Positions 1 to 64,000 of a DNA stretch of 64,000 bases are shown here, piece after piece. Origin of the DNA: Acidithiobacillus thiooxidans ATCC 19377 (GTDB taxonomy: Bacteria > Pseudomonadota > Gammaproteobacteria > Acidithiobacillales > Acidithiobacillaceae). The DNA is taken from NCBI RefSeq assembly GCF_009662475.1, contig NZ_CP045571.1, forward strand, positions 2,788,501-2,852,500, given 5' to 3'. The position numbers were made by a program, and so were the translations under genes. The stretch's first letter is position 1. Each line of letters opens with the position of its first letter. Under the pieces are notes generated by a model. The model had not been told where the DNA came from, ran no database searches, and saw only the letters and a program-made list of their open reading frames with translations.

Positions 1-799
1 CATCGGTTTCCAGAAAACTGCGGCCTCCTTCCAGACTCCAGTCGCCCTCTTCCAAAGGCAAATGCAATCCGGTCCAGGCCTGCAGCAATAAACCAAACAA
101 GCGCTTGTGGGTTCCCATCCGAAAACCGGGCAGCACCTCCAGCAGAAAGCTGCGGGCTTCATCACTTTCCAGACGAAACCAGGCCTCACCCCGAATCCGA
201 CCGGCAGCCAGCACATCTGCCCCGCGTCGCGCCCATTCCGCTACACCGTCCAGACCACAGATGCCGCGCACCTTGATGGCGCCATCCAGATAAGTCCCCA
301 GACCCAGACGGCCCTTGGCCAGACTGTCAGCAGGCTGCAGCAGGGCAGTCAGGCCAGTGGTACCGTTATCCCCAAAAAGCATCGCCACCGGCATCCGAAA
401 ATAAGCCGCAGCACTATCTACATGACGATCAACCCAGGCCGCCCCCAGCTTGAACCATAGCGATTCACCTTCGGCCCCCCAGTTTTTACGCACCATGGCC
501 GCCTGCGCAAAAAAACCGACTACGGCGCGAAAGGTTCCGCGCTGAGTCAGAAACTGCCGCGCTTGTTCCAGCCAGGGATCCAGACCGCCAAAAGCCGCTA
601 CCATGTTGGCCGTGGCATGAAAATAGGCCTTACCGGCTTCCCGGTCATAAAAAAACAGGTCTCGGCCTGTTTCCAGAAAGCGCAGGGCAGCCGCTTCCCC
701 AAGCGGCGCCACTGCGGGCAAGGCTTCGCGGGCATCCCGTCCGGCCACAAAACTGATGGCCGCCAGATGCTCGAGGATTTCTTCGGTCGCTTCCGACAT
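1..799 (-). CDS. cbbO: CbbO-type Rubisco activase subunit, N-terminal part (runs off window)
   Basis: The frame is open from an ATG at 799 to the window edge, so only the first 266 codons are visible; AAGGAG lies 5 bases before the ATG. CbbO proteins work with the AAA+ ATPase CbbQ to reactivate inhibited Rubisco. The family has a long N-terminal region and a C-terminal von Willebrand A domain, which would lie outside this window. The visible part is alpha-helical, with no signal peptide or membrane segment, which fits a cytoplasmic protein. It starts 9 bases after the cbbQ stop, so the two are surely cotranscribed. The call rests mainly on this neighbour; a NorD-like protein of another MoxR-type pair is the alternative. 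Confidence 0.72.
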   Translation of the reverse strand, partial: MSEATEEILEHLAAISFVAGRDAREALPAVAPLGEAAALRFLETGRDLFFYDREAGKAYFHATANMVAAFGGLDPWLEQARQFLTQRGTFRAVVGFFAQAAMVRKNWGAEGESLWFKLGAAWVDRHVDSAAAYFRMPVAMLFGDNGTTGLTALLQPADSLAKGRLGLGTYLDGAIKVRGICGLDGVAEWARRGADVLAAGRIRGEAWFRLESDEARSFLLEVLPGFRMGTHKRLFGLLLQAWTGLHLPLEEGDWSLEGGRSFLETD

Positions 800-808
800 G
801 AAAGCTCC

Positions 809-1606
809 TTAACGTTCCGGGAAAAAAGTCCGGAAAATTTCCAGCAAGGCTTCGCTCAACTCCGGATCATCCGTTTGCGGGTTGATGATCGCCATGGTGC
901 AGGCTTCCAGGGATTCCAGTCCCGCCACCATCAACGCTCCAGCGTAAATCAGCGCGCGCGTCGAAGTCACTTCCTGCAGACCCTGATCCTTGAGATTCCG
1001 GGCTTTATCTGCTGCCGCCACCAGGGCCTTGGAGCGGGATTCATCCAGCCCCGCCTCTTTCATGACAATCCGGGTTTCCACCTCGGCCGGGGGATAGGTA
1101 AAATTCATACCCACAAAACGCTGTTTGGTCGAGGGTTTAAGATCTTTCAAAACCGTCTGATAACCGGGATTGTAGGAAATGACCAGCATGAAATCGGGAT
1201 GCGCATTGATTTCCGTGCCCAGCTTTTCAATAGGTAGATGGCGGCGATGGTCCGTCAGGGGATGGATCACGACCGTCGTGTCGGTCCGCGCTTCAACAAT
1301 TTCATCCAGATAGCAGATCGCCCCCTCACGCACTGCCTTGGTCAAGGGTCCGTCCTGCCAGACCGTGGCATCTCCTTCAATGAGAAAGCGCCCGACCAGG
1401 TCTGAACTGGTCAGATCTTCGTGGCAGGCTACAGTAATCAGGGGCCGCTTGAGACGCCAGGCCATGTGTTCCAGAAAGCGGGTTTTGCCGCAACCCGTCG
1501 GTCCTTTGAGCATGACCGGCAAACGGCGGCTCCAGGCCGCCATAAACACCCCGACTTCATTGGCTACGGGTTGGTAAAAAGGTTCCTGGATAATCATTTC
1601 ACTCAT
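809..1606 (-). CDS. cbbQ: CbbQ-type AAA+ ATPase (Rubisco activase motor)
   Basis: This 265-residue AAA+ ATPase belongs to the CbbQ/NirQ/NorQ branch of the MoxR group. A Walker A motif GPTGCGKT sits at residues 35-42 and a Walker B with LDE at about 100-102. The total length is typical for CbbQ. With CbbO it forms a hexamer-based remodelling machine that removes sugar-phosphate inhibitors from Rubisco in the cytoplasm. It lies between a 131-codon unknown gene (its ATG is 4 bases past that gene's stop) and cbbO. No Rubisco genes precede it; the operon begins just upstream, at a divergent promoter region. NorQ is excluded only by context, since no nitric oxide reductase genes are present. Confidence 0.85.
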
Positions 1607-1609
1607 TAC

Positions 1610-2005
1610 TCAACCCTCTTGATTTTGTTCGGCATGACTACGTAAATACAGAAATATGTGACGCAGGGTATGAATCACCATCCGCTCAGGCTGGGCGGGC
1701 AGCGCATCCTGACGCTCCGCTTTCAGACAATTCTGGTAGTAAATCAGTTCACGACAATTATCGCGAATGGTATTCCAGTGAGGCTTGCCCTTCACCAGGG
1801 TTTTCCACAATTCCAGCAAATCCGCATCACTGGCATAAGGCTTATGCTCGTTTTCCAGCATAATGCGCAACATGGCCTGCGCTTCGGCAATGCCTGCTTC
1901 CAGCAATCCGGGCAAGGGCATTCCTGCAATTTGTTGTTTGGCTAGTGCTTCAATACGTTCATGGGCGGCATCCAGTGCCGTAATTAACTGTGTTGACTCG
2001 GTCAT
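1610..2005 (-). CDS. Unknown protein leading the cbbQ-cbbO operon
   Basis: A 131-residue soluble protein of unknown function. It is rich in helix-forming and charged residues, has a pair of aromatic-rich segments near the C-terminus, and shows no signal peptide or membrane segment. The start is ambiguous: GTG at 2011, ATG at 2008 and ATG at 2005 follow one AGGAG, and the ATG at 2005 has the best spacing (5 bases). It is the first gene of the operon and almost touches cbbQ, so it is translated together with the activase genes. A role in activase assembly or Rubisco recognition is only an inference from position. Confidence 0.65.
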   Translation of the reverse strand: MTESTQLITALDAAHERIEALAKQQIAGMPLPGLLEAGIAEAQAMLRIMLENEHKPYASDADLLELWKTLVKGKPHWNTIRDNCRELIYYQNCLKAERQDALPAQPERMVIHTLRHIFLYLRSHAEQNQEG

Positions 2006-2092
2006 CATCACTCCTGATCGGTTTTTCGGCGAAACCCGCTACCACTCCGGGAGATTTTCGTCTAGGATAAAAGAGTTTTAGCTAAATGCGTG

Positions 2093-2098
2093 TATAAT
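2093..2098 (+). promoter_or_regulatory. Candidate -10 box for the 107-residue gene
   Basis: A perfect TATAAT lies 33 bases before the ATG at 2131, in the divergent gap between this gene and the cbbQO operon. No good -35 box is seen at the usual 16-18 base spacing (the region reads AAGAGT), so the promoter may rely on an activator or an extended -10. Confidence 0.4.
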
Positions 2099-2130
2099 TC
2101 ATTTTATAGTGTGATTAATAAGGGGCAACC

Positions 2131-2454
2131 ATGAGCAACAAACTCGTCAAGATGGTCAAACTGAACAACCTGCAATACAACGCCAATCGCGATCCTCAGG
2201 TCTACCGTCGCGTCGCCGGACATCCTTTCCGGATTCAGGCCATGCTGGAAGGTCAGGGCAGCGCCAAAGTCAGTGTAACCTGTGAAGGCAAGACTCTGAA
2301 AGAAAGCACCCTGGAACTGCCGGGTATTTTCTCCTACGAAGTCACCTTCAAGGATGCCGGCATTCGCATTGCCACTCTGACCGTCAGCGCCGAAGGCCAG
2401 AGCGAAAGCCATGATCTGCTGCTGGACACCGAGGCCCACGCCAAAGTCGGCTGA
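2131..2454 (+). CDS. Small conserved-looking protein of unknown function
   Basis: A 107-residue protein with alternating hydrophobic and polar residues, suggesting a beta-sandwich (Ig-like) fold through residues 25-95. It has no signal peptide, cysteine cluster or membrane segment; the single cysteine is near residue 51. AAGGGG precedes the ATG by about 6 bases. It stands alone as a single-gene unit between a good -10 box and a strong terminator, divergent from cbbQO. I do not recognise the family. The clean monocistronic layout suggests a well-expressed soluble protein. Confidence 0.7.
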   Translation: MSNKLVKMVKLNNLQYNANRDPQVYRRVAGHPFRIQAMLEGQGSAKVSVTCEGKTLKESTLELPGIFSYEVTFKDAGIRIATLTVSAEGQSESHDLLLDTEAHAKVG

Positions 2455-2478
2455 ACCACCGAGCCAATCGGCCTATCA

Positions 2479-2517
2479 AGCGCCGTCCGGCTGAGCAAAG
2501 CCAGCGGCGCTATTTTT
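2479..2517 (+). terminator. Rho-independent terminator after the 107-residue gene
   Basis: Arms AGCGCCG and CGGCGCT, with further GGCT/AGCC pairing inside, are followed by A and a run of six T. It serves the plus strand only; the minus side has no T run after the stem. Confidence 0.85.
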
Positions 2518-2529
2518 TGGTGCTTTTTA

Positions 2530-2907
2530 TTACCAGGCAAACTGCTGGAAAAATTCCGGCAAGCGTTGCAAACCTTCTTCCCGATCAAAAAAGCGGTCAG
2601 CCCGCGCTGAACGCGCCTGATCACGCAGTTCGCGGCTCCCTCCCAAACAGAAAATAGGGATATTCAGCTGGTGCTCGCGGCGGATCATGTCTATCAACTC
2701 CACCGGATCACTGATTTGCGGGTCTTCCATATTCAGCAGCATAAAGCGGTGCAAGAGAATTTCCTGCCATTCATCAAAAGCATCCAGATCAGTGGCTTCC
2801 GTCATTTCCCACTTTTCCGGAATAGAAGACTCCACCGCCTGACTCAATGCCGCATCACTATTCATCAATATAAAACGCTTGCGCATCCGGTCATCAATAC
2901 TGGGCAT
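2530..2907 (-). CDS. Degenerate receiver (CheY-like) protein
   Basis: A 125-residue single-domain protein that follows the beta-alpha pattern of response-regulator receivers. A first strand RFILMNSD is at residues 11-18, a third strand RFMLLN at 54-59, a fourth IPIFCLGG at 83-90, and RADRFFDR sits where receivers usually have GADxFxxKP. The position that normally holds the phosphorylated Asp appears to be Asn59, so it may not be phosphorylated. AGGAG lies 7 bases before the ATG. It is the last gene of a three-gene minus-strand operon after the lipoate-ligase-like gene (31-base gap). The fold assignment is by eye. Confidence 0.55.
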   Translation of the reverse strand: MPSIDDRMRKRFILMNSDAALSQAVESSIPEKWEMTEATDLDAFDEWQEILLHRFMLLNMEDPQISDPVELIDMIRREHQLNIPIFCLGGSRELRDQARSARADRFFDREEGLQRLPEFFQQFAW

Positions 2908-2938
2908 TCGTCATCTCCTGTCATTCTGGATTCGGATT

Positions 2939-3946
2939 TTAATCTTTCCAGACAGCCGTTTCGGCAAATCGTGCCGCCCAAAGATCGTATTCGTTACCAG
3001 CCAATTGTTGCAAGGCGGCGTTGAAAGCGGGGGAATCCATCTGCAAGCCGCTGAATATCTGCGTCTCGCTCTCGGCCCACAGCGAGGCTTTCACCCTACG
3101 AAAGCAGCCATTTTCTGTCCAGATACGTAAATACTGCCCTTCCGGCCAATGACGTTCTGTCAAAAAAGCGCCCGCTTTAATCTTGATACCCGCAGCTACG
3201 CGGCGGCTTCTGCGGTCTTCCCATTCCGGCTCTTCCAGTTCCGCTTCTGCCACGGCGCGCTGCTCATCACGACTCAGCACCGTCTCGATGACCGCTTGCA
3301 CACCCGACTTTTCCAGCACCAGAGGAAAAGCCGCGCGGAGAGCCTCAGGCGTGGGTGGAGAGCAGGACAGTTGCGACCAACTCCAGACACTGTCCTCCAG
3401 GGCCTCTGCAAGCCAGGCACGAAACGCTTCCGAAGGGGCTGCCACACAGCCGACAAAACCCTGCCAGTCCACATGGAGCATGATGCTGCCGCCCAGCACC
3501 AGACTACGCCCGATACTCGCCGCTCCGGTCCCACCGATTTTACGCCCGGCGCACCAGAAGTCGTGCCCATCGCGCGCCTCAACGAGCACCCCAAAATGGG
3601 CATAAAGAGCCACTATCCAGGGCGCGATATGGTCAAAAAGCTCAGTAGCACGGCGCATACCCCACGCCGTCGGAAAAATAAAAAAGTAACTGAGCTGTCC
3701 GCCATCCACCCAGACCAGCCCGCCACCCAGGGATCTTTGCAGCACCGGGACCCCCAGCTTTTTACAGACCAGCAGGTCGAGTTCCGCTCCGGCAGATTGT
3801 GCCGCACCCAGACTCAGATGCGCAGCGCTTTGTACCAGCAGCAAAATGGGCAGATCACTGTCACTTTGCGCCTCTGCCAGCCCCACATAGGTTTTGTGGA
3901 GTAACTCCGGAGACAACACCCCCAAGGAGATGATGCGTAACTGCAT
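2939..3946 (-). CDS. Lipoate-protein ligase A-like protein with C-terminal accessory domain
   Basis: A 335-residue member of the BPL/LplA/LipB cofactor-ligase fold. The lipoate-binding loop appears as RSLGGG at residues 71-76. A second signature, GRKIGGTG at 134-141, retains the lysine (Lys136) that contacts lipoate in LplA. After about residue 240 comes a separate small domain resembling the accessory (LplB-like) domain. The expected role is attaching lipoate or octanoate to a carrier protein in the cytoplasm. The glycine-rich loops differ from those of the sLpl ligase at 9672-10742, so this is a second, diverged ligase. It sits between two unknown genes, 49 bases after one and 31 bases before the other. 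The substrate is not shown by the sequence. Confidence 0.68.
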   Translation of the reverse strand: MQLRIISLGVLSPELLHKTYVGLAEAQSDSDLPILLLVQSAAHLSLGAAQSAGAELDLLVCKKLGVPVLQRSLGGGLVWVDGGQLSYFFIFPTAWGMRRATELFDHIAPWIVALYAHFGVLVEARDGHDFWCAGRKIGGTGAASIGRSLVLGGSIMLHVDWQGFVGCVAAPSEAFRAWLAEALEDSVWSWSQLSCSPPTPEALRAAFPLVLEKSGVQAVIETVLSRDEQRAVAEAELEEPEWEDRRSRRVAAGIKIKAGAFLTERHWPEGQYLRIWTENGCFRRVKASLWAESETQIFSGLQMDSPAFNAALQQLAGNEYDLWAARFAETAVWKD

Positions 3947-3995
3947 CCCTCAGAGCTGTCCTGACTGGAGCGGAAGATAGCCGAAGGTCATCAAC

Positions 3996-4400
3996 TCAGG
4001 CGTTTTCTTCCCGGGTTTCCCTGTCCTTGGGGCGGTAAAAGGCCGAAAAATAGAAATCCCGCTCATTCAGGGCTTCATGCCAGCGCACGCGTTCTTCCAC
4101 ACCCGCCTGCATGATACCCGCCATGGCCATGGACTGCTCACTATCCAGAATCAGGATGGTATCCTGCAAATCTTCATCCAGCTCGATAAAGTGCGCGGCC
4201 ATGCCCAGAGGTTCCTGCACATGCACCAGAAATGATTTGCAGGCAGGATCTTCGGGATCCAGTGGCGTCATGACCAAACGACCCATATAGGCCATTCTCG
4301 CCAATTGGTTGAAACGGGGAATTTCCAGCTTTTTCCCCATCTTGTATTTGTTGAGTTCATTTTTGAGGCTACTAACATCGGTAATCGGTATGGACTTCAT
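3996..4400 (-). CDS. Unknown 134-residue protein, first gene of the ligase operon
   Basis: A soluble acidic protein with no recognisable motif, signal peptide or membrane segment. The ATG at 4400 follows AAGGAA. It is the first gene of a tight operon with the lipoate-ligase-like gene and the receiver-like gene. Several short strands with MGRLVM and SFLVHV patterns suggest a mixed alpha/beta fold. The function is unknown. The 165 bases upstream hold the terminator of the fadL-like gene and no other gene. Confidence 0.62.
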   Translation of the reverse strand: MKSIPITDVSSLKNELNKYKMGKKLEIPRFNQLARMAYMGRLVMTPLDPEDPACKSFLVHVQEPLGMAAHFIELDEDLQDTILILDSEQSMAMAGIMQAGVEERVRWHEALNERDFYFSAFYRPKDRETREENA

Positions 4401-4512
4401 GCGTTTCCTTGGATTCTCTGCTGATCGGATTCAGGCCAGTTTCGCGCAAAACCCCCTTGGGGTGCAAGGTAAGGGATTTTGCGGCACCAACGCGGCCCCG
4501 TAACCTGAACAC

Positions 4513-4539
4513 AAAAAAAGGAGACGGTCGCCCGTCTCC
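4513..4539 (-). terminator. Terminator of the fadL-like gene
   Basis: On the minus strand GGAGACGG and CCGTCTCC form an 8-bp perfect stem with a 4-base loop, followed by seven T. It lies 26 bases after the stop at 4566. Confidence 0.88.
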
Positions 4540-5103
4540 CACGTACCCTGAGGAGGGGTATAGTTTTAGAAGTCGTAACCGACTTGCAGACCGAAGGAAT
4601 TTTCAGCAAGTGTTGATGTTGGTGTTTCCATTCCAAAAGGAGCTGTACCAGCTGGTCCCGTGATCGTATTTGCAAATGCATGCATATACGCTTCGGTAAG
4701 CTTCCAACCCATTCCCAGTTTCTGAGTAGAACCAAAGGTTATGGTATTCTGGACTACAGCTGGGAAAATGGTATTCGCTGCTGCATCTTTGTTATCGATT
4801 GGATTGGAACTCCAGGTATAACCAGCACGCACCTGCAACCAGTTGTTGATATCATACTGGGTACCAAAATTTGCAACAAACTGATTATGCCAGTGTAAAC
4901 CAAGCGGAACCACATTGGTACCCTGCCAAGGTCCATAAATATTAAACGTATTTAGGGTGTTGTGCCAATTAATCCATTGTCCCTCAACGCTCACCAACCA
5001 CTGAGAGGTAGGACGAATAGCAAGCCCTAAGGCAATCTGCTGAGGGTAGTTCAAATGCCCACTATACTCTCCTTGTGTCCCCTGAACGGGCTGTCCATTA
5101 GGA

Positions 5104-5111
5104 AGCTGGGC
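5104..5111. repeat. Left copy of 8-bp target duplication
   Basis: AGCTGGGC directly abuts the left end of the IS and is repeated exactly after its right end at 6414-6421. Confidence 0.93.
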
Positions 5112-6413
5112 GGTTCCTCGTCATTTCAAGTGGGTAGCCTGAGATCCAGCTTACCCAAGATCAGGTAGGCCATATTGATAAAGTTCTTGTGGGTACGGTA
5201 ACCCCGAGCTTTCGCCTTGGCGGATTGAATGAGGCTGTTAAAACCTTCCAGAATTCCATTGGTGATCTGGCTCTCAAACCAGTGGAGCACACCATCCCAA
5301 TGATTCATGATGGTGTAGGCAACCTTGACGATAGGCGGCAGATCGCTGGTCTTGGCGTTTTCCAACCAGGCTTTCAAGAGGGTAGCACCCTGATGGCGAT
5401 TCTTGATCGTGAAGATGTCCTGAAAGGTCAGGCGGAATTGGTAGGCCTGCGCCGTCTTGAGGTTCTGGTCTTTGAGTAATGCCTGCAGCTTTTCTTTCTG
5501 CTTCACCTTGAGTTTCCGTTCATTCTTGAGCCAGAGCCAGCGGGTCTTTTTGAGGTCTGGCTGGGTAAATGCTTCGCTCCTGCGTACCGCGTCCACGGCC
5601 TCGTTGACGAGCTTCATGAGGTGGAAACGATCAAAGGTCACCTGGGCGTTGGGAAGATGCTCTTTAGCCCCTTTCTGGAAGGCGGGAGACAAGTCCATGC
5701 TGACGTCCGTGACAGCTTCTGCGCTGCCCCCATGGGCTTCAAGGTCTGTGGCAAATCGCGCAAAAGTGGAGACGTCCTTACCGGGGGTGGCAAACAGCAG
5801 TCGCCTAGCTTCCAGATCTACGAAGAGCGTGATGTAGTCATGGCCGCGCCGACTGCTGGTTTCATCGACGCCGACGGCATGGACATGGGCCATATCCACT
5901 CTGGTACGGGCTTCGGGCACATAGTGGTCAATCACCCGCCACAGGAGCGTGTCGGTCTCGCCGATCAGGCGGGCTACTGTCAATACCGGCATCTCCCGCA
6001 CCAGGGTCATGATCAGCGCTTCAAAGAGCAGGGTGAAACGCGAGCCTTCCCGCGCCCAGGGAACAGGGATCTGATGCACCCCATGTTCCGGGCACATCAC
6101 ACGGGGTACGCGGGCGTGGAGATAGGCTTCATGCTGAAAGAAATCCATGTGCCGCCAAGTATGTTCACGGGTGTCATGTACCGGACACTCCTCACCACAG
6201 ACGGGGCAAGCAAAGCGACTGCCCTTGGGAAAGTTGATGTGCAGATCCAGGCGCTTCTCCTCCACTTGGAAGGTCACATCGTCCACCAACCACGGCGGTA
6301 CCAACCCTAACGCGAGAGAAAACAGCTCTTCTGGGACCATCAGCTAACTCCTATTCGGGACACAACTGCTCCGCTGCATTGTAAACCCTACCCACTCGAT
6401 CTGACGAAGAGCC
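5112..6413 (-). mobile_element. ISL3-family insertion sequence, 1302 bp, complete
   Basis: The element has imperfect 26-bp terminal inverted repeats at 5112-5137 and 6388-6413 (21 of 26 positions agree; shared core AGTGGGTAG), one transposase gene, and a perfect 8-bp target duplication. All three features are characteristic of ISL3. Size and repeat length resemble ISAfe1 of Acidithiobacillus ferrooxidans, recalled from memory and not compared here. The transposase is intact, so the element may be active. Its transposase gene runs in the same direction as the gene it interrupts. Confidence 0.93.
5126..6340 (-). CDS. ISL3-family transposase
   Basis: The 404 residues are full length for ISL3. 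An N-terminal zinc-binding segment (CPVC at about residues 45-48, then C, H and further C and H residues to about 86) precedes the catalytic core. The core shows VGVDE, then a VTDVSMDLSPAF stretch, and near the end the NGILEGFNS segment that holds the catalytic Glu; together these give the DDE triad. The gene ends inside the left inverted repeat. TAGGAG lies 7 bases before the ATG. It catalyses cut-and-paste movement of the element. Confidence 0.95.
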   Translation of the reverse strand: MVPEELFSLALGLVPPWLVDDVTFQVEEKRLDLHINFPKGSRFACPVCGEECPVHDTREHTWRHMDFFQHEAYLHARVPRVMCPEHGVHQIPVPWAREGSRFTLLFEALIMTLVREMPVLTVARLIGETDTLLWRVIDHYVPEARTRVDMAHVHAVGVDETSSRRGHDYITLFVDLEARRLLFATPGKDVSTFARFATDLEAHGGSAEAVTDVSMDLSPAFQKGAKEHLPNAQVTFDRFHLMKLVNEAVDAVRRSEAFTQPDLKKTRWLWLKNERKLKVKQKEKLQALLKDQNLKTAQAYQFRLTFQDIFTIKNRHQGATLLKAWLENAKTSDLPPIVKVAYTIMNHWDGVLHWFESQITNGILEGFNSLIQSAKAKARGYRTHKNFINMAYLILGKLDLRLPT

Positions 6414-6421
6414 AGCTGGGC
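6414..6421. repeat. Right copy of 8-bp target duplication
   Basis: AGCTGGGC, identical to 5104-5111, abuts the right inverted repeat. Confidence 0.93.
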
Positions 6422-7228
6422 AGATTGCGCACCACCTTGGAAGGTAAGAGGGGTAAACATCATTGGTGATTTGTATGTAGCACCCAAGGTTACCATATCA
6501 TTTACTTTATAAAGCACGCCTAAAGTTAAACCTACCCCATAAGCCCAAGAAGGCGAGGATAAATTTAAACCAGCCGTTACTGGAGCCACAGTATTTACCG
6601 GTCCTACACCCGGTTGAATAATTGTAGCTGGTGCATATTGCGTCAAAGTTTGTTGAAAAGAACCCTGTTCTGCGGCGATATTGAGAGAACCGCCAACTGA
6701 CAGATGACTATTGACCTTCATAGCAATAGAAGGCGCCATTTGAATAAACGTGATGCTACTGTAAGCTTTTGTATATCCTCCATAGGGAAAACCTTGGGGA
6801 TTCGCTGCAATATTTTGAAGATAATTCACCCCAAGACCAGAAGTTCCATAAACTCCACCACCAAAAACAATCCCATCACCAAAAGCGGGAGCTACCCAAC
6901 CGATAGCAGGAATTCCATAAATATTACTATGACTACCAATTTCGCCATTGCCCATATTCGTTTTACGGGTTGGGTTAAAAACTTCTGCCGAGAAAGCTGC
7001 TTGCGGAGTCATATTAGCCAAACCTGCAGGGTTACTGATCGCTGCAGACAAAGGATCATCAGGCGCGGCGACAACCGCGCCACCCATACCGATCGCGTAC
7101 TGACCAATACCAATCAACTGATAACCATCCGTTGCAAGGGCGCTGCTGGAAATGCCCATTGCCAGAGTTGCCGCTACTGCTACCCCTAAAATCCGTGATT
7201 TTTTCATCTGTATCCTCCGCCCACAGTT

Positions 7229-7256
7229 GTGTCGCTAATGACACGATGATTGTGTC
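7229..7256. promoter_or_regulatory. Three alternating GTGTC/GACAC repeats in the fadL-like leader
   Basis: GTGTC at 7229-7233, GACAC at 7240-7244 and GTGTC at 7252-7256 can pair in two mutually exclusive hairpins or act as an operator. They lie between the ribosome site and a weak promoter (TTGCAA, 17 bases, CACAAT read on the minus strand). Confidence 0.35.
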
Positions 7257-7375
7257 TTATCGGGAACAGTGTTGCAAGAACGTTAATCTATCAAATTTTT
7301 AATCCAATTATCAGCGCTTAAAATATGGGTATATTAGCAACAATAAATATTACTGGATTTTAGGGAGTCCCCATT

Positions 7376-7402
7376 AAAAAAAGGGGCCGAAGCCCCTTTT
7401 TT
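7376..7402 (-). terminator. Terminator at the end of the lip operon
   Basis: A 5-bp GC stem (GGGGC/GCCCC) with loop CGAA is flanked by seven A on one side and six T on the other, so it can stop transcription from both sides. It lies about 50 bases after the lipS1 stop. An 8-bp hairpin (ATTCAGCC/GGCTGAAT, 7404-7434) lies between them. Confidence 0.9.
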
Positions 7403-7452
7403 CATTCAGCCAATTTATCATGAATCGGCTGAATACTCTTCCCAAAAGCCTG

Positions 7453-8589
7453 TCAGCCCGGGAATTGCAGGTCCTGCAAACGCATCTGCCGACGCACGAT
7501 TTCCACATCTTCCTTGTTGAGGGCGAAGGGGAAGGAACGAATGTCCGAGGGCGAAGAATCCCCATAGGGACGGTTGCAGGCGCTGACTTCTTCATCGTCT
7601 TTGCCGGGGCAGCCGGAAGTCTGGAAAGGCTTACCGGAGTTGATAATGTCTTCCAGCTCCGCTTCGGGGTAGCCGAAGTCCACGACCCGACCATATTCGT
7701 CAAATTTCATGTCATCGTAACGGCCACCAGCATAATCAATGAGGAAGCGACCCAACTGAACGCGACGCCAATGATCCTGAGGAACCGGATCCCAGTCTTC
7801 CATCATGGAACCCTTCTCCGGGAAAAAGGCAAACATGTGATTATGACCGCCCATATCCTTCATTTTCTGACAGACTTCAAGAATTTCCTGTTCGGTTTCG
7901 CCCATGCCACAAATCAGATGGGCGCCGAATTTTTCCGGTCCATAAATTTCTGCGGCCCATTCAATGGTCTGCCAGTATTTATCCCAGGAATGCGGGCTTT
8001 GTACGGTTTTGCCACGGGTTCGCTCAAAAATTTCCGGGGTCACGGCATCCAAAGCTACCGTAAAAATGTCCGCACCGGCTTCCTTGAGGTTGATGAGATC
8101 CTGCTTTTCCATGGTGGTCGGATTGGAAAGAATGGAAACCGGAATATGGGGGGCAACTTCCATCCAGCGTTTGAGCATGGTCATGGTGTCATTGTCTGAA
8201 TCGGGGTGGGTGATCATGCTGATACACATGCGCTGAAAATCACCCTTGTCGCTGTTCTGGGCAATGCGTTCGAGCATTTCGTCCACCCGTACCGTCGGCC
8301 AGTCCACCCGAATGAAATTGCGGTCGGCATAATCGCGGCTTTCTTCGCGATGGCGGGCCAGACCACAGTAGGTGCAGTTGGCGCGGCAACCTTCCGGGTA
8401 GGTCATCAGCAGATTCAAGCAGTTGGTACAGGAGGTGCGATGCATCACGCCGGGCACCAGACCCAGGGTAATGGCTGCCGCCGTACTTAACTGCACATAG
8501 TCCGGGGAACGCATCGTCGGTGTTTTGACGAAATAATCCGGGCGATAAAAATTTAGGGTCTGAGAATTTTCTTCGACTACCGCACTCAT
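7453..8589 (-). CDS. lipS1: LipS1, radical SAM subunit of the sHdr-type lipoyl synthase
   Basis: A 378-residue radical SAM protein. Cys68, Cys72 and Cys75 form the CxxxCxxC site for the SAM-binding 4Fe-4S cluster, preceded by an extra CTNC pair at 54-57. LipS1 and LipS2 together insert two sulfur atoms into octanoyl groups, in place of LipA, in organisms with the sLpl pathway. An AGGAGG 7 bases before the ATG at 8589 fixes the start; a longer TTG reading lacks a ribosome site. It is the last gene of lbpA1-dsrE-lbpA2-lipS2-slpl-lipT-lipS1 and ends before a strong terminator. The context, next to both lipoate-binding proteins, separates it from biotin-synthase-like radical SAM enzymes. Confidence 0.85.
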   Translation of the reverse strand: MSAVVEENSQTLNFYRPDYFVKTPTMRSPDYVQLSTAAAITLGLVPGVMHRTSCTNCLNLLMTYPEGCRANCTYCGLARHREESRDYADRNFIRVDWPTVRVDEMLERIAQNSDKGDFQRMCISMITHPDSDNDTMTMLKRWMEVAPHIPVSILSNPTTMEKQDLINLKEAGADIFTVALDAVTPEIFERTRGKTVQSPHSWDKYWQTIEWAAEIYGPEKFGAHLICGMGETEQEILEVCQKMKDMGGHNHMFAFFPEKGSMMEDWDPVPQDHWRRVQLGRFLIDYAGGRYDDMKFDEYGRVVDFGYPEAELEDIINSGKPFQTSGCPGKDDEEVSACNRPYGDSSPSDIRSFPFALNKEDVEIVRRQMRLQDLQFPG

Positions 8590-8613
8590 GGACGTTCCTC
8601 CTGTCAATCTGCC

Positions 8614-9675
8614 TTAAGCGGCAAAGTATTCATCAAAAGCGATCCAGGCGGATCGCATTACCTGGTCTTCCCGGGCTGCAGGCTTGCGCCACACAGCTTC
8701 CAAAGATGTTCTGCGCTGCACAGCCCGGCGCAAAGCGGGACCGAACTGATCCTGCATGTCTTCTTCATAACTTTCCAGCGCATCTTCATCGCCGGACAGA
8801 AAAGCGGCAGCGGCCAAACCTACGGCTTCCCCACTGATGACCGCCGCAGGGATGCCAGCACCCGTAATGGGATGCGTCAATCCGGCGGCATCCCCACAAA
8901 GCAAAACATTACCGTGGATCATGGGACGCAAACCACCAACGGGTATGGCACCACCGGTTCTACCGAGCACTTCTGGGCCAATAATGCCGCGCTCCACCAT
9001 CTGCTGATGGAGATGTTCGAGAGGAAATTTGAGGTTATCCTCAAAGCGTTTATCCGCCCCCAAACCCAAATTGGCAACAGGTCCACGCGGAAACAGCCAG
9101 CCGTAACCACCTGGAAAAGCATCAGACAGAAAAATATCCGTATCCGCATAGGGATGACTCAAGGGTACCGTGTATTGCCGGGTATAAACCACCTGCTGAT
9201 GCGGCAGCCCAATCGCCTCAGCAACCGGGCTATGCGGACCATCTGCGGCAACCATCAGCAAGGGTTCAACCGCTTGAATCTCACCAGAAGGCAGCTTGAT
9301 TTGAGCGTGGCGACCATCCCAGGCAAGAAAGGTGCTGCGTGTTTTCACCTCAGCACCAGCGGCCTGAGCGAGCTCTGCCAAACCCTGATCAAAACGTCCC
9401 CGGTCAATCATGATACCGGGGAAGACACTATGATGTTCCAAACCGGAGGGAAGAACAGTCATCATCCCTGCCACATCCTGCACCCGCGCCCGGGTCTCAT
9501 GAACAGTACGCAACAAAGGCATGGGGACAAATTCGGCGCATTGTACCGGCAGGCCAATTTGTGCCCGACGATCCACACACAGTACCCGCAGCCCCTTATC
9601 GGCGGCGGCACGAGCAGCGGCCGTTCCCGCCGGACCGGCACCGACAATCAGCAGATCCAGCTTGATTTTATTCAT
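8614..9675 (-). CDS. lipT: LipT-like FAD-dependent oxidoreductase (geranylgeranyl-reductase fold)
   Basis: A 353-residue flavoprotein. The N-terminal Rossmann motif GAGPAG is at residues 12-17. LLCGDAAGLTHPITGAGI near residues 255-272 is the flavin-binding GD motif of the geranylgeranyl reductase family. In sHdr gene clusters such a protein lies with the lipoate assembly genes and has been named LipT. It probably transfers electrons to or from lipoate or the assembly enzymes, but the reaction is not established by sequence. Its ATG overlaps the stop of the sLpl gene (ATGA), so the two are translationally coupled; lipS1 follows after a 24-base gap. Confidence 0.78.
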   Translation of the reverse strand: MNKIKLDLLIVGAGPAGTAAARAAADKGLRVLCVDRRAQIGLPVQCAEFVPMPLLRTVHETRARVQDVAGMMTVLPSGLEHHSVFPGIMIDRGRFDQGLAELAQAAGAEVKTRSTFLAWDGRHAQIKLPSGEIQAVEPLLMVAADGPHSPVAEAIGLPHQQVVYTRQYTVPLSHPYADTDIFLSDAFPGGYGWLFPRGPVANLGLGADKRFEDNLKFPLEHLHQQMVERGIIGPEVLGRTGGAIPVGGLRPMIHGNVLLCGDAAGLTHPITGAGIPAAVISGEAVGLAAAAFLSGDEDALESYEEDMQDQFGPALRRAVQRRTSLEAVWRKPAAREDQVMRSAWIAFDEYFAA

Positions 9676-10742
9676 GGCTGCTCCGCTGCCATACGCAGCA
9701 CCCTGGCGAAGTGTTCAGCCTGCAAACCAAAGCCATCAATATGTTGCTGCACAAACAGCTCCGTCAGAATGCTGTCCACGTCATTCAGATGCACATTACG
9801 CAGGGCGGCTTCCATATCGACGATGGCGCGGCGGGGCTGGATGAAGTAATCGCCGCTGAAATGCACCTGACGCACCCGATTACCAAAGCTATCCCAGAGG
9901 ATTTCTGCCTGCAGGGTTCCTCCCGGCGCACGCAGACTGGCTTTGCGCAGTGGCATACCGTCGCGGGCACGGTTATTCACACCCAACCATTCCGGATCGC
10001 GGACTTTAGTCAACATCTCGGGCAGCAAGGCCATGACCGGTTCCGGCATTTTTCCTGTTTCAAAACACAGCCCCAAGTGTAAGCGGAAACCTTCCAGCAA
10101 GGCCTCTTGAACCATGCTTAGCTCAGGAGCTGCGCCCAGCAGAGCTCTTAAACTGGTGACCCGATCGGCAACGGATGCAATGGCATGGGCATCCAGCTTT
10201 TCCACGGGAACCCGGAGGACCCGCAGCATTCTCGGTATGTCCAGATCCACCAGCACGGTACCCTGAAAAAGTAAAACATCGCCGTCCATGATACCGCCCG
10301 TTCCCGAGATTTTTTTGCCTTCCACTTCAATATCATTACGTGGTCGGAAACGGGCATCGACGCCTAGCTTCGACAAACCTGCCGCAGCCGCCAAACAAAT
10401 TTGCCGGGATACTGCCGCCATGTCGCCTTTGGGCAGAGCATCCCGATGGCAGACCAGTTCCCAGCCAATTTGGGTCGGATCAAAAATCAACGCGCCACCA
10501 CCAGTAAGCCGACGCTGCACAGCAATGCCTTCTTCCCGGCAAAAATCCAGATTCAATTCCTGATCCGGAGACTGGTGGTAACCCACCAGCGCTGATTCTT
10601 CAAAGCGCAAAAAGCGGAAAATATTGGGAATGGCCTGATCGGCCATGGCCTGCAGCAAGGCTTTATCCAGCGCCATGTTTTCATCGGCTGGACGCAAACC
10701 CGTATCCACGACCAGCCAGGGAGTCTGAACAACAGGGTTCAT
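9672..10742 (-). CDS. slpl: sLpl(AB)-type lipoate-protein ligase of the sHdr cluster
   Basis: A 356-residue lipoate ligase with catalytic domain and fused accessory domain. RRLTGGG at residues 77-83 and GKKISGTGG at 142-150 with Lys144 are the lipoate-binding signatures. From about residue 255 a small domain with APGGTLQAEILWDS resembles LplB. The enzyme activates lipoate or octanoate with ATP and attaches it to the lysine of LbpA proteins. It overlaps lipT and follows lipS2 by 53 bases. The surrounding lipS1, lipS2 and lbpA genes make LbpA the likely substrate rather than the usual dehydrogenase E2 proteins. Confidence 0.87.
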   Translation of the reverse strand: MNPVVQTPWLVVDTGLRPADENMALDKALLQAMADQAIPNIFRFLRFEESALVGYHQSPDQELNLDFCREEGIAVQRRLTGGGALIFDPTQIGWELVCHRDALPKGDMAAVSRQICLAAAAGLSKLGVDARFRPRNDIEVEGKKISGTGGIMDGDVLLFQGTVLVDLDIPRMLRVLRVPVEKLDAHAIASVADRVTSLRALLGAAPELSMVQEALLEGFRLHLGLCFETGKMPEPVMALLPEMLTKVRDPEWLGVNNRARDGMPLRKASLRAPGGTLQAEILWDSFGNRVRQVHFSGDYFIQPRRAIVDMEAALRNVHLNDVDSILTELFVQQHIDGFGLQAEHFARVLRMAAEQP

Positions 10743-10795
10743 TGCGGGTGAACCCGATGCTGCGGCAAGCTGTTCACAAGTACCACGTACATTGC

Positions 10796-11917
10796 TCAGG
10801 CCGTGAAGACGATGGGAATATCGCGCAGTTGGGTGCGGCGCTTGGGAGCAGCAGGCACGTAATCCAGAGGCATGGTCGTGGACTCGTCACCCATGCTCAG
10901 CACTTCTTCGCCGACAATCATGGAGCAGCAGGACGGGGTCACGAACACATCCCGTTCCAGATGTTTGGCCAAAGCCAACATACCATCGGAGGGGAATGCC
11001 ACCCCATTGAGACCCGCCATGACTGCATAGGTATCGGTAATGGAGCGATGAACGCCTGATGGTCGCGCACAACCCAGCAATACCGGGGTTTCTGGAAGTG
11101 CAGCACGGGCATCCATAAAGAATTTACCAACTTCATCGGTGGGCGGAGTCACAAAAGGACGACTGGAAGAGGCATACTGCGGCATAATCACAACCAGCAC
11201 CAAGGCACTGGGCAGATGCCGTTGAATGATTTCCAGCGAATTCCACTCACCCAGCAGTTCTCCATAATGCAAACCGATAACAATGTGGGGAACAACCTTC
11301 ATTGAGGTGGCAACCAAAGCCTCCAGAGCCGCCTCGAAGTCATCCACAGTGCGACGTAGATGGTAGACCTGATTGATGGTGTCCTGGGCGCCGATCACAT
11401 CCATCATCGCTACATCAACGCCCGCATCTTCCATGCCTCTGGCAAACTCAGGGGTAGCAATACCTGTATGCATGGCAATTTGCAGGTTGGGGTAACGATC
11501 CTTGATTTTACGCACCATGGGGAAATACGGTTCATAATGGACCACATTCTGGTGGTCCGACCCACCGGACAAGAGTAAACCGCGACCACCGTCGAGAACA
11601 ATCTGATCGACCAGACGATCCAGTTCTTCAGGACTGCGTACTGGAATCATGGGTTCCAGAATTTTAGCCTTGCAGTGATCACATTGGAGTTTGCAGTCAC
11701 CACCGGTAATGGAGATGGCCGGGAACGCATTTTTACCACAAGCAGAAACTTCCGAAGTCTCGTGGTGTTTGAATGAAGGGGTATAGAAATTGATACGACC
11801 CACCTGACTGCCAGCCAGGCCAGACCACCGTTCCCGCATGGATTCGACCAGATCAGCGTTGAGCGTCAGATCTTCTAAAGCTTCCACTTGCGAAACAGCG
11901 TTTAACCATGGGTTCAT
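10796..11917 (-). CDS. lipS2: LipS2, second radical SAM subunit of the sHdr-type lipoyl synthase
   Basis: The protein has 373 residues from the ATG at 11917. Cys75, Cys79 and Cys82 form CxxxCxxC within GGDCKLQCDHCKAK. The remainder is a TIM-barrel-like domain. With LipS1 it completes the octanoyl-to-lipoyl conversion on LbpA. An in-frame ATG at 11929 is possible, but AAGGATGGA lies upstream of 11917 at a better distance. A perfect hairpin (11953-11977) separates it from lbpA2 upstream, so its expression may differ from that of the carrier genes. Confidence 0.84.
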   Translation of the reverse strand: MNPWLNAVSQVEALEDLTLNADLVESMRERWSGLAGSQVGRINFYTPSFKHHETSEVSACGKNAFPAISITGGDCKLQCDHCKAKILEPMIPVRSPEELDRLVDQIVLDGGRGLLLSGGSDHQNVVHYEPYFPMVRKIKDRYPNLQIAMHTGIATPEFARGMEDAGVDVAMMDVIGAQDTINQVYHLRRTVDDFEAALEALVATSMKVVPHIVIGLHYGELLGEWNSLEIIQRHLPSALVLVVIMPQYASSSRPFVTPPTDEVGKFFMDARAALPETPVLLGCARPSGVHRSITDTYAVMAGLNGVAFPSDGMLALAKHLERDVFVTPSCCSMIVGEEVLSMGDESTTMPLDYVPAAPKRRTQLRDIPIVFTA

Positions 11918-11952
11918 ATTAATTTCCATCCTTGTCAACCATTAAGAAAGCT

Positions 11953-11977
11953 AGACGGCCGCAAAATGCGGCCGTCT
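11953..11977 (-). terminator. Intercistronic hairpin between lbpA2 and lipS2
   Basis: AGACGGCCGC and GCGGCCGTCT make a perfect 10-bp stem with a 5-base loop. On the minus strand it is followed by AGCTTTCTTAAT, a poor T run, so it is more likely an attenuator or a 3'-end stabiliser for the abundant lbpA message than a full stop. Confidence 0.6.
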
Positions 11978-12002
11978 GACTGGATAGGGCTATCTGAATA
12001 AC

Positions 12003-12440
12003 TCAGCAGCCGCCAAAACCATCAGCCGTCATCTTTTCTTCAAAAGCGGCCAGAGCGTCAGCACCGGTTTTCAGTTCGCCAGAATCACCAGCAAAGTCAG
12101 CCGGAGTCAACTTGGCAATCCAGCCACTACCATAAGGGTCCTTGTTGATCAGACCCGGGTCCTTGGCTACGTCATCATTGCTGGAAACCACGGTGCCACT
12201 CACCGGGCTCTTCAGCGGACCTACCCACTTACCGGATTCAACCGTTGCGGCAGACTTGTCTTTTTTGATGTCTTTTCCAGCACCCTTGGGGGTGTAAGAA
12301 ACAATCTGACCGGCCAAAGCACAGGCATAAGAAGTCATACCAATGGTGACGCTGCCGTCATCTTCCTTGCGCAACCAAACGTTATTATCAACGTTGTACA
12401 TCAAATCTTCGGGGATTTCACAGCCACGTACAGTTCCCAT
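12003..12440 (-). CDS. lbpA: LbpA2-type lipoate-binding protein of the sHdr system
   Basis: A 145-residue GcvH-like protein. Lys71 in VESGKWVG is the lipoylated residue on the beta-hairpin, and the IP(E)DLxYN opening is typical of LbpA2. It carries sulfur-bound or electron-bearing lipoate for the sHdr complex in the cytoplasm and does not serve glycine cleavage; no gcvT or gcvP is present here. The C-terminus ends in GGC, an extra cysteine. Two ATGs follow GGAG; 12440 has the better spacing. It follows the DsrE-like gene by 23 bases and precedes the hairpin and lipS2. Confidence 0.9.
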   Translation of the reverse strand: MGTVRGCEIPEDLMYNVDNNVWLRKEDDGSVTIGMTSYACALAGQIVSYTPKGAGKDIKKDKSAATVESGKWVGPLKSPVSGTVVSSNDDVAKDPGLINKDPYGSGWIAKLTPADFAGDSGELKTGADALAAFEEKMTADGFGGC

Positions 12441-12463
12441 CATTTTCTCCTTCGGGTTTTAAA

Positions 12464-12859
12464 TTAAAAAAACAATAGCCGGTCAACGGACAAAATCAAA
12501 TCAGCAAGATCACCTGCTGAAGCCACTTCATCCACTTCATCAATCAAGTTGTCTGCTTCAATCTCATATCCAGGCAGTGCCGGTCTGCATACATAAAGCT
12601 GTGCTCCAGCATTTTTGGCATCGCGAATAAAATCAATAATCCGCTTGCCACCTTCCATCGCTGCCAAATTTTCTGCGACACCTACTTTCATGAGTTTTAC
12701 GGCTTCCATGGTGCAAAAAATCTTAACCTCTGCGTCCATGGAAGACAACAGCGAACCCAGATAGAAAGGCGTTGCACAACGATGGGCAGTGCTCGGGCCA
12801 CTGGTCATAACGATAACCACTGACTTTTCACCGTCATCGTTTAAATAATGATCGCTCAT
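12464..12859 (-). CDS. DsrE-family sulfur carrier between the two lbpA genes
   Basis: A 131-residue DsrE/DsrF-like fold: strands VVIVMTSG (residues 14-21) and AEVKIFCT (43-50), then VGVAENLAAMEGG and AQLYVC at 86-91. Cys28, Cys49 and Cys91 are candidates for persulfide binding. These small proteins pass sulfane sulfur between rhodaneses, TusA and the oxidising enzymes. It differs from the DsrE2 protein at 18999-19469, lacking its methionine/proline-rich insertion. Its ATG overlaps the lbpA1 stop (ATGA), so it is translationally coupled to a lipoate carrier, which suggests it exchanges sulfur near LbpA. Confidence 0.75.
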   Translation of the reverse strand: MSDHYLNDDGEKSVVIVMTSGPSTAHRCATPFYLGSLLSSMDAEVKIFCTMEAVKLMKVGVAENLAAMEGGKRIIDFIRDAKNAGAQLYVCRPALPGYEIEADNLIDEVDEVASAGDLADLILSVDRLLFF

Positions 12860-13302
12860 CGCATACCTCGCTCACAATGGATATCGTCGCGCAGACAGCG
12901 CTGCCGATACAACTCAAAGGCCGCATCCCCAGTAGACAGTTTTTTTAACGCTACGTCCACGGATGCCACCGGTCGAACCCGGGCGATCCACGCTTCGTAA
13001 GGCTCAATATTCAGCAGGTTGGGATCTTCCAGCACATCTTCGTTGGCCAAATCGATCACACAATCAAACACATTAGGAACCGGACCCGCCCATTTGCCAC
13101 TTTCAATGGTTGCCACGGGCTTGCCTACGGGCCTGCGTGTGCCCGGACGGCGCACCCGCACATGCAAAATTTTACCAGCAATAGATTGAGAAATATCCGT
13201 CATGCCCACCGTCAGGGTTCCGTCGCCTTCGCGACGCACCCAGATTTGACACTCCTGATCATAGTATAATTCGGCGCGAAATTCGCATCCGTTACATTCC
13301 AT
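12856..13302 (-). CDS. lbpA: LbpA1-type lipoate-binding protein of the sHdr system
   Basis: A 148-residue GcvH-like protein. Lys70 in IESGKWAG is the lipoylation site. It differs clearly from the other copy: the N-terminus has ECNGCEF with two cysteines, a basic RVRRPGTRRP insert lies at 49-58, and the tail carries further cysteines. Two lbpA genes often occur in sHdr clusters; why both are needed is unresolved. It is the first gene after the terminator at 13330-13358, so it either depends on readthrough from hdrB2 or has its own promoter. It overlaps the following dsrE-like gene by 4 bases. Confidence 0.86.
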   Translation of the reverse strand: MECNGCEFRAELYYDQECQIWVRREGDGTLTVGMTDISQSIAGKILHVRVRRPGTRRPVGKPVATIESGKWAGPVPNVFDCVIDLANEDVLEDPNLLNIEPYEAWIARVRPVASVDVALKKLSTGDAAFELYRQRCLRDDIHCERGMR

Positions 13303-13329
13303 AGCCTCCCCCTGTTGACAGCGGCAGGT

Positions 13330-13358
13330 AAAAAAAAGCGCCCCATTACGGGGCGCTT
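13330..13358 (-). terminator. Terminator between hdrB2 and lbpA1
   Basis: AAGCGCCCC and GGGGCGCTT form a 9-bp perfect stem with a 5-base loop; on the minus strand it runs into eight T. It sits 10 bases past the hdrB2 stop and splits the sulfur block into an hdr unit and an lbp-lip unit. Confidence 0.9.
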
Positions 13359-13368
13359 CCCAACCTTG

Positions 13369-14280
13369 TTATACGATGCCTTTGGCCGCAAGCAGGTCCA
13401 TGGAATCGCTGACGTTGTCGGGAATGCCGACCTTGCGCGCAGACAGGCCCATAGCCAACCCTAACAACTGGGTGAAGTAAATGACCTTGACGTTGGATTT
13501 GATACCGAATTCCGTCTCCGCACGGACCTGGTGCATTTCCAGCCCGGAGTGACAGGTCGGACATTCCGTCGCAATAACTTCAGCGCCGGCATCTTCGGCT
13601 GCCTGGAGGATATTCAACACCAACTGCGTGGAGGTATCCGAATCAGAAAGCGTATGCGCACCACCACAGCAAGCAGTTTTCAAGGGAAAGTCTACGGCTA
13701 CGGCACCCGCTGCATTGAGCAGGTCGTCCATAAAATGCGGGGCATAGCTGGATTCAGAGCCGGGACCCTGGTCCTTTTCCGGGAAGATCTGCCGGGGACG
13801 GGTATACATACAGCCATAATAATTGGCTATTTTCAGACCGTTCAGACTTTTTTTGACCTTGCTCTTGATGCCATCAGGACCGACTTCTTCCATGAACCAT
13901 TCCAGAGCATGCAACGTCCGTACATCACCGTCGTATACCGGATCGCCGGATTTGTCGGCCAGATCCTGAACCGTCTTCATGGTCTCTTCGGAAGTGGCAC
14001 ATTCATATTCCGTCTGCTTCAGATTGCGGTAACAACCGTTGCAAGGGGCCATCACCGTATCACAACCCTGCAATTTGCTGGCAATGGCCAGATTGCGTGC
14101 GGACATGTAAGTCTGCAGCATGGGGTGGATGTTCTTCACCTCCATGGCGCCGCAACAGTTGTAGTCTTCGAGGTTTTCCATCTGCAGGCCAAGTTCCTTG
14201 ACCAGAACGCGCGTGGACTTGTCGTAGGGGCCGCCAGAACCTTCCAGCGCACACCCCGGATAATATGCAACCTTAGCCAT
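13369..14280 (-). CDS. hdrB2: HdrB2, CCG-domain subunit of sulfur-oxidising heterodisulfide reductase-like complex
   Basis: A 303-residue protein with two CCG-type domains: CCGA at residues 42-45 and CCGG at 204-207, each with earlier partner cysteines (Cys10, Cys80, Cys157). In HdrB these bind noncubane 4Fe-4S clusters at the disulfide-handling site. Its start overlaps hdrC2 by 8 bases. It is the last gene of the hdrC1-B1-A-orf-C2-B2 set and is followed at once by a terminator. The sHdr complex oxidises protein-bound sulfane sulfur to sulfite in the cytoplasm. Confidence 0.92.
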   Translation of the reverse strand: MAKVAYYPGCALEGSGGPYDKSTRVLVKELGLQMENLEDYNCCGAMEVKNIHPMLQTYMSARNLAIASKLQGCDTVMAPCNGCYRNLKQTEYECATSEETMKTVQDLADKSGDPVYDGDVRTLHALEWFMEEVGPDGIKSKVKKSLNGLKIANYYGCMYTRPRQIFPEKDQGPGSESSYAPHFMDDLLNAAGAVAVDFPLKTACCGGAHTLSDSDTSTQLVLNILQAAEDAGAEVIATECPTCHSGLEMHQVRAETEFGIKSNVKVIYFTQLLGLAMGLSARKVGIPDNVSDSMDLLAAKGIV

Positions 14281-14992
14281 GATGAGCGGCCTCCTTCTGT
14301 GCTTTCACATATTCTGCGAGTACTTCTCCGGTCTTGCCCCAGGACTTGGTTTTCGGACGGAAAACAACATTCATACCCATTTTCGCCAACTGCCCCAAAG
14401 GCAAGCCCTTGGACAGACGCTTTCCGAACTCAACAATCCAGGCCTGCACCAGAGGCTGATTGGAACGCTTGTAAAAACCCATCATGACTTCGGTATCTTC
14501 AATGCGACCAAACTCAATACACTGATGGGTGAATTCTTCGTCAAAGTGAGTGGAAAGGGTCTTGGGGGTCAACCCATTATCTTCCATCCAGTGTGCGGTG
14601 GCTTTCATGACGCCTTCAGGACGCACGTCCTTTGGGCAGATGTTGGTGCACTTGTTACAGGACACGCACTGCCAGATGATGTCCTTATCTTTCATCAACT
14701 CGGCCTTCAGGCCCAGACGAATCAGATAAATCCAGTAACGCGGATTGAAGTCCACGTTCTGTGCATACATGGTGCAGGAGTTGGTGCAGGAACCGCACTG
14801 CCAACAACGATGCACATTCTCGCCACCGCTGTAGCTCTGAATGATTTTTTCGAAATTTTCTTCATAGTCGGTGAGCGTACGGGGAGTAATCATCGTGTTC
14901 CAGGACCCTGAAACATCCACTCCGTCCACTACCAGATGGTCGTGCTGTAAAATCCGATCTGGATCGATCAGTGTTTTTTCATGAATAGCCAT
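14273..14992 (-). CDS. hdrC2: HdrC2, iron-sulfur subunit of the sHdr complex
   Basis: The 239 residues carry two classical 4Fe-4S sites: Cys63, 66, 69 and 73 (CWQCGSCTNSC) and Cys109, 112, 115 and 119 (CVSCNKCTNIC). No signal peptide is present, consistent with the cytoplasm. It passes electrons between HdrB2 and the flavoprotein HdrA. TAGGAG lies before the ATG. It follows the 277-residue subunit by 23 bases and overlaps hdrB2. Confidence 0.92.
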   Translation of the reverse strand: MAIHEKTLIDPDRILQHDHLVVDGVDVSGSWNTMITPRTLTDYEENFEKIIQSYSGGENVHRCWQCGSCTNSCTMYAQNVDFNPRYWIYLIRLGLKAELMKDKDIIWQCVSCNKCTNICPKDVRPEGVMKATAHWMEDNGLTPKTLSTHFDEEFTHQCIEFGRIEDTEVMMGFYKRSNQPLVQAWIVEFGKRLSKGLPLGQLAKMGMNVVFRPKTKSWGKTGEVLAEYVKAQKEAAHHG

Positions 14993-15015
14993 AGCTGCTC
15001 CTAAACCCTAATTCA

Positions 15016-15849
15016 TCAATGAATGTCGTCTCTTTTGATGCGAGACCCGCCCATCCGCCGCTGCACTTCAACACCCAGCAACTTACGAATCTGCTCCGTA
15101 AAGTCGGTCTGACCGCCAAAGTCCGAACGCAAAAAGCCTTCTGCCATTGCCCGTACATACTGTGAATACTGATGAGCGAGGATGATGTCCACCATGTAGG
15201 GAACATCACGATATACGCCCAACTCCAGCAGTGTTTCACGCATCCACTGGCGCAGCCCCTCAAACATTTCGGGACTCTCGCCAAAAGGAAAATCCGTGAG
15301 GTAATCCCCACCACGTATAAACTCACGAATGGCTCCGGAAGTGGTTCCTTGATCCCAGACCCAGCGAGTCATCAGAGGATACCGCTCCGGATCGCTGAAG
15401 TGCAGGACTTCAGCAGCCACATCCCTGATGACGCGTTTGACTTTTCCGGTAGCTGGCAAGGCCTCTTCGAATCTTGCCATGCGCTGCGTCAGATCGCCGT
15501 GTCCGGTGAGCAGATCGCGCATCAACTCCCCAACCTTGGCCGCACCTTGTTCCTCAATGAGCGGCCATATTTTCCGTCGCGCCGTAAACATCTGCGCGAC
15601 GAGATGTTCCAATTGTGTTTCGGTCAGGGGTTGCTGTTCTTCCAGTAGCAGACGGCGAAAACTTGCCGTCTTTTCTGCCATGCTACTCACCAGATCGGCA
15701 AGTCCCTGTTGTCCCTCAAAAGCTTCTTCCAGTTCATAGAAAGAACGATTGAGCAGACCCTTGTCGAGCTCAATGGGCAGCGTGGCTGGAACGATATGTT
15801 CTTCGTTCCTGTCCTGGTAGATATCAGCTGGCAACTTTCTGCTGTCCAA
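15016..15849 (-). CDS. Conserved sHdr-cluster protein (Hyp) of unknown function
   Basis: A largely helical protein of up to 277 residues without cysteine motifs, found at this same position, between hdrA and hdrC2, in sHdr operons of Acidithiobacillus and other sulfur oxidisers. No ATG exists near the 5' end. The first usable starts are TTG at 15849, overlapping the end of hdrA by 26 bases, or TTG at 15834; a rare start codon inside the upstream gene implies coupled, low-efficiency translation. The function is unknown; a structural or assembly role in the complex is an inference from strict linkage. Confidence 0.75.
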   Translation of the reverse strand: MDSRKLPADIYQDRNEEHIVPATLPIELDKGLLNRSFYELEEAFEGQQGLADLVSSMAEKTASFRRLLLEEQQPLTETQLEHLVAQMFTARRKIWPLIEEQGAAKVGELMRDLLTGHGDLTQRMARFEEALPATGKVKRVIRDVAAEVLHFSDPERYPLMTRWVWDQGTTSGAIREFIRGGDYLTDFPFGESPEMFEGLRQWMRETLLELGVYRDVPYMVDIILAHQYSQYVRAMAEGFLRSDFGGQTDFTEQIRKLLGVEVQRRMGGSRIKRDDIH

Positions 15850-16879
15850 AGAGATCGGCTACTGCTCGTGAACCAGCTGACTGCCCTTGAGCAATCGAAG
15901 TATCGATATCTTCCGGGCCGGTAGCCGCGCCACACACGTAAATACCCTTGCGCGTCGTTCCCTGGCTATTGGTATACTGCTCGGCACGATCAATAAAGCC
16001 GTGTTTTTCGAGACCAATACCAAAAGTCTTGGCAATTTCAGCATTCAAAGCATTGGGATCCATACCGATAGCATGAACCACGATATCCATGGGAATCACG
16101 ATAGGACGCTTGACCAGAGTATCTTCGCCCTTCACCAGCAAACGACCGTCCGGTGATTTGGTGACTTCGGCAATACGCGCCTTGACGAACTTGGTCTTGT
16201 ACTCTTCTTGACTCTTCCAGTAGAACTTGTCTTCGTAAAGACCAAAGGTACGAATGTCCATGTAGTAAATGAACACGTCGGTGCTCGGTGAAATTTCCTT
16301 GATTTCCATCGCTAGATTCGTGGAAACGGTGCAGCAGATTTTGGAGCACCATTCACGACCAATCTGACGGTCACGTGACCCTACGCAGAGCAGAATGGCA
16401 ACCCGCTCGGGTACCCGTCCATCCGAAGGACAGGTAATTTGACCGGTACCAACCATCTGTTCCATCTGGGTGGTGGTCAGTACGTCTTCATAGGTACCAA
16501 AACCCCATTCCGGCTTGTTGATGGAGTCAAAGTGGGTGAAACCGGTACCCAGCACAATGGATCCAGCCTCGACCTTTTCACCATTGCTCAGAGTCGCCGT
16601 AAAATTACCGGCTTCCCCTTCAACCGTGGTCACCTTGGTAGATTTGTGGATAGCCACATTGCCATCTCCTTCTACCCGACTGACCATACGACCAATAGCG
16701 TCCTTGGCCCACTCACCCGAGGGAACCAGCTTGGCGTAACCAGAGATGATCGGGGCGCCACCGAGAATATCTTCCTTCTCGACGATGACCGCTTTCTTGC
16801 CCATCGAAGCGATGGTTGCAGCTGCTGACAGACCGGCCGGGCCGGCACCTACGACTAATACTGTATCCTGTGCACTCAC
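15824..16879 (-). CDS. hdrA: HdrA, FAD-binding electron-distributing subunit of the sHdr complex
   Basis: A 351-residue FAD protein. The Rossmann motif GAGPAG is at residues 11-16, a central cysteine group (LCVGSRD then EWCSKICC) offers an iron-sulfur site, and GIYVCGAATGPEDI near 315-328 is the second flavin signature. It is shorter than methanogen HdrA and lacks the extra ferredoxin domains, as expected for the sulfur-oxidising type. The start is GTG at 16879, 8 bases after AAGGAG. The gene follows hdrB1 by 12 bases. Confidence 0.92.
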   Translation of the reverse strand: MSAQDTVLVVGAGPAGLSAAATIASMGKKAVIVEKEDILGGAPIISGYAKLVPSGEWAKDAIGRMVSRVEGDGNVAIHKSTKVTTVEGEAGNFTATLSNGEKVEAGSIVLGTGFTHFDSINKPEWGFGTYEDVLTTTQMEQMVGTGQITCPSDGRVPERVAILLCVGSRDRQIGREWCSKICCTVSTNLAMEIKEISPSTDVFIYYMDIRTFGLYEDKFYWKSQEEYKTKFVKARIAEVTKSPDGRLLVKGEDTLVKRPIVIPMDIVVHAIGMDPNALNAEIAKTFGIGLEKHGFIDRAEQYTNSQGTTRKGIYVCGAATGPEDIDTSIAQGQSAGSRAVADLFGQQKVAS

Positions 16880-16891
16880 TGATTTTTCTCC

Positions 16892-18235
16892 TTAAGCGCC
16901 CGCTTTCATGTTGATATGTTGGTTAGTGGCGAGTTCGGGGTTGTAGAGATATTCCACGTTGCCCTGCTCGACCTGTTTGAGATATTCCTGGAAGTCGGCT
17001 TTGGCCTTGTCCCAGCTGATGCCCATTTTTTCCACCAGATCTTCACAGGGTGAAGCATGCCACTGGAGCTGGACGATCTTGAAGGGATCAGCGCCACAGG
17101 CCAGGGCGGCCAGCTGCACGTCCGCAATGATCGGGATGCTGTAGTTCATGTCATGAGCCTTGCCGATCCACTGGTTCTTGTCCATGGTGGTGATACAGCC
17201 GGTGTCAATGCCAATCATGACGTCGGCGTTGGCTTCTTCCCGGGCCACCTTGATCTTGCGGTTCATGGTGAAGCTGCGGGTGAATTCGCGCTCGGAGATG
17301 ATGTGCCGGAAGCCAAAGCCACAGCAGTCATACCAGGTGGAGTAGTCGATGACCTGAGCTCCCAGCGCCTGGGCGACCGAGGTGCCGACGGCCGTGCGGT
17401 TGCCACCGAGAATGCTGTTGTCGTAAATGGCGTCTTCCGCCACCATCTTGTAGTAGTGACAGGCCGCATGGGTGGTCACCCGGATGTTGCTCATGTCGAT
17501 GGTCTGCAGTTCGCTGGCAATGCGGTTGCGCATGACATGCAACCATTCACTGTAGTGCACGACTTCTTCGGGAATGACAATCTTGCCATCGACCAGACGA
17601 CCGAGCTTGCCGAGGATTTTCTTGACCTTTTCGCGCAGTTCGGCTGATTCAATCAAATACTTGCGGATTTCCTTGTAGTTGCCGAAGGAGGTGCCGCAGT
17701 GGACCAGCGGGAAGAAGTGGCCGTTTTCATAGCCGTGCTGCTTGCCGGAGACATAGGCCTGATGGAAGTTGCGCAGGAAGACGGCGGCGAGGGATTCAAC
17801 ATTGCCGATGCCAGAGCCGTGGTAGTTCCAGGCGGTGCAGGAGGTCTGGTCGGTTTCGTCCAGATAATCCGTGCCAAAGTGGTTCATGAACCAGAGCAGG
17901 CTGGTGGGATAGCCGGGAATGTTGCCACACTGGCCGCAGCTCTTGTGATGCCAGAGCTGGTTGGTGGGTACCCGCTTTTTCCAGCCATAGAGAGTGTCTA
18001 CTTCAATAGGCTTGTGGTCATCGGTAATGCGGTGAACAATGATTTCACCTTCTTTTTCCAGTTCCCACATGTGCTCGCGAATGTCGTCCATACGCTCGCC
18101 CAGGTCCATGGTGCGACGGTCTACGTGACTGCGTACCCATGCCGTGGCCGCTTCCGCTTCGTTGGCCGATAAGTTCGTGTCCTGAAAAAAAGCTCCGTGC
18201 CCTGCTAATCCTTGCTGCGTGCTGTTGTCGCTCAT
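16892..18235 (-). CDS. hdrB1: HdrB1, CCG-domain subunit of the sHdr complex (operon copy)
   Basis: The 447 residues have an N-terminal extension of about 90 residues before the cysteine pair Cys100/Cys103 (SCGQCG), and a later CCG motif in STWYDCCGFGF, for a noncubane cluster. It probably holds the second catalytic disulfide/persulfide site of sHdr. AAGGAG lies 6 bases before the ATG. It follows hdrC1 by 18 bases. The same sequence recurs at 55690-57039; the copies agree over 1340 bases apart from at least one silent change in codon 11 (GCA here, GCG there), and diverge just outside the coding frame. Confidence 0.93.
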   Translation of the reverse strand: MSDNSTQQGLAGHGAFFQDTNLSANEAEAATAWVRSHVDRRTMDLGERMDDIREHMWELEKEGEIIVHRITDDHKPIEVDTLYGWKKRVPTNQLWHHKSCGQCGNIPGYPTSLLWFMNHFGTDYLDETDQTSCTAWNYHGSGIGNVESLAAVFLRNFHQAYVSGKQHGYENGHFFPLVHCGTSFGNYKEIRKYLIESAELREKVKKILGKLGRLVDGKIVIPEEVVHYSEWLHVMRNRIASELQTIDMSNIRVTTHAACHYYKMVAEDAIYDNSILGGNRTAVGTSVAQALGAQVIDYSTWYDCCGFGFRHIISEREFTRSFTMNRKIKVAREEANADVMIGIDTGCITTMDKNQWIGKAHDMNYSIPIIADVQLAALACGADPFKIVQLQWHASPCEDLVEKMGISWDKAKADFQEYLKQVEQGNVEYLYNPELATNQHINMKAGA

Positions 18236-18253
18236 AACGATCTCCTTGATCCG

Positions 18254-18934
18254 TCAGTCTTCCTGGCTCTCGAGCCAGTCTTCATAATCTTCCCGTTTTT
18301 CATCAATGAAATCCTCAATCACATCAAAGAGGTTTTCATCCATGGTTTCCAGAGACTTCAGCACACCCGTCATTTCCCAGATGGTGTACATTTCTACGGA
18401 AGTTTTCAGGGAAACCTCCCAGGCCGTTTCTACCGTTTGCAGCGTGCGAACCGGGATTGCTTTGCGTAGAATCCGCAAATCTCCTTCAACCTTCTGAATA
18501 TTGGGGCCCCAGTCCGGGAAATGATCGGGCTGGATCATGTCAGGAGAAAGCTGATTACCCGTGGTAATCAGTTTGAGCATTACGCGACCAAAGGGGCGCA
18601 ACACATCTTTGGCCGATTGCATACCATGGCGAATGGAGACTTCGCGCATGATCATGACCAGTCCACCGGGAGAATTCTTGAAAGGACAACGTGCTGCACA
18701 GGTCATGCACTGAGCACAGGCCCAGATTTTTTCCTGCATGGCGTCATAAATCTGTTCCACGTTTTCGGTCCAGAGCAACTGGACAATTTCACGGGGACTA
18801 TAATCGTAGAACTGCGCCGACGGGCAGGTAGCCGTACAAATGCCACAATTCAAACAGCCATTGAGTTCGTGGTCATAACGAAAATCCGCACGGATTTCGT
18901 CAAACATCTCTTTCATTTCAGCGTAAGTCGCCAT
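18254..18934 (-). CDS. hdrC1: HdrC1, iron-sulfur subunit of the sHdr complex
   Basis: The 226 residues have two 4Fe-4S motifs: Cys27, 30, 33 and 37 (CLNCGICTATC) and Cys73, 76, 79 and 83 (CAQCMTCAARC). An acidic C-terminal tail is rich in Glu and Asp. It is the first hdr gene after dsrE2 (64-base gap) and pairs with HdrB1. GAGGAG lies 7 bases before the ATG. Confidence 0.92.
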   Translation of the reverse strand: MATYAEMKEMFDEIRADFRYDHELNGCLNCGICTATCPSAQFYDYSPREIVQLLWTENVEQIYDAMQEKIWACAQCMTCAARCPFKNSPGGLVMIMREVSIRHGMQSAKDVLRPFGRVMLKLITTGNQLSPDMIQPDHFPDWGPNIQKVEGDLRILRKAIPVRTLQTVETAWEVSLKTSVEMYTIWEMTGVLKSLETMDENLFDVIEDFIDEKREDYEDWLESQED

Positions 18935-18998
18935 CTACTCGCTCCTCGCTCGTAATTAATACGTCGTACCTTTTCGACCCGCAGCACAGATCATTGGT

Positions 18999-19469
18999 TC
19001 AAATAAATAACGTGATATCGGACTCACCGGCGAATTCAAAAAAGGCCGCTGCACCGCCCAATTCAATTCCGTCAATAAAGTCAGCCGTATCAAACTCGAA
19101 AAGATCGACTGTCATCTGACAAGCGATCATTCTTACTTCAGCCTCAACACAAAGCTCGCGCAATTCATCCAGACTGGCTACGCCCTTGGCTTTCATTTTG
19201 CTTTTCATCATGGATGTGGCCATTCCTTCCATACCTGGCAACACCATCATCAGGGTAGGCATGGGAACAGGCATCGGCATGGCTGGGTTACCCAAGGGGC
19301 TGACGCGCAGATGACTCAGATCTTTCTTGAGCAATTGCAGGCCGTAAAAGGTGAAGAAGATTTCCACACTGTAGCCCAGGGCTGCAGCAGTGGATGCCAG
19401 GATAAAGGGAGGATACCCCCAATCAAGGGTGCCTTTTGTGGCAACAATCGCTAGTTTTTTCTCGTCCAT
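18999..19469 (-). CDS. dsrE2: DsrE2-type sulfur carrier protein
   Basis: A 156-residue DsrE-family protein. The middle segment (residues 57-95) is rich in Pro and Met, the hydrophobic insertion typical of DsrE2 proteins that may make it membrane-associated. Cys107 and Cys117 are candidate persulfide sites. In Acidithiobacillus rhodanese-tusA-dsrE clusters it takes part in moving sulfane sulfur to sHdr. CAGGAG precedes the ATG. It lies 40 bases after tusA and directly ahead of hdrC1. Confidence 0.86.
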   Translation of the reverse strand: MDEKKLAIVATKGTLDWGYPPFILASTAAALGYSVEIFFTFYGLQLLKKDLSHLRVSPLGNPAMPMPVPMPTLMMVLPGMEGMATSMMKSKMKAKGVASLDELRELCVEAEVRMIACQMTVDLFEFDTADFIDGIELGGAAAFFEFAGESDITLFI

Positions 19470-19509
19470 TTTCTACTCCTGGTCAGGCGGTCAGCCCAAC
19501 CTCATTCAA

Positions 19510-19740
19510 TTATGCTTTCTGGATGAAGAAGATAAATTCGCCGGCTGCTTCAGCATGCTCCAAAAGAGGATTCTTGGTCTGCTTGGCAAATGCTTCAAAA
19601 TCTTTTACCGCGCCAGGATCAGTGGCGACGATCTTCAAAACCTGACCGGAAGTCAGCTCACCGAGAGCCTTTTTGGTGCGCAGGATGGGCAAGGGGCAAT
19701 TCAGGCCACGTGCGTCGAGTACTTGATCTTCTTGTACCAT
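19510..19740 (-). CDS. tusA: TusA sulfur carrier protein
   Basis: A 76-residue SirA/TusA fold with the defining NCPLPILR, in which Cys15 carries the persulfide. It delivers sulfur from rhodanese and DsrE to the oxidising complex rather than to tRNA thiolation, judging by its operon. TAGGAGG lies before the ATG at 19740. The 124 bases upstream, between tusA and the rhodanese gene, show no clear terminator, so the rhodanese may be cotranscribed. Confidence 0.95.
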   Translation of the reverse strand: MVQEDQVLDARGLNCPLPILRTKKALGELTSGQVLKIVATDPGAVKDFEAFAKQTKNPLLEHAEAAGEFIFFIQKA

Positions 19741-19864
19741 GGTTTAACCTCCTAAGGTTATTGATGTCTGAAAACTACCTGCAAGACTGTATCAGGAAAA
19801 GGGGGAACAGCAAGGCAAATATTTTGATTTGATGATTAAGCACCCCTATTTTAGAAAATGCTAA

Positions 19865-20194
19865 TCAACCGGGTAACTGACCAATAGGCAGTCCACGATT
19901 CGCCCAGGCTGAAATTCCACCGCGCAAATTAAGCACTTGTCCAAAACCCTGAGCAACGGCAAAAGCTGCAGCCTGGGCTGAACGTCCACCACTGAGACAA
20001 TAAAATACCACCGTTTTGGATTTATCCAACTGCTGTAGAGACATCGGCAGCATGTGCAAGGGTACGTGCCGGGCTCCTTCGATGATGCCACGTGCCACCT
20101 CAGCGGGAGAACGTACATCCACCAGAATGAACTCATCACCTTGATCGCTCAAGGCCTTGAGTTGATCTGCCGTGATTTCCTGAAAACCGTACAT
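19865..20194 (-). CDS. Single-domain rhodanese (thiosulfate/persulfide sulfurtransferase)
   Basis: A 109-residue cytoplasmic rhodanese. Cys66 in the loop CLSGGRS is the persulfide-forming nucleophile, with VDVRSPAEV at residues 25-33. It probably loads sulfane sulfur, for example from glutathione persulfide or thiosulfate, onto DsrE and TusA encoded next to it. There is no signal peptide. The gene precedes tusA by 124 bases and follows moaA by 72. Confidence 0.92.
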   Translation of the reverse strand: MYGFQEITADQLKALSDQGDEFILVDVRSPAEVARGIIEGARHVPLHMLPMSLQQLDKSKTVVFYCLSGGRSAQAAAFAVAQGFGQVLNLRGGISAWANRGLPIGQLPG

Positions 20195-20266
20195 AAGCTA
20201 TTCACCAATTAATTAAATAATGTCATCTTCTAGCTTACACCATGTATTCGTTCACGTGTAGCACCA

Positions 20267-21298
20267 TTATCCACCCAAACGCATCATGAATATCCGCGAA
20301 GAACGTTCCGGATCTGTGACAAATTCGTGACGTTCGGGTTTATCCTGCCAAATCCTATCGCGGATTTCATCGGCAATTTCTTCGTTTCTGCTGCTTCCTC
20401 TCAGCAAAGGTAGCAGGTCCATACCATTTTCCTGGCCCAGACAAAATACCAGTCGACCACTTGCAGTCAGGCGGACCCGATTACAGGTGGCACAAAAATT
20501 TTCGCTGATGGGCGTGATAAATCCGATTTGCGAACGTGGGTGCTCTGCAAACTGAAAAAGCCGGGCGGGACCATTATCCGTCGGCCGAAAGGCCGGATAC
20601 AAAGTGCCCAGCTCTTTTTCGATGAGCATTTTCGCTTCGCTTGCACTCAAAAATTCCGCGTTTTGGGCCTCGCTTCCGGCTTGTCCCAGGGGCATGGTTT
20701 CAATAAAACGGATATCAACATGCTGCGCCAAAGCGTAGCGCACCAGATCAGCGAGATTATGGCCGTTTTCGGTACGCATGAGCACCACATTCAGCTTAAT
20801 ACGGGGAATACCAGCACTGATTGCGACAGAAATTCCGTGCAGAACCTCTTGCAGATTTCCACCCCGGGTGACCCGGGCAAATACTTCCGGTTCCAAGCTG
20901 TCCAGACTGATATTGAGATTATTGACCCCGGATTGTTGTAGTTGTTCGGCCTTGCGAGCCAGTAACAGGCCATTTGTACTGATACTGATTTTACCAATTC
21001 CATGCTGATGGGCAGCAGCAATCAGATCAGGCAAGTACGGATGTATGAGTGGCTCACCACCAGTAAAGCGCATGTGGCGCACACCCAAGTCTGCAAAAAC
21101 CCCGATCAGGCGATCATACTCATCCACCTGAAGGTGATCTTTCCTGGCAAAAAAAGGAGTGCCTTCTGCCGGTGAGCAGTAGGAGCAACGGAAATTACAG
21201 TGTTCCGTAACGGAAATACGCAGGTAAGTAATCTGCCTCCCGAAACGATCCGCCAGAGCGGATTCCCGTGCCGGTACAGCAAACACTTCCTGCGCCAT
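20267..21298 (-). CDS. moaA: MoaA, GTP 3',8-cyclase of molybdenum cofactor synthesis
   Basis: A 343-residue radical SAM enzyme. The CxxxCxxC site is in EHCNFRCSYCSPAEG near residues 34-48, the C-terminal cluster site is NFCATCNRVRL, and the protein ends in the MoaA-typical Gly-Gly. It starts molybdopterin synthesis from GTP with MoaC, whose gene is at 26365-26859. ATG codons at 21304 and 21298 are both possible; GAGGTG spacing favours 21298. It lies just after soeC, which needs the cofactor through its partner SoeA. Confidence 0.95.
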   Translation of the reverse strand: MAQEVFAVPARESALADRFGRQITYLRISVTEHCNFRCSYCSPAEGTPFFARKDHLQVDEYDRLIGVFADLGVRHMRFTGGEPLIHPYLPDLIAAAHQHGIGKISISTNGLLLARKAEQLQQSGVNNLNISLDSLEPEVFARVTRGGNLQEVLHGISVAISAGIPRIKLNVVLMRTENGHNLADLVRYALAQHVDIRFIETMPLGQAGSEAQNAEFLSASEAKMLIEKELGTLYPAFRPTDNGPARLFQFAEHPRSQIGFITPISENFCATCNRVRLTASGRLVFCLGQENGMDLLPLLRGSSRNEEIADEIRDRIWQDKPERHEFVTDPERSSRIFMMRLGG

Positions 21299-21355
21299 AT
21301 CCATTCACCTCAGCAATAATGAAAAAACTATACTAGACCTCTTTTCTGACCCAGT

Positions 21356-22294
21356 TCAACATTGCTGACGGCCATGGTACAGATTGATGACGTGTTGGGC
21401 CTCAACAAAAAACAGCCAGCGTTCAACACCAATACCAAAAACAACGGATACAATGGCAAGCCATGCGAAAAACAATTGCCCGGTCAGGAAGCCAATGATC
21501 AGAGCGGCCACCGGAATAATGAAGGCAAATATATACATCATGAATTTAATACTGCGCGCCTTGGCACTGGGCAAAGTATGTCCGAACTCTTCCGTCAGAA
21601 AAGTACCAAAGGTATGGCCCTGCTCTAGAATCCGCACGGTTGAACGGTTGAAACCGGTTGCCGTACGAATGGTCGGACCGTTTGGACGACCAATCCAGAA
21701 ATAATAAATACCTTTCATGACCGCTGCCGCGACCAGCAGACCCAGGGCAATACCTACCAGGGTAAGCGCCGGTGCTCCCATGATCATTCGCTCGGCAGCA
21801 AGAATCGTGGCACCAATGGCCAAACCCATAACATAGAAATTTGCGGGTACAAGAGCCGTATTCCATTGGCGAATGGTTCTGAGCACGGCATAAATCATAC
21901 CCTGACAGAAAATGGTAATCAGACCAATCAGGCCAGCCAGATTCACTAGAATCAAACCTACCGTATCCTGTGTGCCTGCCGTGAAAAACACCCAGACCAG
22001 ATAAGCAAAAGCAAACGGATAATATAACACCGCAAAAACACCTTCGCGGGCCAACCAGGAGGTGCGCCAACGGGTAAAAGCCCTCCAGGCGTTCTTGGGG
22101 TTCGCCAGATGCGCGGTAGAAGAAAGCATGCCGATGGTGACAAAAACCAGCGAGAGAACGACTGCGACCATGGTCTGCAGGGGATTTAACCCGCCATCAA
22201 TCTGAAAATCATTGATGATGGCCGTCAAGGCCATAATGCCAAAACCACCGCCAGAAAAAAGCGTCAGAAAAATAACTGCGAGTGCCGGATGCAT
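21356..22294 (-). CDS. soeC: SoeC, membrane anchor of sulfite dehydrogenase (DmsC family)
   Basis: The 312 residues have about eight hydrophobic membrane segments. AWRAFTRWRTSWLAREG at about residues 68-84 is the conserved loop of DmsC-like quinone-binding anchors. It passes electrons from the cytoplasmic SoeAB to the quinone pool. GGAGA precedes the ATG. It follows soeB by 9 bases. Size and order fit SoeABC; a DMSO- or polysulfide-reductase anchor is the alternative, made less likely by the sulfur-oxidation setting. Confidence 0.82.
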   Translation of the reverse strand: MHPALAVIFLTLFSGGGFGIMALTAIINDFQIDGGLNPLQTMVAVVLSLVFVTIGMLSSTAHLANPKNAWRAFTRWRTSWLAREGVFAVLYYPFAFAYLVWVFFTAGTQDTVGLILVNLAGLIGLITIFCQGMIYAVLRTIRQWNTALVPANFYVMGLAIGATILAAERMIMGAPALTLVGIALGLLVAAAVMKGIYYFWIGRPNGPTIRTATGFNRSTVRILEQGHTFGTFLTEEFGHTLPSAKARSIKFMMYIFAFIIPVAALIIGFLTGQLFFAWLAIVSVVFGIGVERWLFFVEAQHVINLYHGRQQC

Positions 22295-22303
22295 GGTATC
22301 TCC

Positions 22304-22996
22304 TTAACGCTCAACTACGCGGTTGACCCATTCTTTCACTTTACGAACTGCTTTTTTCTTCAGCTCTTCAGTGGGGATCGGGGCATGAACACGGGGCGGC
22401 AAATAATGGTTGGTAGGGTTGTAATTCAGTTCGGGCATCAGCTGATAGCCGCCCCGATCACGCACAGCACGACTAACCGGACTTTCCGGATCATCCAGAT
22501 CGCCGTACATACGAGCATGAGCCGGACAAGTCAGTACACAGGCAGGCTGCCTTTCTTCTTCCGGAATTTCCATATCATAAATACGGTCAATACACAGGGT
22601 GCATTTTTTCATGGTTCCGGAGACGCGATCCAACTCGCGGGCACCATAAGGGCATGCCCAGGAACAATAATTACAACCCATACATTTGTTCTGATCGACC
22701 AGAACAATGCCATCTTCAGCGCGCTTGTAGGAAGCACCGGTGGGACAAACCGTCACACATTCGGCGTTTTCACAATGCATACAGGACATGGGAAAATTGA
22801 CGGTTTTGTTATAGGGGTAGTCCCCTATTTCAAAATGCCGGATACGGTTGAACCAGACCCCGGATGGCTTGGCGCCGTAGGGATCATAATCGGTTAGCGG
22901 CGCTGTGGTGCCACTGGTATTCCATTCTTTGCAAGCCACCGCGCAGGCATGACAGCCCACGCAGGTGTCCAGATCAATGACTAATCCGAGTCTCAT
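22304..22996 (-). CDS. soeB: SoeB, four-cluster ferredoxin subunit of sulfite dehydrogenase
   Basis: The 230 residues bear four 4Fe-4S sites: CVGCHACAVAC at residues 12-22, CMHCENAECVTVC, CMGCNYCSWAC, and CTLCI with a later CVLTC. There is no twin-arginine signal, so it stays in the cytoplasm as expected for SoeB. It wires the molybdenum subunit to the membrane anchor. GGAG lies before the ATG; the gap from soeA is 18 bases. Confidence 0.85.
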   Translation of the reverse strand: MRLGLVIDLDTCVGCHACAVACKEWNTSGTTAPLTDYDPYGAKPSGVWFNRIRHFEIGDYPYNKTVNFPMSCMHCENAECVTVCPTGASYKRAEDGIVLVDQNKCMGCNYCSWACPYGARELDRVSGTMKKCTLCIDRIYDMEIPEEERQPACVLTCPAHARMYGDLDDPESPVSRAVRDRGGYQLMPELNYNPTNHYLPPRVHAPIPTEELKKKAVRKVKEWVNRVVER

Positions 22997-23014
22997 AATA
23001 GTCTCCTTGGCACG

Positions 23015-25873
23015 TCAGGATTTCAGATTGACGGGCTTGTGGGTATGGTAACGCAGCACGTCAGGTGCTGGGGTATCACCAGGTAAAGGCTTCATGGTTG
23101 GGAATACGGGCCAGGTGCCTTCTTCTCCTGGTGCCGCCGGATATATTTTGACCATCAGATCGTACCAGGCCGCCTGACCAGTAATGGGATCGGAATTGGT
23201 CAAACGTCTTTCCCCCTGCTTGGCTGGCAGTAGTTCGGAAATCAGATGATTCATCAAGAAACCGCGTGTTGCCTCAGCGGCTTCCGGTTTCAGGCCCCAG
23301 GCTCCGGATTGTTTACCAATGGCATTCCAGGTCCAGACGGTATCTTCCTGACAACCTTCAATGAGCTTGACCTGCACCCGGATTTTTCCGTTATGACTTT
23401 CCACCCATACCCAGCTTTTATCAACGATCCCCATCTGCTCACCGCGCTTGCGGTTCATGTACATATAGTTCTGGGCGATAATCTGACGCAGCCAGGCGTT
23501 CTGGCTGTCCCAGGAGTGGTACATCATCATGGGGCGCTGATTGACGGCAAAAAATGGGTATTCTTTTTTGTCCACGCGCTGCTGTTCCAGCGGCTCATAA
23601 AAAGCTGGCAGCGGATCAAAGTAGGTCGCCAAACGCTCGCGGTCTACCGGATCCTTGGGCTGTGGACCATCGTAGAGACCCATACCTGCCAGACGGAAAC
23701 GCTGGAAGGTCTCGGAATACAGTTCAATGATGATGGGATCAGCCGTCGGATTGAAACCAATACGCTGAGACAACTCCAGGTATTCCTTGTTGGCAAAGCG
23801 ATAAAAAGCCATGGACTCCGGCAAGTGATACTTGAAGAACCCCTGATTTTCGATGTAACGATCCCATTGATTGGGGTTTGGTGCCCCACGCAAGTGGGTT
23901 TCACCATCTTCACCACGCCAGCCTGCCAGGAAGCCTATTCCGGGCGCACGCTCGTAGTTAGTAATGAAATCCTTGTAGCCGGAAAAACGGGGTTCTCCAT
24001 TTTCCTTGGTGAAAGCCGGGAATTTGAGACGACCGGCAATGTCCACCATGACTTCCTGCCAGGGACGCACATTGCGATCAGGCTTGAGGATTGGATGACG
24101 AATGGAGTCACAAATGGCATCCGGCTCGGAAATCGGACGATCCAGCAGTGAGATGGCATCATAACGCTCCAGATAAGTGGTATCTGGCAGAATCAGATCA
24201 CCAAAATTAACCATTTCCGAATGGAAGGCGTCTACCACCACCAGAAAGGGAATATTATATTCGCCATTCTCGTCTTTGGATTTCAGCATATCCTGAACAT
24301 TGGCCGTGTTCATGGTGGAGTTCCAACTCATGTTGGCCATGAAGAAAATCAGGGTATCAATAGCATAGGGGTCTTTATTGACCGCATTGGTGACCACCAT
24401 GTGCATCAAGCCGTGGTTGGCTATAGGTGCTTCCCAGGAATAGGCCTTATCAATGCGTTTGGGCTGACCATTTTCATCAATAACCAGATCTTCCGGTGCA
24501 GTGGGGAAACCCAAAGGCGAAGACTTGAGGGGCGTATTGGGCGCACTGTGCTGAGCGGGTTTAACTGCTGGCGGGACGGGCTTGGGGTAAGGGGCCTTGG
24601 ATCTGAAGCCTCCGGGGCAATCAATCGTACCCAGCAATACCTGCAGCAAGTGAATGGCCCGAGCTGACTGCATACCATTGGAATGCGCTGAAATACCGCG
24701 CATGGCGTGCATGGAAACCGGACGACCAATGAACTTGTCATGCTTGCGTCCAGCCCAGTCCGTCCACTCTACATTGATTTCAATACTTTCCTTGAAAGCC
24801 ACATGGGCCATTTCCAGCGCCAGCCGTTCAATGGTCTCGGCGGGAATGCCCGTAATTTTACTGGCATTTTCCGGAGAAAATTCGTCGCTGAGATAACGTT
24901 CCGCCAGAATCGACATGACCGTACGCACCGGCCTGCCGTCGGGGGCCGTATATTCTCCAAACATGGCTCCGGCTGAGCCCGCTTCCATGCCATTGGCGAA
25001 GCATTCCTTCTGGATATCCCAAATCATGGGATGTCCTTCGGCATCACGCAGAATCAGGCCGTCACCGACTTTACCCGGTGTGTTGACGACCAGGAAAGGG
25101 GCATTGGTATAGCGTAGCAGGAAATCCCAGTCGAACTGTTCGTTCTGAAGCAGAACATGGACCATGGACAGGGCAAGCATGCCATCAGTACCTGGCTTGA
25201 TGGGCACCCACTCATCGGCGATGGCCTGATACCCCGTTCGCGCAGGATTGATTCCGACAAACTTGCCACCATGACGCTTGAGTTTTTCCAGACCGATTTT
25301 CAGGGGATTGGAGGAGTGATCTTCGGCCACACCCCAGAGCATGAAATACTTGGTACGATCCCAATCCGGATCACCAAATTCCCAGAACGCGTGACCCAGC
25401 ATATATAATCCGGCAGTAGCCATGTTCACCGAACAGAAGCCGCCATGGGCCGACCAGTTCAGGGTTCCAAACTGCTGCGCCCACAATCCTGTGAGCGCCT
25501 GCATCTGGTCACGTCCCGTAAAATAGGCGAGTTTATTTGGATCGGTGGCCCGGATATGGGCCAATCTTTCGGTCAGGGTGTTAATGGCTTCGTCCCAGGA
25601 AATTTCCTCGAACTCTCCGGCTCCACGCTCGGTACCGGGCTTACGCCGCAGTGGATTACGCAATTTACCCGGCGAATACTGCTTCATGATGCCTGCAGAG
25701 CCTTTGGCACAAAGCACACCCTGATTGATGGGGTGGTTGCGGTTACCCTGGATAAATCGTACCTTATTGTCTTCTACAGTGACTTTGATGCCACAACGAC
25801 AAGCACACATGTAGCAAGTGGAGTACTTGATTTCCTGCTTGCTGTGGTCTTCAAATTCCATAACCGTAGCCAT
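23015..25873 (-). CDS. soeA: SoeA, molybdopterin subunit of cytoplasmic sulfite dehydrogenase
   Basis: A 952-residue member of the DMSO-reductase superfamily. An N-terminal 4Fe-4S site CYMCACRC is followed about 27 residues later by LCAKG. There is no twin-arginine leader, so the enzyme faces the cytoplasm, unlike polysulfide or thiosulfate reductase catalytic subunits. It should oxidise sulfite made by sHdr to sulfate. GAGGT 6 bases before the ATG at 25873 fixes the start; an upstream in-frame extension has no ribosome site. It heads soeABC. Substrate is inferred from family length, cytoplasmic location and neighbourhood; a different oxyanion reductase cannot be excluded. Confidence 0.82.
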   Translation of the reverse strand: MATVMEFEDHSKQEIKYSTCYMCACRCGIKVTVEDNKVRFIQGNRNHPINQGVLCAKGSAGIMKQYSPGKLRNPLRRKPGTERGAGEFEEISWDEAINTLTERLAHIRATDPNKLAYFTGRDQMQALTGLWAQQFGTLNWSAHGGFCSVNMATAGLYMLGHAFWEFGDPDWDRTKYFMLWGVAEDHSSNPLKIGLEKLKRHGGKFVGINPARTGYQAIADEWVPIKPGTDGMLALSMVHVLLQNEQFDWDFLLRYTNAPFLVVNTPGKVGDGLILRDAEGHPMIWDIQKECFANGMEAGSAGAMFGEYTAPDGRPVRTVMSILAERYLSDEFSPENASKITGIPAETIERLALEMAHVAFKESIEINVEWTDWAGRKHDKFIGRPVSMHAMRGISAHSNGMQSARAIHLLQVLLGTIDCPGGFRSKAPYPKPVPPAVKPAQHSAPNTPLKSSPLGFPTAPEDLVIDENGQPKRIDKAYSWEAPIANHGLMHMVVTNAVNKDPYAIDTLIFFMANMSWNSTMNTANVQDMLKSKDENGEYNIPFLVVVDAFHSEMVNFGDLILPDTTYLERYDAISLLDRPISEPDAICDSIRHPILKPDRNVRPWQEVMVDIAGRLKFPAFTKENGEPRFSGYKDFITNYERAPGIGFLAGWRGEDGETHLRGAPNPNQWDRYIENQGFFKYHLPESMAFYRFANKEYLELSQRIGFNPTADPIIIELYSETFQRFRLAGMGLYDGPQPKDPVDRERLATYFDPLPAFYEPLEQQRVDKKEYPFFAVNQRPMMMYHSWDSQNAWLRQIIAQNYMYMNRKRGEQMGIVDKSWVWVESHNGKIRVQVKLIEGCQEDTVWTWNAIGKQSGAWGLKPEAAEATRGFLMNHLISELLPAKQGERRLTNSDPITGQAAWYDLMVKIYPAAPGEEGTWPVFPTMKPLPGDTPAPDVLRYHTHKPVNLKS

Positions 25874-25976
25874 ATTTGTACCTCGCGCCTGGCTGCAACA
25901 AATCGGGGACATCCCGTTATCGCCGAAATCTTGGCGGAGCGTGCCTGATAAAGCAAGTCAGCGTTTTTGATTTTGT

Positions 25977-25993
25977 AATAAGTAGTCCTTATT
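25977..25993. promoter_or_regulatory. Inverted repeat in the divergent soeA promoter region
   Basis: AATAAG and CTTATT flank TAGTC in the 178-base gap between soeA and the divergent 101-residue gene. It could be an operator; no regulator is adjacent. Nothing else is seen in the gap. Confidence 0.35.
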
Positions 25994-26051
25994 TGCTTTG
26001 TGGTGGGGACGATGATTAGTTTAATGGCGCTTAGTCCAAGGAGATGCATTC

Positions 26052-26357
26052 ATGATTCGCAACGATTTCAAAGAACATTCCCGCATTACCGTGACCTGGA
26101 AGGATAAGGAAGGTAAATTGCGTCCCGGTAATTTCTATGTCTACGCCCTGCTCAAGGATGCCATGATCGTTCGGGCCACCGACAAAGATGGCCTGCTGCG
26201 CAAGTTACCTTATGGAGATGTGCTGCGCGTGGTGAAATTCCAGGATGTGGCTCCCCAGGATCGTTATATGATTCCGGATGAAATTCTGAAGGAAGCCAGC
26301 TGGAAAGACACGGATGTCATGATGCGTTATAGCTCCAGCCCGCATCGCGGCAAATAG
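26052..26357 (+). CDS. Small unknown protein divergent from soeA
   Basis: A 101-residue soluble protein, strongly charged, starting 6 bases after AAGGAG. The first 60 residues alternate like a small beta-barrel (RITVTWKD, FYVYALLKDAMIVRA, KLPYGDVLRVVKF). There are no cysteines and no signal peptide. It is divergent from the sulfite dehydrogenase genes and convergent with moaC, 7 bases away. The family is not recognised. Confidence 0.65.
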   Translation: MIRNDFKEHSRITVTWKDKEGKLRPGNFYVYALLKDAMIVRATDKDGLLRKLPYGDVLRVVKFQDVAPQDRYMIPDEILKEASWKDTDVMMRYSSSPHRGK

Positions 26358-26364
26358 TTGAAGT

Positions 26365-26859
26365 TTACGAGTGGGCCTCTCTTGTCCAGAGGCCCGTCTT
26401 GCCGCCTTCCTTTTTAAGCAGGCGGATGTCACTGATGATCATACCCCTGTCTATTGCCTTGCACATATCGTATATGGTCAGCAACCCAACAGATACGGCA
26501 GTTAATGCTTCCATTTCCACGCCGGTTTGCCCTGCACAGTGTACTTCCGCACGACAAACAATGCGGGTGGGGTCAGTTTCAGGAATAAGGTCCACCTGAA
26601 CAGCCGTCAAGAACAACGGGTGTGCCAAAGGGATCAGCTCCCAGGTTCTTTTAGTGGCCTGGATGGCGGCTATTCTGGCAATTCCGAGCACATCACCTTT
26701 GTGAATCTGCCCTTCGGTAATGTGGTGGAAGGTGCTTTCTGCCATGTTGATTTCGCCTTCTGCAATGGCAATCCGCGTACTCACCGCCTTCGCGCCAACA
26801 TCGACCATGCGGGCTTCGCCCTGCGCATTAAAATGATTCAGATTTTCAGGAACAGACAT
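26365..26859 (-). CDS. moaC: MoaC, cyclic pyranopterin monophosphate synthase
   Basis: The 164 residues are typical length. [13 protein letters not shown] at residues 20-32 and [21 protein letters not shown] near 115-135 (ending in [10 protein letters not shown]) are conserved MoaC segments around the active-site Lys and Asp. It completes the first step begun by MoaA. AAAGGAG lies 10 bases before the ATG. Together with moaA it brackets the soe genes, which need this cofactor. An 8-bp hairpin at 26373-26395 lies in the last codons and may help end the convergent transcript. Confidence 0.93.
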
Positions 26860-26918
26860 GAATCTGGCACTCCTTTTGCTTACAATTTGAACCTATCCGA
26901 ACGGCTCTGGAATTTCTC

Positions 26919-28451
26919 ATGAAAACCAAAAGACAGCTCTGGCTGTGTTTGATTCTCTGTTGTTTCGCCTTGCCAGCGCAAGCCGATTTACGCTTTCTGT
27001 TGCCCCCGGTCAGTAGCCCGGCCGTCATGTATGCCGCATTCACACCGCTGGCCAACTACTTAAGCCATGCCATTAATCAAAAAATCACACTGAGCTTCAG
27101 CGCCAATCTACAAAGCTTTTACAATCAGGCCGACCAAAACACTCCGCAAATGGTGCTTTTTTGTCCTATTGCTTACATCCGCAGTGCCCATCAACAGGCT
27201 TATTACCCTCTCGCCGGAGTGATTCCCACTCCCGGCGGAAACCATAGTGTTATTGTCGTGCGTCGTAACAGCCCCATCCACAACGTGTTACAACTCAGGA
27301 ACCGCAGCTTTGTCATGGGGGATCCTGCCTGTGCAGCTTCCTCGCTGGTACCCTTGTCCATGTTTCGTGAGCTGGGGATGACACCCAAAAGTTTTAGTGT
27401 TTTTCGGCAAAGTGGATCAGATCAGAGTGCGCTCATGGATGTGGCTGCGCGTTTTTACGATGCTACAGCGGTTGCCAAAAACGTGGCAGCACCCTATATC
27501 CATTCGGGAACCCTGCGCGCCATTGCCGATGCCGAGGTCGGCCCCGGAGACCTACTGGCGGCTTCTGCCGGCGTGCCCGCCAACGTCCGCACGAAACTCA
27601 CCGCCGCTCTACTGACAGCAAAAATGCAGGATCCCGTCAGCATTCAGGCTCTTGGCGGTCTGGCAGCAGGATTCAAAGCCATCAATGATGGGGATTACAA
27701 TGCGCTACGCACCCTCTATCAAGAAATACACGGGGTCAAACTCCTTCCCAAAGTGCCGCAAGAAGCCATGACCTTGGGAATTCCGCCCACTTTCACACCG
27801 ATAGCGGCATACCAAATTTTTGCCCCGCTGCAAAAGGCGTTGAATGAAGCCACGGGACTTCCTGTACAGCTGGTCATTCCCCATAACGAACAGAGTTTCG
27901 TCGCCGATGGGCGCGCTGGCAAATTTGACTTCGCCCTGCTAACCCCCAGAATGGTCGCCATGGAAAAAACGCAGATGCTGCCTATTGCCCAGTCAGTTCC
28001 TCGCCATGACCTGCATGGCCTGGCGATTATTCGTAGGGATATGTCGATACCAGGCACCGGGCCATCCACGGGTCCCCTGCGCATTGCTTTTGCCAGCCCT
28101 TACTGCAGCGCCCGCTCTCTGGCTAAAGCCAAACTGCTCCGCCTGGCCGGTAACAGACCGGTGACATGGGTTCCGGAAGGTTCAGAGCACGCTGTTTTTA
28201 CAGCACTGGCAGAAAATCGTGCCACACTCGGCATAGTCCGTACAGCTACTGTCATGGCCCTAGAAAAAGAATTACCCGGTATCTGGTCGATTGTTCAAAG
28301 CGCCGGCCGGGCACCGGTATGGACACTGGTCGGCAAACGCCAGCTGCCGCTCGGAATACACAGCGCTGTCAAACAACAGGTTGCGAAAATGCCCCTCAAC
28401 GTGCTGGACACGGCCGGTTTCATGCGTTTCAGCATTCTGCCTGATGCCTAG
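26919..28451 (+). CDS. Two-lobed PhnD-like periplasmic binding protein linked to the TspS kinase
   Basis: A 510-residue exported protein with signal peptide MKTKRQLWLCLILCCFALPAQA. It contains two successive PhnD-type binding modules. The first starts at LLPPVSSPAVMYAAFTPLANYL and the second near residue 288 at IPPTFTPIAAYQIFAPLQ; both repeat the pattern in which a short PP..P segment is followed by a FxPL.. helix. PhnD-like proteins bind small oxyanions such as phosphonate or phosphite. No ABC permease or ATPase is nearby, and the gene runs directly into the sensor kinase (8-base overlap), so a ligand-sensing role for sulfur oxyanions is likely, but this is inference. Confidence 0.78.
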   Translation: MKTKRQLWLCLILCCFALPAQADLRFLLPPVSSPAVMYAAFTPLANYLSHAINQKITLSFSANLQSFYNQADQNTPQMVLFCPIAYIRSAHQQAYYPLAGVIPTPGGNHSVIVVRRNSPIHNVLQLRNRSFVMGDPACAASSLVPLSMFRELGMTPKSFSVFRQSGSDQSALMDVAARFYDATAVAKNVAAPYIHSGTLRAIADAEVGPGDLLAASAGVPANVRTKLTAALLTAKMQDPVSIQALGGLAAGFKAINDGDYNALRTLYQEIHGVKLLPKVPQEAMTLGIPPTFTPIAAYQIFAPLQKALNEATGLPVQLVIPHNEQSFVADGRAGKFDFALLTPRMVAMEKTQMLPIAQSVPRHDLHGLAIIRRDMSIPGTGPSTGPLRIAFASPYCSARSLAKAKLLRLAGNRPVTWVPEGSEHAVFTALAENRATLGIVRTATVMALEKELPGIWSIVQSAGRAPVWTLVGKRQLPLGIHSAVKQQVAKMPLNVLDTAGFMRFSILPDA

Positions 28452-29964
28452 TCCGAGCAAGGCTTCAGGACCAGATATTCCTGCTTCCTCAAAAAAACAG
28501 GATGTTTGGAAGACCCGGGCAGTCGTTGTACATATTCTCCAGCCAGTGATGCACTTTTGGCAAAATATGTCCTGGCGAGCCAAAAGCATGACTTTTGTGC
28601 TGCTTCTGGTGGCTCTGATTTATTTATCAATCTCCATATTTTTATACACCTCCGTACGCAACGATCTCACCAATCAGGTACAGACCGAATTGCTGCGGCT
28701 GACGGAAACGCTGGCCAGCTCGGCAGCAGACCCTCTCCTGCTGAAAGATGGTGGGAAACTGGGCAAGCTGGCAGATCTGCACAATCCTTTGGTGCAAACA
28801 GTAGTCATCACCAATAGCCGAAATGTCGTGGTAGCCAGCCCCGATATCCGCCAGCTGGGACAAACCCTCCCTTCATATTTGTCCAGAGCCAACGCCCATC
28901 AGGCCGATCACTTCGCTGCACCTGTTCTGGCCGGAGGTAATCAGCTGGGCGCCGTATATCTCCAGGGTAATCAGAAACACATTAACAGACTGGTGAACCA
29001 GCGCCTGGATAGAACCACCAGTCGGTTGATTGTACTTGGCTTGATTACCGCATTACTGGGCCTGTTGGGAGCCTATCTGGTCAGCCTGGCAATGACGCGT
29101 CCCGTATTAAGACTACTGGATGAAATTGAAAGCATGGAAGACCGTCTTGGCCTCGACAAGAAGTTCACCCTTGTCCGCACTCCCCAGTCGGGCGACGAAC
29201 TGTACCGCCTGGAATGGGCTTTTCGCTTCACCGAACAGCGCCTCAGGGAACATTTGCTGGAGCTTCGTCAGCTGCACCAGCGCCAACAGGCCATGCAATG
29301 TATGGCCACCATTGGTGAAATGTCTGCACAGGTGGCCCATGAAATCCGCAATGCCCTGTCCTCCCTGCGCGGTGCCGCACGTTACCTGGTACGCTATGGT
29401 CAGGCTGACAATCAGGGCGATTTTATCCGCATCATTGAAGAAGAAGTGCAGCGCCTGTATGACATGACACAGGGCTTTCTGGACTTTGGCCGGCCCTACG
29501 CGGCGATTCCTGTCGACACGCAAATCCGGCATCTGCTGGAGCGGTGTCTATCCAGGCATCGCGCAGACCTGGAGACCAAAACCATTATGGCCACTCTGGA
29601 TTGCCCGGAATCCCTGCATGCCATGCTGGACCCTTCCCTGATCGAACAGGCTTTGAGCAATCTGATTCTCAATGCCATTGATGCCCTGCCCATGCAAGAT
29701 GGGGAACTGCATCTTGCTGCAGAAAAATCCGGGCTTGCGCAGCTGGACATTATGGTTTCTGATAATGGGCCGGGCATTCCTCCGGAAAAACGGAAGAACA
29801 TTTTCAAACCCTATGTCACCACCAAAACCAAGGGTAGCGGTCTGGGATTGGCCGTGGTCACCAAAATCATGATGGTGCATGATGGCAGCGTAGAATTGTG
29901 CGAAACCCATTCCGGTGCCAGATTCATTCTCCATTTGCCCTGTAAGCTTCCCCTGTCATCCTGA
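28444..29964 (+). CDS. tspS: TspS-like sensor histidine kinase controlling sox genes
   Basis: A 506-residue membrane kinase. Membrane segments are at about residues 49-68 and 195-217, enclosing a 125-residue periplasmic sensor domain. A HAMP-like linker follows, then the phosphorylated His299 in AQVAHEIRNALSSL, the N box NLILNAIDALP, DNGPGIPPE and GSGLGLAV. The start is ambiguous; ATG 28444 overlaps the upstream stop, ATG 28549 would shorten the N-terminus. It belongs to the NtrB-like group that pairs with sigma-54 activators. Named from the TspS/TspR system reported upstream of sox in Acidithiobacillus caldus. Confidence 0.82.
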   Translation: MPSPSKASGPDIPASSKKQDVWKTRAVVVHILQPVMHFWQNMSWRAKSMTFVLLLVALIYLSISIFLYTSVRNDLTNQVQTELLRLTETLASSAADPLLLKDGGKLGKLADLHNPLVQTVVITNSRNVVVASPDIRQLGQTLPSYLSRANAHQADHFAAPVLAGGNQLGAVYLQGNQKHINRLVNQRLDRTTSRLIVLGLITALLGLLGAYLVSLAMTRPVLRLLDEIESMEDRLGLDKKFTLVRTPQSGDELYRLEWAFRFTEQRLREHLLELRQLHQRQQAMQCMATIGEMSAQVAHEIRNALSSLRGAARYLVRYGQADNQGDFIRIIEEEVQRLYDMTQGFLDFGRPYAAIPVDTQIRHLLERCLSRHRADLETKTIMATLDCPESLHAMLDPSLIEQALSNLILNAIDALPMQDGELHLAAEKSGLAQLDIMVSDNGPGIPPEKRKNIFKPYVTTKTKGSGLGLAVVTKIMMVHDGSVELCETHSGARFILHLPCKLPLSS

Positions 29965-30007
29965 TGATGACCATGACCAAAAAATTTCTGAGACCGACCC
30001 TATAAAC

Positions 30008-31378
30008 ATGCAAAATCTGATTTTAATTGTAGAAGATGAAAAAAACCTTCGCTGTGTTTTGGCAGCGGTACTGACTGCCGAGGGTTTCCAGGTACTGGAA
30101 GCCGAAAATGGCGAACAGGCGCTGGCAATCATTGCAAGCAATGCACCCGACTTGATCCTGACTGATCAGCGCCTTCCCGGGCTTTCCGGCACCGAACTAT
30201 TGCGCAATATCAAGGCGACGCATCCTGAAATACCGGTCATTATTACGACAGCCTACGGAGAAATTGAGCAGGCGGTCGAAGCCATCAAGGCGGGTGCCGA
30301 ACATTATCTGACTAAACCGGTTGATGAGGGCGAACTGATCGCCTTGATTCGCCAAACCCTGGGACGTCGTGGCAGGTCACTACCCCCCATGCGTCAGGAG
30401 CCACGCCGGCACGGCTTGATCGGAGTCAGCCGCGCTATCGAAGCCCTGCTGGAAACCATTGATCTGGTAGCTCCAGCTCCCTCCAATGTGCTGATTACCG
30501 GAGAATCCGGGACCGGTAAGGAGCTGGTTGCGCGTGCCTTGCATCAAGCTTCCAATCGGGCCGACCAACCTTTTGTCGCTTTTAACTGTGGCGCCATTCC
30601 CCTGGAGTTGGTGGAAAGTGAAATTTTTGGCTATGAAAAAGGCGCCTTTACGGGAGCGACCCGTACGCAAGCTGGCAAACTAGAAATGGCTGGTGCCGGA
30701 ACCCTTTTTCTGGATGAAGTGGGAGATATGCCTCTCGCCATGCAGGTCAAACTGCTCCGCGCCCTGCAGGAACGGGAATTTACCCGTCTGGGCACCCATC
30801 AACCCTTGCGCATGTTGGCCCGGATCGTGGCAGCCACCCACATGGATCTGGCCAAGGCCGTAGCTGAAGGCCGGTTCCGGGAAGATCTCTATTATCGGCT
30901 GAATGTCATTCCGCTCCATATTCCTCCGCTGCGCGAGCGACGCGCGGACATCGCACCGCTGGTACATCATTTTCTGGAACAAATCTGCAGCGTCATTGGC
31001 AGTAGCCCGACCGTAACCATCAGCAGTGAAGCCCTGGCTGCCCTGGAGGCCTATGAGTGGCCCGGCAATATCAGACAACTTGAAAACCTTCTGGAACGGA
31101 TGGTGGTGCTCAATCGTCATGGACACATACAGCGGCAGGACCTCCCTCCCGACATCTGCCAGCAAAATGCTGGGGCTGGTGGATCCGGTACGGCAAGCCC
31201 CTTTGATTTACCTGCCCTGGAAAGGCAAACCGTGCTCAGCGCCCTCGAAAAAACCCGGTTTAATCAAAGTCAGGCGGCTGTTCTTCTGGGTATCAGCCGC
31301 AAACAATTGCGGACCAAAATGAAAAATATCGGCCTGCTTGGCGACCAGGATTCTGAAGAAGACAACCTCGATAACTGA
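30008..31378 (+). CDS. tspR: TspR-like sigma-54-dependent response regulator
   Basis: A 456-residue NtrC-type activator. The receiver domain has phospho-acceptor Asp53, the AAA+ domain has Walker A GESGTGKE at 165-172 and the sigma-54 contact loop GAFTGA at 212-217, and a Fis-type helix-turn-helix near the end reads NQSQAAVLLGISRKQLRTKM. The start is set by alignment with receivers (MQNLILIVEDE). It probably drives the sigma-54 promoter at 31638-31653 ahead of soxX. Confidence 0.87.
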   Translation: MQNLILIVEDEKNLRCVLAAVLTAEGFQVLEAENGEQALAIIASNAPDLILTDQRLPGLSGTELLRNIKATHPEIPVIITTAYGEIEQAVEAIKAGAEHYLTKPVDEGELIALIRQTLGRRGRSLPPMRQEPRRHGLIGVSRAIEALLETIDLVAPAPSNVLITGESGTGKELVARALHQASNRADQPFVAFNCGAIPLELVESEIFGYEKGAFTGATRTQAGKLEMAGAGTLFLDEVGDMPLAMQVKLLRALQEREFTRLGTHQPLRMLARIVAATHMDLAKAVAEGRFREDLYYRLNVIPLHIPPLRERRADIAPLVHHFLEQICSVIGSSPTVTISSEALAALEAYEWPGNIRQLENLLERMVVLNRHGHIQRQDLPPDICQQNAGAGGSGTASPFDLPALERQTVLSALEKTRFNQSQAAVLLGISRKQLRTKMKNIGLLGDQDSEEDNLDN

Positions 31379-31388
31379 TCCATTGCAG

Positions 31389-31416
31389 GGACCGGTGCGA
31401 AACATCTGGTCCTTTT
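31389..31416 (+). terminator. Weak terminator after tspR
   Basis: GGACC(GG) and (CT)GGTCC form a 7-bp stem including one GU pair, followed by TTTT. The rest of the 324-base gap to soxX holds the sigma-54 promoter, AT-rich DNA and no gene. Confidence 0.45.
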
Positions 31417-31637
31417 GGCACACTGTTTTTTCTCTCGACTGCCCCTTCTCTTGCTCGCGGCAACACCCTCACCCGCACAGCGCCTTTGTACCGTCCGGCC
31501 TGAATCATTGAAAAACACCTATTGATCCAGATTTAGGGCTGAAAATGCCGTAAAAATGGCTAAAAAAACGGTACCAGAAATTATACATTACAGACTATTT
31601 TATTGTTTATTATAAGAAGCCATTCTGTCTAAAATGA

Positions 31638-31653
31638 TGGCACAAAAGCTGCT
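31638..31653 (+). promoter_or_regulatory. Sigma-54 (-24/-12) promoter of the sox operon
   Basis: TGGCACAAAAGCTGCT matches the consensus TGGCACRNNNNTTGCW at all conserved positions but one (C for the first T of the -12 box). The GG and GC are exactly 10 bases apart. Transcription would start near 31664, about 40 bases before the soxX ATG. An NtrC-type activator gene lies directly upstream. Confidence 0.85.
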
Positions 31654-31702
31654 AATTAATCTTGCCGCGCCAGTAGGTCGCGCTGCATTAAAGGAGCATT
31701 TT

Positions 31703-32098
31703 ATGAAGCACAGAAATAAACAGCTGGCTCAGATCGGTTTGCTGGTGACGGGTATTTCCTGTCTGGGATTTAGCCTAAATGGCGCAGCGGCAGAAGCGCC
31801 GGGCAACGTCAGCAGTATTCAGGCCGGCAAAGCTATTGCCTTCAATCGCGCTCAGGGAAACTGTCTTGCCTGCCACGCTCTACCGGGCGGAACCATGGCG
31901 GGCAATGTGGGTCCGGCCCTGCCCATGCAGGGGGTGACCTTTCAGCAGATGTTTCAGACCAAGGAAAAACTTGTCGCTTTTTTAGGTGATCCTGAAAAAC
32001 TATTTCCTTACGCAAACATGCCGGAATTTGGCAAGAACAAAGTGCTGACGCAGACACAGTTAGAGCAGGTTGCCGACTATTTGTGGTCTTTGAAGTAA
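31703..32098 (+). CDS. soxX: SoxX, c-type cytochrome subunit of the Sox complex
   Basis: A 131-residue exported cytochrome. The signal peptide runs to about residue 30 (GAAA), the haem site CLACH is at residues 54-58, and a Met in ANMPEFGK near residue 114 is a likely axial ligand. With SoxA it oxidatively joins thiosulfate to SoxY. AAGGAG lies 7 bases before the ATG at 31703; a longer reading begins before the transcription start and is rejected. Confidence 0.92.
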   Translation: MKHRNKQLAQIGLLVTGISCLGFSLNGAAAEAPGNVSSIQAGKAIAFNRAQGNCLACHALPGGTMAGNVGPALPMQGVTFQQMFQTKEKLVAFLGDPEKLFPYANMPEFGKNKVLTQTQLEQVADYLWSLK

Positions 32099-32130
32099 AT
32101 AATCCATCTGTAATTCCTAAGGAGACAATA

Positions 32131-32646
32131 ATGATGAGTAAACCCATTGAGCGACGCCAGTTTTTAGGTGCCAGCCTGGCTACAGGGGCCGTAGCTACGG
32201 CTGCTGGTCTTGGCTTGATCAAGCCTCAACTGGCCTTTGCAGACAATGTTGCCGGATGGCCTGCAAAAGCTTTTGATGCCAAGTTACTGAAAGAGGCTAT
32301 GTCCGATTCCGTCGGTAAAACTAACGTGCCGGTGTCATCCAAAGTCAAACTGACCGCGCCCACTATTGCTGAAAACGGCGGAGCGGTTCCCGTCACCATT
32401 GAAGTTGATTCGCCCATGACGGCGGACGATTACATTGCAGCGGTTTATCTGTTTGTCGATCACAATCCCACCCCTCTGGCCAGTCAGTTCACGTTTACGC
32501 CCGCAGCAGGTAAAGCATACATCCAACAACGCATCAAAATGGCAAAAACGGACAATGTCCGGGTCGTTGCCAAAACCAATAAGGGCGTTCTGATGGCCTC
32601 TGCTCCCCGGGAAGTCAAAGTCACCATTGGTGGTTGCGGCGGTTAA
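32131..32646 (+). CDS. soxY: SoxY, sulfur-carrying subunit
   Basis: A 171-residue protein with a twin-arginine leader (RRQFLGASLATG from residue 8) and the C-terminal swinging arm GGCGG, whose cysteine binds the sulfur intermediate. It forms the SoxYZ heterodimer in the periplasm and is probably exported folded with SoxZ. AAGGAG lies 6 bases before the first of two ATGs. Confidence 0.95.
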   Translation: MMSKPIERRQFLGASLATGAVATAAGLGLIKPQLAFADNVAGWPAKAFDAKLLKEAMSDSVGKTNVPVSSKVKLTAPTIAENGGAVPVTIEVDSPMTADDYIAAVYLFVDHNPTPLASQFTFTPAAGKAYIQQRIKMAKTDNVRVVAKTNKGVLMASAPREVKVTIGGCGG

Positions 32647-32680
32647 ACCAATATACACCCATTAAAAAGAGGAATTATCC

Positions 32681-33013
32681 ATGGCAGGAAATGTAGGTAA
32701 CCCAATGATTCGCATGGCGAGCAGCGCCAAAAAAGGGGAAATTGTCGAAATCCGTTCACTGATTATGAATCCCATGACTACGGGTCTGACCAAAGATAAG
32801 GCTGGAAAAGTCATTCCGGCCCATTTTATCCAAACCGTCACAGTGACATTTGATGACAAACCTTTACTGGACATTGACTGGAGTACAGCCGTCAGTGCCA
32901 ATCCCTACCTCGCATTCAAATTGCGGGCCGAAAGTAGCGGAACCCTGAAAATGGTCTGGAAAGACAATACCGGCGGTAACTGGAGTGCCGATTCCAAACT
33001 GACAGTAGCCTGA
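32681..33013 (+). CDS. soxZ: SoxZ, partner of SoxY
   Basis: A 110-residue beta-sandwich protein without its own signal peptide, as usual; it leaves the cytoplasm bound to SoxY. NPMTTGLTKDK near residues 30-40 is characteristic of the family. AAGAGG precedes the ATG; the gap from soxY is 34 bases. Confidence 0.94.
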   Translation: MAGNVGNPMIRMASSAKKGEIVEIRSLIMNPMTTGLTKDKAGKVIPAHFIQTVTVTFDDKPLLDIDWSTAVSANPYLAFKLRAESSGTLKMVWKDNTGGNWSADSKLTVA

Positions 33014-33063
33014 TACCTATATCGGGGCGAATGAAATCGCCCCTGCAATAAAAGGAGGAACCC

Positions 33064-33927
33064 ATGAAGCGGTTGCTGATTGCGCTTTCAATCATAGGCC
33101 TAGCTGGTGTCAGTGACGCCGCGCAGGCAGTCAACTGGTGGGACCTGGGAAATACCAAGGTCGGACCGGCCGAGACGCTTAAACAATTTCATACCTATTT
33201 TAAGGAACAAAATCCCAAAATGCCTTTGGAGAAGTACGCGCTGGGTTCTTATGCATTCAGCCCGGAAATGTACAGTCAATATCAGGAGGCCATTCAGTTT
33301 AATCCCGGAGATTTGACTTTATCCCAAGGCAAGGCTTTGTGGACCAAGCCTTTTGCTAACGGCAAGTCTTATGCCAGTTGTTATCCTGATGGTGGTAAGG
33401 GTGTGGCGGCGCACTACCCCATGTATGACCCCAAAACCCATGACATAGTAACTATCGGTACCAGTCTGAATGCCTGCCGCAAGGCTAATGGTGAGGCACC
33501 GCTTAAATATGGCAGCAGTGATATGGTGGCTTTGCAAACATATCTGACGTCCTTGTCCAATGGCATGCCAATGGATGTTCAGGTGCAGGGTCCGGGGGCC
33601 ACGCAAGCCTTTGAAGAAGGTAAAGCCTACTTTTTCATGAAACGCGGGCAACTGAATTTTTCCTGTGCTACTTGCCATGTTGCTTATGCCGGGAAATATT
33701 TACGCGCACAAATTATTTCTCCAGTACAAGGTCAAAGCGCCCATTTCCCGACTTATCGGGCTGCCTGGTCGGCAGTAAATACTTTGCAAAAGCGGATGCA
33801 GGGTTGTGACAAAAAAGTAGGTGCGGTGCCACAACCGCTCGAAAGTGCAGATTACCAGCGGCTGGAATATTTCATGAGTTATCTCAGCAACGGCATCAAG
33901 ATCAACGTGCCGGGATATCGCCCCTGA
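33064..33927 (+). CDS. soxA: SoxA, mono-haem cytochrome subunit of SoxAX
   Basis: A 287-residue exported cytochrome. The signal peptide ends near residue 22. There is a single haem site CATCH at 201-205, and Cys248 in MQGCDKK is the thiolate ligand of the active haem. The N-terminal domain has lost its haem site and keeps Cys106 and Cys138, which should form a disulfide. AGGAGG lies before the ATG. With SoxX it starts thiosulfate oxidation. Confidence 0.94.
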   Translation: MKRLLIALSIIGLAGVSDAAQAVNWWDLGNTKVGPAETLKQFHTYFKEQNPKMPLEKYALGSYAFSPEMYSQYQEAIQFNPGDLTLSQGKALWTKPFANGKSYASCYPDGGKGVAAHYPMYDPKTHDIVTIGTSLNACRKANGEAPLKYGSSDMVALQTYLTSLSNGMPMDVQVQGPGATQAFEEGKAYFFMKRGQLNFSCATCHVAYAGKYLRAQIISPVQGQSAHFPTYRAAWSAVNTLQKRMQGCDKKVGAVPQPLESADYQRLEYFMSYLSNGIKINVPGYRP

Positions 33928-33998
33928 ACTCAACCCCGGGTAATAAATCCTGAATTTTTACCCGGTACTACTTACTACCAGAAACAATGGGGAATACC

Positions 33999-34526
33999 AT
34001 GAATATGAAAAAATCATTACTCGTGCTCGGCTTATGTTGCACGGGATTGACTCTTGGCGGCTGGGCACAGGGTGCCGAGATTTCTTCGACAGTATCCGGA
34101 ATGCCAGCAATTAATACCGCCAGCCCATTGTACATTGTCAATGTGCAAAAAGGCGTTACTCCGGCCCAGATCAAAATGGGTATTCAGAGCGGTGCCGAGG
34201 CTGAAAACATGAATGTAGTGGGCACGCTGGATGTTCAGCAGGGACTCAAGGAAAGGGGTATTAAAAGTAATCAGCCCTATGTCATTTATGAGGTTTGTAA
34301 TTTGGTACTGGGTGCCAAAATTCTCAAAAGCACACCAGAATTTGGGGCTTTTGCACCCTGTAAAATTGTCATGTATGAACAAAATGGTCAACTCAAACTG
34401 ATGACCTATTTACCCACCTATGCCCTGAAATATTTCCCGAAAAATCCAGAATCCGCCAAAGTGGCTCAGGAACTGGATCACCAGATTATTACCGTGATGA
34501 AGCAAGCCGCTGCTGGCGGGCTTTAA
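33999..34526 (+). CDS. Exported DUF302-family protein inside the sox operon
   Basis: The protein has 175 residues from the ATG at 33999 (GGGGA 5 bases before). A signal peptide of about 25 residues is followed by a DUF302 domain with YVIYEVCNLVLGAKIL, FAPCKIVMYE and LPTYAL. The two cysteines (in EVCN and APCK) could form a disulfide or bind sulfur. Function in the family is unknown. It lies 71 bases after soxA and 18 before soxB, so it is made together with the Sox proteins and acts in the periplasm. Confidence 0.82.
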   Translation: MNMKKSLLVLGLCCTGLTLGGWAQGAEISSTVSGMPAINTASPLYIVNVQKGVTPAQIKMGIQSGAEAENMNVVGTLDVQQGLKERGIKSNQPYVIYEVCNLVLGAKILKSTPEFGAFAPCKIVMYEQNGQLKLMTYLPTYALKYFPKNPESAKVAQELDHQIITVMKQAAAGGL

Positions 34527-34544
34527 TCCGTACCGGAGGATTCA

Positions 34545-36272
34545 ATGAACTTAAGTAGACGTGATTTCATGCAATTAATGGGCATAGCCGGTGCTGGCAG
34601 CTTCCTGACACCGGGTGCCGTGCAGTCGGCGTGGGGGTCAGATGCCGACCCTTATGAAATTCCTGATTATGGGAATGTCACCTTATTGCACATGACTGAC
34701 TCCCATGCGCAATTGCTGCCGGTATGGTGGCGTGAGCCGGATACCAACATCGGCGTAGGGCAGGTACTGAATCAGGTTCCCCATCTCTGCGGACAGTGGA
34801 TGCTGGATTATTATGGAGTAGCCACCCCCTCTTCCAGCAAATATGCCTATTCTTGCCTGGACTTCGACACCCTCGCGCACAAATACGGTAAAATCGGTGG
34901 ATACGCGCACATCGCCAGCCTGGTCAAACGTTATCGGCAACAAAGGGGAGACAAGGTGTTGCTGCTGGATGGAGGCGATACCTGGCAGGGTTCAGCGACC
35001 AGTCTCTGGACCAAGGGCGCGGATATGGTCGGTGCCCAGAATCTCCTGGGAATAAATGATTTTGTGGGTCACTGGGAATTCACTTACGGGCAGGATCAGG
35101 TGGAGCACCTGGTCAAAACTGAACTCAAGGCCAATTTTCTGGCCCAGAATATCTTCAACAACACCTGGCAGGAACTGGTTTTCAAACCCTACCATATTCA
35201 TGAGGTCAGTGGCCGTAAAATTGCCGTTATTGGACAGGCCTTTCCGTTTACCCCCATCGCCAATCCCGGTTACATGATACCTGACTGGGGGTTTGGCATT
35301 CATACCGAACATATGCAGAAAATGGTGACAGAATGCCGTGAGAAACAACACGCAGACTTGGTGGTTGTGCTCTCGCATAACGGCGCTGACGTTGACAAGA
35401 AAATGGCCGCAATGGTCAAGGGTATTGACATCATTCTGGGTGGCCATACCCATGATATTATGGGACCCAAGCCTTTCATGGTCGGCAATACGCTGATTAT
35501 CAATACCAGCACCAATGGCAAGGTATTAGCCCGTTTCGATCTGGATGTCGGCAAAGGCAAACTCAATGGCTGGCGTTTCCATTATCTGCCGGTGTTCTCC
35601 AACCTGATCAAGGAAGATCCGGAGATGGCTGACTATATCCATAAGGTCCGCAGCCCTTATCAGCAGAAATTGGCGCAACCTCTGGCTACTACCGAAAGCC
35701 TGCTTTATCGGCGTGACAACTTTAATGGCAGCTTTGACCAGTTGCTCTGTGATGCCTTACGGGAAGAAATGGATTGCGAAGTCTCTTTCTCCCCCGGTTT
35801 CCGTTGGGGCTACTGCAAGCTCCCCGGCGAAACCATCACCATGGAAGACGTCATGGGTCAGACGGCCATTACCTATCCCCAGGTTACCGTCAACACCTAC
35901 ACCGGCGAACAAATCAAGAACATCATGGAGCAGGTGGCAGATAACATCTTCAATCCGAACCCCTATTATCAGCAGGGCGGGGATATGATAAGGGTCGGGA
36001 ATATTCAGTATGATTTCAATCCCGATGAAAAAATCTATCATCGTTGCAGCAATATGCGGATTGGTGGTCAAACGATGTCTGCCAGCAAAAAATACAAAGT
36101 GGCAGGATGGGCAGCCATGCAACCTGTTGAAGGGAAACCAGTCTGGGATATTTTTTCACAGTGGCTGCAATCCAAAAAGAATGTACGGGTAGACAAGGTA
36201 GATCTGCCAGTACTCAACAAGGACATGGCAAACAACCACGGCATTGCCTTTCCCAAAACCTACAAGCTTTAA
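34545..36272 (+). CDS. soxB: SoxB, manganese-dependent thiosulfohydrolase
   Basis: A 575-residue protein with twin-arginine leader (SRRDFMQLMG) and the 5'-nucleotidase-like fold. Metal-ligand motifs are seen in order: MTDSHAQL near residue 48, DGGDTWQGS near 145, SHNGAD near 280 and GGHTHD near 300. It removes the sulfate group from SoxY-bound thiosulfate. No soxCD gene follows, so this is a truncated Sox system that leaves sulfane sulfur to other enzymes. CGGAGG lies before the ATG. Confidence 0.95.
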   Translation: MNLSRRDFMQLMGIAGAGSFLTPGAVQSAWGSDADPYEIPDYGNVTLLHMTDSHAQLLPVWWREPDTNIGVGQVLNQVPHLCGQWMLDYYGVATPSSSKYAYSCLDFDTLAHKYGKIGGYAHIASLVKRYRQQRGDKVLLLDGGDTWQGSATSLWTKGADMVGAQNLLGINDFVGHWEFTYGQDQVEHLVKTELKANFLAQNIFNNTWQELVFKPYHIHEVSGRKIAVIGQAFPFTPIANPGYMIPDWGFGIHTEHMQKMVTECREKQHADLVVVLSHNGADVDKKMAAMVKGIDIILGGHTHDIMGPKPFMVGNTLIINTSTNGKVLARFDLDVGKGKLNGWRFHYLPVFSNLIKEDPEMADYIHKVRSPYQQKLAQPLATTESLLYRRDNFNGSFDQLLCDALREEMDCEVSFSPGFRWGYCKLPGETITMEDVMGQTAITYPQVTVNTYTGEQIKNIMEQVADNIFNPNPYYQQGGDMIRVGNIQYDFNPDEKIYHRCSNMRIGGQTMSASKKYKVAGWAAMQPVEGKPVWDIFSQWLQSKKNVRVDKVDLPVLNKDMANNHGIAFPKTYKL

Positions 36273-36299
36273 CCATGTTCAGGTGACGAGCAGCATTAG

Positions 36300-36326
36300 C
36301 CAGCGGTTTTACCGCTGGTTTTTTTT
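36300..36326 (+). terminator. Terminator of the sox operon
   Basis: CCAGCGGT and ACCGCTGG form a perfect 8-bp stem with loop TTT and are followed by eight T. The remaining 170 bases to mreB hold its promoter, which I cannot place. Confidence 0.95.
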
Positions 36327-36438
36327 GTGGACAAAACAAGGTCCTGTAGCCAAATCACCCCATTTCACCAGATTTTATCTCAACCATACCTCATGCTAGA
36401 CTGCGCACTGAATTTTGCAGCCCGGAAATGATGTTTAA

Positions 36439-37536
<1,098 letters not shown>

Positions 37537-37561
37537 TCCGGCGAAACTGTAAACATTCTAC

Positions 37562-38401
37562 ATGCCAGCGTTGTTTTTCCCCCGCCGCTACCCGCCGCTC
37601 CTTCGTGTAGCGGCGTTTGTGTTGTTGAGTATTGTCATTGCGGCGCTCAGCGAAAAGCATCCCAATATGCTGAACTGGTCCGGTAATCTGACTTATCCCA
37701 TTCATTGGCTGGATCTGCAGGCCACAGAAAACTGGCGTAAAGTGAGTGAATACCTGCAAGATCGCCGCAGTTTGCTTGCTGAAAACGCGCAAATGCGGGA
37801 AAAACTCAAAACACTGGAACCAAAACTGCTGGAAAACGAGATATTACACAATGAAAACCGGCAACTGCTGGCATTACTCGACAGTTTTCCCCAGCCACCC
37901 GGGAAGATGGCTGTAGCCCAGGTCATCGCCGAAAACTTTTCTCCCGGTAGCCAGCTCATTACCGTCAATCTGGGCAGTCGCAATGGTGTTCAGGTAGGTC
38001 AGCCGGTGCTGGCCGCTGGCGGTGTGGCCGGGCAAGTCATTCACGTAGCCGATCTCAGCGCCCAGATCGCCCTGATTTCCGACCTCGACAGCAGCATCCC
38101 GGCGCAACTGGCGGGCACAAACCTTCCGCTGCTGGTTAATGGAAAGGGCAATATTCATTGGTTAAGTGTTCCCTTTCAGCCGCGCAACACCCCCCTGAAA
38201 GCAGGTGATCAATTGGTCACATCTGGACTCGGAGGGCGTTTTCCCTCTGGCCTGCATATTGGTACCATTTCCAGGGTCATTCATAATGGTGACGAACCCT
38301 TTGCGCAAATTTCAGTGCAGCCCTCAGTACCCTTGGGTCAGCTCACTACCGTACTTATCCTTCTGAACAACAACACAACATCACGGCCAAGCAAGCCATG
38401 A
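37562..38401 (+). CDS. mreC: MreC, rod-shape protein
   Basis: A 279-residue single-pass protein. A short basic N-terminus is followed by a membrane helix at about residues 15-32, a coiled coil at 58-100 with heptad-like Leu and Glu, and then the beta-rich periplasmic domain (VTSGLGGRFPSGLHIGTI). It links MreB to the wall-synthesis enzymes. It follows mreB by 25 bases and overlaps mreD by 4. Confidence 0.95.
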   Translation: MPALFFPRRYPPLLRVAAFVLLSIVIAALSEKHPNMLNWSGNLTYPIHWLDLQATENWRKVSEYLQDRRSLLAENAQMREKLKTLEPKLLENEILHNENRQLLALLDSFPQPPGKMAVAQVIAENFSPGSQLITVNLGSRNGVQVGQPVLAAGGVAGQVIHVADLSAQIALISDLDSSIPAQLAGTNLPLLVNGKGNIHWLSVPFQPRNTPLKAGDQLVTSGLGGRFPSGLHIGTISRVIHNGDEPFAQISVQPSVPLGQLTTVLILLNNNTTSRPSKP

Positions 38402-38871
38402 ATGCGGTTGCCCTGGTAATCGCCTTTTTCCTGGCCATGGCCCTGGAAACACTCCCCTCTGGCCCTGTTTATGGCATGATCCATCCGGATTTTGTAGCCC
38501 TGCTTCTGCTTTACTGGTCGATCCGTAGCGGCTCCGAACTCAGCTATACGGTGGTATGGCTCATTGGATTGCTTCAGGATATGGTTATGGGTAATGTGCC
38601 CGGTGGACAGGCTGTTGCCGATGTTCTCATGATTTATGCGCTGGTCAATGGTCTGGTCAGGGTACGCCACCTATCCGTTTGGGAACAATTGGTTTTCATA
38701 TTTATGCTGCTGTTCGCCCATCGACTGATCGTCTGGTCCTGGCAACTATGGTCCGGGCCAGTGAGCTGGCATTTCAGCCTGCTCCTCAGCCCGTTGATGG
38801 GGGCCTTACTATGGCCCCTGTTTACCTATTTGCTGGATTATCTGCGCCATCATTTGCAGGCATCGCCATGA
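38398..38871 (+). CDS. mreD: MreD, rod-shape membrane protein
   Basis: A 157-residue protein of about five hydrophobic segments, with the family pattern GMIHPDFVALLLLYWSIR near residues 25-42 and GLLQDMVMG near 59. The ATG overlaps the mreC stop and its own stop overlaps the rodA ATG, so the genes are translated as a chain. Confidence 0.93.
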   Translation: MNAVALVIAFFLAMALETLPSGPVYGMIHPDFVALLLLYWSIRSGSELSYTVVWLIGLLQDMVMGNVPGGQAVADVLMIYALVNGLVRVRHLSVWEQLVFIFMLLFAHRLIVWSWQLWSGPVSWHFSLLLSPLMGALLWPLFTYLLDYLRHHLQASP

Positions 38872-39962
38872 ACCGGACACAGCGCCTGTTTCGTCCATTG
38901 CAAAAACTGGATCCAGCCCTGTTGACCGGTGTTGTCATTCTGATGGGCATCAGTTTGGCCGTGCTTTACAGCGGCAGCCAGGAAAGTCTGCGCGTAGTTT
39001 TCGCCCAGTTATTCCACTTTGCTATCGGATTTATTGTGCTGATCGCCATTGCTAACACTCCGCCGGAACGCATTCGCGCCTGGGCCCCGGCACTTTATGG
39101 CATCGGCGTTATCCTCCTGGCACTGACCCTGGTCGCTGGCAAAACAAGCCTCGGAGCCCGACGCTGGTTAGGTGCCGGACCCGTCACTTTCCAGCCCTCG
39201 GAACTCATGAAACTGGCTTTACCGCTACTGATGGCCTACTACTACTCCCAGCAGGAAAACGTGCGCCATTGGCGTGCCGCAATTACCGGATTGATACTGA
39301 TCGCCATCCCCTTTCTGTTGATTGCCAAGGAGCCAGATCTGGGTACCGCCGCCCAAATTGGTGCCGCTGGCATTTTCATGATGTGGCTGGCTGGCGTGCG
39401 ACGGCGCTGGTTTATTGGACTACTCATCATTGTCGCAGTCAGTGGACCCGTCATGTGGCATTTTCTGCACGGTTATCAAAAGGAGCGCATTCTGACTTTC
39501 CTTGACCCTCAACGCGACCCTTTGGGAGCGGGATATCACATCATTCAGAGCATGATTGCTGTTGGCTCCGGGGGGTTTTGGGGAAAGGGCTGGTTTAACG
39601 GTACCCAGGTGAATCTCGACTTTTTGCCCGAAGCACAAACAGATTTTGTTTTTGCTGGTTTTGCTGAAGAATTCGGTCTTTTTGGTGTACTCATTCTAAT
39701 TGCCACTTACCTCCTGATTGTCCTGCGCGGACTGGTCATCGCCTTTGAAAGCCGGGATGCTTTTGGCCGTTTGATTGCCGGCACCCTGAGTCTGACATTT
39801 TTTCTGTATATTTTTATCAACATGGGTATGACCACGGGGATTTTACCCGTAGTCGGAGTGCCGCTGCCCCTCATCAGCTATGGCGGTACGGCCATGCTGA
39901 CTTTCATGATCGGATTGGGGATTCTGATGTCAGTGCACGCCCATCCACGAACCCATGAATAG
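38868..39962 (+). CDS. rodA: RodA, SEDS-family peptidoglycan polymerase
   Basis: A 364-residue membrane protein with ten hydrophobic segments. The SEDS signatures include RWLGAGPVTFQPSELMKL near residue 100, KEPDLGTA near 150 and GVPLPLISYGGTAML near 338. It polymerises glycan strands for side-wall growth. In most relatives the gene for PBP2 (mrdA) sits between mreD and rodA; here rodA overlaps mreD directly and no PBP2 gene lies in the window. Confidence 0.95.
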   Translation: MNRTQRLFRPLQKLDPALLTGVVILMGISLAVLYSGSQESLRVVFAQLFHFAIGFIVLIAIANTPPERIRAWAPALYGIGVILLALTLVAGKTSLGARRWLGAGPVTFQPSELMKLALPLLMAYYYSQQENVRHWRAAITGLILIAIPFLLIAKEPDLGTAAQIGAAGIFMMWLAGVRRRWFIGLLIIVAVSGPVMWHFLHGYQKERILTFLDPQRDPLGAGYHIIQSMIAVGSGGFWGKGWFNGTQVNLDFLPEAQTDFVFAGFAEEFGLFGVLILIATYLLIVLRGLVIAFESRDAFGRLIAGTLSLTFFLYIFINMGMTTGILPVVGVPLPLISYGGTAMLTFMIGLGILMSVHAHPRTHE

Positions 39963-40108
39963 CCCTGCAAGCGGTGTTGGGCCGGGAAGCTTTGCCGCGA
40001 CTTTGGCCCGCTTAGCATACAAACATAGCTTTCTTGACGGACATCATTATAATTCTTCGGATACCATCAAGATTACACTCCAATTAAACACTCCGTATTG
40101 AGGCCCTG

Positions 40109-41275
40109 ATGATTTCCCGCCCCTCCCTAATAAGTAAAATATTTCTTGTTTTTTTCGGGCTGCTTTTTGCCAGCACCGCCTTTGCCGTCGTGCCGACCCC
40201 AAGACTGCCCACACCTCCAGCACCCGCCCTGCCGTCCGTCGTCAGTTATGTACTGATGGATTATGACACGGGTCAGATTATTGCGGCGAAAAGTGAAAAC
40301 CTGCGCCGCGCACCGGCCAGTCTCACCAAGCTGATGACGGCCTATCTGACCTATCAGGCCATCCACAATGGCACCCTCAATCTCAATGAAAACATTCAAA
40401 TATCCAACACAGCCTGGAAAACTGGTGGTTCCAGCATGTTCATCCAGCCCGGTCTGGCGGTCAATATTGACCAACTCCTACATGGGCTACTGATTGATTC
40501 GGGCAACGATGCCGCCGTGGCATTGGCCGAAACCGTAGCAGGAAGCCGGTCCGGCTTTGTAACCCTGATGAATGAAACGGCAGCACAACTGGGACTGCAT
40601 AATACCCATTACAACAATGTTGATGGTTTACCGGATGACAACCTGTATACCACTGCTCTGGATGTAGCGCGGCTATCCCGGACACTGATTCAGCAATACC
40701 CCCAAGTCATTCAAATTACGAAACAAAAATCCTATACCTACAACAAAATCACCCAACGGAGCTGGAATCCTGTATTGTTTCGGGATCCCAGCGTGGATGG
40801 CCTTAAAACAGGACTGACAGATGCCTCCGGCTATTGCATTGACGCTACCGCTCAGCGCAATGGTCGGCGCCTGATCGCCGTAGTGATGGGTGGACCCAAC
40901 TGGGCTGGCAGTACCAATGCCGTAGAAGCACTGTTGGACTACGGTTACCGTTTTTTTGTGAATCATCCGGTGTACCAGTCAGGCCAGCAGGTTGGTAAAA
41001 TCACGCGGAACGACTTCTCTCCCATGCATGTTCCCGTAGGTGTCACCCAAAAGGTCACTGTCACCGTACCCAAGGGACATTTTTCTGATTTGCAGCGCGT
41101 TGTCGAACTCAATCCGAATTTGCAGGCCCCTCTGAAAAAAGGTACGGTCGTGGGAACATTGGTTTTCCAGCTTGACGGTAAAACACTTAAAACAGTCCCG
41201 GTGGTCAGCATGGTTTCTGCAGAGAAGGCTGGCTGGTTATCGCGGATGTTCCACAAAATCGGTGACGCGCTCTGA
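40109..41275 (+). CDS. dacA: D-alanyl-D-alanine carboxypeptidase (PBP5/6 family)
   Basis: A 388-residue exported enzyme. The signal peptide ends near residue 26. Catalytic Ser71 and Lys74 are in SLTK, Ser131 in SGN, and KTG near residue 234. A C-terminal beta domain and an amphipathic end (SRMFHKIGDAL) anchor it to the membrane. It trims the terminal D-Ala from pentapeptides. The 146-base gap upstream shows no strong signal. Confidence 0.95.
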   Translation: MISRPSLISKIFLVFFGLLFASTAFAVVPTPRLPTPPAPALPSVVSYVLMDYDTGQIIAAKSENLRRAPASLTKLMTAYLTYQAIHNGTLNLNENIQISNTAWKTGGSSMFIQPGLAVNIDQLLHGLLIDSGNDAAVALAETVAGSRSGFVTLMNETAAQLGLHNTHYNNVDGLPDDNLYTTALDVARLSRTLIQQYPQVIQITKQKSYTYNKITQRSWNPVLFRDPSVDGLKTGLTDASGYCIDATAQRNGRRLIAVVMGGPNWAGSTNAVEALLDYGYRFFVNHPVYQSGQQVGKITRNDFSPMHVPVGVTQKVTVTVPKGHFSDLQRVVELNPNLQAPLKKGTVVGTLVFQLDGKTLKTVPVVSMVSAEKAGWLSRMFHKIGDAL

Positions 41276-41294
41276 AACAGAATAAGGGGCTTGC

Positions 41295-41561
41295 ATGAAG
41301 ACAGAAACCCGGCAAGCAGATGACTTTCCCCATCTGCATCATGTCAAGGTAATTGGGCAGCATGCTGATCTGCTGGGTGCAGTGCGCGAAGCCGTAGAGC
41401 CCCATGCCCCCGATTTACCGGAAAGCGCTTTTGCCCTGCGCGCCAGCAGTCAGGGACAGTACCTTTCGGTAACGATCTCTTTGGAAATACAAAATGAAGC
41501 CCAGCTTCTGAATATTTATACGGCGGTAAAAGCCGTGGACGGAGTCATCCTCTGCTTATGA
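41295..41561 (+). CDS. ybeD: YbeD/DUF493 family protein
   Basis: An 88-residue small alpha/beta protein. FPHLHHVKVIGQH in the N-terminal part and the closing VDGVILCL are typical of this family, which almost always lies between dacA and lipB in proteobacteria. Proposed to be a regulator; the function is not settled. Its stop overlaps the lipB ATG. Confidence 0.9.
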   Translation: MKTETRQADDFPHLHHVKVIGQHADLLGAVREAVEPHAPDLPESAFALRASSQGQYLSVTISLEIQNEAQLLNIYTAVKAVDGVILCL

Positions 41562-42199
41562 ATACTTCCCCCATACTGGTGCGCTGCTGGCCCGGAATCC
41601 TGCCCTACTTCACCGTGCTGGATGCCATGCGCGAATTCACTACCCAGCGCGATGCGGAAACGCCTGATCAAATGTGGCTGCTCCAGCATCCGCCGGTATT
41701 TACGCTCGGCCGCAATGCCGATGCCGCCGATGTTCTGGATCCTGGCTCCATACCGGTCATCCGCAGTGACCGGGGGGGAAAGGTGACCTACCATGGCCCC
41801 GGGCAATGGATTGTTTACCTGATGATTGATTTACCCCGAATGGGTATTAATGTGCGGCAACTCACCAGCATGATGGAACAGTCTGTTATTCAAATCCTGG
41901 CAGATCATGGGGTAAATGCCCATGCCCGTCGGGATGCTCCCGGCGTTTATGTGGGCGAGGCGAAAATCGCCTCTTTGGGGCTGCGCGTCCAGCGCGGGCG
42001 TAGCTACCATGGTTTAAGCCTGAATACTGACATGGATTTATCTCCTTTTCAGCGCATTCATCCTTGCGGAATGCCCCAACTCACCGTCACTCAGATCCAC
42101 GATCTCTGTCCCGACTGGCCCAGTCGTGACGTTGCCGAAGCGTTGATGAACGCGCTTTCCGATCAGCTGCAGCGGCCTCTACAAAAAGGAGGTGCCTGA
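41558..42199 (+). CDS. lipB: LipB, octanoyl transferase
   Basis: The 213 residues have [13 protein letters not shown] near 68-80, KIASLGLRV with the catalytic lysine near 135, and HPCGMP with the catalytic cysteine near 170. It moves octanoate from acyl carrier protein to dehydrogenase E2 domains and GcvH, the first step of the ordinary lipoate pathway, followed by LipA encoded 2 bases later. Confidence 0.96.
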
Positions 42200-42201
42200 T
42201 C

Positions 42202-43158
42202 ATGGAAACCCGCACAGACAACAAAACCGGAAGAGGCGCTGAAAAAACAGCCCGCAATCCTATTCCAATCCCCATCATTCCCGTAGAAACGCCGAGAGTG
42301 CCTAAACCGCAATGGTTGAGAGTGCGCTCTCCTTTGTCTCCGGAAGTCGACCGGCTCAAGAAAATTCTGCGCGCAGCGGATCTGCATACCGTTTGTGAGG
42401 AGGCTTCGTGCCCCAATCTGGGTGAATGCTTCGGCGGCGGAACGGCCACCTTCATGATTCTGGGCGATGTATGCACACGTCGCTGCCCGTTTTGTGATGT
42501 GGCTCACGGCCGCCCCAAGCCCCCTGATTCGGCAGAACCGCTGCACCTTGCCCAGACCGTCGCAACGATGGGACTGCGTTTCGTGGTCATCACCTCCGTA
42601 GATCGGGATGATCTAAGAGATGGCGGTGCCCAGCATTTCTCACAGGTAATCAGTGCGTTACGTGATCATTGCCCGGACCTCCACATAGAAATTCTGGTGC
42701 CCGACTTTCGTGGACGCGTCGATAAAGCCCTGACGGCGCTCCGCAATACTCCCCCAGATGTATTCAATCACAACCTCGAAACTGTGCCTCGCCTTTATTT
42801 ACAGGCCCGTCCCGGTGCCGATTATCGACATTCCCTTAATTTACTTGCGGCCTTCAAGGCAGAACATCCAGATATTCCCAGCAAATCAGGGCTGATGCTT
42901 GGGCTCGGGGAAGAGCTGGATGAAATTCGAGAGGTCATGCAGGACCTTCGACAGGCGGGTTGCGAGTTGCTGACCTTGGGACAGTATTTATCTCCTTCCC
43001 GTCACCACTTGCCTGTAGCCCGCTTCGTGCCCCCGGATGAATTTGAAATCTTGCGCCTGGATGGACTGGCCATGGGCTTCCGTCATGTCGCCAGTGGCCC
43101 GCTGGTACGCTCTTCCTACCATGCCGAACGCAGTTTTCATGAAATGACCGAAGACTGA
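42202..43158 (+). CDS. lipA: LipA, lipoyl synthase
   Basis: The 318 residues have the auxiliary cluster [12 protein letters not shown] near 67-78, the radical SAM cluster CTRRCPFC near 93-100, and the closing RSSYHAE near 307, all diagnostic. It inserts both sulfurs into octanoyl groups. AAAGGAGGT lies before the ATG. It is unrelated in layout to the LipS1/LipS2 pair of the sHdr operon, so the cell has two lipoyl synthases. Confidence 0.97.
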
Positions 43159-43170
43159 CCGGAAGTTTTC

Positions 43171-43971
43171 ATGCTACTGCGTTACACCACGGTACTGACG
43201 CTGGCATCGGCGCTACTCCAACCCCCGGGAGTATTGTTCCTGTTGGCGATGCTAGGCTGGCTGGGTGAGGTGCTGGGCTGGCGATACTGGGGACGGACGC
43301 TGATTATTCTGGCGCTGGGCATTTTATACTTTTTTTCAACCGCAATCGGTGCCCGGTTGCTGCTCATGCCTCTGGAAAACCGCTACCCACCCCTAAACCA
43401 GCCATTAACGGGAGCAGAGCACCCAGGAGCCATTGTCGTACTGGGTGGTGGTGAAGTCATGGATTCTCCCCATTCCCGCCTGGAAACCGCCAATGCCCGC
43501 ACTTTGGTACGGCTCATGGCAGCGGCGCGACTCGCCAGACAAACGCAGCTACCGGTGGTCCCCAGTGGCGGGGCGCCACGTTTCGGAGTCGCTGCGGAAG
43601 CCACGACCATGGCACACATTCTCCGCCAGGATTTTCATGTTACCAGTCCAATATGGCCGGAAACCCACTCCTACAATACGGCGGCCAACGCCGCCGACTC
43701 CAGGACCTTGCTGGCAAAGCATCATATCCAAAAAATATATCTGGTGACTTCAGCCCTGCACATGCCCCGGGCTGTCGCCTGGTTTCGTTTGTCTCATCTG
43801 GAAGTAATCCCTGTACCCACCGACTATCGGCTGAATCAGGTCCGGGAACTGAAGCTGGATAGCTGGCTACCACGTGCCATTTTCATGGAAATCAGCAGTG
43901 AGGCCTGCCATGAATACCTTGGCCTGCTCTGGCTTTGGCTGCAAGAACAGGGCCTCGATAACGGCAAGTAA
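43171..43971 (+). CDS. ElyC/SanA/YdcF-like DUF218 membrane protein
   Basis: The 266 residues have two hydrophobic segments in the first 65 residues and then the DUF218 domain with AIVVLGGGEV near 89-98, SGGAPRFG near 131 and ETHSYNTAANA near 162-172. Relatives such as ElyC affect envelope biogenesis and peptidoglycan or lipid-carrier metabolism. It lies 12 bases after lipA and ends the operon, facing the L,D-transpeptidase gene. Confidence 0.88.
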   Translation: MLLRYTTVLTLASALLQPPGVLFLLAMLGWLGEVLGWRYWGRTLIILALGILYFFSTAIGARLLLMPLENRYPPLNQPLTGAEHPGAIVVLGGGEVMDSPHSRLETANARTLVRLMAAARLARQTQLPVVPSGGAPRFGVAAEATTMAHILRQDFHVTSPIWPETHSYNTAANAADSRTLLAKHHIQKIYLVTSALHMPRAVAWFRLSHLEVIPVPTDYRLNQVRELKLDSWLPRAIFMEISSEACHEYLGLLWLWLQEQGLDNGK

Positions 43972-43982
43972 TATTCACGAAA

Positions 43983-45074
43983 TTACTGGTCTTTGCTATC
44001 CGGGAGACTCACTTGCACATGCAAATGTTCGCGATCACTGGGCTTGGCCAGCTGCAACGGCGCCGGTACTGCTGCGCCATTGGCTGAAGGCCCATAAGGC
44101 GCATAAGCATAAGGCCTGGCTGGTAAGGCCGCAGCCAGGGTCTGATAACTGGGCGAATTCACACCGATGGGCAGGGCGACGGTGTTGTGCTCGCCGACAA
44201 TACGCCGCACCTTACTCCAGTCAATCGCCTCCTGAATATGATTTTCCGCCATGAAATCCTTGATACGCATGACTGCTCGCTGCAGCTCAGGAACGCCCTT
44301 GTGATAAGCATGCATAGGTTTGTAGGACTGCAAATAGACTTCGCCATCGTGCACGCCTACCAGATTAGGCATATCTATAATCCGCACCGGGGTTCCGACC
44401 GGAACCATCGGAAACAGTTGTGCGACATTCTCAGGGAACATCTGAAAACAGCCCTGGCTGGCGCGCATACCCACACCCCAGGGATGATAGGTGCCATGAA
44501 TAAATATTCCTGAAAGGCCCGTTTCCATGGCCAGCTCACCCATCGGATTTTCCGGTCCAGGCGGCCAATACCAGGGAATATCCATGTGGAATTTTGTCTT
44601 GAACCAGGAATGAATATTTTTGGGAACATTCCAGGCTGGCATTTTGAACTTGGCAATAATCTGGGTCGTAGTCAGATTCTCTTTCCAACCAGGCAGAAAC
44701 ACCCCTACCGGATAGGTGTACACCACATGATCATTATTCGGGAAAAAGTAAATGCGCCGCGCCGGAATATCCACCACAATTCCGGTCCAGGGCTTGGGCG
44801 GCAATATATACTGGGCGGGAATGACCACCTTACTTGCCTGCCCCGGCAACCATGGATTCACTCCGGGATTGGCTTTGGTAACCTGATTGTAGCCCAGATC
44901 GTAAAACCGGCCGATATCCAGAAGGGTATCGTCTCGATGCGTAGTGACTGCATGCAATGTACCCACCACATTGCCGTGCTCCGGTAAGGCAAACACGCTC
45001 GCCTGAGCGACGCCAACACCCAAAGCACTCAGTGCAGCAGTTAACAGCCAGATACCCCATTGTTTTTGCTTCAT
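43983..45074 (-). CDS. L,D-transpeptidase (YkuD family) with LysM domain
   Basis: The protein has 363 residues from the ATG at 45074 (AGGAAGG just before). A signal peptide of about 25 residues, a LysM-like segment near 45-90 (TLLDIGRFYDLGYNQV), then a YkuD domain. The catalytic region reads HGTYHPWGVGMRASQGCFQM; the cysteine is present, but the usual S/THGC(I/V)R is changed to SQGCFQ. It cross-links peptidoglycan or attaches lipoproteins in the periplasm. A low-complexity Ala/Pro stretch lies near the C-terminus. Confidence 0.9.
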   Translation of the reverse strand: MKQKQWGIWLLTAALSALGVGVAQASVFALPEHGNVVGTLHAVTTHRDDTLLDIGRFYDLGYNQVTKANPGVNPWLPGQASKVVIPAQYILPPKPWTGIVVDIPARRIYFFPNNDHVVYTYPVGVFLPGWKENLTTTQIIAKFKMPAWNVPKNIHSWFKTKFHMDIPWYWPPGPENPMGELAMETGLSGIFIHGTYHPWGVGMRASQGCFQMFPENVAQLFPMVPVGTPVRIIDMPNLVGVHDGEVYLQSYKPMHAYHKGVPELQRAVMRIKDFMAENHIQEAIDWSKVRRIVGEHNTVALPIGVNSPSYQTLAAALPARPYAYAPYGPSANGAAVPAPLQLAKPSDREHLHVQVSLPDSKDQ

Positions 45075-45181
45075 TAGCCTTCCTGTTTGCGGCAAATACC
45101 ATTAAGATGCCCAGCCAATCCAAAGGATTGTTGGCAGCATTTTATCTAACGGTCATAATCATAAGGGAAAAGGAGGCCTTT

Positions 45182-45613
45182 GTGGAATCACCTCATCTGA
45201 TATTTTTAAAAAATGTAGCGCAGGGAACACCGGCAAACTCACCAGAAATCCGTGATGCCCTCCATCGCCTCGACCATATGCTCACCGATCTGGCCAGCGA
45301 CCTGCAGATCCCTTTCATGGGACCGTACGTGGGTTTGCGCCACGCACCGGAACAGCATTTGCTCAGCGTTGCGGAACATCGCTGGTCCCAAGCTGATTCC
45401 TATTGGGGCGCAGCCATCTGCAGCCATCATCCTGTTTACGGCTTGCGGGCAGAATGGACGCTGGCCACGGTCAGTCGCGAAAGATTGCCCATTGTCGTCC
45501 AGGCCTTGCCCAGCTTTTTTACCGGCTACGCAGCCATTGCCGCTCAATCTGCTGAGCCTTCGCGCCCGAGCGTGTCCCGGTTGAAATCCCTCGCTGAACT
45601 GTTTGCACATTGA
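45182..45613 (+). CDS. Unknown 143-residue protein
   Basis: The start is GTG at 45182, 5 bases after AGGAGG; longer readings lack a ribosome site. It is a soluble protein without signal peptide or known motif. The region VGLRHAPEQHLLSVAEHRWSQ is rich in His and aromatic residues. It is divergent from the L,D-transpeptidase gene and 80 bases before the TPR gene. The function is unknown. Confidence 0.65.
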   Translation: MESPHLIFLKNVAQGTPANSPEIRDALHRLDHMLTDLASDLQIPFMGPYVGLRHAPEQHLLSVAEHRWSQADSYWGAAICSHHPVYGLRAEWTLATVSRERLPIVVQALPSFFTGYAAIAAQSAEPSRPSVSRLKSLAELFAH

Positions 45614-45693
45614 CAGAACATTTAAAACGCCTATTTACGAGGCCATGAGTCAATTGCCGCAAAAATGCGCTTAACCGGAACTGAGCTTCGAGT

Positions 45694-47187
45694 ATGGAAC
45701 TACCCCTAAGCAGCCTGATTATTATTGTGTTACTGCTCGCCCTGGTGGTTTCAGCGGGGCTGTGGAAGCTGTTCAACCGGAAGAAGCTCCTTAAAAGTAA
45801 CGCAAAATCCCAAAAAATCACGCCTGCCTCTAAAAATTCCGCTTCTGTTTCAACTATACAAATTTCCGGATCGAGCAGCGCTGATAATGCAAGTCTTACC
45901 GCCGCTGCTGAAGTTGATGAAACCAGTATCCTGGATGAAATTGAAATTTACCTCGCTTACGGCCATCTGGAACAAGCGGCCACCTCACTCAGCTGGTACG
46001 TTACCCACAATCCGGATGATACCCGGCAAAGCCGGAGATTACTGGCTTTATATCAGGAAATTCCAGACCCGGATCGCTTTGCAGAATTGCTGAGTAATTT
46101 GTGTGATTCAGGAATCATATCAGGCGCCGAAGCCCAGGACCTGACCCTCGCCGGCCTGCAAGCTGACCCGGAAAACCTCCAGCTCCGTGTGCTTGCCGAA
46201 AATCTGGGCATCAGCAATAGTCAGTTGGCAGCCATTAGCACCATCAAAACCAGCGAAGCCCAGCCAGCACCTTCACCGGCACTTATCAGGGTGCAACAGG
46301 AACTCCAGCAGGCCCTTGTCAATCCTGAACCCATGGATATGGATCTCAGCGGCTTTTCCGAAAAGCCGCTGCAATCAATCCAGAACAATAATCCTTCCGA
46401 ATTGGCCGGCAAGATGGACGCGCTGCTCCAAGGTAATGCCAAACTTGATGCCATTAATCCTAAAGAATGGGGAATCTGTGCGACGCTGGTAGAGCCGTTG
46501 GCTGCTATTCGCGCATTACTGGCGACCCAACAAATTCAGGAAGCCGAACGTATTTTAAAACGTAATCTCATTTTTGAACCACGTAAGTTGATACTGCATG
46601 TCACCTTGCTGGATATTTTTTACCGACAAAAACGCTGTGACAATTACGCAGAATCTTTATTGCAGTTATATATAAGTTTGTGGGGTGCCGGAAGCGCACT
46701 CCGCGCCCGAATGCTTAAACATGGCCGACAACTGGGCGAACATCCGCTCTGGGATCATCTGGAAGACAGCGAAACCAACAAACACCTTCTCGCTGAACAG
46801 GCGGAAATATATGGTCTTTATCTTCCCTTGACGGCCATCCCTTTTTCCAGCCCGGCACTGGTCCTGGAGGAAGTTCATCGTGATCATCAGATCATGCCCC
46901 ACAACAGTGATGACAGTATCCTTGAAGAATTTGACAGCCTACTGGAGTACGGGCAAGTGGAAGAGGCCGTTGATCTTCTTGAAAAAGCCACCCTGGCACG
47001 TCCTGATCACAAGCTTTACTATCGCCCGCTTCTGGAAATGTATGAGCGCATGGGCGCTCATGAGCGCTTTTCCAACTTTACCCGATCCATACTCAATATG
47101 GATACGACACCTGATGAAGAAATCATGCGGCAGATGTTCAGCCTTGCTGAACGCATGCAACGCCAACCGCAGCGACAGGTTATTTAG
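45694..47187 (+). CDS. FimV-like membrane-anchored TPR protein
   Basis: The 497 residues start with a membrane helix (PLSSLIIIVLLLALVVSAGLW) followed by a basic stretch. Two tetratricopeptide-like blocks follow, each opening with the same kind of element, ILDEIEIYLAYGHLEQAATSL near 86 and ILEEFDSLLEYGQVEEAVDLL near 408, plus further helices between. This pattern is seen in FimV/HubP-type polar scaffolds. There is no LysM domain. It heads a tight five-gene run with a small GTPase and roadblock protein, which suggests polarity or surface-motility control. Confidence 0.7.
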   Translation: MELPLSSLIIIVLLLALVVSAGLWKLFNRKKLLKSNAKSQKITPASKNSASVSTIQISGSSSADNASLTAAAEVDETSILDEIEIYLAYGHLEQAATSLSWYVTHNPDDTRQSRRLLALYQEIPDPDRFAELLSNLCDSGIISGAEAQDLTLAGLQADPENLQLRVLAENLGISNSQLAAISTIKTSEAQPAPSPALIRVQQELQQALVNPEPMDMDLSGFSEKPLQSIQNNNPSELAGKMDALLQGNAKLDAINPKEWGICATLVEPLAAIRALLATQQIQEAERILKRNLIFEPRKLILHVTLLDIFYRQKRCDNYAESLLQLYISLWGAGSALRARMLKHGRQLGEHPLWDHLEDSETNKHLLAEQAEIYGLYLPLTAIPFSSPALVLEEVHRDHQIMPHNSDDSILEEFDSLLEYGQVEEAVDLLEKATLARPDHKLYYRPLLEMYERMGAHERFSNFTRSILNMDTTPDEEIMRQMFSLAERMQRQPQRQVI

Positions 47188-47196
47188 GATTTGATC

Positions 47197-48345
47197 ATGA
47201 CGAATAATATTCCAGACAATGCCAGCATCCTCGTCCGCAGCTTCGGCATGGATACCCGTAAAGAAGCTGTTTTTCGCATGGCGTTTAAAATGCATACACG
47301 GCGTCACTATCAACTGCTGGAATCAGGAGATGATCGCGTCGCCCATCTGAGCATTGTGGACATTGACGGGCCAGGCGGCACTGAACTCGCGAGAAATTTG
47401 CATCAGAGCGAACCTGGGCTGCGGATACTCGTGACCACTATATCTTCACCGGCAGATTGTATTTTCCCCATACTCCAAAAGCCGGTGCGCATGGAAACCT
47501 TGTTCCCGGCATTGGAAGCTCTGCTGTTGGATACACCCAGAACAACTGAAAAACAGGATACCAATGTCAAACCGATTCGACCGGATATAACAGTCCCGGT
47601 CACCAGCCTCAATACTCAGCAAGCCAGCCCCCCTCCGGCTCCGCAAAATGCATCCGAAGTACCCGTGGCACCCAGCAAGCCCGCTCCCGTTCTTCGCCCC
47701 GAGGAAGTACAGTATTTCAATTCTGACGAAGGATTATTGGGACTTCTAAAAATTGCGCAGCGCGATCAGGGCATTAGTGTAATTTCCGATCAAAATCAGT
47801 GCGCGGTTTTGCGCCTTGATCCCTCCGCAGACCAGGCAGCGGCCCTAATAGATGATGAACAATTGCAGCAACTGTGCCAGGTTTCTGCCAGTAATCTGCA
47901 GTTGAGAGCCCCAAGAGATGGCGACTCAGGAGAAAATAGCAGCCTTCGTCATATGTCCCTGCAATCCTTGCTCTGGCAAGTAGCCGCATGGACAGCCAAT
48001 GGGCGATTGAATCAAAAATTGCCACTCAACGCGCCGGTTCAGCTGAAACAATGGCCTAACCTGACGCGTCTGCCCATGCTTCCTGATGCATTAAGACTGG
48101 CTGCGTTTCTAGCCCGTTCCCCGGCCTCGCCCGCACTCACCGTCAAGATATTACGCATCGAACCCCGGGATTTGTTCAATTTCCTTGCTGCTGCAGATAG
48201 CCTGGAATTACTACGCTACAACACGCCGGAAAATCCGGGCAATCTCGTTCGAATACCACATGATTCAGCATCCTTAGAGACAGAAATCCCTGCAGCCAAA
48301 AGAAGCTTTTTGGGCCGTCTCCTGAAACGCATAGCCGGGATATAG
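47197..48345 (+). CDS. Receiver-like regulatory protein of the GTPase module
   Basis: The 382 residues start at the ATG at 47197 (AGGA 8 bases before). The first 110 residues resemble a receiver fold (ASILVRSFGMD, AHLSIVDIDGP, LRILVTTIS, FPILQKPVR). The Asp in the VDIDGP segment sits where the phospho-acceptor would be and the K-P pair is kept. A Pro-rich linker (130-165) leads to a C-terminal helical domain of about 200 residues that I do not recognise; its end has basic residues. It lies 9 bases after the TPR gene. Confidence 0.6.
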   Translation: MTNNIPDNASILVRSFGMDTRKEAVFRMAFKMHTRRHYQLLESGDDRVAHLSIVDIDGPGGTELARNLHQSEPGLRILVTTISSPADCIFPILQKPVRMETLFPALEALLLDTPRTTEKQDTNVKPIRPDITVPVTSLNTQQASPPPAPQNASEVPVAPSKPAPVLRPEEVQYFNSDEGLLGLLKIAQRDQGISVISDQNQCAVLRLDPSADQAAALIDDEQLQQLCQVSASNLQLRAPRDGDSGENSSLRHMSLQSLLWQVAAWTANGRLNQKLPLNAPVQLKQWPNLTRLPMLPDALRLAAFLARSPASPALTVKILRIEPRDLFNFLAAADSLELLRYNTPENPGNLVRIPHDSASLETEIPAAKRSFLGRLLKRIAGI

Positions 48346-48396
48346 GGCTGAGGCGCGCTGCGATGCAGATAACAATGAATATCAAGGAGCCAATTT

Positions 48397-48963
48397 GTGA
48401 GAGAAGATAATAAAATCGTTTTTACCGGTCCGGTAGGTGCGGGGAAAACCACGGCCATATCCGTATTATCTGATACCCCCATCATATCTACAGATGCCCA
48501 GGCTTCGGACATGACCCTGAATCGTAAGGGTCATACAACCGTCGCCATGGACTATGGCATTCTCAAACTGGACGCCCAAACCAAAATTCATCTATATGGC
48601 ACCCCGGGTCAAGAACGCTTTGATTTTATGTGGGACATCCTGACCACGGGCGGACTGGGCCTGGTGCTCATGCTGGACAACACCCGTCCTAATCCGAAGA
48701 AGGATCTCCACTTTTTCCTGCACGCCTTCAAGGACTACATTGTCAATGTTCCGGTCGTCATTGGTATTTCCAAAACCGATGTCCAGAACCGTCCCGGTCC
48801 CGCCGATTATGCGAACATGCTTCCTGAAGTCACCGCTGACCTCAAAATGCTCAATCCCATCCCTCCCATTTTTGAAATTGATGGCCGTAAAAAGGAGGAC
48901 ATCAAAAACCTGGTCATGGCCCTGCTTTATTCCATTGATCCGGGAATTGGAGACATCTTATGA
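48397..48963 (+). CDS. MglA-like small Ras-family GTPase
   Basis: The 188 residues start at GTG 48397, 7 bases after AAGGAG. All nucleotide-binding motifs are present: P-loop GPVGAGKT at 11-18, switch II YGTPGQERF near 67-75, and SKTD near 126-129. It most resembles the small prokaryotic GTPases found with roadblock proteins, which act as polarity switches. The stop overlaps the next gene by 4 bases. The likely activating partner is one of the roadblock-type proteins encoded downstream. Confidence 0.88.
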   Translation: MREDNKIVFTGPVGAGKTTAISVLSDTPIISTDAQASDMTLNRKGHTTVAMDYGILKLDAQTKIHLYGTPGQERFDFMWDILTTGGLGLVLMLDNTRPNPKKDLHFFLHAFKDYIVNVPVVIGISKTDVQNRPGPADYANMLPEVTADLKMLNPIPPIFEIDGRKKEDIKNLVMALLYSIDPGIGDIL

Positions 48964-49598
48964 GTGTAGAGCTGGTTGTAACGCGTACTGAAGTATATGC
49001 CGAGGTTACTCCTGCGGGAGCCTTTTACGCGACATCCAGTCCTGATCAGGAAGGTAACCGTGCCATTCTGTTGCACGTACTACGTGAAGGTCACCGCGCT
49101 CCTTTTACGACGGAAATAGCCAGTCAATGGGCGGAAAACAACAATACGGATGAAGCCTTGCGCAGCATTTTCCGGCTACAGCGCCTTGGTCTTCTGCGTG
49201 GCACCCATGAGGCACGTACTGACAGCACACTGCGCCTGGAAGATGCTTTACCACCGCTACTGGCCCGCCTGTCTGACCAGCAAAAAACCCTCCTGGCCGA
49301 TGAAAATGGTTTTTATCTAGCTGCAGCAGGCTTTGCTCATGAAGCTGCGGAAGAGTTGGCGGGACTTTCTGCTGATCTGCTCTCCCTGCAATCACGCCAT
49401 AATCGCCTGCTCAAAAACAATTTACGGATCAACACGGAAACCTGGGGGCTGCTGGACCCTTCCGGCCGATCAGAATTGGGCTTTTGGCCGCTTTTCATCG
49501 GACAACAACGTTTCATGCTCGTCGTCAGCGGAACGCCCCGTCTCCAGGATCAATCATTCGTGACCTTGGTTCAAGAACTCGACAAACGTTACCGCTAA
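48960..49598 (+). CDS. Probable winged-helix plus roadblock-like protein
   Basis: The 212 residues are soluble. Residues 40-80 form a helical region with EALRSIFRLQRLGLLRG, like a winged helix. Residues 108-212 follow the strand-helix order of a roadblock/LC7 domain (LLADENGFYLAAAGFAHEAAEELAGL, then GFWPLFIGQQRFMLVVSG). The domain reading is by pattern only. It overlaps the GTPase gene, so the two proteins are made in step and may bind each other. Confidence 0.55.
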   Translation: MSVELVVTRTEVYAEVTPAGAFYATSSPDQEGNRAILLHVLREGHRAPFTTEIASQWAENNNTDEALRSIFRLQRLGLLRGTHEARTDSTLRLEDALPPLLARLSDQQKTLLADENGFYLAAAGFAHEAAEELAGLSADLLSLQSRHNRLLKNNLRINTETWGLLDPSGRSELGFWPLFIGQQRFMLVVSGTPRLQDQSFVTLVQELDKRYR

Positions 49599-49650
49599 GC
49601 TTGACCCATTTTAATATTGCATTATTGACAGTTTATTCAGGAGAAAACCC

Positions 49651-50013
49651 ATGCGCGAAGAAATGCTCAAATCCATCCTCAGTGATCTCAATGGCTCATC
49701 CGCCGATATTGAGGCTTCTGCGGTCATATCTACTGATGGTCTTACCATTGCCTCCCTGCTTTCTTCCACCATGGACGAGGACCGCGTCGGTGCGATGGCC
49801 GCCGCCATGCTTTCCCTGGGCGACCGGACGGCAGCCGAGCTGGCTCGCGGCGAACTCGAACAGGTCATGATCAAGGGTGATAATGGTTATGTACTGCTCA
49901 TTCACGCTGGCCCTGATGCAGTATTGACCATCATCGCCCGCAAGGAAGCCAAGCTGGGCCTGGTGTTTCTGGATGCCAAACGCGCATCAAGCGGTATCGC
50001 CGAACTGCTGTGA
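49651..50013 (+). CDS. Roadblock/LC7-domain protein (MglB-like)
   Basis: A 120-residue single roadblock domain: ASAVISTDGLTIASLL near residues 22-37, then EDRVGAMAAAMLSLGDRTAAEL, and GYVLLIHAGPDAVLTIIA. CAGGAG lies before the ATG. Such proteins dimerise and act as GTPase-activating partners of MglA-like GTPases. It closes the five-gene module, 52 bases after the preceding gene. Confidence 0.87.
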   Translation: MREEMLKSILSDLNGSSADIEASAVISTDGLTIASLLSSTMDEDRVGAMAAAMLSLGDRTAAELARGELEQVMIKGDNGYVLLIHAGPDAVLTIIARKEAKLGLVFLDAKRASSGIAELL

Positions 50014-50025
50014 CCGGGTATTTTC

Positions 50026-50048
50026 GAGGGATCCGGTCCTGATCCCTT
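50026..50048 (+). terminator. Hairpin after the roadblock gene
   Basis: AGGGATC and GATCCCT form a 7-bp stem with a 7-base loop, followed only by TTC. A weak terminator at best. Confidence 0.35.
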
Positions 50049-50102
50049 CACAGCCTCTGCTCCATTAGTTCATAATGCCCGAAATCACTGTCTGAGACGC
50101 AT

Positions 50103-50975
50103 ATGAATTTTCAGGAAATCATCCAGCGGCTCCAAAACTTCTGGGCCACTCAGGGTTGCGTATTGTTGCAGCCCATGGACATGCCCGTTGGAGCGGGCAC
50201 CTTTCATCCTGCCACCTTTCTTCGCGCCATTGGTCCAGAACCGTGGCGAGCCGCGTATGTGCAGCCTTCCAGACGCCCCACAGACGGCCGCTACGGAGAC
50301 AACCCCAATCGTCTTCAGCATTACTACCAGTTTCAGGCGGTGCTCAAACCCAACCCGAGTAATCTTCAGGATTTATATCTGGAGTCCCTGGCGGTGCTGG
50401 GCATTGATCCAAAATTGCAGGACATCCGCTTTGTCGAAGATGACTGGGAATCACCCACGCTGGGGGCCTGGGGTCTTGGCTGGGAGGTCTGGCTGAATGG
50501 CATGGAAGTCACCCAGTTCACGTATTTCCAGCAGGTGGGCGGTCTTGATTGTCACCCGGTCATGGGCGAAGTGACCTATGGCCTGGAACGTCTCGCCATG
50601 TATCTGCAAGGTGTAGAAAGTGTGTACGATCTGATCTGGACACCAGGCGTACTGTATGGAGATGTTTTTCACCAAAACGAGGTGGAACAGTCCCGCTACA
50701 ATTTCGAGATGGCACCCGTAGACGACCTTTTCCAGCGTTTTGATCGCGCTGAGGCGGATTGCCGCAAGCTGCTTGAACACAAACTCCCTTTACCAGCCTA
50801 CGAACGGGTTCTTGACTGTTCCCATACGTTTAATCTCCTGGATGCCCGCCATGCCATTGGCGTCAATGAACGCGCCCGTTTCATTGGCCGGGTACGCGGA
50901 CTGGCCAAAGGCGTTGCAGAAATTTATGCAGAAGCCCGTGCCGAACTCGGCCACCCTCTGCTACGGAGTGAATGA
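50103..50975 (+). CDS. glyQ: Glycyl-tRNA synthetase alpha subunit
   Basis: The 290 residues match the usual length. [17 protein letters not shown] at residues 2-18, [22 protein letters not shown] near 55-76, and [14 protein letters not shown] near 258 are conserved. It forms the alpha2beta2 enzyme with GlyS and holds the adenylation site. Its stop overlaps the glyS start. Confidence 0.97.
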
Positions 50976-53074
50976 TGTCAGCCCATGAAAATCCTCTCCA
51001 GAAAGATTGTCTTCTGGAAATCGGTTGTGAAGAGCTACCCGCGCGTGAGCAGCTCCCCATTCGTGACGCCGCCATAGAACAAATGACGCGCCTGCTCAAT
51101 GAAGCCGGTCTCAGCTTTGGGCAAATCACGGCTTACGTCACCCCACGGCGTTTGGCGTTATGGATTCAGAACCTGGCCCTGCTCAGCCAGCCCCGGGAAA
51201 GCATCCGGCGCGGCCCTCCCCTAGAAAGAGCGCGTGATGGGGCGGGTAACATAACGCCGGCTGCCGAAGGCTTTGCCCGTTCCTGTGGGGTTGCTTTTAC
51301 CGATCTCAGTACCCTCGACACGGAAAAAGGACTGGTTCTGGCCTGGCGGGAAGTCGAAGCAGCACGCAGTAGTCACAGTCTTCTGCCTGATATTGCCAGT
51401 CAGACCATTGCCGCCCTGCCCTTGCGTAAACGCATGCACTGGGGAACCCGTCAGGATAGCTTCATTCGCCCGGTGCGCTGGTTACTATTGCGGCAAGGAC
51501 AACAAGTGCTGGACTGGCAGGCATTCGGCCTTCAGGCAGGCGGACAGAGCTTTGGTCACCGTGTACATCATCCTGAAGCGATCCAGATTCATCAGCCCGC
51601 CGATTACGCTGCAGCTTTACTGGATGGCCATGTCATGGCTGACTTCGACGCTCGCCGGGCGCATATTTCCCATAAAATTTCCGCCATTGCTGAAGACCTG
51701 CGAGCATCCCCCATCTTGCCGGCAGCTTTGCTGGATGAGATTACCGGACTCAATGAATGGCCAGTCATCCTGATCGGCAGCTTTGCAGAAGATTACCTGC
51801 GAATTCCTGAAGAGGCGCTGATTACGGTCATGATGCAACATCAGCGCTATGTCCCGTTGCGTGATGGAAACGGTCGCCTGATTTCCCAATACCTTTTTGC
51901 CGCCAACATCCACAGCCAGGATGCCCAAATTGTCATTCACGGCAATAATCGAGTGCTGCGGGCGCGCCTGGCGGATGCGGCTTTTTTCTGGGATCAGGAC
52001 CGCCAAAAATCCTTGGCTGCAAGGCTTCCTGAACTGCAGAACGTCCTCTTCCAGGAAGGGCTGGGCAGCGTTTACGACAAAACCCTGCGCCTGCAAAAAG
52101 TGGCGCGGTCATTGAGCAGCCGCTGCAACGTCAAAGCTGACGATCTGGAACGCGCTGCCGCACTTTGTAAAAGTGATCTACTCTCTGGCGTGGTGGGGGA
52201 GTTTCCCGAGTTGCAAGGCATCATGGGTGGACATTACGCCCGTCATGATGGTGAAAATGCCGAGGTCGTTGCGGCCATTGCCCAACATTACCTGCCCAAT
52301 GGGCGGGATGATGACACGCCGCAGAGTCCTGCTGGCCAGTGTCTGGCCATTGCCGACAAGCTGGATACCCTCTGCGGTTTTTTTGCCATTGGCAAAATAC
52401 CCACAGGCGATCGCGATCCCTTCGCCCTGCGCCGGGCTGCCTTGAGCGTCTTACGCATCATTCTGGATGCAGAGCTTGATCTGCCCCTGGATGAAGCGGT
52501 GGGCATGACGCTGGGAGCTTTAGGTCCGCATATCGTCAAAGATCCCACCGCCATCCGCACTGGCGTCCTGGATTTTTTCCAGGACCGGATGCGTGTCTAT
52601 TTCAGGGAAGAGGGTTTTCGTACCGACCAGATTAATGCCGTACTCAGCCGTCAACCCCATCAGATTCTCGATGCCCGTAAACGCCTGGAAGCTCTGGCAC
52701 GCTTCCTGACCGAACACCAGGCAGCTGAGGCGCTTGCGGCTCTGATCAAACGCGTCAACAATCTGCTTCGCAAGGAAAATGTGGAAGTTCAACACGACCC
52801 CGATCCACAATTATTTGAAGATCCCGCCGAACATCGACTTTGGGAACACTGGCAAGTCATGGCCGGCCCCGTTCATACTCACCTGCAGAACGCACAATAT
52901 GCCAGCGCACTGGACCTTCTGGCCGGATTACGTCCTACGGTCGATACTTTTTTCGACAAAGTCATGGTCCTTGCTGAAAATCCCGAAATACGCCAGAACC
53001 GCCTGACTCTCCTCACCAGGCTGCAGGATGCGTTTCTGCGTATTGCCGACTTTACACAACTCCAGGGCTCCTGA
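50975..53074 (+). CDS. glyS: Glycyl-tRNA synthetase beta subunit
   Basis: The 699 residues start at the second of two adjacent ATGs (GGAG 6 bases before). LLEIGCEELPAR opens the protein; HD-type and DALR-like anticodon-binding regions follow. It binds tRNA-Gly. Its stop overlaps the gmhB ATG by one base. Confidence 0.96.
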   Translation: MSAHENPLQKDCLLEIGCEELPAREQLPIRDAAIEQMTRLLNEAGLSFGQITAYVTPRRLALWIQNLALLSQPRESIRRGPPLERARDGAGNITPAAEGFARSCGVAFTDLSTLDTEKGLVLAWREVEAARSSHSLLPDIASQTIAALPLRKRMHWGTRQDSFIRPVRWLLLRQGQQVLDWQAFGLQAGGQSFGHRVHHPEAIQIHQPADYAAALLDGHVMADFDARRAHISHKISAIAEDLRASPILPAALLDEITGLNEWPVILIGSFAEDYLRIPEEALITVMMQHQRYVPLRDGNGRLISQYLFAANIHSQDAQIVIHGNNRVLRARLADAAFFWDQDRQKSLAARLPELQNVLFQEGLGSVYDKTLRLQKVARSLSSRCNVKADDLERAAALCKSDLLSGVVGEFPELQGIMGGHYARHDGENAEVVAAIAQHYLPNGRDDDTPQSPAGQCLAIADKLDTLCGFFAIGKIPTGDRDPFALRRAALSVLRIILDAELDLPLDEAVGMTLGALGPHIVKDPTAIRTGVLDFFQDRMRVYFREEGFRTDQINAVLSRQPHQILDARKRLEALARFLTEHQAAEALAALIKRVNNLLRKENVEVQHDPDPQLFEDPAEHRLWEHWQVMAGPVHTHLQNAQYASALDLLAGLRPTVDTFFDKVMVLAENPEIRQNRLTLLTRLQDAFLRIADFTQLQGS

Positions 53075-53613
53075 TGGCGCAATGGATCATCCTTGATCGG
53101 GACGGTGTCATCAACGAAGACAGTAACGCCTTCATTAAATCACCGGCCGAATGGCGACCCATTCCAGGCAGCCTGGAAGCCATCGCCCGCCTCAACCGGG
53201 CTGGTTTTCAAGTGGTCGTAGCCACCAATCAATCCGGCGTGGGACGGGGGCTTTTCGATATTCGTACCCTCACAGCCATCCATCAGCGCATGCGCCAGGA
53301 ACTCGCCGTTTTTGGCGGACGCATTGAAGCCATATTTTTTTGCCCCCACCTGCCCGATGCCGGTTGTCAGTGCCGCAAGCCTTTGCCGGGCATGTTTCAC
53401 GAAATTGCCGAACGCCTGCAAATTTCTCTTGACAATGTCCCGGCTATTGGTGACAGCCTGCGGGATCTTCAAGCCGCCCAGGAAGCCGGGGCGAAACCTA
53501 TTCTCGTGCTCACCGGTAAAGGCCAAAATACCCGTCGCGATGCCGAAGCTGCTGGTTTCCCGATTTTTCTGGATCTTGCTGCCGCTGTACAGGCCATCCT
53601 GGGTGTCTCTTGA
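53074..53613 (+). CDS. gmhB: GmhB, heptose bisphosphate phosphatase
   Basis: A 179-residue HAD phosphatase. Nucleophile and acid Asp are in ILDRDGVINED, ATNQSGVGRG is the second motif, zinc-loop cysteines and His are in CPHLPDAGCQCRKP, and GDSLRDL holds the last acidic residue. It makes D-glycero-D-manno-heptose 1-phosphate for lipopolysaccharide core. Confidence 0.93.
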   Translation: MAQWIILDRDGVINEDSNAFIKSPAEWRPIPGSLEAIARLNRAGFQVVVATNQSGVGRGLFDIRTLTAIHQRMRQELAVFGGRIEAIFFCPHLPDAGCQCRKPLPGMFHEIAERLQISLDNVPAIGDSLRDLQAAQEAGAKPILVLTGKGQNTRRDAEAAGFPIFLDLAAAVQAILGVS

Positions 53614-54332
53614 TGCAAACCCTGCGTAGCGGAATTTTTTACATCGGCTTTACCGTATGGACACTCGTCTGGGCATTTTTCACCCTGTTGACCGTCCCCA
53701 TGCCCCTTTCCGCCCGGGTCTGGTCCAGCCGCCTCTGGGCGCGAACGGCCGTCCTGTGGTTGCGCCTGAGTTGCGGATTGAGTTATCGGGTCACCGGTCT
53801 GGAAAATATCCCGGATACGCCCTGCGTCATTGTAGCCAACCATCAATCGGCGCTGGAAACCCTGTTGCTCTGGTGCCTTTTCCCGCGCCTGTCTTATGTG
53901 CTCAAACAGGAACTGTTTCGGATTCCGATTATTGGCTGGGGCTTACGTCTGGCCTGGCCGATCGGCATTGATCGCAGTGCCGGTCGTCAGGCACTCGTGC
54001 AGGTCATGGAAGAAGGCAAACTACGCCTCGCAGCGGGATTTAATGTGGTCATATTTCCTGAAGGAACCCGTTACCCCTGCGGCGAAGTCGGGCCCTTCAG
54101 CAGCACGGCTGCCGGGCTGGCCCTGCGCGCAGAAGTCCCGCTTTTACCGATTGCCGTCAACAGCGGCTGCTATTGGGCCCGTAACAACTGGCGAAAAAAA
54201 TCCGGAAAAATGGACTTATGGATTGGTCCGGCTTTTGCACCAAACGGAAAATCTTCCACTTTGACCGAACAGGCAGAATCCTGGATTCGCAACGCCGTCA
54301 TGCAGATGCCAGGCGAAGCTGCAAAGCCGTAA
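53610..54332 (+). CDS. plsC: PlsC-type 1-acyl-glycerol-3-phosphate acyltransferase
   Basis: The 240 residues have an N-terminal membrane helix and then the acyltransferase motifs NHQSALETLL near 73-82 and FPEGTRYP near 149-156. The first motif is normally HX4D; here Glu replaces Asp, a rare but conservative change. It transfers a fatty acyl group to lysophosphatidate. It overlaps gmhB by 4 bases and, on the other side, overlaps the convergent ATP-grasp gene by 35 bases. Confidence 0.88.
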   Translation: MMQTLRSGIFYIGFTVWTLVWAFFTLLTVPMPLSARVWSSRLWARTAVLWLRLSCGLSYRVTGLENIPDTPCVIVANHQSALETLLLWCLFPRLSYVLKQELFRIPIIGWGLRLAWPIGIDRSAGRQALVQVMEEGKLRLAAGFNVVIFPEGTRYPCGEVGPFSSTAAGLALRAEVPLLPIAVNSGCYWARNNWRKKSGKMDLWIGPAFAPNGKSSTLTEQAESWIRNAVMQMPGEAAKP

Positions 54333-55188
54333 TTACGCGTCCTGCCACGTCCACACCTGTACTTTTTTCAATACCCTCCAGACTGGGTACGGGATTAACT
54401 TCCAATACCAGTGCGTTTTGATCCGCGTCCGCCATCAAATCCACACCGGCAAAATCAAGGCCTAATGCAACAGCAGCTTTCCGGGCAATTTCCGCCCAGG
54501 ACTCAGGCAGAGCAGGAAACGCCGAAGCGCGGCCTCCACAGTGCAGATTACTGCGAAAATCTTCCGCCGCAGATTCCCGACGCATGGCCGCAACAACCTC
54601 CCCGAACAAGACAATCACTCTGACATCCTGGCGGCCCGGCAAAAAACGCTGAACCATGGCCTCATGCTGCAGACTCAAAAAAGTATCCAGCATTCCCCGT
54701 GCGGCTACCGGGGTCTCGGCCAGACTCACCCCGACCCCCTGTGAACCCTGCAATATTTTGTGAACGAGGGGCGTGCCCAGCATCTGCAAGGCCAGCTCTT
54801 TTTGCCTGGATTCCGTGAAATAAACGGTTTGTGGAACAGCTATTCCCGCCGCAGCCAGAGCCTGCAGGGAGGCAAATTTGTCTCTTGCCAGTTGCAATGC
54901 CTCGGCAGAATTCAGACAAAAAGTACCTGCTCCGGCAAAATAGCGCAGCAATCGCGCCCCCAAGGCCGTTATCGGTCCGCCAATGCGGGGAATGATCGCC
55001 GCACAATAAGGAAATTTTTCACCCTGCACATAAAGATCCGCATGGACGCCATTCACAGTCAACAAACACTGCTCCGGGGCCAACAACACGGCTTCCATTC
55101 CCGCCGCATCCACCACCTGGAGCAATCGTTGGGTGGAATAAAGCCCGGGAAAGCGGGACAGTACCGCAATTCTTGGAGTCTCCGACAT
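54298..55188 (-). CDS. RimK-like ATP-grasp ligase
   Basis: The 296 residues are of the alpha-L-glutamate ligase type. An N-terminal domain (IAVLSRFPGLYSTQRL) precedes the ATP-grasp fold, with HKILQGSQGVGVSL near 142-155, VQRFLPGRQDVRVIV near 180-195 and VLEVNPVPSLEGIE near 263-276. Relatives add glutamate to proteins such as ribosomal S6 or to small molecules such as glutathione-like or methanopterin-like compounds. The gene begins 2 bases after the stop of the 107-residue gene at 55191-55514, so the two form an operon. The substrate is unknown. Confidence 0.85.
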   Translation of the reverse strand: MSETPRIAVLSRFPGLYSTQRLLQVVDAAGMEAVLLAPEQCLLTVNGVHADLYVQGEKFPYCAAIIPRIGGPITALGARLLRYFAGAGTFCLNSAEALQLARDKFASLQALAAAGIAVPQTVYFTESRQKELALQMLGTPLVHKILQGSQGVGVSLAETPVAARGMLDTFLSLQHEAMVQRFLPGRQDVRVIVLFGEVVAAMRRESAAEDFRSNLHCGGRASAFPALPESWAEIARKAAVALGLDFAGVDLMADADQNALVLEVNPVPSLEGIEKSTGVDVAGRVITALQLRLASA

Positions 55189-55190
55189 AT

Positions 55191-55514
55191 TCAGGACACA
55201 TCCGCACGAAAAGTCAGCAACGGGAGTTCACCATGGGCGATGGACCTCTCAATGAAACTCGCCCTTCCCGGCTTGATTTGCTCGAGGCTGCAGCGCGCCT
55301 CGGATGTCTGTCCGCAGATTGCCGAAAACAATACCTCCAGTTCCAGAGGATTCACCCGCAAACAGCCAAAAGGATCCTCCGCATTTTTGCTGCGCCAAAA
55401 TAAATTCGGTAACCAACCCTTGCTCTGCACCAGCGGATTCAGGTAAAGCGTCCGGCAACGCTCTGCTATTTGTAATTCAGACTGTTCTTTTTGAGTATTT
55501 TCCATTGATTTCAT
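55191..55514 (-). CDS. Small unknown protein A, paralogue of the gene at 57230-57532
   Basis: The 107 residues start at the ATG at 55514 (AAGGA 4 bases before). It shares with the protein at 57230-57532 an ordered set of residues: RC..L..NP.V, W, FW, LEV..SA, PGR..FI.R and G..PLL, which is too much for chance over 85 positions. Cysteines occur near residues 20, 51, 67 and 75; only the first is clearly shared. There is no signal peptide. It is coupled to the ATP-grasp ligase and divergent from the second hdrB1. The family and function are not known to me. Confidence 0.75.
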   Translation of the reverse strand: MKSMENTQKEQSELQIAERCRTLYLNPLVQSKGWLPNLFWRSKNAEDPFGCLRVNPLELEVLFSAICGQTSEARCSLEQIKPGRASFIERSIAHGELPLLTFRADVS

Positions 55515-55588
55515 TTGATCCTTAGTTTGGTCTCTGCAAATTTGTGCCTGTTCCCGCATGGTGCGGCAAGCTGAACGACAAAACCACT

Positions 55589-55604
55589 TTCCTTGGCAAA
55601 GGAA
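55589..55604. promoter_or_regulatory. Inverted repeat in the divergent gap before hdrB1 copy 2
   Basis: TTCCTT and AAGGAA flank GGCA, a perfect 6-bp inverted repeat midway between the two divergent genes. It lies just upstream of the -35 box proposed for hdrB1 copy 2, a natural operator position. Confidence 0.4.
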
Positions 55605-55607
55605 TTA

Positions 55608-55636
55608 TTGTGGAGCATAATAGTCAATTATATAAA
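55608..55636 (+). promoter_or_regulatory. Candidate promoter of hdrB1 copy 2
   Basis: TTGTGG (-35) and TATAAA (-10) are 17 bases apart. Start near 55643 leaves a 47-base leader containing an inverted repeat (TGGCC, ATTC, GGCCA at 55664-55677) that overlaps the ribosome site AAGGAG. Confidence 0.42.
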
Positions 55637-55689
55637 CAGTTAATAATGTTTATTCGCAATAGCTGGCCATTCGGCCAAGGAGTGCAGCA

Positions 55690-57029
55690 ATGAGCGACAA
55701 CAGCACGCAGCAAGGATTAGCGGGGCACGGAGCTTTTTTTCAGGACACGAACTTATCGGCCAACGAAGCGGAAGCGGCCACGGCATGGGTACGCAGTCAC
55801 GTAGACCGTCGCACCATGGACCTGGGCGAGCGTATGGACGACATTCGCGAGCACATGTGGGAACTGGAAAAAGAAGGTGAAATCATTGTTCACCGCATTA
55901 CCGATGACCACAAGCCTATTGAAGTAGACACTCTCTATGGCTGGAAAAAGCGGGTACCCACCAACCAGCTCTGGCATCACAAGAGCTGCGGCCAGTGTGG
56001 CAACATTCCCGGCTATCCCACCAGCCTGCTCTGGTTCATGAACCACTTTGGCACGGATTATCTGGACGAAACCGACCAGACCTCCTGCACCGCCTGGAAC
56101 TACCACGGCTCTGGCATCGGCAATGTTGAATCCCTCGCCGCCGTCTTCCTGCGCAACTTCCATCAGGCCTATGTCTCCGGCAAGCAGCACGGCTATGAAA
56201 ACGGCCACTTCTTCCCGCTGGTCCACTGCGGCACCTCCTTCGGCAACTACAAGGAAATCCGCAAGTATTTGATTGAATCAGCCGAACTGCGCGAAAAGGT
56301 CAAGAAAATCCTCGGCAAGCTCGGTCGTCTGGTCGATGGCAAGATTGTCATTCCCGAAGAAGTCGTGCACTACAGTGAATGGTTGCATGTCATGCGCAAC
56401 CGCATTGCCAGCGAACTGCAGACCATCGACATGAGCAACATCCGGGTGACCACCCATGCGGCCTGTCACTACTACAAGATGGTGGCGGAAGACGCCATTT
56501 ACGACAACAGCATTCTCGGTGGCAACCGCACGGCCGTCGGCACCTCGGTCGCCCAGGCGCTGGGAGCTCAGGTCATCGACTACTCCACCTGGTATGACTG
56601 CTGTGGCTTTGGCTTCCGGCACATCATCTCCGAGCGCGAATTCACCCGCAGCTTCACCATGAACCGCAAGATCAAGGTGGCCCGGGAAGAAGCCAACGCC
56701 GACGTCATGATTGGCATTGACACCGGCTGTATCACCACCATGGACAAGAACCAGTGGATCGGCAAGGCTCATGACATGAACTACAGCATCCCGATCATTG
56801 CGGACGTGCAGCTGGCCGCCCTGGCCTGTGGCGCTGATCCCTTCAAGATCGTCCAGCTCCAGTGGCATGCTTCACCCTGTGAAGATCTGGTGGAAAAAAT
56901 GGGCATCAGCTGGGACAAGGCCAAAGCCGACTTCCAGGAATATCTCAAACAGGTCGAGCAGGGCAACGTGGAATATCTCTACAACCCCGAACTCGCCACT
57001 AACCAACATATCAACATGAAAGCGGGCGC
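55690..57029 (+). repeat. 1340-bp inverted duplicate of 16896-18235
   Basis: Near-perfect repeat, inverted relative to the operon copy, 37 kb apart. The only difference I found is the third base of codon 11 (position 55722 versus 18203); I did not align every base. It starts exactly at the ATG and ends in the last codons of the shorter copy. Confidence 0.95.
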
Positions 57030-57039
57030 ATCTGCCTGA
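55690..57039 (+). CDS. hdrB1: HdrB1, second copy outside the sHdr operon
   Basis: The 449 residues match the operon copy at 16892-18235 through residue 447 and end in Ser-Ala, two residues longer. The cysteine pair at 100/103 and the CCG motif are intact, so it should be functional. DNA identity covers 55690-57029 and stops at the coding edges; leader and downstream DNA differ. The gene has its own promoter candidate, ribosome site and terminator. It is flanked by two small paralogous proteins, not by hdrC or hdrA. It could boost HdrB1 supply, replace the operon copy under some conditions, or act in a separate complex. Confidence 0.95.
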   Translation: MSDNSTQQGLAGHGAFFQDTNLSANEAEAATAWVRSHVDRRTMDLGERMDDIREHMWELEKEGEIIVHRITDDHKPIEVDTLYGWKKRVPTNQLWHHKSCGQCGNIPGYPTSLLWFMNHFGTDYLDETDQTSCTAWNYHGSGIGNVESLAAVFLRNFHQAYVSGKQHGYENGHFFPLVHCGTSFGNYKEIRKYLIESAELREKVKKILGKLGRLVDGKIVIPEEVVHYSEWLHVMRNRIASELQTIDMSNIRVTTHAACHYYKMVAEDAIYDNSILGGNRTAVGTSVAQALGAQVIDYSTWYDCCGFGFRHIISEREFTRSFTMNRKIKVAREEANADVMIGIDTGCITTMDKNQWIGKAHDMNYSIPIIADVQLAALACGADPFKIVQLQWHASPCEDLVEKMGISWDKAKADFQEYLKQVEQGNVEYLYNPELATNQHINMKAGASA

Positions 57040-57066
57040 GCAGTTGAAATAGCATCATGCTGATCA

Positions 57067-57092
57067 AACCCCGCCTTGCAGCGGGGTTTTTT
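57067..57092 (+). terminator. Terminator after hdrB1 copy 2
   Basis: AACCCCGC and GCGGGGTT form a perfect 8-bp stem around CTTGCA, with a T run of six overlapping its end. Confidence 0.92.
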
Positions 57093-57163
57093 ATTACCAT
57101 ACGAAATCTATCCGGGCATGGAATACTTCAATCCCCAAAAAACTCCCCTTCAGGTACCTTTTT

Positions 57164-57185
57164 CGAGTATGCTTAAGCACGCTCG
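57164..57185. promoter_or_regulatory. 22-bp imperfect palindrome upstream of small protein B
   Basis: The core TGCTTAAGCA is a perfect 10-bp palindrome, extended by CGAG and CTCG on the outside with two mismatched pairs between. It lies 45 bases before the GTG start of the next gene, after the hdrB1 terminator, so it may be an operator of an independent promoter. Confidence 0.45.
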
Positions 57186-57229
57186 CCCGAACAGGCGATG
57201 AAATGATCCGTTTTGACAGGAGGAAGACT

Positions 57230-57532
57230 GTGGACAGCAAGGCTATCAATACCCGTTGCGTAGAACTTTTCCAAAATCCCAACGTCCGTCTGCGCATGTG
57301 GAATGCGCGGATGTTCTGGCATGTAGGTGATCAGATGAATGTAGCACCTGCCGCCCTGACTGATCCCAAAGTTGACACCTGCGAGCTGGAAGTCATGCTC
57401 AGTGCTGCCGCGCTGACCAATTCAGAATGTGCCGCAGAACTGGACAAAAAAGAACCCGGCCGCGTTGCATTCATTCAGCGTCAGGTTCGCGAAGGCATGC
57501 GCCCGCTGCTGCGTCCTGCCAACAACGCCTGA
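57230..57532 (+). CDS. Small unknown protein B, paralogue of the gene at 55191-55514
   Basis: The 100 residues start at GTG 57230, 6 bases after AGGAGG; the ATG at 57203 lies before that site and is rejected. The shared pattern with protein A runs from RC..L near residue 9 to PLL near 93. It is a soluble protein, with cysteines near residues 10, 51 and 64. It follows the second hdrB1 after a terminator and a palindrome. The function is unknown; its linkage to hdrB1 suggests a role around sulfur oxidation. Confidence 0.75.
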   Translation: MDSKAINTRCVELFQNPNVRLRMWNARMFWHVGDQMNVAPAALTDPKVDTCELEVMLSAAALTNSECAAELDKKEPGRVAFIQRQVREGMRPLLRPANNA

Positions 57533-57576
57533 TCCTAACAACGGCAGTTAGGCAGCTGGGGTGAAACCATCATGTT

Positions 57577-57906
57577 TCATTCCAGCAGTTGATTCACCTG
57601 TGCAGCACAAATAAAATCATTTTCGGTGATCCCCTTGACTGCATGGGTTGAATAGCGCAGCAGGCAGTGTCCATAACCTATTTCCATGTCTGGATGATGA
57701 TCTTCACGATCCGCAATCCACGCTACAGCGTTCACGAACGCCATGGTTTCGTAAAAGTTTTTGAATTGAAAATCCCGGCATAAACTGCCCTGCTCCAGAC
57801 GCCATCCGGTTAAACTCCTCATACGTTCGGTGAGTTGATTATCCGCAAGTTTCTCGACACCGCCTTCACAAGCCTGACATTTTCCCTGTCGCAAATCACT
57901 GGGCAT
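57577..57906 (-). CDS. phhB: Pterin-4a-carbinolamine dehydratase
   Basis: The protein has 109 residues from the ATG at 57906 (AAAGGAG 7 bases before). The conserved [10 protein letters not shown] lies near residues 69-78 and [12 protein letters not shown] near 35-46. It recycles pterin cofactors and, in bacteria without phenylalanine hydroxylase, may have a role in molybdopterin or folate salvage. The N-terminus adds a CQAC pair. It is divergent from queH. Confidence 0.92.
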
Positions 57907-57983
57907 CGCTAAACTCCTTTTTGGCAAATAGACTGATGGGTTGTATGCTTGTCATTAGCATAGTGCTTTTTCAGGTATCATTC

Positions 57984-58688
57984 ATGTCCAAAAAAACGCC
58001 TCCCTCACCGTTGCAGACACCCGACGGCAGTACGCATGTTCTCCTGCACTCCTGCTGTGCACCTTGTGCTGGTCCCATCATGGATGACATTCGCAAAGCC
58101 GGTATCGAATTTACGGTGCTATTTTACAATCCGAACATCCACCCGCAGGCCGAATATGAATTGCGCAAGGAAGAAAATATCCGCTATGCCGAGGCATTAG
58201 GCGTGCCTTTCATTGACCTGGATTATGACAAGGACAACTGGTTTGCCCGGGTGAAAGGCCTGGAATGGGAACCGGAGCGCGGCGAGCGCTGCACGGCCTG
58301 TTTCGACATGCGCTTTGAGCGTTCGGCACTGTATGCAGCGGAGCATGGCTTCAGCGTCTTCAGCAGCACCCTGGGGATATCGCGCTGGAAAGACATGGAC
58401 CAGATCAATGCCTGTGGTGCCCGGGCAGCATCCCGTCATGCAGGACTGCAATATTGGGACTACAACTGGCGCAAGGGCGGTGGTAGCGCCCGCATGATTG
58501 AAATAGCCAAGCAGGAACAGTTTTATCAGCAGGAATACTGCGGATGTGTCTATTCCCTGCGTGATACCAACCTGCACCGCCTGAGTCAGGGCCGCGAAAA
58601 AATTATTCGTGGCATCAAATTCTATGGCAAGGACAACGTCCGTCAGGAAGAGGCCAGTGATTTATCCAGAGGCATCAATAACACATAA
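57984..58688 (+). CDS. queH: QueH, epoxyqueuosine reductase
   Basis: The protein has 234 residues from the ATG at 57984. HSCCAPC at about 25-31 and [11 protein letters not shown] near 94-104 provide the cysteines for the iron-sulfur site. It completes queuosine in tRNA anticodons. The last 46 bases overlap the convergent GyrI-like gene. Confidence 0.93.
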
Positions 58689-59203
58689 CGATTACCCGGC
58701 CCCATCATTTCAAACAAGGGATAATGTAAAGGCATTCCTCTGGCCTTTCCCCAGTCATCCAGGGCGGAATAGGCCTTCCACGAAGCGATGGCCGCATTTG
58801 CGTTCACCTCCACTTTTGCCACCCTCTGTGCGGGCCAATCCCCTCTTAACCACCCCGGTGGCGTCGCATCGCCGGCATTTACTAGATAGCCGATCCGCGC
58901 CTTAACCATCGCATCTCCGCCGCTACCGCTTTCATTTTCCATCATCGTGATTTCAGGATGCCCGCGCAAATCGGCGGGCAACTGCGGCGATAATTTGCCT
59001 CTGGCCTTGACCATCTGCCGATAGGTACCCTGAAAATTCTGATAAATATAAGCATGGACTGAACCGGTTTCTTCAAGCACTTGGGCGGAATGAAACACGC
59101 CCAGCCACCACAGGGTTCCCAACACCAGCAGAACAAATACGACCAAGGGTCCGGTCCAGCCACGTCGCCAGTCACGTTTTGGTGCTTCTCTGATTTCAGC
59201 CAT
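58643..59203 (-). CDS. Membrane-anchored GyrI-like domain protein
   Basis: The 186 residues start near the ampD stop (ATG 59203 overlaps it; ATG 59212 is also possible). A basic N-terminus and one membrane helix ([20 protein letters not shown] near 18-37) precede a domain resembling effector-binding GyrI-like folds, with [24 protein letters not shown] and the closing NRYVLLMPL. The fold is tentative. It is the last gene of the trx-like, ampD operon. Confidence 0.6.
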
Positions 59204-59768
59204 GTGCTGCATATACCTCTGTAAAATAGTCCCAGGAAAAACCCGGACCGGGATCCCATTTGCGTCCAGGCGCAACATCTGCGTGGCCGACAATGCGTTC
59301 TCGCAGCATAGCCGGAAACAGCTTTTGCAGATCCCGACTTAAAGCCGCCAGACATTGATATTGAATGGGCAGAAATTTGCTGGATTCACTGCCTTCCAGC
59401 TCCACACCGACACTGTAATCGTTACAGGCAGAACGGCCTTGCCATGAAGATACGCCTGCATGCCAGGCGCGATCCCAGACGCTCACATGCTGCCAAAGCT
59501 TGCCATCTCGTTCAATGAAAAAATGTGCAGACACCCGCAAGTTTCTTAACTGTTCATAATAAGGATCCTGTTCAAAATCCAGAAGTCCCGTGAAAAATAG
59601 TGGCACCTCGCCACTCCCAAATTGTTCCGGGGGCAAACTGATAGCATGAACAACCAGCAGATCAATATCTCCGCCCACAGGCCTTTGATCAAAATAGGGC
59701 GAGGGTGCAGCATGCGCCATGGCATGCCAGCCCGCCGCATTCCAGGGATTGAGCAGATCAGGATTCAA
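59196..59768 (-). CDS. ampD: AmpD, anhydro-N-acetylmuramyl-L-alanine amidase
   Basis: A 190-residue cytoplasmic amidase. Zinc ligands: His in LLVVHAISLPP near 41, His and Asp in GHADVAPGRKWDPGPGFSW near 162-180. It recycles peptidoglycan fragments. Its ATG overlaps the stop of the thioredoxin-like gene. Confidence 0.95.
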   Translation of the reverse strand: MNPDLLNPWNAAGWHAMAHAAPSPYFDQRPVGGDIDLLVVHAISLPPEQFGSGEVPLFFTGLLDFEQDPYYEQLRNLRVSAHFFIERDGKLWQHVSVWDRAWHAGVSSWQGRSACNDYSVGVELEGSESSKFLPIQYQCLAALSRDLQKLFPAMLRERIVGHADVAPGRKWDPGPGFSWDYFTEVYAAHG

Positions 59769-60100
59769 GGAAGTTCTTCAGGAGGGAGATCAGCATGCGC
59801 GTCCAGCCATTGCTCAAGAGCATGGACCCGCGCCTCAACCTGAATCGGACGTTGATATTGGCCGTTATGAAACATGAACAGAGCAGGCAGGTGATACACC
59901 TCGAATTCCTGGGTAATGCCCATATCAATGCCGGCATCAATCTCCCAAACCTGCAGACCACCCCGGTTATCTTCCAGATTTTTCAGCAACCGCCGCCAGA
60001 TCCGACAGGAATGACAGCCTGCAGAGCTGAAAAACAAAATGACTTCACCCCGGGTTTCCGCCATACGCTGCCAAAAACCCAGTTCAGAAACAGTTTTCAT
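59765..60100 (-). CDS. Thioredoxin-like protein
   Basis: The 111 residues start at the ATG at 60100, 5 bases after GGAGG. The active-site pair is Cys29-His-Ser-Cys32 in SAGCHSCRIW, and HLPALFMFHNGQ holds the cis-Pro. There is no signal peptide, so it is a cytoplasmic thiol-disulfide protein. It heads the operon with ampD. Confidence 0.88.
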   Translation of the reverse strand: MKTVSELGFWQRMAETRGEVILFFSSAGCHSCRIWRRLLKNLEDNRGGLQVWEIDAGIDMGITQEFEVYHLPALFMFHNGQYQRPIQVEARVHALEQWLDAHADLPPEELP

Positions 60101-60232
60101 AGATGCCTCCCCCTCACCCATCGCGCAACAAATGGAATCACATATGCCGAGCAGCAGGAAAAATTAAAGCGTTCTGGATTCTCTCCGTATTATTGGTTAG
60201 AGTGCAAGAAAATACGACAGTACAGGATTATG

Positions 60233-60246
60233 CATGTTACGTAACA
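60233..60246. promoter_or_regulatory. Perfect 14-bp palindrome before the PilZ/TPR gene
   Basis: ATGTTACGTAACAT, in the 185-base gap between the divergent thioredoxin-like gene and the PilZ protein, 40 bases before the proposed ATG. It has the form of a dimeric regulator site. Confidence 0.5.
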
Positions 60247-60285
60247 TTAATTCTCAATCATACCCAACCATCTGAATTTCGACGG

Positions 60286-62868
60286 ATGCCACAATCAGAA
60301 ACCATTCCTCTTCGTGCCCGCCTACCCTCCAGATCAGGGTTAAACTTATTTGATTTTCAGAGAGTTTTCCTCTTTGGCGGTGGCAATACCGGTTTCATGG
60401 ATCCTGTGGATCTATGCAAAAACGACTTCCACGAAGCCATTCTCTACTGCGAAGAAGAGGATGATGAGGGTCATTCTTTCATTTTTTCTCGTTGTGAAGA
60501 CTCACAGCTTCTTTTTTTACCTCAAGAATCTCCATCATCAATCTTTTCATATGCCAGAACTTTGGCATTTATGGATAGTCCTGGTTCTATTGCCACATTT
60601 TTCATAGACTTTCACTCAACAGATTCAGATGTTTATCGTTTCAGCCACCCCAAACTGATTCATTGGCGCAAAAAACGACACAACAATCGTCTGCTTCTGG
60701 ATACGCAACTCACCATATCTCGCAAAAATGGTCAACAGTTGCTGGCCCGCTTGTATGATTTCAGCATGACTGGAATTGGCTTCCAAACTAATGTGATGGA
60801 CTTTTCAGAAGGTGAACTGGTTCTGATTGAGTTTATCGTTGATAACTGTGGAGGCTACGAAAGCGCAGCGATTATTATCCGTCAAGAAGAAAATCTTCAC
60901 CAGAATCATAAAATTTTTGCTGCTGCTCGCTTTTTACCAACGAAAGCCCAGAAGGCTGATATTGAACGTATATATATTTGCAACACCAGACAAGGCAATA
61001 CCTCACTGCAATTGAGACACATACACGATTCATCGTTTATCTCATCAGCAAAACCAAGTGTTGCTAGCCCTGAAAAAGATGAATCATCTCGCATCTCTGG
61101 GTCTTTTTCTCAGTCACCAAACTATTATTCCCCAGATAACAAAGTACCTTCTGCACAGGGAATCCCTCTTGATTTCCAATCCCAGAGTTATTTAGTCATG
61201 CCTGCGAATGAATTTCAAAATAAAGATTCAGCTCCAGGCGAGCAAAAATCCGAAAATGAAAATATTGAACAGCAACAGAGTCAAATATCCAGTCACGACA
61301 TATTGCCTTCAGAAGTGCCACTTCAAGAAGTGGCACCTTCAAAGATAGATCAGCAATCAACCGATGAAAATACAGCGCTTATTGACTTAGATTCTGATAA
61401 GCCTGAAACCAAACCGCAAAAAGAAGACAACCCGGTAATCCTGTTTCCTCCTGAAACGATCATCGAAGGCAACCCATCCGATCTGAATACCCCACCAGCT
61501 TTTATTTCTCCTTCTAAACCAGTCAGCCACTCCCGCGAGGACAGCATGAGCGACCAAGAACAGTTCCCCCAAGCCCCAGAAAATGAGCATCTGCAATCAG
61601 TAACTGTGCAAAACACAGTCCGGGAGGGTTCCACTTACAGGGAAATTCCCGCATTACGGAAATCTGCAAAGCCTGGGCCAGGAAAAGCAGCATCACTCAT
61701 GCTCAATAATGAACTGGCGTTAGTCTTCTCCCAGCGCGGAACCCTGCATCTTGAACGCTTTGAATTTCATCAGGCCCTTGAACAATTCCAGCGTGTCAAT
61801 GAGCTCCTTGCCTTTCAGGATGATGGAAAAAATTCTCATGGAATCATAACCTTGTCTCAACAAGAACTCAAGGCTGTTGCACTTCGAGGGCAGGCAGTAG
61901 CACTTCATGCATTAGGACGCGATCAAGAAGCATCCGCTGTAATCGAAGAAGCTCTGGCCTTACTGCAAGCTTATCCCGGTGCCGAGTTGCAAGACATGCC
62001 TGCTTGGTTGGAAAACCTAGCAATAACCTTGCTTACGCATGCACAAATACTTTCTGATCAAGATATTACCCTTTCTGAAAGGGAATACAGAAGCGCTCTT
62101 GAACAATTAGATGCCCTGGTCGTAAAGCTCGAAACAAAAAGCCTGCCCAGTGTGCGCTTGCACCTGTCCGTAACGCTGAACAGCTTTGCAGAACTGTTTT
62201 TGGCGCAAGAGCAAACCACTGATGCCCTTTCATTGATTGATCGGGCACAGGCCGTCCTCAGCGAAACCCCCCAATTCCAGCAAGTGAACGAACTCCCCGA
62301 ATGGCGCTTACAGTTTGCCCGACTACAAGGACAACGTGGCCAGGCGCTACTTATTCAGGGCAAACTGCAAAATGCGATACAGCAAAATGGTGAGGCGGAA
62401 AAGCTGCTGACCACATTACGCGAACAATTCAAGAATAATGACATGCCCGCTCTAAGCCTGCAGTCCGCCCTCAATCTGAATAATCAGGCTCAAATATTCG
62501 CCTGCACCAGCGACCACGAGCAAGTGATTACTTTGCTGGATAAATCAGCGCGCATATTTGAAGAATTGCGGGAAAACATGAATAAAGACTTTGGTCCGCA
62601 TTTGTGGATTAGCTTGGCCAAGACTCACCTACAACGAGCCAATTCGGAGTTGGCCATGGGAAAGCCCAAGATTGCACAAACTTCCTGTGAGCACGCCACA
62701 ACTATCCTTGAAAACCTGCGCAACCAGGAAAACATCACTCATACATCAGTTCTTTTGCAAACATTGGCCGAGTCTCTTAGCCTACAGGGTAAAATTTACG
62801 CGCTCTTGGGTGACACGCAGTCTGCCATGGGGGCTTTTGACCAAGCCGTCAACATACTGTCTGCCTAA
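60286..62868 (+). CDS. Large PilZ-domain protein with C-terminal TPR-like repeats
   Basis: The protein has 860 residues from the ATG at 60286; longer in-frame readings cross the upstream palindrome. An N-terminal region (about 1-110) leads to a PilZ-type segment with KKRHNNRLLL near 129-138 and DFSMTGIGF near 160-168, the expected c-di-GMP-binding pattern. A 250-residue low-complexity, acidic Ser/Pro/Gln linker follows, then from about residue 480 a helical array of TPR-like units (LERFEFHQALEQFQRV, VALHALGRDQEASAVIEEAL). DNA is more AT-rich than its neighbours. No signal peptide is seen. It probably couples a second messenger to protein-protein binding. Confidence 0.72.
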   Translation: MPQSETIPLRARLPSRSGLNLFDFQRVFLFGGGNTGFMDPVDLCKNDFHEAILYCEEEDDEGHSFIFSRCEDSQLLFLPQESPSSIFSYARTLAFMDSPGSIATFFIDFHSTDSDVYRFSHPKLIHWRKKRHNNRLLLDTQLTISRKNGQQLLARLYDFSMTGIGFQTNVMDFSEGELVLIEFIVDNCGGYESAAIIIRQEENLHQNHKIFAAARFLPTKAQKADIERIYICNTRQGNTSLQLRHIHDSSFISSAKPSVASPEKDESSRISGSFSQSPNYYSPDNKVPSAQGIPLDFQSQSYLVMPANEFQNKDSAPGEQKSENENIEQQQSQISSHDILPSEVPLQEVAPSKIDQQSTDENTALIDLDSDKPETKPQKEDNPVILFPPETIIEGNPSDLNTPPAFISPSKPVSHSREDSMSDQEQFPQAPENEHLQSVTVQNTVREGSTYREIPALRKSAKPGPGKAASLMLNNELALVFSQRGTLHLERFEFHQALEQFQRVNELLAFQDDGKNSHGIITLSQQELKAVALRGQAVALHALGRDQEASAVIEEALALLQAYPGAELQDMPAWLENLAITLLTHAQILSDQDITLSEREYRSALEQLDALVVKLETKSLPSVRLHLSVTLNSFAELFLAQEQTTDALSLIDRAQAVLSETPQFQQVNELPEWRLQFARLQGQRGQALLIQGKLQNAIQQNGEAEKLLTTLREQFKNNDMPALSLQSALNLNNQAQIFACTSDHEQVITLLDKSARIFEELRENMNKDFGPHLWISLAKTHLQRANSELAMGKPKIAQTSCEHATTILENLRNQENITHTSVLLQTLAESLSLQGKIYALLGDTQSAMGAFDQAVNILSA

Positions 62869-62925
62869 GTATTTTGAATGAAGGATGACCCGGCGTTGTC
62901 TTGAAACAGTCGGGTCCGTTCTTTC

Positions 62926-64000
62926 CTATAGTTGCGGATGCTGGCGATGTGACGGACCCTGCAAACGATTCATCGCCGAAAGGTAAGCCTTGGCACTGGC
63001 CACAACAATATCAGTATCGGCACCCTGTCCATTGACGGCCCGACCACTGGCGTCCTGCAGACGCACGGTCACATCGCCCTGGGCATCGGTACCTGTGGTA
63101 ATAGCATTGACTGAATACAGCAGCAAACGGGTTTCACTTTTCAAAATACTTTCCATGGCCTGGAATGCCGCATCTACCGGCCCGCCACCTACGGCCTTGG
63201 CGGTTTTGGCCACCCCGTCCACCCAGACTTCCACCGTAGCTTCGGGATGTGTACCCATTTCCGAGCAAACCCGCAAATAACCCAGACGATAATGTTCTGC
63301 CTGCTCTTCCTGCAGATCTTCATTGACCAGCGCTTGCAGGTCTTCATCAAATATTTCCGCCTTGCGGTCGGCAAGATCCTTGAAGCGGGCAAAAACCTGA
63401 TCCAGCGTATCTTTGTCCAGATGAATACCCAACGCCTCCAGACGCGCACGTACCGCCGCCCGACCGGAAAGTTTGCCCAGCGTCATGCGATTGGCCGACC
63501 AGCCTACATCTTCCGCACGCATGATCTCATAGGTCTCCCGATGCTTGAGCACACCATCCTGGTGAATGCCTGACTCATGGGCAAAAGCATTCGCTCCGAC
63601 AATGGCCTTGTTGGGCTGGACCGGAAAGCCGGTAATCGTAGACACCAGCTTGCTGGTAGCCACAATCTGGTTGGTATCAATGCGGGTATCACAGGCAAAA
63701 GCATCTTGCCGCGTGCGCACCGCCATCACGATTTCTTCCAGGGCGGCATTACCCGCTCGTTCACCCAGACCGTTGATCGTGCATTCAACCTGTCGGGCAC
63801 CATGCTGCACAGCAGACAGGGAGTTGGCCACCGCCAGGCCCAGATCATTGTGGCAATGTACTGAAAAAATGGCTTGATCGGCGTTGGGAATCCGGTTGCG
63901 CAAATTGGCAATTAGCTGACCAAAGCGATCTGGCAGATTATAACCAACGGTGTCAGGAATATTGATGGTACGGGCTCCCGCTTGAATGACTGCTTCAATC
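62926..64000 (-). CDS. leuA: LeuA, 2-isopropylmalate synthase, C-terminal part (runs off window)
   Basis: The frame is open to the window edge, giving 358 codons. [16 protein letters not shown] and [13 protein letters not shown] are the metal-binding and catalytic TIM-barrel motifs. [18 protein letters not shown] follows, then the C-terminal leucine-binding regulatory domain. It makes 2-isopropylmalate from acetyl-CoA and 2-oxoisovalerate. A loose 6-bp stem (GACCCG/CGGGTC) between this gene and the PilZ gene may stop both. Confidence 0.96.

Follow-up and report, generated by a model that had tools for sequence, protein, structure and literature searches.

Two hdrB1 genes of Acidithiobacillus, probably an ancient pair kept alike by recurrent gene conversion

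The window, by which we mean the whole 64-kb stretch of Acidithiobacillus thiooxidans DNA that was analysed, carries two hdrB1 genes, one inside a sulfur-oxidation operon and one standing alone (here the solo gene). Comparison of both loci across the Acidithiobacillaceae makes it very probable that they are an ancient pair, predating the radiation of the family and homogenized by recurrent gene conversion; the question of dosage in the sulfur complex is kept apart from this claim and is taken up below. We suggest that the two inverted copies would stay near-identical through recurrent homologous recombination that leaves no lasting rearrangement, presumably of the RecA type, and that selection may retain the pair because both genes would supply one sHdr complex.

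The two genes in the window

The operon runs on the minus strand from 20194 to 13369, in the order rhd...dsrE-hdrC1-hdrB1-hdrA-hyp-hdrC2-hdrB2, and the solo gene lies on the opposite strand as a unit with its own signals. The features are as follows.

13369-14280, minus strand: hdrB2, sHdr operon member
14273-14992, minus strand: hdrC2, sHdr operon member
15016-15849, minus strand: hyp, sHdr operon member
15824-16879, minus strand: hdrA, downstream neighbour of operon hdrB1 (ORF and profile reading)
16892-18235, minus strand: operon hdrB1, 447 aa, a CCG-domain protein (blastn match to its twin)
18254-18934, minus strand: hdrC1, upstream neighbour of operon hdrB1 (ORF and profile reading)
18999-19469, minus strand: dsrE, at the operon head (ORF reading; gene order as published for A. 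ferrooxidans)
19865-20194, minus strand: rhd, at the operon head (ORF reading; gene order as published for A. ferrooxidans)
18236-55689, no strand: 37.5-kb interval between the inverted hdrB1 copies, with mreB, mreC, lipoate genes, soxY and the glycyl-tRNA synthetase gene
55191-55559, minus strand: orfX, a small protein upstream of solo hdrB1, 35% identical to orfY; marks the solo locus in relatives
55593-55621, plus strand: sigma-70-type promoter of solo hdrB1, TTGGCA-17-CATAAT, then a conserved TAGTCAA-TTA/CTA stretch (scan; family leader alignment)
55677-55682, plus strand: ribosome-binding site AAGGAG of solo hdrB1 (read from the sequence; kept in the leader alignment)
55690-57039, plus strand: solo hdrB1, 449 aa, 1339 of 1340 bases in common with the operon copy
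57066-57089, plus strand: intrinsic terminator of solo hdrB1 (scan and fold; z-score -2.9 for 57040-57100)
57203-57532, plus strand: orfY, paralogue of orfX, downstream of solo hdrB1; marks the solo locus in relatives

When 14-21 kb of the window was compared by blastn with 53-60 kb, positions 16896-18235 aligned with 57029-55690 over 1340 bp, gapless and on opposite strands, with 1339 of 1340 bases identical, confirming the match that a sequence-only reading of the window had reported, beginning at the ATG and ending in the last codons. The single silent difference that it had noted was found again at nucleotide 33, where the operon gene has GCA and the solo gene GCG, both encoding Ala. The operon gene ends GCT TAA and the solo gene reads on as GCA TCT GCC TGA, with two more residues, and the two products differ by two C-terminal residues only. 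The leaders are dissimilar, and downstream of the frame lies hdrA in one case and an intrinsic terminator in the other, so that the flanks are indeed unrelated, as had been claimed. A self-blastn of the window returned no long repeat besides the hdrB1 pair. The protein scores above the cut-off for Pfam CCG, and matches the NCBIfam HdrB model with E = 9e-36 over residues 89-403, yet below the cut-off of that model, which is a methanogen equivalog.

The paralogous small proteins encoded by orfX and orfY, which flank the solo gene and are both kept at this place family-wide, matched nothing in Pfam or NCBIfam. A short dyad-like stretch, ATAGTCAA(C/T)TAT (55617-55630), occurs once in the window, at the -10 box of the solo promoter and just beyond it, and is kept family-wide; it could be a regulator site.

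Conserved loci and homogenized genes across the family

Matches to hdrB1 were found in all 29 family genomes searched. In complete or well-assembled genomes the operon gene lies between hdrC1 and hdrA, and the solo gene has rimK/orfX on one side and orfY on the other, PCD and QueH coming farther out where found; the two genes are about 26-39 kb apart and in inverted orientation. The junctions of both loci were seen in 25 of the 29 genomes, the other four (G015, G018, G019, G027) being fragmented there, and none was seen to have the solo site empty. Both loci are thus orthologous by position throughout the family, and the duplication predates both speciation and the family's genera. In draft genomes the contigs mostly break inside hdrB1, often at the same codon at both loci (for example 42/42 and 404/404 in G001, 395/395 in G008, 380/380 in G016), as is to be expected of a short-read assembler at an exact repeat. 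An assembly artefact as the source of the second copy was ruled out, since other genomes have positional orthologues and the promoter of the A. ferrooxidans gene has been mapped.

The sequences of these positional orthologues nevertheless pair by genome. Within genomes the two copies are 97.7-99.9% identical at the nucleotide level in 8 of 11 genomes (window genome 99.9%; A. marinus, G009, and A. ferrianus, G002, both 99.4%; G017 and G026 98.8%; HP-2, G011, 98.6%; G021 98.2%; YTS05, G022, 97.7%), whereas the same locus compared between species is mostly 80-93% identical, one exception being the close pair of the window genome and HP-2, which are 97.5-97.8% identical at the same locus. An excess of within-genome over between-genome identity at each locus is what the sequence-only reading had expected of an old pair under gene conversion, a proposal that the comparison strongly supports. 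Differences within pairs are mostly synonymous and change between species is mostly silent, and homogenization reaches synonymous sites, third positions being included in the 99.9% identity of the window pair. In the hdrB1 tree the copies cluster by genome and not by locus, in most cases with high support, and forcing the nine solo genes into one clade was rejected (AU p = 8e-54). Quartet sites favoured pairing of paralogues over pairing of orthologues by 20:1:0 when the window genome was set against HP-2 and by up to 198:0:0 for distant pairs, and did so in all genome pairs but one, that of A. ferrooxidans (G007, which carries the exact published AFE_2586 promoter) and G003, which we take to be A. 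ferridurans (24:97:0).

These two species and A. ferruginosus (G008) have pairs that are only about 90% identical, so conversion is not obligatory. In A. ferrooxidans and A. ferridurans the differences are crowded in nucleotides 1-400, the remainder being 84-99% identical and mostly above 93%, and A. ferruginosus shows the same pattern; the three iron oxidizers appear to have escaped conversion in the N-terminal third of the gene. In two Sulfuriferula-related genomes, the two bearing a solo gene among the fetched loci from outside Acidithiobacillaceae (L107, L110), operon and solo genes fall in separate clades.

Within the N-terminal part, residues ~66-95 exist in two versions that form a patchwork over species and copies among the fetched loci, and the solo protein carries a distinct block in A. 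ferrooxidans, A. ferridurans, A. ferruginosus and G020. Although G020 and A. ferrooxidans belong to different genera, the blocks of their solo genes are 92-100% identical, compared with 74-94% for the operon copies; the second block version is nearly identical between genera and also closely resembles that of mobile copies. Vertical descent alone is insufficient for such likeness between genera, and part of the mosaic must, on these identities, be horizontal. A purely vertical reading, with one version belonging to the operon gene and another to the solo gene, was dropped on the same grounds, and the mosaic was excluded from inferring the direction of conversion.

That the identity stops at the edges of the reading frame, as had been claimed, holds in the window, but the exactness does not, since the edges vary between relatives by up to 14 bp. 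The left edge lies anywhere between 14 bp before the ATG and 8 bp within the gene, and the right edge lies at nucleotides 1331-1340; in G017 the left edge is 14 bp upstream of the ATG and in G002, G005 and G012 it is 11 bp upstream, in all four through the ribosome-binding site, whereas in A. ferrooxidans it lies inside hdrB1. Conversion requires homology, and where the flanks have none it is confined to the frame plus or minus a few bases. Long after the duplication only the selected reading frame would still match, and tracts would come to end near its edges. Edges that wander by up to 14 bp are expected where homology ends, and a frame-precise mechanism is unneeded.

Other duplicates and alternative explanations

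The same genome holds other hdr duplicates that serve as controls. Two further hdrB1 genes (89% identical at the amino acid level; G000:1443095 and 2356211) lie outside the window in a 4.3-kb segment that is present twice and is 99.7% identical, flanks included (L005 10009-14337; L006 9825-14153). This is the look of a truly recent hdrB1 duplication, and it agrees with the earlier argument that ordinary duplication carries flanks. By reading of the ORFs, the neighbours of these copies resemble DUF488, carboxymuconolactone decarboxylase-like and AlkA-like proteins and transposases, and a similar further copy is present in G013 (L166). An ordinary recent segmental duplication as the origin of the solo gene was ruled out, since the recent hdrB1 duplication in this genome carries its flanks, and duplication of the whole operon was ruled out as well, hdrB1 alone being repeated in the window and HdrC1 having only one copy genome-wide. 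A second hdrA (about 90% identical at the amino acid level; G000:C1:2922347-2923375, L191 6324-7439) stands alone beside a MerR-like regulator and is present in 10 of 29 genomes, that of the window included. The statement that only one subunit is doubled is accordingly right within the window and wrong genome-wide, where the second hdrA and the two further hdrB1 genes exist. The second and operon hdrA genes are 77-83% identical at the nucleotide level in five of the six genomes compared, no closer than between species (97% in G017). With the second hdrA mostly unhomogenized, homogenization thus seems to belong to the hdrB1 pair rather than to all sHdr duplicates.

Could near-identity limited to the frame reflect recent copying of exactly that frame behind new signals, either RNA-mediated or by mobile-element capture? 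The window by itself, with near-perfect identity limited to the reading frame, would allow it, and the sequence-only reading had offered a frame-precise event as one of two possibilities. This was not borne out: the edges differ by species and run 11-14 bp upstream into the ribosome-binding site in four genomes, no mobile element is present at the solo gene, and the 20 ORFs scanned in the 37.5-kb interval include neither a transposase nor a recombinase. The solo locus, its promoter and its neighbours are kept family-wide, and as a recent event such copying is already refuted by this orthology; we regard it as the least credible of the explanations considered. Scarcely more credible is a loss of the solo gene in every species, followed each time by renewed duplication into the old site. 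Such turnover would likewise make copies pair by genome, but it needs many independent flank-less insertions at the same spot, each downstream of the one conserved promoter and with unchanged neighbours; no family genome was seen with the site empty, and the mosaic tracts within the pairs of A. ferrooxidans, A. ferridurans, A. ferruginosus and G020 oppose replacement of whole genes.

Somewhat more probable, though we still consider it quite unlikely, is that the pair serves as an inversion switch: a crossover in hdrB1 would turn the 37-kb interval round, and conversion would be a by-product or non-crossover outcome. Inverted near-identical repeats do bound the segment in the window, and the inverted orientation is kept in relatives. 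Junctions of the order orfX-hdrB1-hdrA appear in A. ferrianus (L053/L054) and in the MAG DS4.bin78 (L056), and A. ferrianus also has hdrC1-hdrB1-orfY, but the A. ferrianus genome was assembled from Illumina pairs with inserts of about 460 bp across a perfect repeat of 1342 bp, so that the join is arbitrary; because short reads cannot span this repeat, the A. ferrianus junctions were set aside as evidence for or against. HP-2 has two extra hdr fragments on small contigs (L078, L079), diverged by 3-5%, in which a solo-type leader with hdrB1 is followed by hdrA in one case and by hdrC2 in the other (hdrB1-hdrC2-hdrB2-hdrC1), which suggests that exchanges between solo and operon loci have occurred at least in HP-2. 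The nine other genomes resolved at both loci all have the parental arrangement, unlike what a freely flipping segment would give. The absence of a recombinase from the scanned ORFs also speaks against a switch, though RecA-mediated inversion needs no dedicated recombinase. If the segment did invert, the operon would be split into hdrB1-hdrA-hyp-hdrC2-hdrB2 under the solo promoter and rhd...dsrE-hdrC1-hdrB1 under the operon promoter; such a switch would be slow and family-wide, and cultures would be mixtures. Given the inverted orientation, crossovers cannot delete the interval with its mreB, mreC, lipoate, soxY and glycyl-tRNA synthetase genes.

Role of the solo gene and relation to known systems

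The solo gene proved to be under its own signals, as the earlier reading had it, with its own promoter, ribosome-binding site and terminator found by scan and leader alignment. The TTGGCA-17-CATAAT promoter is kept in solo leaders family-wide and aligns with the published promoter of AFE_2586, the A. ferrooxidans solo hdrB. That promoter, whose sequence is present unchanged in L042, was mapped by 5' RACE (PMC5506826), and the passages on AFE_2586 in the published studies give its transcript as higher on sulfur and its regulatory region as bound by RegA (PMC2754497, PMC5506826); published work also found the protein raised in pyrite biofilm cells. The likeliest role of the solo gene, which we put forward with moderate confidence, would be to provide extra HdrB1 under separate, sulfur-responsive control, that is, dosage, and the solo and operon genes may be kept identical since both would supply the same sHdr complex.

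That the solo HdrB1 instead works in a complex of its own, or is exchanged for its twin as a subunit with other properties, is in our judgement unlikely. The distinct block at residues ~66-95 in the solo proteins of the three iron oxidizers and G020, the second hdrA in ten genomes and a solo unit with its own promoter all speak for it. Against it, the proteins of the pair are identical save for the last residues in the window genome and most others, which leaves nothing to swap, and hdrC1 is single-copy across the family, HP-2 excepted. For the window species, products that differ only in two C-terminal residues argue against a functionally different HdrB1, to judge from the sequences; the N-terminal variant block in A. 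ferrooxidans and its relatives leaves room for specialization of the solo gene there. The hdrB qPCR primers described for A. thiooxidans (PMC4109375) match both window copies perfectly, at 17699-17824 and 56101-56226, and data obtained with them would merge operon and solo expression if the A. thiooxidans used there is organized alike.

The solo hdrB and its sulfur induction are already known in A. ferrooxidans ATCC 23270, where AFE_2586 occupies the same locus, with orfX upstream, orfY downstream and the same promoter (PMC2754497, PMC5506826). It differs from the window locus in that its copies are only 90% identical, so their near-identity could not be noticed in that species, and where these papers treat it, AFE_2586 is presented as an additional HdrB subunit with gene conversion unmentioned. 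The operon copy and its context correspond to the standard sHdr cluster hdrC1B1A-hyp-hdrC2B2 with rhd and dsrE (PMC6335251), unlike which the window has a second HdrB1 transcription unit outside the operon. Like tufA/tufB and other genes in long-lasting concerted evolution (PMC6053082), the hdrB1 genes are ancient duplicates at two loci, homogenized at synonymous sites too, whose product acts in a complex or key pathway; unlike them, it is one complex subunit gene that is consistently homogenized, and the copies are inverted within 40 kb. That 2018 survey mentions neither an Hdr gene nor Acidithiobacillus in its main text (PMC6053082). No earlier report of hdrB conversion or of family-wide concerted evolution of hdrB1 was found in the literature searched.

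It is rare for concerted evolution in bacteria to outlast genera, and the hdrB1 case is unusually clean, with two marked loci, a single gene, a second hdrA as control and three species that escaped. A practical consequence is that short-read assemblies break, and may misjoin, at the pair. For the biology of the family, the finding suggests that its cells need the same HdrB1 from two promoters, and it turns the solo hdrB puzzle into a testable one.
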